DNA of 11,553 bases from Tannerella sp. (lineage in GTDB: Bacteria; Bacteroidota; Bacteroidia; Bacteroidales; Tannerellaceae), in NCBI GenBank assembly GCA_031268395.1, contig JAIRXI010000253.1, forward strand, positions 1 through 11,553. Reading direction: 5' to 3'. The position numbers and the translations under genes were made by a program. Below the pieces are notes generated by a model. The model saw only the letters and a program-made list of their open reading frames with translations, was not told where the DNA came from and searched no databases. Shown here one piece after another: positions 1-11,553 of the stretch (its first letter is position 1; each line of letters begins with the position of its first letter).

Positions 1-2
1 GG

Positions 3-27
3 CGATTGCTTCACTGCGTTCGCAATG
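3..27. repeat. REP-like imperfect palindrome at window edge
   Basis: A short imperfect palindrome with outer arms attgc and gcaat around a ttcactgcgttc centre, followed by gacgg. It resembles short palindromic intergenic repeats scattered in many bacterial genomes, but only one copy lies here and the window edge cuts its context. The following stretch to about position 95 holds no recognisable gene or signal. Confidence 0.35.
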
Positions 28-95
28 ACGGCACACGGCGCGCTGTCCTGCAATATCGGGTAGAGGTATGAAAAACGACATTTTGAAATGCACCC

Positions 96-258
96 GGTTT
101 GCCCGTCAGGGCATTCATATCCATAGCATACGAATATCTCCCTGCAAGATGCTACTCCGTATGGAGTTCAACAGCCGGTTTGATCGCTTTTTCTATTGAC
201 ATGAGTGCCCTGACGGGCAAACCCCGTTCATCGTTTATCGTTCATCGTTCATCGTTAA
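96..258 (+). repeat. Dispersed inverted-repeat element, copy 1
   Basis: Copy 1 of a family seen three times here. The left arm (96-118) and right arm (201-225) are inverted repeats built on gcccgtcagggc and gccctgacgggc, with one mismatch in the shared part. A partly decayed inner palindrome lies near 154-169. The right arm runs into heptamers cgttcat (225-258) ending in cgttaa, but the matching left heptamers are missing. The plus-strand frame stays open through the element and matches the plus frame of copy 2. The minus frame is broken by a TAG in the inner palindrome. The copy lies just beyond the terminator of the di-heme oxidoreductase operon. It looks like a non-autonomous element with no transposase; what moves it is unknown. 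Confidence 0.8.
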
Positions 259-264
259 ATAAGC

Positions 265-293
265 GGGCGCATCCTCAAAGCAAAGATGCGCCC
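265..293 (-). terminator. Intrinsic terminator of the porin/imelysin/di-heme operon
   Basis: A perfect 9-bp stem gggcgcatc/gatgcgccc (265-273 with 285-293) with an 11-nt loop, starting six bases past the stop codon of the di-heme oxidoreductase. On the minus strand it is followed by gcttattt, on the plus strand by tttattt, so it could work in both directions. It ends the three-gene minus-strand operon and separates it from repeat copy 1. Confidence 0.8.
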
Positions 294-298
294 TTTAT

Positions 299-1831
299 TT
301 AAATCGCTTCCAGGAACCTGATCAGCGCCTGACGGTCGGCTTTCGTCATGGAACGGAATTTCTCCTTGACATCCCGAGCTTCTCCGCCGTGCCAGAGGAT
401 GGCCTCCTCACTGCTGCGGGCACGCAGGTCGTGCAGCATGTCGGAGTGTCCGGAAGTGACGGGCAGCAGACCGCGTCCCCACAGGGGCGTGGTGCGGCAT
501 ATACGGGCGCGTCCCGGCTCCTTCATGTCCAGGTCGTGACGCAGCAGGTCGGTGTAGGGATAGATTTTCTGATTCGATAGGGCGGGCAACGGTGTATAGC
601 TGGCGCGGGTTGTCCACGAGGGACGGTGGCAGGCTGTGCAGCCGGTCTCGTAAAAGAGGTCGTGACCGCGCTGTACGGTCTCGTCGTCGAGGTTGCGCGC
701 GGCCGGCACGGCTATGCCGCGGTGCCAGACCATGAAAGCGTCGAAATCTTCCGCCGTCATTTCCGGTTCCAGCTGGGTGGACATCAGGTCTGCCTTGATT
801 TCTTCCGCCGTCTTTCCCAGCGCCGCCTGTACATCGGCATCGGCAGACATGATACGGGCATATTCTTCGGTGATGTAGTGATAGCGCCGGTCGGGCCGCG
901 TCACGTTGGTGATGTTCCAGAGGGCATTTGCGCCCGGCCCGTTGTCCAGCGTCGCACGGGTACAGAGATAGGTGAACCGTCCGGGATGCTTGCCGGGGAA
1001 GTAGGGGTTCAGGCCGGTCTCGTCAATGTCGGCGCCGATGATGCCCGGGCAGTACCCGCGTTTCTGCTCTTCGTCATACTGTGCCCGCAAGTCTTCGTCG
1101 GAAATGGCATCGAGCAGCCCGACGCCGTAGATGCCGATGGTGGCTTCGATGGAAGCGGCATGGCTGCTCATGTCGAAGTCGGGAAAGAGGATGGCGCTCT
1201 GCTCAATCCCGACGGTCGGGTAGATGAGCGTGCCGGCATAGCTGTAGCCGTCGCTGTAGGGCGTGCCGTCTTCGTACCTGTTGCCGTGTTCGTCGACATA
1301 TTCGTTCCAGGTCAGGTGGATGCCCGATTCGTCGATGGGCGGTTTGAAGGGGGCGACGGCGCGTGTCTGGGTCATGCCGGTGAAATATTTCGAAGCCAGC
1401 GCCAGCGTGGGCGATGCCGGGTCGTAGATCATCAGCAGGTAGCTGTTGCGGCTGTCGCCGGTGTCGAACTTGTCGACGCGCTTGCCGTGTCCGCCGTAGC
1501 TGGGATGGCAGGCGATGCAGGACTTGCGGATGTATACGGGGCCAAGGCCGGAATAACCCGTCTCGCCGGCCGAGACAAAGCTCTTGATGGCCAACTCTTC
1601 GCCGCGCATAAACTGGCGGTAGAGCACGGGGTCGTCGTTGATGGCCTGTACCGGTTGCCTGTAGGCGCGTGCAGAGGCGTTGAAGACGGTGGCGTTCCTG
1701 CCGCCTGCATACCATTCCTCACCATATTCGCCGTTGTCCGGCGGTACCGGCTTTAAACCCGGCTCGTCCGAGCAGGCTGCCGCCATCATAAGCAGCAGCG
1801 TTGCTCCGGTCAGTAATTTGAATCTTTTCAT
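299..1831 (-). CDS. Di-heme oxidoreductase family lipoprotein (DHOR/DUF1111)
   Basis: A 510-residue c-type di-heme protein. A lipoprotein signal ends in MAAAC (Cys20), and the SDE that follows resembles the surface-export signal of Bacteroidetes lipoproteins, so an outer-membrane lipoprotein is likely. Two CxxCH heme sites are visible: SCIACH (Cys105, Cys108, His109) and GCTACH (Cys398, Cys401, His402). The C-terminus carries the family signature RTTPLWGRG (446-454), then MLHDLRARSSEEAILWHGGE (465-484) and a final FLEAI. The family is related to di-heme peroxidases and MauG but its substrate is not settled. It often neighbours imelysin genes, as here, so a redox role in iron or heme handling is an inference. 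It is the last gene of the operon, 183 bp after the imelysin gene, with aaaaagg just before the ATG and a strong terminator after it. Length is normal and no lesion is seen. Confidence 0.93.
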   Translation of the reverse strand: MKRFKLLTGATLLLMMAAACSDEPGLKPVPPDNGEYGEEWYAGGRNATVFNASARAYRQPVQAINDDPVLYRQFMRGEELAIKSFVSAGETGYSGLGPVYIRKSCIACHPSYGGHGKRVDKFDTGDSRNSYLLMIYDPASPTLALASKYFTGMTQTRAVAPFKPPIDESGIHLTWNEYVDEHGNRYEDGTPYSDGYSYAGTLIYPTVGIEQSAILFPDFDMSSHAASIEATIGIYGVGLLDAISDEDLRAQYDEEQKRGYCPGIIGADIDETGLNPYFPGKHPGRFTYLCTRATLDNGPGANALWNITNVTRPDRRYHYITEEYARIMSADADVQAALGKTAEEIKADLMSTQLEPEMTAEDFDAFMVWHRGIAVPAARNLDDETVQRGHDLFYETGCTACHRPSWTTRASYTPLPALSNQKIYPYTDLLRHDLDMKEPGRARICRTTPLWGRGLLPVTSGHSDMLHDLRARSSEEAILWHGGEARDVKEKFRSMTKADRQALIRFLEAI

Positions 1832-1859
1832 ACCTTTTTAAAATTGAATTGACGGGAAA

Positions 1860-1883
1860 GGGCAGACTTCAACATGTCTGCCC
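1860..1883 (-). other. Hairpin in the imelysin/di-heme spacer
   Basis: A perfect 8-bp stem gggcagac/gtctgccc with an 8-nt loop, 28 bp before the di-heme oxidoreductase ATG. On the minus strand it is followed by tttcccg rather than a U-run, so it is a poor intrinsic terminator. It could be an mRNA-stabilising or attenuating structure that sets expression of the last gene apart from the first two. The rest of the 183-bp spacer (1832-2014) has a run of nine T (1993-2001) and no convincing gene or Bacteroidetes promoter. Confidence 0.5.
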
Positions 1884-2014
1884 CCGCCCGATGTTATTGC
1901 TTGCCGTAAACGCACTGAACGGATGCAGGATGGATCATTTCAGGCAAAGAGATGCGTGAACCTGCATATACCCGCGGTGCGTGACTGTCATATTTTTTTT
2001 TGCCGACCGCGTTA

Positions 2015-3199
2015 TTATTCGACGATCTCCGGGACACGGTCGAAGAGGTCCTGAAGCCTGATGCACGCCGTGACTGCCTCATCGACCTGCGATGCGTTAA
2101 TCTGGTCGCGCACGACTTCGTAGAACGACTTCCCGCCCGTTCCGATAGCGGCAATCTTCGCCAGACAGTCGTCTATCCCGGCCTTGATGTCGCGGTCGAG
2201 GTCGGCATTCACCGTGGCGATATACGAACTCAGGCTGGCGGCTTTGCGCGAATTGTCGTCCATGCCGCCGAGGTATGCGTTCTTGATGCTGCGGATGTTG
2301 TTCTGGTAGTCATCCAGCGAGTGCCAGCTATACCACGATTCCACATCTTCCGTCCGCCGGTTTTCGTACGGCTCGGCAATCTTGGTGGCGCCCACTTCGC
2401 CTGCGATTTCGGCTGCGCCGACGGCGATTTCGCTCAACGCATCACCCCATGAAGCGTAGTTGCCGCCTGTCTCCTGCGGGGACAATTTTTTGGCAAACTC
2501 CCTGTAGCTGGAATTGGCGTCCAGATGTGCCCTTATGTCGGGATTTTCGCCGAAAACGGCGCGCATCTCCGTCGTTACCGCATTTTCGCCTGCCCAGGCT
2601 ACGTAGGCCAGCACGCAATCCCAGACCAGCGCGTCGGTAGCGGCGGTGAGGTATTTCAGTTCTGCCTCCGACAGGTCGCTCACCGGACGTGGCTGCCCTT
2701 CGCGATAGAGGAGGTATTCGGTGACGTGGAAGCCGATCACCTCGGCATCCAGTTCGGCCCAGGCTTTCTCGCCGGTGAGGTCGGCCGCTTCCCGGTCCAG
2801 CGTCTCCAGTATCTGATCCAGTTCCAGCGGCCAGGAATCGATGTGCGCATCAATATCCAGCGCCTGTTCGCCCACAGGTCCGAACAGGAAGGCTTCGCTG
2901 ATTTCCCAGGCTATGCGCGCCTTCATCCATGCGTCCGAAGCGGCTATCATATTCGCGTCCGAAGGATCGCTTTTCAGCGCCGCGTTGGCAGCGCGCATTT
3001 CGAGCGCGGCTTCGGCCAGCGACCGGTATGTGGGAATAACGGTCGATTCGATATAGGAATCGAGAATGGAGCGATACAGTTCGTCGTTGTTCGTTTCGCC
3101 GCCGTCTTCACCGCTTTTGTCCTTCTCGCACGAGGACATGCCGGCAACCAGCAGAAAGGTTGCCATAGCTAACATAATGTTTCGAAATAATTTCTTCAT
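2015..3199 (-). CDS. Imelysin family lipoprotein (M75-like), putative iron-uptake component
   Basis: A 394-residue imelysin-like protein. The signal peptide ends in GMSSC (Cys24), followed by a charged Gly/Glu-rich linker, which indicates a lipid-anchored envelope protein. The family motif GxHxxE is intact as GFHVTE (156-161), and the conserved WEISEAFLFGP segment (98-108) is present. Imelysin-like proteins (IrpA, IcmP, EfeO M75 domain) are tied to iron acquisition; the motif is thought to bind a ligand, probably metal, and peptidase activity is doubtful for the family. The gene lies 36 bp after the porin-like gene and before a di-heme oxidoreductase, a pairing known in other bacteria. No clear Shine-Dalgarno sequence precedes the ATG, which is common in Bacteroidetes. 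Length matches the family. The transported form of iron cannot be told from sequence. Confidence 0.92.
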   Translation of the reverse strand: MKKLFRNIMLAMATFLLVAGMSSCEKDKSGEDGGETNNDELYRSILDSYIESTVIPTYRSLAEAALEMRAANAALKSDPSDANMIAASDAWMKARIAWEISEAFLFGPVGEQALDIDAHIDSWPLELDQILETLDREAADLTGEKAWAELDAEVIGFHVTEYLLYREGQPRPVSDLSEAELKYLTAATDALVWDCVLAYVAWAGENAVTTEMRAVFGENPDIRAHLDANSSYREFAKKLSPQETGGNYASWGDALSEIAVGAAEIAGEVGATKIAEPYENRRTEDVESWYSWHSLDDYQNNIRSIKNAYLGGMDDNSRKAASLSSYIATVNADLDRDIKAGIDDCLAKIAAIGTGGKSFYEVVRDQINASQVDEAVTACIRLQDLFDRVPEIVE

Positions 3200-3235
3200 A
3201 CTTGTTTATTCTATTGAGTTGTTAATATTGTCTTG

Positions 3236-4579
3236 TTAAAGGAAAAGCCCGGAATAGGCAATGCCCAGCGAAAGAGTGGGCTCGTTGTTGTACGGCGCCC
3301 TGTACTGCCGGAAGCTGTATTCGGCCTTGATAACTATGTCGCGCAGCGGAAAACAGTTCAACCCGGCGCTGTAAATCCGTTTCTCGCACCATTTTTTCGG
3401 CATGATGCTTGATACGGTTCTGTACATCGAATTGTAGTAGCCGCAGTGTCCGTATAGATATAATTTATGCTCCCGATACTTGCGATCGGGGAAAAACGAC
3501 ATCAGGTCATATCCCGCCTCCACATACCAGCTCAGCACGTCCGAAGCGACGTCCGTCCGCGCCGACGGGCTTTTGGAGGGCATCTTTTTGTTGACACGCG
3601 AAATGGTGTAGGAATCGCCCAGATGGCCGTAGAGGGCATTGGCGCGCAGGAGGATGTGATGGTTGTCATACACCGCATCCAGCGCGCCAACGGTTACGGA
3701 ACCGTTGACGGGCGAACCGTTATAGGTATAGCGATCGGGTTTCAGACTGTTCCTCGCGCTGAATCCGAAATAGCCGCTCAGTCCCGCGCGCAGGCCTTTT
3801 ACGGAATAGTTGTCTATGCGGAAAGCGCCTGCATAACGATTGGCAATGGAAAATTCGTAGGGGGATGTCGAACCGCCCTGAATCCAGCCGGCATCGCTGA
3901 ACCGTTCGGCGTCCAGGCCGGCAATGAACTGCGCCTCATAACGCCAGGCCTTCGTCCGCCCCCAGAAACTGATGCCCGTTTCGTGCCACGTACTGGGGAG
4001 GATGGCTGTCTCTTCTTCCGGACGGAGAACGGAGAAAAACTCCGTGGGCATGTGATGCTGATTTGTCAGGCCGACGGGAATAATGATATGCCCCATGCGC
4101 AAGTTGGCCGCAGGCGAGAAACTCTTTTCTATCCAGAACTGTTCCAGGGCGACTTCTCCGCCTTTTTCGATTTCGGTTTCGTATTCGCCGGCCTCGGTAG
4201 TCTCAATTTCGTAGGTCGAACCGGTACCGCCGTGTTCAAACTCTACTTCGGTGGATATTTTCCATCCGTGACCGAAATCATAACTGAAATAAAAAACGAC
4301 GTGAGGGAGGTCGAAACGGCCGTGAGTGGCATTTCTATTGGTCTCCGGATACCAGTAACGCGCCGGACTGTCACTGTAAAACATGCGCTGAGCTACTGCC
4401 TCTCCGTAACCGCCCAACTGTAGACGGGGTGATACCGGAATTGCTGCCGCCACGCCTGTTTCTACCGTCGCTACGGAATCAGTACCCGGTAATCTGCCTT
4501 CGCTACCTTCGCGGGCCGAAAGCCCCATACATATACAAATCAATCCTGTCCCGACAGACAGTACCTGTCTTTTTTTCAT
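3236..4579 (-). CDS. Outer-membrane beta-barrel porin-like protein
   Basis: A 447-residue protein with a Sec signal peptide (MKKRQVLSVGTGLICICMGLSA, cleaved near residue 22). The remainder alternates short polar and aromatic segments typical of a beta-barrel. It has the layout of phosphate-selective porin (OprO/OprP-like) proteins: an early LGGYGE strand, a VEFEHGG segment, then RMGHIIIPVGLTNQHHMP and an ETGISFWGR strand. It ends in YSGLFL, a hydrophobic last strand suited to BAM insertion. No TonB box or plug domain is seen, so a passive or partner-assisted channel is more likely than a TonB-dependent receptor. It is the first gene of the operon, with a well-placed promoter, and presumably moves the ligand handled by the two lipoproteins. 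The exact family and substrate are uncertain. Confidence 0.8.
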   Translation of the reverse strand: MKKRQVLSVGTGLICICMGLSAREGSEGRLPGTDSVATVETGVAAAIPVSPRLQLGGYGEAVAQRMFYSDSPARYWYPETNRNATHGRFDLPHVVFYFSYDFGHGWKISTEVEFEHGGTGSTYEIETTEAGEYETEIEKGGEVALEQFWIEKSFSPAANLRMGHIIIPVGLTNQHHMPTEFFSVLRPEEETAILPSTWHETGISFWGRTKAWRYEAQFIAGLDAERFSDAGWIQGGSTSPYEFSIANRYAGAFRIDNYSVKGLRAGLSGYFGFSARNSLKPDRYTYNGSPVNGSVTVGALDAVYDNHHILLRANALYGHLGDSYTISRVNKKMPSKSPSARTDVASDVLSWYVEAGYDLMSFFPDRKYREHKLYLYGHCGYYNSMYRTVSSIMPKKWCEKRIYSAGLNCFPLRDIVIKAEYSFRQYRAPYNNEPTLSLGIAYSGLFL

Positions 4580-4628
4580 ATCCTGAACTTATCCAATTTT
4601 GCCTTACAAGCAAGCCTTTTCTGGCGGA

Positions 4629-4659
4629 CAAAGGTAGGCGTATCAAACGCCGGATGCAA
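4629..4659 (-). promoter_or_regulatory. Bacteroidetes-type promoter for the porin operon
   Basis: On the minus strand a -7 box TACCTTTG (4636-4629) matches the Bacteroidetes consensus TAnnTTTG exactly. A TTG -33 element (4659-4657) lies 20 bp upstream, within the usual 19-21 bp. The box ends 49 bp before the porin ATG, leaving a leader of roughly 40 nt. It is the only full match seen upstream of any of the three operon genes. Confidence 0.75.
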
Positions 4660-4727
4660 TCGCTATCTATAATTATTTTCAATGACGGGAATACCTATTT
4701 ATCGGTATCAGGGTAAGACAGGCGGAT

Positions 4728-4790
4728 GGACACAGCCCCGGCAGGTGTCCGCCGTGCTTTTTCGTTCACATTCCGTCCCGGCTGGGACGG
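4728..4790. other. Two hairpins beside repeat copy 2
   Basis: Two stem-loops in succession. The first is ggacac/gtgtcc (4728-4733 with 4745-4750), followed on the plus strand by gccgtgcttttt. The second is ccgtccc/gggacgg with a ggct loop (4773-4790), ending 4 bp before repeat copy 2. The first has the look of a plus-strand terminator, yet no plus-strand gene precedes it here, so it may be a remnant or part of an RNA. No gene is seen between 4580 and 4794. Confidence 0.4.
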
Positions 4791-4794
4791 GCCT

Positions 4795-4981
4795 TCATGA
4801 ACGATGAACGATGAACGATGAACGGGGTTTGCCCGTCAGGGCATTCATATCAATAGCATATGAATATCTCCCCGCAGGATGGAACTCCATACGGAGTTCA
4901 ACAGCAGGTTTACTCGCTTTTTCTATGGATATGAATGCCCTGACGGGCAAACCCCGTTCATCGTTCATCATTCATCGTTAA
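4795..4981. repeat. Dispersed inverted-repeat element, copy 2 (complete)
   Basis: The complete copy. Four heptamers atgaacg (4797-4824) lead into a 25-bp arm (4824-4848) that is perfectly inverted at 4931-4955, followed by heptamers cgttcat to the final cgttaa. Together the inverted ends reach about 50 bp with about one mismatch. The centre holds a near-palindrome, gaactcc-atac-ggagttc (4872-4889). Both strands are open: plus 4811-4981 (56 codons, MNDERGLPVRAFISI... to SSFIIHR) and minus 4968-4795 (57 codons, MNDERGLPVRAFISI... to SSFIVHRS). It lies between the divergent porin and mla promoters. The frames may be a by-product of structure, so no CDS is called. It is best read as a non-autonomous, MITE-like or REP-like element. 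Confidence 0.85.
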
Positions 4982-4990
4982 TAAGAGGTC

Positions 4991-5010
4991 GTGTCTAATG
5001 GACATGTTGG
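4991..5010 (+). repeat. 20-bp dispersed repeat, copy A
   Basis: The 20-mer gtgtctaatggacatgttgg occurs here and, without mismatch, at 7041-7060. It contains a small dyad tgtc-taatg-gaca. Flanking bases differ between the two copies. This one starts 10 bp after the end of repeat copy 2. It may be the terminal remnant or target motif of another mobile element. Confidence 0.7.
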
Positions 5011-5077
5011 GTTTATGGCAGCCACACAGCAAACCTTCGTTTCGGGCAGACAACCTCATTTCCACCTCCTTTTAATA

Positions 5078-5217
5078 ACAAAACAACCTCAGTAGCAAGC
5101 AGGCAGCAGATATTACGGGCGGACCTCATTACCTCCTTATCCCGTACGGCTACAAGGAATAAGGCAATGAGGTTTTGCCGGAGGGTTCATGCCTGCTTGC
5201 TACTGAGGTTGTTTTGT
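5078..5217. repeat. MITE-like element with 28-bp perfect inverted repeats
   Basis: Perfect 28-bp inverted repeats at 5078-5105 and 5190-5217 (core cctcagtagcaagcagg). Past both ends the match continues imperfectly through AT-rich bases. The 84-bp centre contains a second, weaker stem: cctcatt and ccttat (5124-5140) against ataagg and aatgagg (5159-5172). No frame codes for a transposase and no clear target duplication is visible. The whole would fold into a long hairpin as DNA or RNA. It lies between repeat copy 2 and the mlaE promoter. A non-autonomous insertion element is the likeliest reading; a structured RNA or terminator is possible. Confidence 0.75.
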
Positions 5218-5290
5218 CATAAAATCAGGTGGAAGCGATACGGCCCCGAGCAGACAGTTCAACTTCCGCTACCGGGAATAAGTCATATTA

Positions 5291-5323
5291 TTTTCCCCCA
5301 TGGCGGAAATCTTGCTACCTTTG
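5291..5323 (+). promoter_or_regulatory. Bacteroidetes-type promoter for mlaEF
   Basis: A -7 box TACCTTTG (5316-5323) matches TAnnTTTG exactly. A T-rich tttt element at 5291-5294 lies 21 bp upstream as a weak -33. The box ends 23 bp before the mlaE ATG, so the leader is short, with gaaaggc next to the start as a modest ribosome-binding site. Confidence 0.7.
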
Positions 5324-5346
5324 TCTGAAATTAAAAAACGAAAGGC

Positions 5347-6090
5347 ATGTACAAAGCTTTGCATCAATTGGGGGAATACACCTTGCTGATGGCTAAAACA
5401 TTCTCCATCCCCACGCGGTGGAGCATGTTCTTCAAACAGCTGGTGCGCGAGATTTACAAGCTGGGGGTGGATTCCATCTGGATCGTCGTGATCATCTCCC
5501 TGTTTATCGGGACGGTGATCGCGCTTCAAATCTCGCTGAACGTCACCTCGCCGCTGATTCCCAAATTCACGATCGGCTATACAACGCGCGAAATCATCCT
5601 GTTGGAGTTTTCCTCCTCTATCATGTGCCTGATCCTGTCCGGCAAAGTGGGCAGCAATATCGCGTCCGAAATCGGCACCATGCGAGTCACCGAGCAGATC
5701 GACGCGATGGAAATCATGGGCATAAATCCGGCCAATTTCCTGATACTTCCGAAGATTGTGGGGCTGATGCTGTTCATTCCCGTGCTGGTGTTTTTCAGCA
5801 TGACGACCGGCATCCTCGGCGGCATCTTCGCCAGCTATTTCGGGAACGGCATGACGCCTTCGTCTTTTGAATTTGGCATGCAGTATTACTTCAACGGGTT
5901 TTACATCATCTACTCCGTCGTCAAGTCGGTCGTCTATGCCTTCCTGATTGCCTCCATCGCCTCCTATTTCGGCTATAACGTCAGGGGCGGTTCGCTGGAA
6001 GTCGGAAAGGCCAGCACAAACGCGGTTGTTACCAGCAGTGTGATGATTCTGATGGCCGACGTTATTCTCACTCACATCATGCTCATGTAA
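5347..6090 (+). CDS. mlaE: MlaE/YrbE-family ABC transporter permease
   Basis: A 247-residue inner-membrane permease of the MlaE family, the membrane core of MCE-type transporters that move phospholipids between the inner and outer membranes. An amphipathic N-terminal stretch (about 1-40) precedes hydrophobic segments near 43-63, 85-103, 135-162, 186-206 and 225-245. The family hallmark EIGTMRVTEQIDAMEIMGINP (108-128) is intact; it holds the coupling helix that meets the ATPase. Length is typical. The gene has its own promoter, and mlaF follows after two bases, so the pair is co-transcribed. In many Bacteroidetes an mlaD (MCE-domain) gene lies nearby, but none is in this window. Substrate and transport direction cannot be read from sequence. 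Confidence 0.95.
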   Translation: MYKALHQLGEYTLLMAKTFSIPTRWSMFFKQLVREIYKLGVDSIWIVVIISLFIGTVIALQISLNVTSPLIPKFTIGYTTREIILLEFSSSIMCLILSGKVGSNIASEIGTMRVTEQIDAMEIMGINPANFLILPKIVGLMLFIPVLVFFSMTTGILGGIFASYFGNGMTPSSFEFGMQYYFNGFYIIYSVVKSVVYAFLIASIASYFGYNVRGGSLEVGKASTNAVVTSSVMILMADVILTHIMLM

Positions 6091-6092
6091 AT

Positions 6093-6848
6093 ATGATACG
6101 AATCAGCAATCTGACAAAATCGTTTGAGGGACGCACCGTGCTGGACCGGATCGGGGCGACGTTTGAAACCGGCAAGACGAACCTGATCATCGGGCGGAGC
6201 GGTTCGGGCAAGACGGTGATGATGAAAAGTATCATCGGACTGATCCCTCCTGACCATGGTGAGATTCTCTATGACGGGCGCAACATTCTGGCCATGGGGA
6301 AAAACGAACTCAAGAGCCTGCGCCGCGAGATGGGCATGCTGTTCCAGGGGTCGGCGCTGTTCGACAGCATGACGGTGCTGGAAAACGTGTTGTTCCCTCT
6401 GGACATGTTTTCGCGCGATACGGCACGCGAACGCCGTCGCCGGGCGCTCTCCTGCCTGGAACGGGTGAACCTGGCCAATACGGGCGACCTCTATCCTTCC
6501 GAAATCAGCGGAGGAATGATGAAACGCGCCGCCATTGCGCGGGCCATCGCCCTGCAACCCAAATATCTGTTCTGCGACGAACCCAACTCGGGTCTCGACC
6601 CAAAAACGGCGCTGGTGATCGACGAACTGATTCACGACATCACCCGGGAGTATCACATGACCACTGTCATCAATACGCACGATATGAATTCGGTCATGAA
6701 CATCGGCGAAAACATTGTTTTCATCAGCGAAGGGGCTAAGGAATGGCAGGGATCGAAAGAACAGGTCATCTCATCCAATAACGCGGCACTGAATGACTTT
6801 GTCTTTGCTTCCGACCTGCTCCGCAAGGCTCACGAACTGGAAGTCTGA
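6093..6848 (+). CDS. mlaF: MlaF-family ABC transporter ATP-binding protein
   Basis: A 251-residue cytoplasmic ATPase that would power the MlaE permease. All ABC motifs are intact: Walker A GRSGSGKT (34-41), Q-loop LFQGSALFD (83-91), signature ISGGMMKR (138-145), Walker B YLFCDE (158-163) followed by PNSGLDP, and the H-loop His196 in NTHDM. The SALFDSMTV segment after the Q-loop and the methionines after SGG are typical of MlaF rather than of amino-acid or sugar importers. It starts two bases after the mlaE stop. Seven bases after its own stop the heptamer end of repeat copy 3 begins, so any third gene that once followed could have been separated from the pair by that insertion; this is inference. 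No terminator other than repeat structures is seen downstream. Confidence 0.96.
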   Translation: MIRISNLTKSFEGRTVLDRIGATFETGKTNLIIGRSGSGKTVMMKSIIGLIPPDHGEILYDGRNILAMGKNELKSLRREMGMLFQGSALFDSMTVLENVLFPLDMFSRDTARERRRRALSCLERVNLANTGDLYPSEISGGMMKRAAIARAIALQPKYLFCDEPNSGLDPKTALVIDELIHDITREYHMTTVINTHDMNSVMNIGENIVFISEGAKEWQGSKEQVISSNNAALNDFVFASDLLRKAHELEV

Positions 6849-6855
6849 ACTTCCT

Positions 6856-6985
6856 TAACGATGAACGATGAACGGGGTTTGCCCGTCAGGGCATTCCTAT
6901 CAATAGAAAAAGCGATCAAATCGGCTGTTGAACTCCGTATGGAGTTCCATTCGGCAAGGGCGACATTCGTATGCTATGGATATAC
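6856..6985. repeat. Dispersed inverted-repeat element, copy 3 (one end lost)
   Basis: Begins with aacgatgaacgatgaacgg seven bases after mlaF, then the same 25-bp arm (from 6874). The interior is the reverse complement of copies 1 and 2: gaactcc-gtat-ggagttc at 6930-6947, and ttcgtatgctatggatat near 6966-6983. The expected second arm is absent; sequence departs from the family after about 6985. A plus-strand frame from 6861 reads MNDERGLPVRAFLSI, like the minus frame of copy 2. The rest of the gap (6986-7112) contains a C- and T-rich stretch, the second 20-bp repeat and no gene. The element sits between the convergent mlaF and korB. Confidence 0.8.
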
Positions 6986-7040
6986 AACTCCTGCGGACCG
7001 TTTTTTTCCGGCAGGCCGTCTTCCGGACACGACGGGGGAA

Positions 7041-7060
7041 GTGTCTAATGGACATGTTGG
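7041..7060 (+). repeat. 20-bp dispersed repeat, copy B
   Basis: An exact second copy of gtgtctaatggacatgttgg (first at 4991-5010). It lies in unrelated flanking sequence, but again close downstream of a copy of the inverted-repeat element. Identity over 20 bases makes chance unlikely. Confidence 0.7.
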
Positions 7061-7112
7061 AATTATATCTCAATGCCAACCACGTTTAGTCTACTTCGCT
7101 GGGAAGATTTTG

Positions 7113-7148
7113 TGAACGACGAACGTCATCGTTCATCGTTCATCGTTA
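7113..7148. repeat. Heptamer hairpin overlapping the end of korB
   Basis: tgaacgacgaacg (7113-7125) and cgttcatcgttca (7130-7142) form a 13-bp stem with one mismatch and a tcat loop, and the run continues to cgttaa (7148). The repeats match the heptamer ends of the dispersed element and could be the displaced right end of copy 3 or a solo end. The minus-strand korB stop codon lies in the loop. The stem has no U-run, so it may act as an mRNA end barrier rather than an intrinsic terminator. Confidence 0.7.
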
Positions 7149-8163
7149 AATCCTTGATTTCCCAGACTTCGCCGCTCATCAGCAGGTCATACAGTTTGCG
7201 TACCGGTTTGCCGGCCTGGACTTCGCTGATTTGCTGCGCTACGGATTCGTCATAGGCAGGCGCTTCCACATCGCGGATCACACCCGTCGCCACCGGCAGG
7301 CCATCTCTCATCATGGCCAGCATCATGTGCAGCGTCATGTCCTGTTCGTGCGCGTCGTGCACCAGTATGTCTTCCGGCGTATAGCCGTCTTCGCCAACGA
7401 TCACCGCTTTCAGTTTCAGCCCGTCCAGCACAAGCCCTTTCTCCCGGTGCTGTCCGAACAGCATCTTTTCGCCGTGACGGAGCGCGATGGTTTTTTCCGC
7501 ACGAAACGTCCTGTCGGTAATCGCTCTGTGTATTCCGTCATTGAAGATTACGCAGTTGTCCAGCACTTCCACCACGGAGGTCCCCCTGTGCCGCGCTGCG
7601 GCGACAAAGACTTCGGTCTGGCTGGCCAGCTCTGCGTCAATCGCCCGGGCAAAAAACCGGCCGCGTGCACCCAGCGTCAGTTCTGCCGGAATAAACGGGT
7701 CTTCCACCGTGCCGAACGGCGAACTTTTTGAAACAAATCCGCGGTCGGAAGTCGGGGAATACTGTCCTTTCGTCAGGCCGTATATCTTGTTATTCATCAG
7801 GATAATGTTCAGGTCGACATTACGCCTTACGGCATGGATAAAGTGATTGCCTCCGATGGCCAGACAGTCGCCGTCACCCGTAATCAGCCAGACGCTCAGG
7901 TCCGGACGGGCGGTTTTCACGCCTGTGGCAATGGCGGCTCCACGTCCGTGAATCGTATGAAATCCGTACGTATTCATGTAGTAGGGCAGGCGCGACGAAC
8001 ATCCGATGCCGGAAATCACCGCTATCCGGTGGGGCGGAACGTTCAGTTCGGCCATGGCCTTGTGCAGGCTGTTCAGGGTGGCGTAGTCGCCGCAGCCCGG
8101 ACACCAGCGTACATACTGGTCGCTTTTATAATCCTGGGGGGTATAGTTAACGTCTGTATTCAT
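7126..8163 (-). CDS. korB: 2-oxoacid:ferredoxin oxidoreductase beta subunit (KorB)
   Basis: A 345-residue thiamine-diphosphate subunit. The start at 8163 is chosen because tggagg precedes it at good distance and it lies 4 bp after the korA stop; a longer frame up to 8289 would overlap korA. WCPGCGDY (20-27) supplies two cysteines for the 4Fe-4S cluster, with Cys55 (GIGCSS) and Cys204 (DNCVIFND) as the other likely ligands. The ThDP/Mg motif runs from GDGD (97-100) to NN (124-125), followed by KIYGLTKGQYSPTS as in the family. With KorA it would convert a 2-oxoacid and CoA to acyl-CoA and CO2 with reduction of ferredoxin, probably 2-oxoglutarate to succinyl-CoA or the reverse. The last residues TMNDER and the stop come from the heptamer repeat, so the native end was probably near IKDL. 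Confidence 0.95.
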   Translation of the reverse strand: MNTDVNYTPQDYKSDQYVRWCPGCGDYATLNSLHKAMAELNVPPHRIAVISGIGCSSRLPYYMNTYGFHTIHGRGAAIATGVKTARPDLSVWLITGDGDCLAIGGNHFIHAVRRNVDLNIILMNNKIYGLTKGQYSPTSDRGFVSKSSPFGTVEDPFIPAELTLGARGRFFARAIDAELASQTEVFVAAARHRGTSVVEVLDNCVIFNDGIHRAITDRTFRAEKTIALRHGEKMLFGQHREKGLVLDGLKLKAVIVGEDGYTPEDILVHDAHEQDMTLHMMLAMMRDGLPVATGVIRDVEAPAYDESVAQQISEVQAGKPVRKLYDLLMSGEVWEIKDLTMNDER

Positions 8164-8167
8164 AAGT

Positions 8168-10021
8168 TCAGTCCTCCAATATTTTTGTAAATTCTTCCAC
8201 CAGACGGGATACGACAAACGGCTGTCCCTTGACGCGGTTGAACGTGCAGGGACAGAATCCGTCGATCTGGCTGCGCAGGTAACCGGCAAACTGGCCGTTA
8301 TTCTGTTCCGCCACCACTACTTTCCGGTAGCGGCCGAGCGTTTCTGCGGTATTTTTCGGCAGCGGCCGGATGAAGCGGAACACGGCCAGCGCTACTTTTT
8401 GGCCCTGCTGCTGCATGATCTCCATCGCCTCGTACAGGTGTCCGGCAACGCCTCCCCATCCGGCAATCAGCAGGTCGGCATCCCGGTCGCCGGCCACTTC
8501 CAGTTCGGGGATACAGTCGGCGATCCGGTCGATTTTTGCCTGTCGGACGCTCACCATTTTCTGATGATTGTCCGGGTCGGTAGAGATGGCGCTGGTATGG
8601 TAATCCTTTTCCAGTCCGCCGATGCGGTGGGCGAAGCCTTCCGTGCCGGGGACGGCCCAGTAGCGCACGAGACTTTCCGCGTCGCGCCGGCAGGCATTCC
8701 AGGGCGCATCGTCTTGATAGCCGGAGACGTAATTCGGCCGGATGTCCGGATACGCATCCAAGTCGGGAATCCGCCATGCGGCGGCGCCGTTTGCCACGAA
8801 TCCGTCGGTCAGGAGGATGACGGGCGTCATGTGTTCGACCGCGAGTTTACCCGCCCAGAAAGCAGCGTCAAAACAGTCGGTTGGCGTAGAGGCAGCCAGT
8901 ACGGCGACCGGGCTTTCGCCGTTGCGTCCGTAGAGCGCCTGCGTCAGGTCGGTCTGTTCACTCTTGGTCGGCATGCCGGTCGACGGGCCGCCCCGCTGCA
9001 CGTCGACCACGACCAGCGGCAGCTCGGCCATGACGGCCAGTCCGATGGCTTCGCTCTTCAGCGCCAGTCCGGGACCCGAAGTCGACGTAGCGCCCAGACA
9101 GCCGGCAAAACTGGCTCCAATGGCGGTGCAGACGCCCGCAATTTCGTCTTCGGCCTGTACGGTGATCACGCCCATATCTTTCCGTTTGGCCAGTTCCTGA
9201 AGAATTTCCGTAGCCGGCGTAATCGGGTAGCTGCCGAGGAACAGTTTCAATCCGGCTTTTTCGGCGGCAGCCATCAGGCCGTAGGCTGTCGCCGCGTTTC
9301 CGTTGACGTCGGTGTAAAATCCCGGCGGGATATGCGTACTTTCGATCCGGTAGGTGGAGACGGAAGCTTGAATGTTGTTCCCGTAATTGTAGCCGTCGAC
9401 CAGCGCCTTGATATTGGCCCGGGCGATGACGGGTTTCTTCGCGAATTTGCCCTGCAGCATGTGCATGGCGCTGTCCAGCGGCCTGTCAAAAAGCCAGCAC
9501 ACCAGCCCCAGCGTAAACATGTTCTTGCATCGCAGAACGGATTTGTTGTCCAGGCCAAAGTCCGCCAGTCCCTCGCGCACCATCGTCGAGATGGGCGCCG
9601 CCACGACCTGCCTGTCGGCAAGGCCCAGTTCTCCGAACGGATCGCCGGTCGCGAACTGGGCTTTTTCGAGGTCTCTGGCCTGGAAGGAGTCTGTATCAAT
9701 GATGACGACCGCATTGGGCTTAAGCCGCTTTGCGTTCACTTTCAATGCGGCGGGATTCATCGCGACCAACACGTCGGACTTGTCGCCCGGTGTATAAATT
9801 TTCTTTGAACCCAAATGTACCTGAAAACCGGAAATCCCGCTGAGCGACCCTTGCGGGGCGCGCACCTCGGCCGGATAGTCCGGGAAGGTGGAGATGTCGT
9901 TCCCGAAGATGGCGGAAAGATTCGAGAAAATCGTCCCCGTCAACTGCATCCCGTCACCGCTGTCTCCCGAAAAACGAATGACCACCTGATCCAGGGTGGT
10001 TACTTTTGCTGTTTCTGTCAT
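8168..10021 (-). CDS. korA: 2-oxoacid:ferredoxin oxidoreductase alpha subunit with fused gamma domain (KorA)
   Basis: A 617-residue subunit joining the gamma domain (about 1-190, opening with VVIRFSGDSGDGMQLTG) to the alpha domain (about 220 onward). The alpha domain shows GSYPITPATEI, then SGPGLALKSEAIGLAVMAEL and RGGPSTGMPTKSEQTDL, which are typical of KorA-type enzymes. The fused two-subunit form is common in Bacteroidetes and actinobacteria. The ATG at 10021 (MTETAKV) is preferred to an in-frame TTG three codons upstream. korB starts 4 bp after the stop, so the genes are co-transcribed and probably translationally coupled. No separate ferredoxin-like subunit (KorD) lies upstream. A possible -7 box GAATTTTG (10042-10035) has one mismatch and no good -33, so the promoter is uncertain. 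Substrate preference for 2-oxoglutarate is inferred from motifs and subunit form. Confidence 0.95.
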   Translation of the reverse strand: MTETAKVTTLDQVVIRFSGDSGDGMQLTGTIFSNLSAIFGNDISTFPDYPAEVRAPQGSLSGISGFQVHLGSKKIYTPGDKSDVLVAMNPAALKVNAKRLKPNAVVIIDTDSFQARDLEKAQFATGDPFGELGLADRQVVAAPISTMVREGLADFGLDNKSVLRCKNMFTLGLVCWLFDRPLDSAMHMLQGKFAKKPVIARANIKALVDGYNYGNNIQASVSTYRIESTHIPPGFYTDVNGNAATAYGLMAAAEKAGLKLFLGSYPITPATEILQELAKRKDMGVITVQAEDEIAGVCTAIGASFAGCLGATSTSGPGLALKSEAIGLAVMAELPLVVVDVQRGGPSTGMPTKSEQTDLTQALYGRNGESPVAVLAASTPTDCFDAAFWAGKLAVEHMTPVILLTDGFVANGAAAWRIPDLDAYPDIRPNYVSGYQDDAPWNACRRDAESLVRYWAVPGTEGFAHRIGGLEKDYHTSAISTDPDNHQKMVSVRQAKIDRIADCIPELEVAGDRDADLLIAGWGGVAGHLYEAMEIMQQQGQKVALAVFRFIRPLPKNTAETLGRYRKVVVAEQNNGQFAGYLRSQIDGFCPCTFNRVKGQPFVVSRLVEEFTKILED

Positions 10022-10106
10022 TGTAAGCAAGTATCAAAATTCATTAGACTTTTTTATTAAATCCAGCTTCCGCCAGACGGCCGGCCATCATTCACGATCG
10101 CCATAA

Positions 10107-10123
10107 AACGCTTAGCGTTTTGC
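10107..10123. terminator. Small palindrome between aroK and korA
   Basis: aaaacgc-tta-gcgtttt, a perfect 7-bp stem with a 3-nt loop, 77 bp beyond the aroK stop and 86 bp before korA. As RNA on either strand it has a short GC core and ends in U, so it could be a weak bidirectional terminator of aroK. The remainder of the 178-bp gap (10022-10199) shows no gene. Confidence 0.4.
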
Positions 10124-10199
10124 ACTTATTCAAACCTCATGCTGTTTTGCCGCTCAAAAGTACTCATTTTCCGTTGAAGCCGGTCGCCGTTTGATTTTT

Positions 10200-10727
10200 T
10201 TATGAAAGCAGCTTCTTCTTCAGGCTGGCAGCCAGCGCATCCACATCTGCCGCGGTCTCCGTCGCGCCGGCATGGAGCACGATGTCCGCCTGTTCGTAGT
10301 ACCGGCTGCGTTCGGACAGGGAGGCCGCGATGAACTGCCTCAGTTCCTCGCCCGAACGGTTTTTCAGCACCGGGCGTGTATTCCTGCACACTTCCGTACG
10401 CCTCGCCAGTTCTTCGACGGAAAGCTCCAGATAGACCGTCGTTCCAGCCGCGTTCATAAACGCCATATTCCCGTGAAAGCAGGGAGTCCCGCCACCCGTG
10501 GAAATCACGGCATCTTCATATCCGCCCACTTCGCGAAGCGCCTCCCGCTCCATTTCGCGAAAGCCGTCTTCGCCTTCTTCCTCAAAGATCCGGCGGATCG
10601 TCCGGCAATAACGCCTTTCGATGAAGTGATCCAGGTCTGTGAACGAAAGGTTCATCTGTCCCGAAAGCGCTTTCCCCAGGGTTGTCTTCCCGGCGCCCAT
10701 GTAACCGGTCAAAAAAATACGCCGCAT
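10200..10727 (-). CDS. aroK: Shikimate kinase
   Basis: A 175-residue enzyme that phosphorylates shikimate at the 3-position with ATP, in the chorismate and aromatic amino-acid pathway, in the cytoplasm. Walker A is GYMGAGKTT (8-16). Shikimate-binding residues are visible: DLD (31-33), Arg57 in GFRE, and the GGG at 78-80. The lid/nucleotide region has RNTRPVL (Arg118) and SRYYEQAD (Arg142). The start is set at 10727 because the -7 promoter box ends at 10751. That excludes the in-frame starts further upstream (10763, 10781) and leaves the one at 10745 almost leaderless, though possible (adding MKTAGQ). Length is normal for the family. It stands alone, between a polysaccharide lyase gene and korAB, with its own promoter. 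Confidence 0.95.
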   Translation of the reverse strand: MRRIFLTGYMGAGKTTLGKALSGQMNLSFTDLDHFIERRYCRTIRRIFEEEGEDGFREMEREALREVGGYEDAVISTGGGTPCFHGNMAFMNAAGTTVYLELSVEELARRTEVCRNTRPVLKNRSGEELRQFIAASLSERSRYYEQADIVLHAGATETAADVDALAASLKKKLLS

Positions 10728-10750
10728 CTGTCCTGCTGTTTTCATGCGGG

Positions 10751-10782
10751 CAAAAGTAATCATTTCCCGCGGAAGCTTCAAG
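10751..10782 (-). promoter_or_regulatory. Bacteroidetes-type promoter for aroK
   Basis: On the minus strand a -7 box TACTTTTG (10758-10751) matches TAnnTTTG exactly. CTTG (10782-10779) serves as -33 with a 20-bp spacer to the box. Transcription would begin near 10745, leaving a short leader before the ATG at 10727. This is the evidence for the shorter aroK start. The stretch 10783-10893 up to the lyase gene shows no further gene or clear terminator. Confidence 0.75.
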
Positions 10783-10893
10783 CGTTTGCCGGAATAAGGA
10801 AGGAGTTGTCCGGAAATGAATCATGCAAATGGATCGGAGACGTTTTTTGCAAGACGAAGGTCCGTTCAGTCACGCAGGGCGCCGCTAATGATT

Positions 10894-11553
10894 TCACCTG
10901 CTGCGTTCGACAGGTAAGAGGACCGATTCTCCTTCCCGGTGCTCGACGGGTAACGTGATGACGGTCTGTTTGTCCGTTTCACTGTAGCGACAATAATCTC
11001 CCTGCCATTTACCGCTTATCCGCAGGATGATTTCCTTTTCTTTTTGTGTCGGGTCGCAGACTGAGAGCATCCGCCTGTCGCCGTCCCGTTCCATCATGAC
11101 GATACACGGCCGGTCGGCGCAAAGGGTTTCTCCGTCAGGTATCTGAAACGAAAAAGGTTCGAAAAAGACGGACTGTATGATGTTTTTAAAGCGTACCACA
11201 TGCGCTTTTTCGGTGAGACACAGCGGCTCGATGCCGGACTGTTTCATCTGTTGCTGCCAGTCGTCCTTTGTCGCAGACGGAAATACCATATAACCGTAGC
11301 TTGCGCTTTGGGGCGAAATGCCGTGATTAATCCACAGTCTGAAAACCTCTTTCTCGACGGGTTCTTCATCATACACGGAGGCGATACGGCGCCAGTTTCC
11401 GGTCGCTTTTCCCGTTTCTGCCGTGAGCACTGCCGAACCGAACGGATAATAGACCATTCCGTCGTGATACACGGCCTGACCGAGGTCGTCTTCCATAAAA
11501 ACGATTTCTCCCCGGCGAAGTTTTTGTTCTACGGAAGTAACGACTTCGTAATC
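10894..11553 (-). CDS. Polysaccharide lyase family 8 protein, C-terminal part (cut by window edge)
   Basis: The frame is open to the window edge, giving 219 C-terminal residues; the ATG at 11496 is internal. The sequence fits the beta-sandwich and C-terminal domains of family 8 lyases (hyaluronate, chondroitin AC or xanthan lyases). It shows VYHDGMVYYPFG, then GNWRRI, then VFRLWINHGISPQSASYGYMVFPS, matching the family pattern of a G-W-x-x-I segment and an HG-x(n)-Y-x-Y-x-x-x-P strand. The catalytic alpha/alpha domain with its Asn, His, Tyr and Arg residues, and any signal peptide, lie outside the window. Such enzymes cleave acidic polysaccharides, often host glycosaminoglycans, by beta-elimination. 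Substrate cannot be told from this part. No terminator was recognised between it and aroK. Confidence 0.82.
   Translation of the reverse strand, partial: DYEVVTSVEQKLRRGEIVFMEDDLGQAVYHDGMVYYPFGSAVLTAETGKATGNWRRIASVYDEEPVEKEVFRLWINHGISPQSASYGYMVFPSATKDDWQQQMKQSGIEPLCLTEKAHVVRFKNIIQSVFFEPFSFQIPDGETLCADRPCIVMMERDGDRRMLSVCDPTQKEKEIILRISGKWQGDYCRYSETDKQTVITLPVEHREGESVLLPVERSR

Follow-up and report, generated by a model that had tools for sequence, protein, structure and literature searches.

Rickettsia palindromic elements are palindromic repeats with an open frame that are known for in-frame insertion in genes. Two of them, RPE-4 and RPE-6, are equated with CGTC REPs in the available text of PMC3733652. 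REP and BIME sequences, which include GTAG- and CGTC-tagged families, are described, as far as the accessible parts of PMC3733652 and PMC2817692 go, as short palindromic units with heterogeneous stems that are multi-copy and intergenic, form inverted pairs and often lie behind genes, and the latter source puts REP copy number at usually >100. For Bacteroidetes, the available text of PMC6006769 reports atypical REPs associated with TnpA subclass 2.6; for subclass 1.2 TnpA, it gives the motifs WQ and YIKNQKEHH, and its table has a "no" for flanking REP structures. The Bacteroidales also include Porphyromonas gingivalis, whose BrickBuilt MITE combines terminal inverted repeats with tandem repeats of 23 nt in its interior (available text of PMC4596501). 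Finally, QMITE1 of Coxiella burnetii contains ORFs, the peptides of which are annotated as DUF1658 (accessible part of PMC5896051).

Here, we analysed a stretch of 11,553 nt from a Tannerella sp. genome (the window, which is the whole contig) that contains three copies of a repeat family. We suggest, with a probability that we put at roughly 85%, that copy 2 and its relatives are REP/BIME-like intergenic repeats that are likely non-coding. In this arrangement, two inverted hairpin-plus-box units are capped by heptamers, and the layout itself is the likely source of the reading frames seen on the two strands.

Copy 2 forms a near-perfect palindrome (4797-4982) with 60-nt arms that are 95% complementary and separated by 66 nt (Table 1). 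Exact tandem heptamers are present in 30 of 37 loci of the same genome, some of which were found via the heptamers alone. Copy 3 sits 8 nt behind the stop codon of an ABC ATPase gene. Between copy 2 and the mlaE gene there is a second inverted repeat with 35-nt arms (5071-5105 and 5190-5224; 94% complementary). A 26-nt repeat, GTGTCTAATGGACATGTTGG..., is found behind copies 2 and 3 (4991-5016 and 7041-7066; 92% alike), and part of it is also present in L035 and L036. The hairpin that abuts copy 2 represents a second REP-like family with the hairpin CCGTCCCGGCTGGGACGG and, in full units, the box AATGTTGGTAGAAA; its 23-mer has 25 exact copies in the same genome and none in the other 60 genomes searched. 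A hairpin of this second family lies within 60 nt of 8 of the 27 repeat copies compared vs 1.7% of points placed at random in these loci.

Table 1. Positions of the repeat copies, their parts and neighbouring elements in the window.
Feature	Position	Strand	Description
Copy 1	77..252	+	Same family as copy 2; left cap swapped for another module, GACATTTTGAAATGCACCCGG; right heptamers kept
Hairpin of second REP-like family	4768..4790	-	ACATTCCGTCCCGGCTGGGACGG; abuts copy 2
Minus ORF of copy 2	4795..4968	-	57 aa (ATG at 4968), or 58 aa from ATG at 4971; judged incidental
Left cap	4797..4824	+	(ATGAACG)4; exact tandem heptamers
Plus ORF of copy 2	4811..4981	+	56 aa; judged incidental
Left arm	4825..4856	+	Hairpin, then TTCA, then box
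Left-arm hairpin	4830..4843	+	TGCCC(GTCA)GGGCA
Left-arm box	4848..4856	+	TATCAATAG
Middle	4857..4922	+	66 nt; holds inner palindrome
Inner palindrome of middle	4882..4899		GAACTCCATACGGAGTTC; inner stem paired in both predicted folds
Right arm	4923..4954	-	Box and hairpin (4936-4949); 60-nt arms 95% complementary
Right-arm box	4923..4931	-	TATCCATAG
Right cap	4955..4982	-	(CGTTCAT)n; degenerate; TAA at 4979-4981 as read on +
Copy 3	6857..6983	-	Same family in reverse orientation; ACTCCTGCGGA-type end in place of far arm
Lone heptamer tract	7126..7149	-	Gives last codons and stop of TPP-enzyme gene (LTMNDER, stop)

The repeated unit is about 30 nt long and consists of a hairpin with a GTYA loop, followed by 4 nt and the box TATCMATAGA. 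Among the 111 boxes of the fetched loci, 83 are directly preceded by a stem of at least 5 bp, compared with 3.6% after shuffling, and these stems represent 35 distinct hairpins in a set that was partly gathered by the core pattern or by BLAST with the own repeat and is biased to one hairpin (37/83). Of the 83 hairpins, 60 have the loop GTCA or GTTA, and 61 are separated from the box by 4 nt. The stem covaries: over 88 distinct rows, all of which were used, the score was 0.321 compared with 0.139 (sd 0.015) in shuffled and at most 0.169 in slid controls, and 77 stem cells were changed on both sides vs 37.7 in shuffles. Two of the five measures fell within the shuffles, namely double-change pairs (6 vs 5.0; reached by 126 of 500 shuffles) and further pair types (18 vs 15.6; 55 of 500), and the outermost stem pair was unpaired in 59 of the 88 rows. 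The box columns are invariant because the box was the search key. The stem varies with pairing kept while loop and box are nearly fixed, and we infer from this that the unit is functional when folded as a single strand. Units were found singly, in tandem (L047) and as inverted pairs around a middle; the inverted pairs amount to 41 two-box copies over the fetched loci, with 11 in the own genome and 30 in others. In the own genome, these pairs are often capped by heptamers, while some copies have another module at this place.

In the own genome (G000), BLAST detected at least 93 matches spread over 37 contigs, at many places on both strands; this number includes heptamer-only places and is a lower bound as 40 of 169 candidates were scored. 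None of the 27 compared copies lies wholly inside a recognised gene, with the context being one-sided for copies at contig ends; for this comparison, genes were ORFs of at least 150 aa, which in the window were taken by hand from the ORF list. Twenty of the 27 copies are at most 300 nt from a contig end, where ~8% would be expected and, therefore, the repeat probably breaks the assembly. At L010:273-755 (minus strand), a mechanical ORF of 160 aa without a Pfam match runs through copy C181b into the edge of copy C181a; its RHCEERSN...PRNDG stretch presumably resembles another translated repeat.

Among 61 genomes, the own repeat was found by BLAST in 19, G000 included, and the single-box pattern in 15. 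Thirteen of the latter are among the 37 genomes of the genus, again including G000, and five genus genomes have 7-23 copies; a reversed-pattern control gave at most one match per genome, and the two matches in genomes of other genera are no more than their own control gave. When a strict spacing of two boxes was required, 1 of the 61 genomes matched, and G000 itself was missed. G067 contains 61 exact 20-mers, and in an order-wide draw of 393 genomes, which held only one other genome of the genus, the exact 20-mer was present in two (G000 and G319). The exact core was found in 42 stretches from Bacteroidales, Prevotellaceae, Tannerella, Dysgonamonadaceae and a Bacteroidia genome. Many of the assemblies with the exact core are from termite guts. 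Searches for carriage by phages or plasmids gave no match, and the exact 29-mer was absent from viral contigs; no tRNA was detected in the repeat. A clean empty site was not found among the relatives fetched, in which the mlaE flanks are non-syntenic. A literature search, covering few subscription journals, returned no published description of this repeat family.

The original prediction that copy 2 is open on both strands was confirmed, as were the matching termini of the two peptides, which share MNDERGLPVRAFISI close to the N-terminus and NALTGKPRSSFI(I/V)HR close to the C-terminus, with one extra S in the minus peptide. Similarly, copy 1 retains the plus-type frame (AYEY..., starting with the TTG at 99) with a TAG in the other frame, while copy 3 retains the minus-type frame (EKAIK..., in an 84-aa ORF from 6861). 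The matching termini follow from the layout. Read from the opposite strand, an element with the structure A-M-rc(A) becomes A-rc(M)-rc(A) and, therefore, has identical termini in the same frame; because the start is equally far from the distal arm on both strands, the frame at that arm is necessarily the same. The tail RSSFIVH comes from the heptamer CGTTCAT, which contains no stop and gives this reading in all three frames, through which the tract passes because the repeat length is 7 nt. In the opposite heptamer, ATGAACG, ATG and TGA are in staggered frames; the repeats supply an ATG, and its tandems have a TGA in every frame. Thus, given palindrome geometry and heptamer properties, the start, the tail and the register require no selection. 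It had also been argued that random DNA of this length is rarely open on both strands, and this did not hold for 20,000 elements generated by dinucleotide-preserving shuffles, 9-13% of which were open. When the arm geometry was kept, 9.05% were open on both strands in one frame and 11.2% if the frames could differ; keeping the true arms and shuffling the middle gave 12.9%, and dropping the palindrome gave 12.3% with any combination of frames and 4.8% for frames at one offset. Of the two readings originally offered, arm geometry is supported while selection for readability is not.

Under the selection reading, the repeat would be a coding or translation-tolerant insertion, the frame of which is maintained by selection to allow copies to reside in genes or to yield a small peptide. 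We consider this highly improbable. It is favored by the observation that 7 of the 11 two-box copies in the own genome are open on both strands. Among the 14 of the 27 aligned copies that have both arms, 7 are open on both strands; the rest have an in-frame TAG or TGA or frameshifting deletions, and such copies, with deletions of 1, 4 and 8 nt and a recurrent in-frame TAG (GGATAGCTC and the like), coexist with the open ones in the own genome. The check that had been proposed, counting stops and synonymous and nonsynonymous changes in the ORF frames over these 27 copies, gave distinct changes that fit neutrality. After dropping clusters at module junctions, 144 of 231 substitutions were kept, 77 of which are distinct. 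In frame +1, the distinct substitutions comprised 22 synonymous, 50 nonsynonymous and 3 stop changes (expected 21.2, 52.9 and 2.2) and in frame -1 23, 52 and 1 (expected 19.6, 55.0 and 1.9). By contrast, the per-copy count of all 144, which repeats changes shared by descent, has a synonymous excess (+1, 49 vs 38.9, P 0.035; -1, 54 vs 38.4, P 0.004) and a nonsynonymous deficit (+1, 85 vs 99.4, P 0.009; -1, 87 vs 100.9, P 0.009). This is the result that leans most towards coding, and we read the excess as the inheritance of a few diagnostic sites; in the same count, stops are not depleted in frame +1 (7 vs 4.7 expected) and hardly so in frame -1 (2 vs 3.7). Outside the own genome, just 1 of the 30 two-box copies is open on both strands, their lengths modulo 3 are distributed 12/6/12, and 64 single units have a 27-codon read-through equally often in the ORF frame (21/64) and in another frame (21/64), in a set that includes 20 G067 stretches chosen from its 61 exact places; the third frame has none (0/64), being closed by a TAG within the box. 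When 5.8 billion proteins were searched by a method that required shared 5-residue words, three relatives of the plus peptide were returned from four candidates. These relatives, one of which is identical over the core to the own-genome copy C233 and comes from a contig of equal length (6158), speak for coding, but three are few among that many proteins, and neither the plus nor the minus peptide has a Pfam match. The absence of all compared copies from recognised genes argues in the same direction. Based on the neutral proportions of the distinct changes, the stops and frameshifts in copies and the poor conservation of the frame elsewhere, coding selection was rejected, and the frame appears not to be under the purifying selection expected of a protein-coding gene.

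The remaining alternatives concern what a non-coding repeat would be kept or spread for. It could be an RNA element at gene 3' ends, i.e. a terminator or an mRNA-stabilising hairpin that is kept for transcript folding. The stem covariation is consistent with this idea, as is the finding that 9 of the 18 gene 3' ends facing copies are no more than 32 nt away or overlap slightly (8 of 17 if the mechanical ORF of 160 aa is left out). However, 12 gene 5' ends also face copies, one of them within 32 nt. The predicted RNA fold of copy 2 is very strong (z -16.4), which also favors this idea, but a near-palindrome folds strongly anyway, and the DNA fold has a z of -16.9. There is no Rfam match at the gathering threshold, and 24 of the 37 genus genomes lack the exact box pattern, although some of these have related hairpins. 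Altogether, we regard an RNA element as unlikely, and a MITE as somewhat more doubtful still. In a MITE, the heptamer tracts or the arms would be the terminal inverted repeats of an insertion sequence with a transposase acting in trans. The inverted ends, the small size and the many copies would fit such an element; also, heptamer tracts occur not only alone but, in opposite orientation, bound other interiors as well (L024, L031, L036, L040, L041). Against this, no direct repeats of 3-10 bp were detected at the ends of the seven copies walked, two of which (C233 and C301) have doubtful or cut ends, and the ends differ from copy to copy, being heptamers, GACAGGTTGAAATGCGCCCGG or another hairpin; the transposase search covered the Y1 family.

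Returning to the REP/BIME-like reading, we asked how the family relates to Y1 transposases. No Y1 (PF01797) gene was found in G000 (82% complete), G015 (99%), G066 and G067, all of which carry the family, while G068 and G070 have both. Among the 13 genus carriers of the box, eight are without a Y1 gene found and five have one; thus, the distribution of Y1 genes does not follow that of the repeat. Within 500 nt of the 33 Y1 ORFs that were recognised in 65 loci, there is no TATCMATAGA box, nor was one found at Y1 genes in a set of 20 loci. For these reasons, a transposase-driven spread of the window family is something that we infer. In G019, a Y1 gene is flanked on either side by hairpins with an analogous TTGGTAGAAA (GGTAGAAA) box, and in G024 such hairpins are present at one flank. 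For a wider count, 35 of the 65 loci were used, in which the ORF was recognised and each flank had at least 150 nt, and 33 of these have a Yxx.Q Y1 gene; the same GC-rich hairpin, with one mismatch allowed, was found on both flanks in 14 of the 33, compared with none of the controls (29 mlaE loci and 101 random points). L078, L087, L080, L215, L217, L245 and others are among the loci with flanking hairpins. By the motifs WQ, Yxx.Q and HH, 24 of 37 recognised Y1 genes resemble subclass 1.2, an assignment that is motif-based, and nine of them have a hairpin on both sides.

We suggest a model in which the unit would be a substrate that is copied or moved on single-stranded DNA, most likely by a Y1-type (REP-associated) transposase, which may act in trans or may now be lost. 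The number of heptamers would change via replication slippage, and any role of the repeat at gene 3' ends would be secondary. More tentatively, and aware that this wider proposal may well be wrong, we speculate that the family is part of an undescribed Bacteroidales REP superfamily, characterized by GTYA-loop hairpins, free co-varying stems and the TATCMATAGA box, and that the TTGGTAGAAA-box hairpins flanking Y1 genes with subclass 1.2 motifs are its sister family. Those Y1 proteins would then be the REP-makers of the phylum, one of which would have spread the window family in trans or before it was lost. The present results provide the Bacteroidales with a REP-like family that has a clear consensus and, for its sister family, with a testable candidate transposase class. 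The striking double-strand ORF comes nearly free from mirror-image repeats and, as such, is a trap for small-protein annotation; one such peptide is already recorded as a "hypothetical protein".

How does the window family compare with the known systems? Unlike Rickettsia palindromic elements, it has 0 of 27 copies in a recognised gene, with the context one-sided at contig ends. Like QMITE1 in the available text of PMC5896051, it is a short repeat that contains ORFs; the QMITE1 peptides have their own DUF, whereas those of the window family match no Pfam entry and, for the plus peptide, have few known relatives. With BrickBuilt, as described in the accessible part of PMC4596501, it shares the occurrence in Bacteroidales and an inverted-repeat element tied to a tandem repeat, but its heptamers lie outside and its ends are variable, in contrast to the internal tandem repeats and terminal inverted repeats of BrickBuilt. 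The atypical REPs of TnpA subclass 2.6 (available text of PMC6006769) are similar in being from Bacteroidetes, in lacking a GTAG tag and in having copies elsewhere in the genome. Unlike the subclass-associated REPs in that text, the window family lies next to no Y1 gene that was recognised; as for subclass 1.2 TnpA, the available text lists no flanking structures, whereas the relatives' Y1 genes with such motifs are often flanked by hairpins. In comparison with REP/BIME, there is no GTAG/CGTC tag at the foot of the hairpin, where by eye the feet are mostly TTCA-like on the box side and CGTC occurs only across stem and loop; no RAYT gene flanked by the window family was found in G000 (82% complete) or among the 33 Y1 ORFs recognised, nor was any adjacent transposase gene, the copies seen are below the number usual for REPs in the accessible part of PMC2817692, and the TATCMATAGA box 4 nt past the hairpin and the heptamer caps are features of its own. 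Nonetheless, the window family has a palindromic unit of 20-40 nt that is multi-copy and extragenic, and its units are arranged in inverted or tandem pairs. Thus, in its short palindromic units with heterogeneous stems, its many intergenic copies, its inverted pairs and its frequent position behind genes, it is like REP/BIME as described in the available text of PMC3733652 and PMC2817692.
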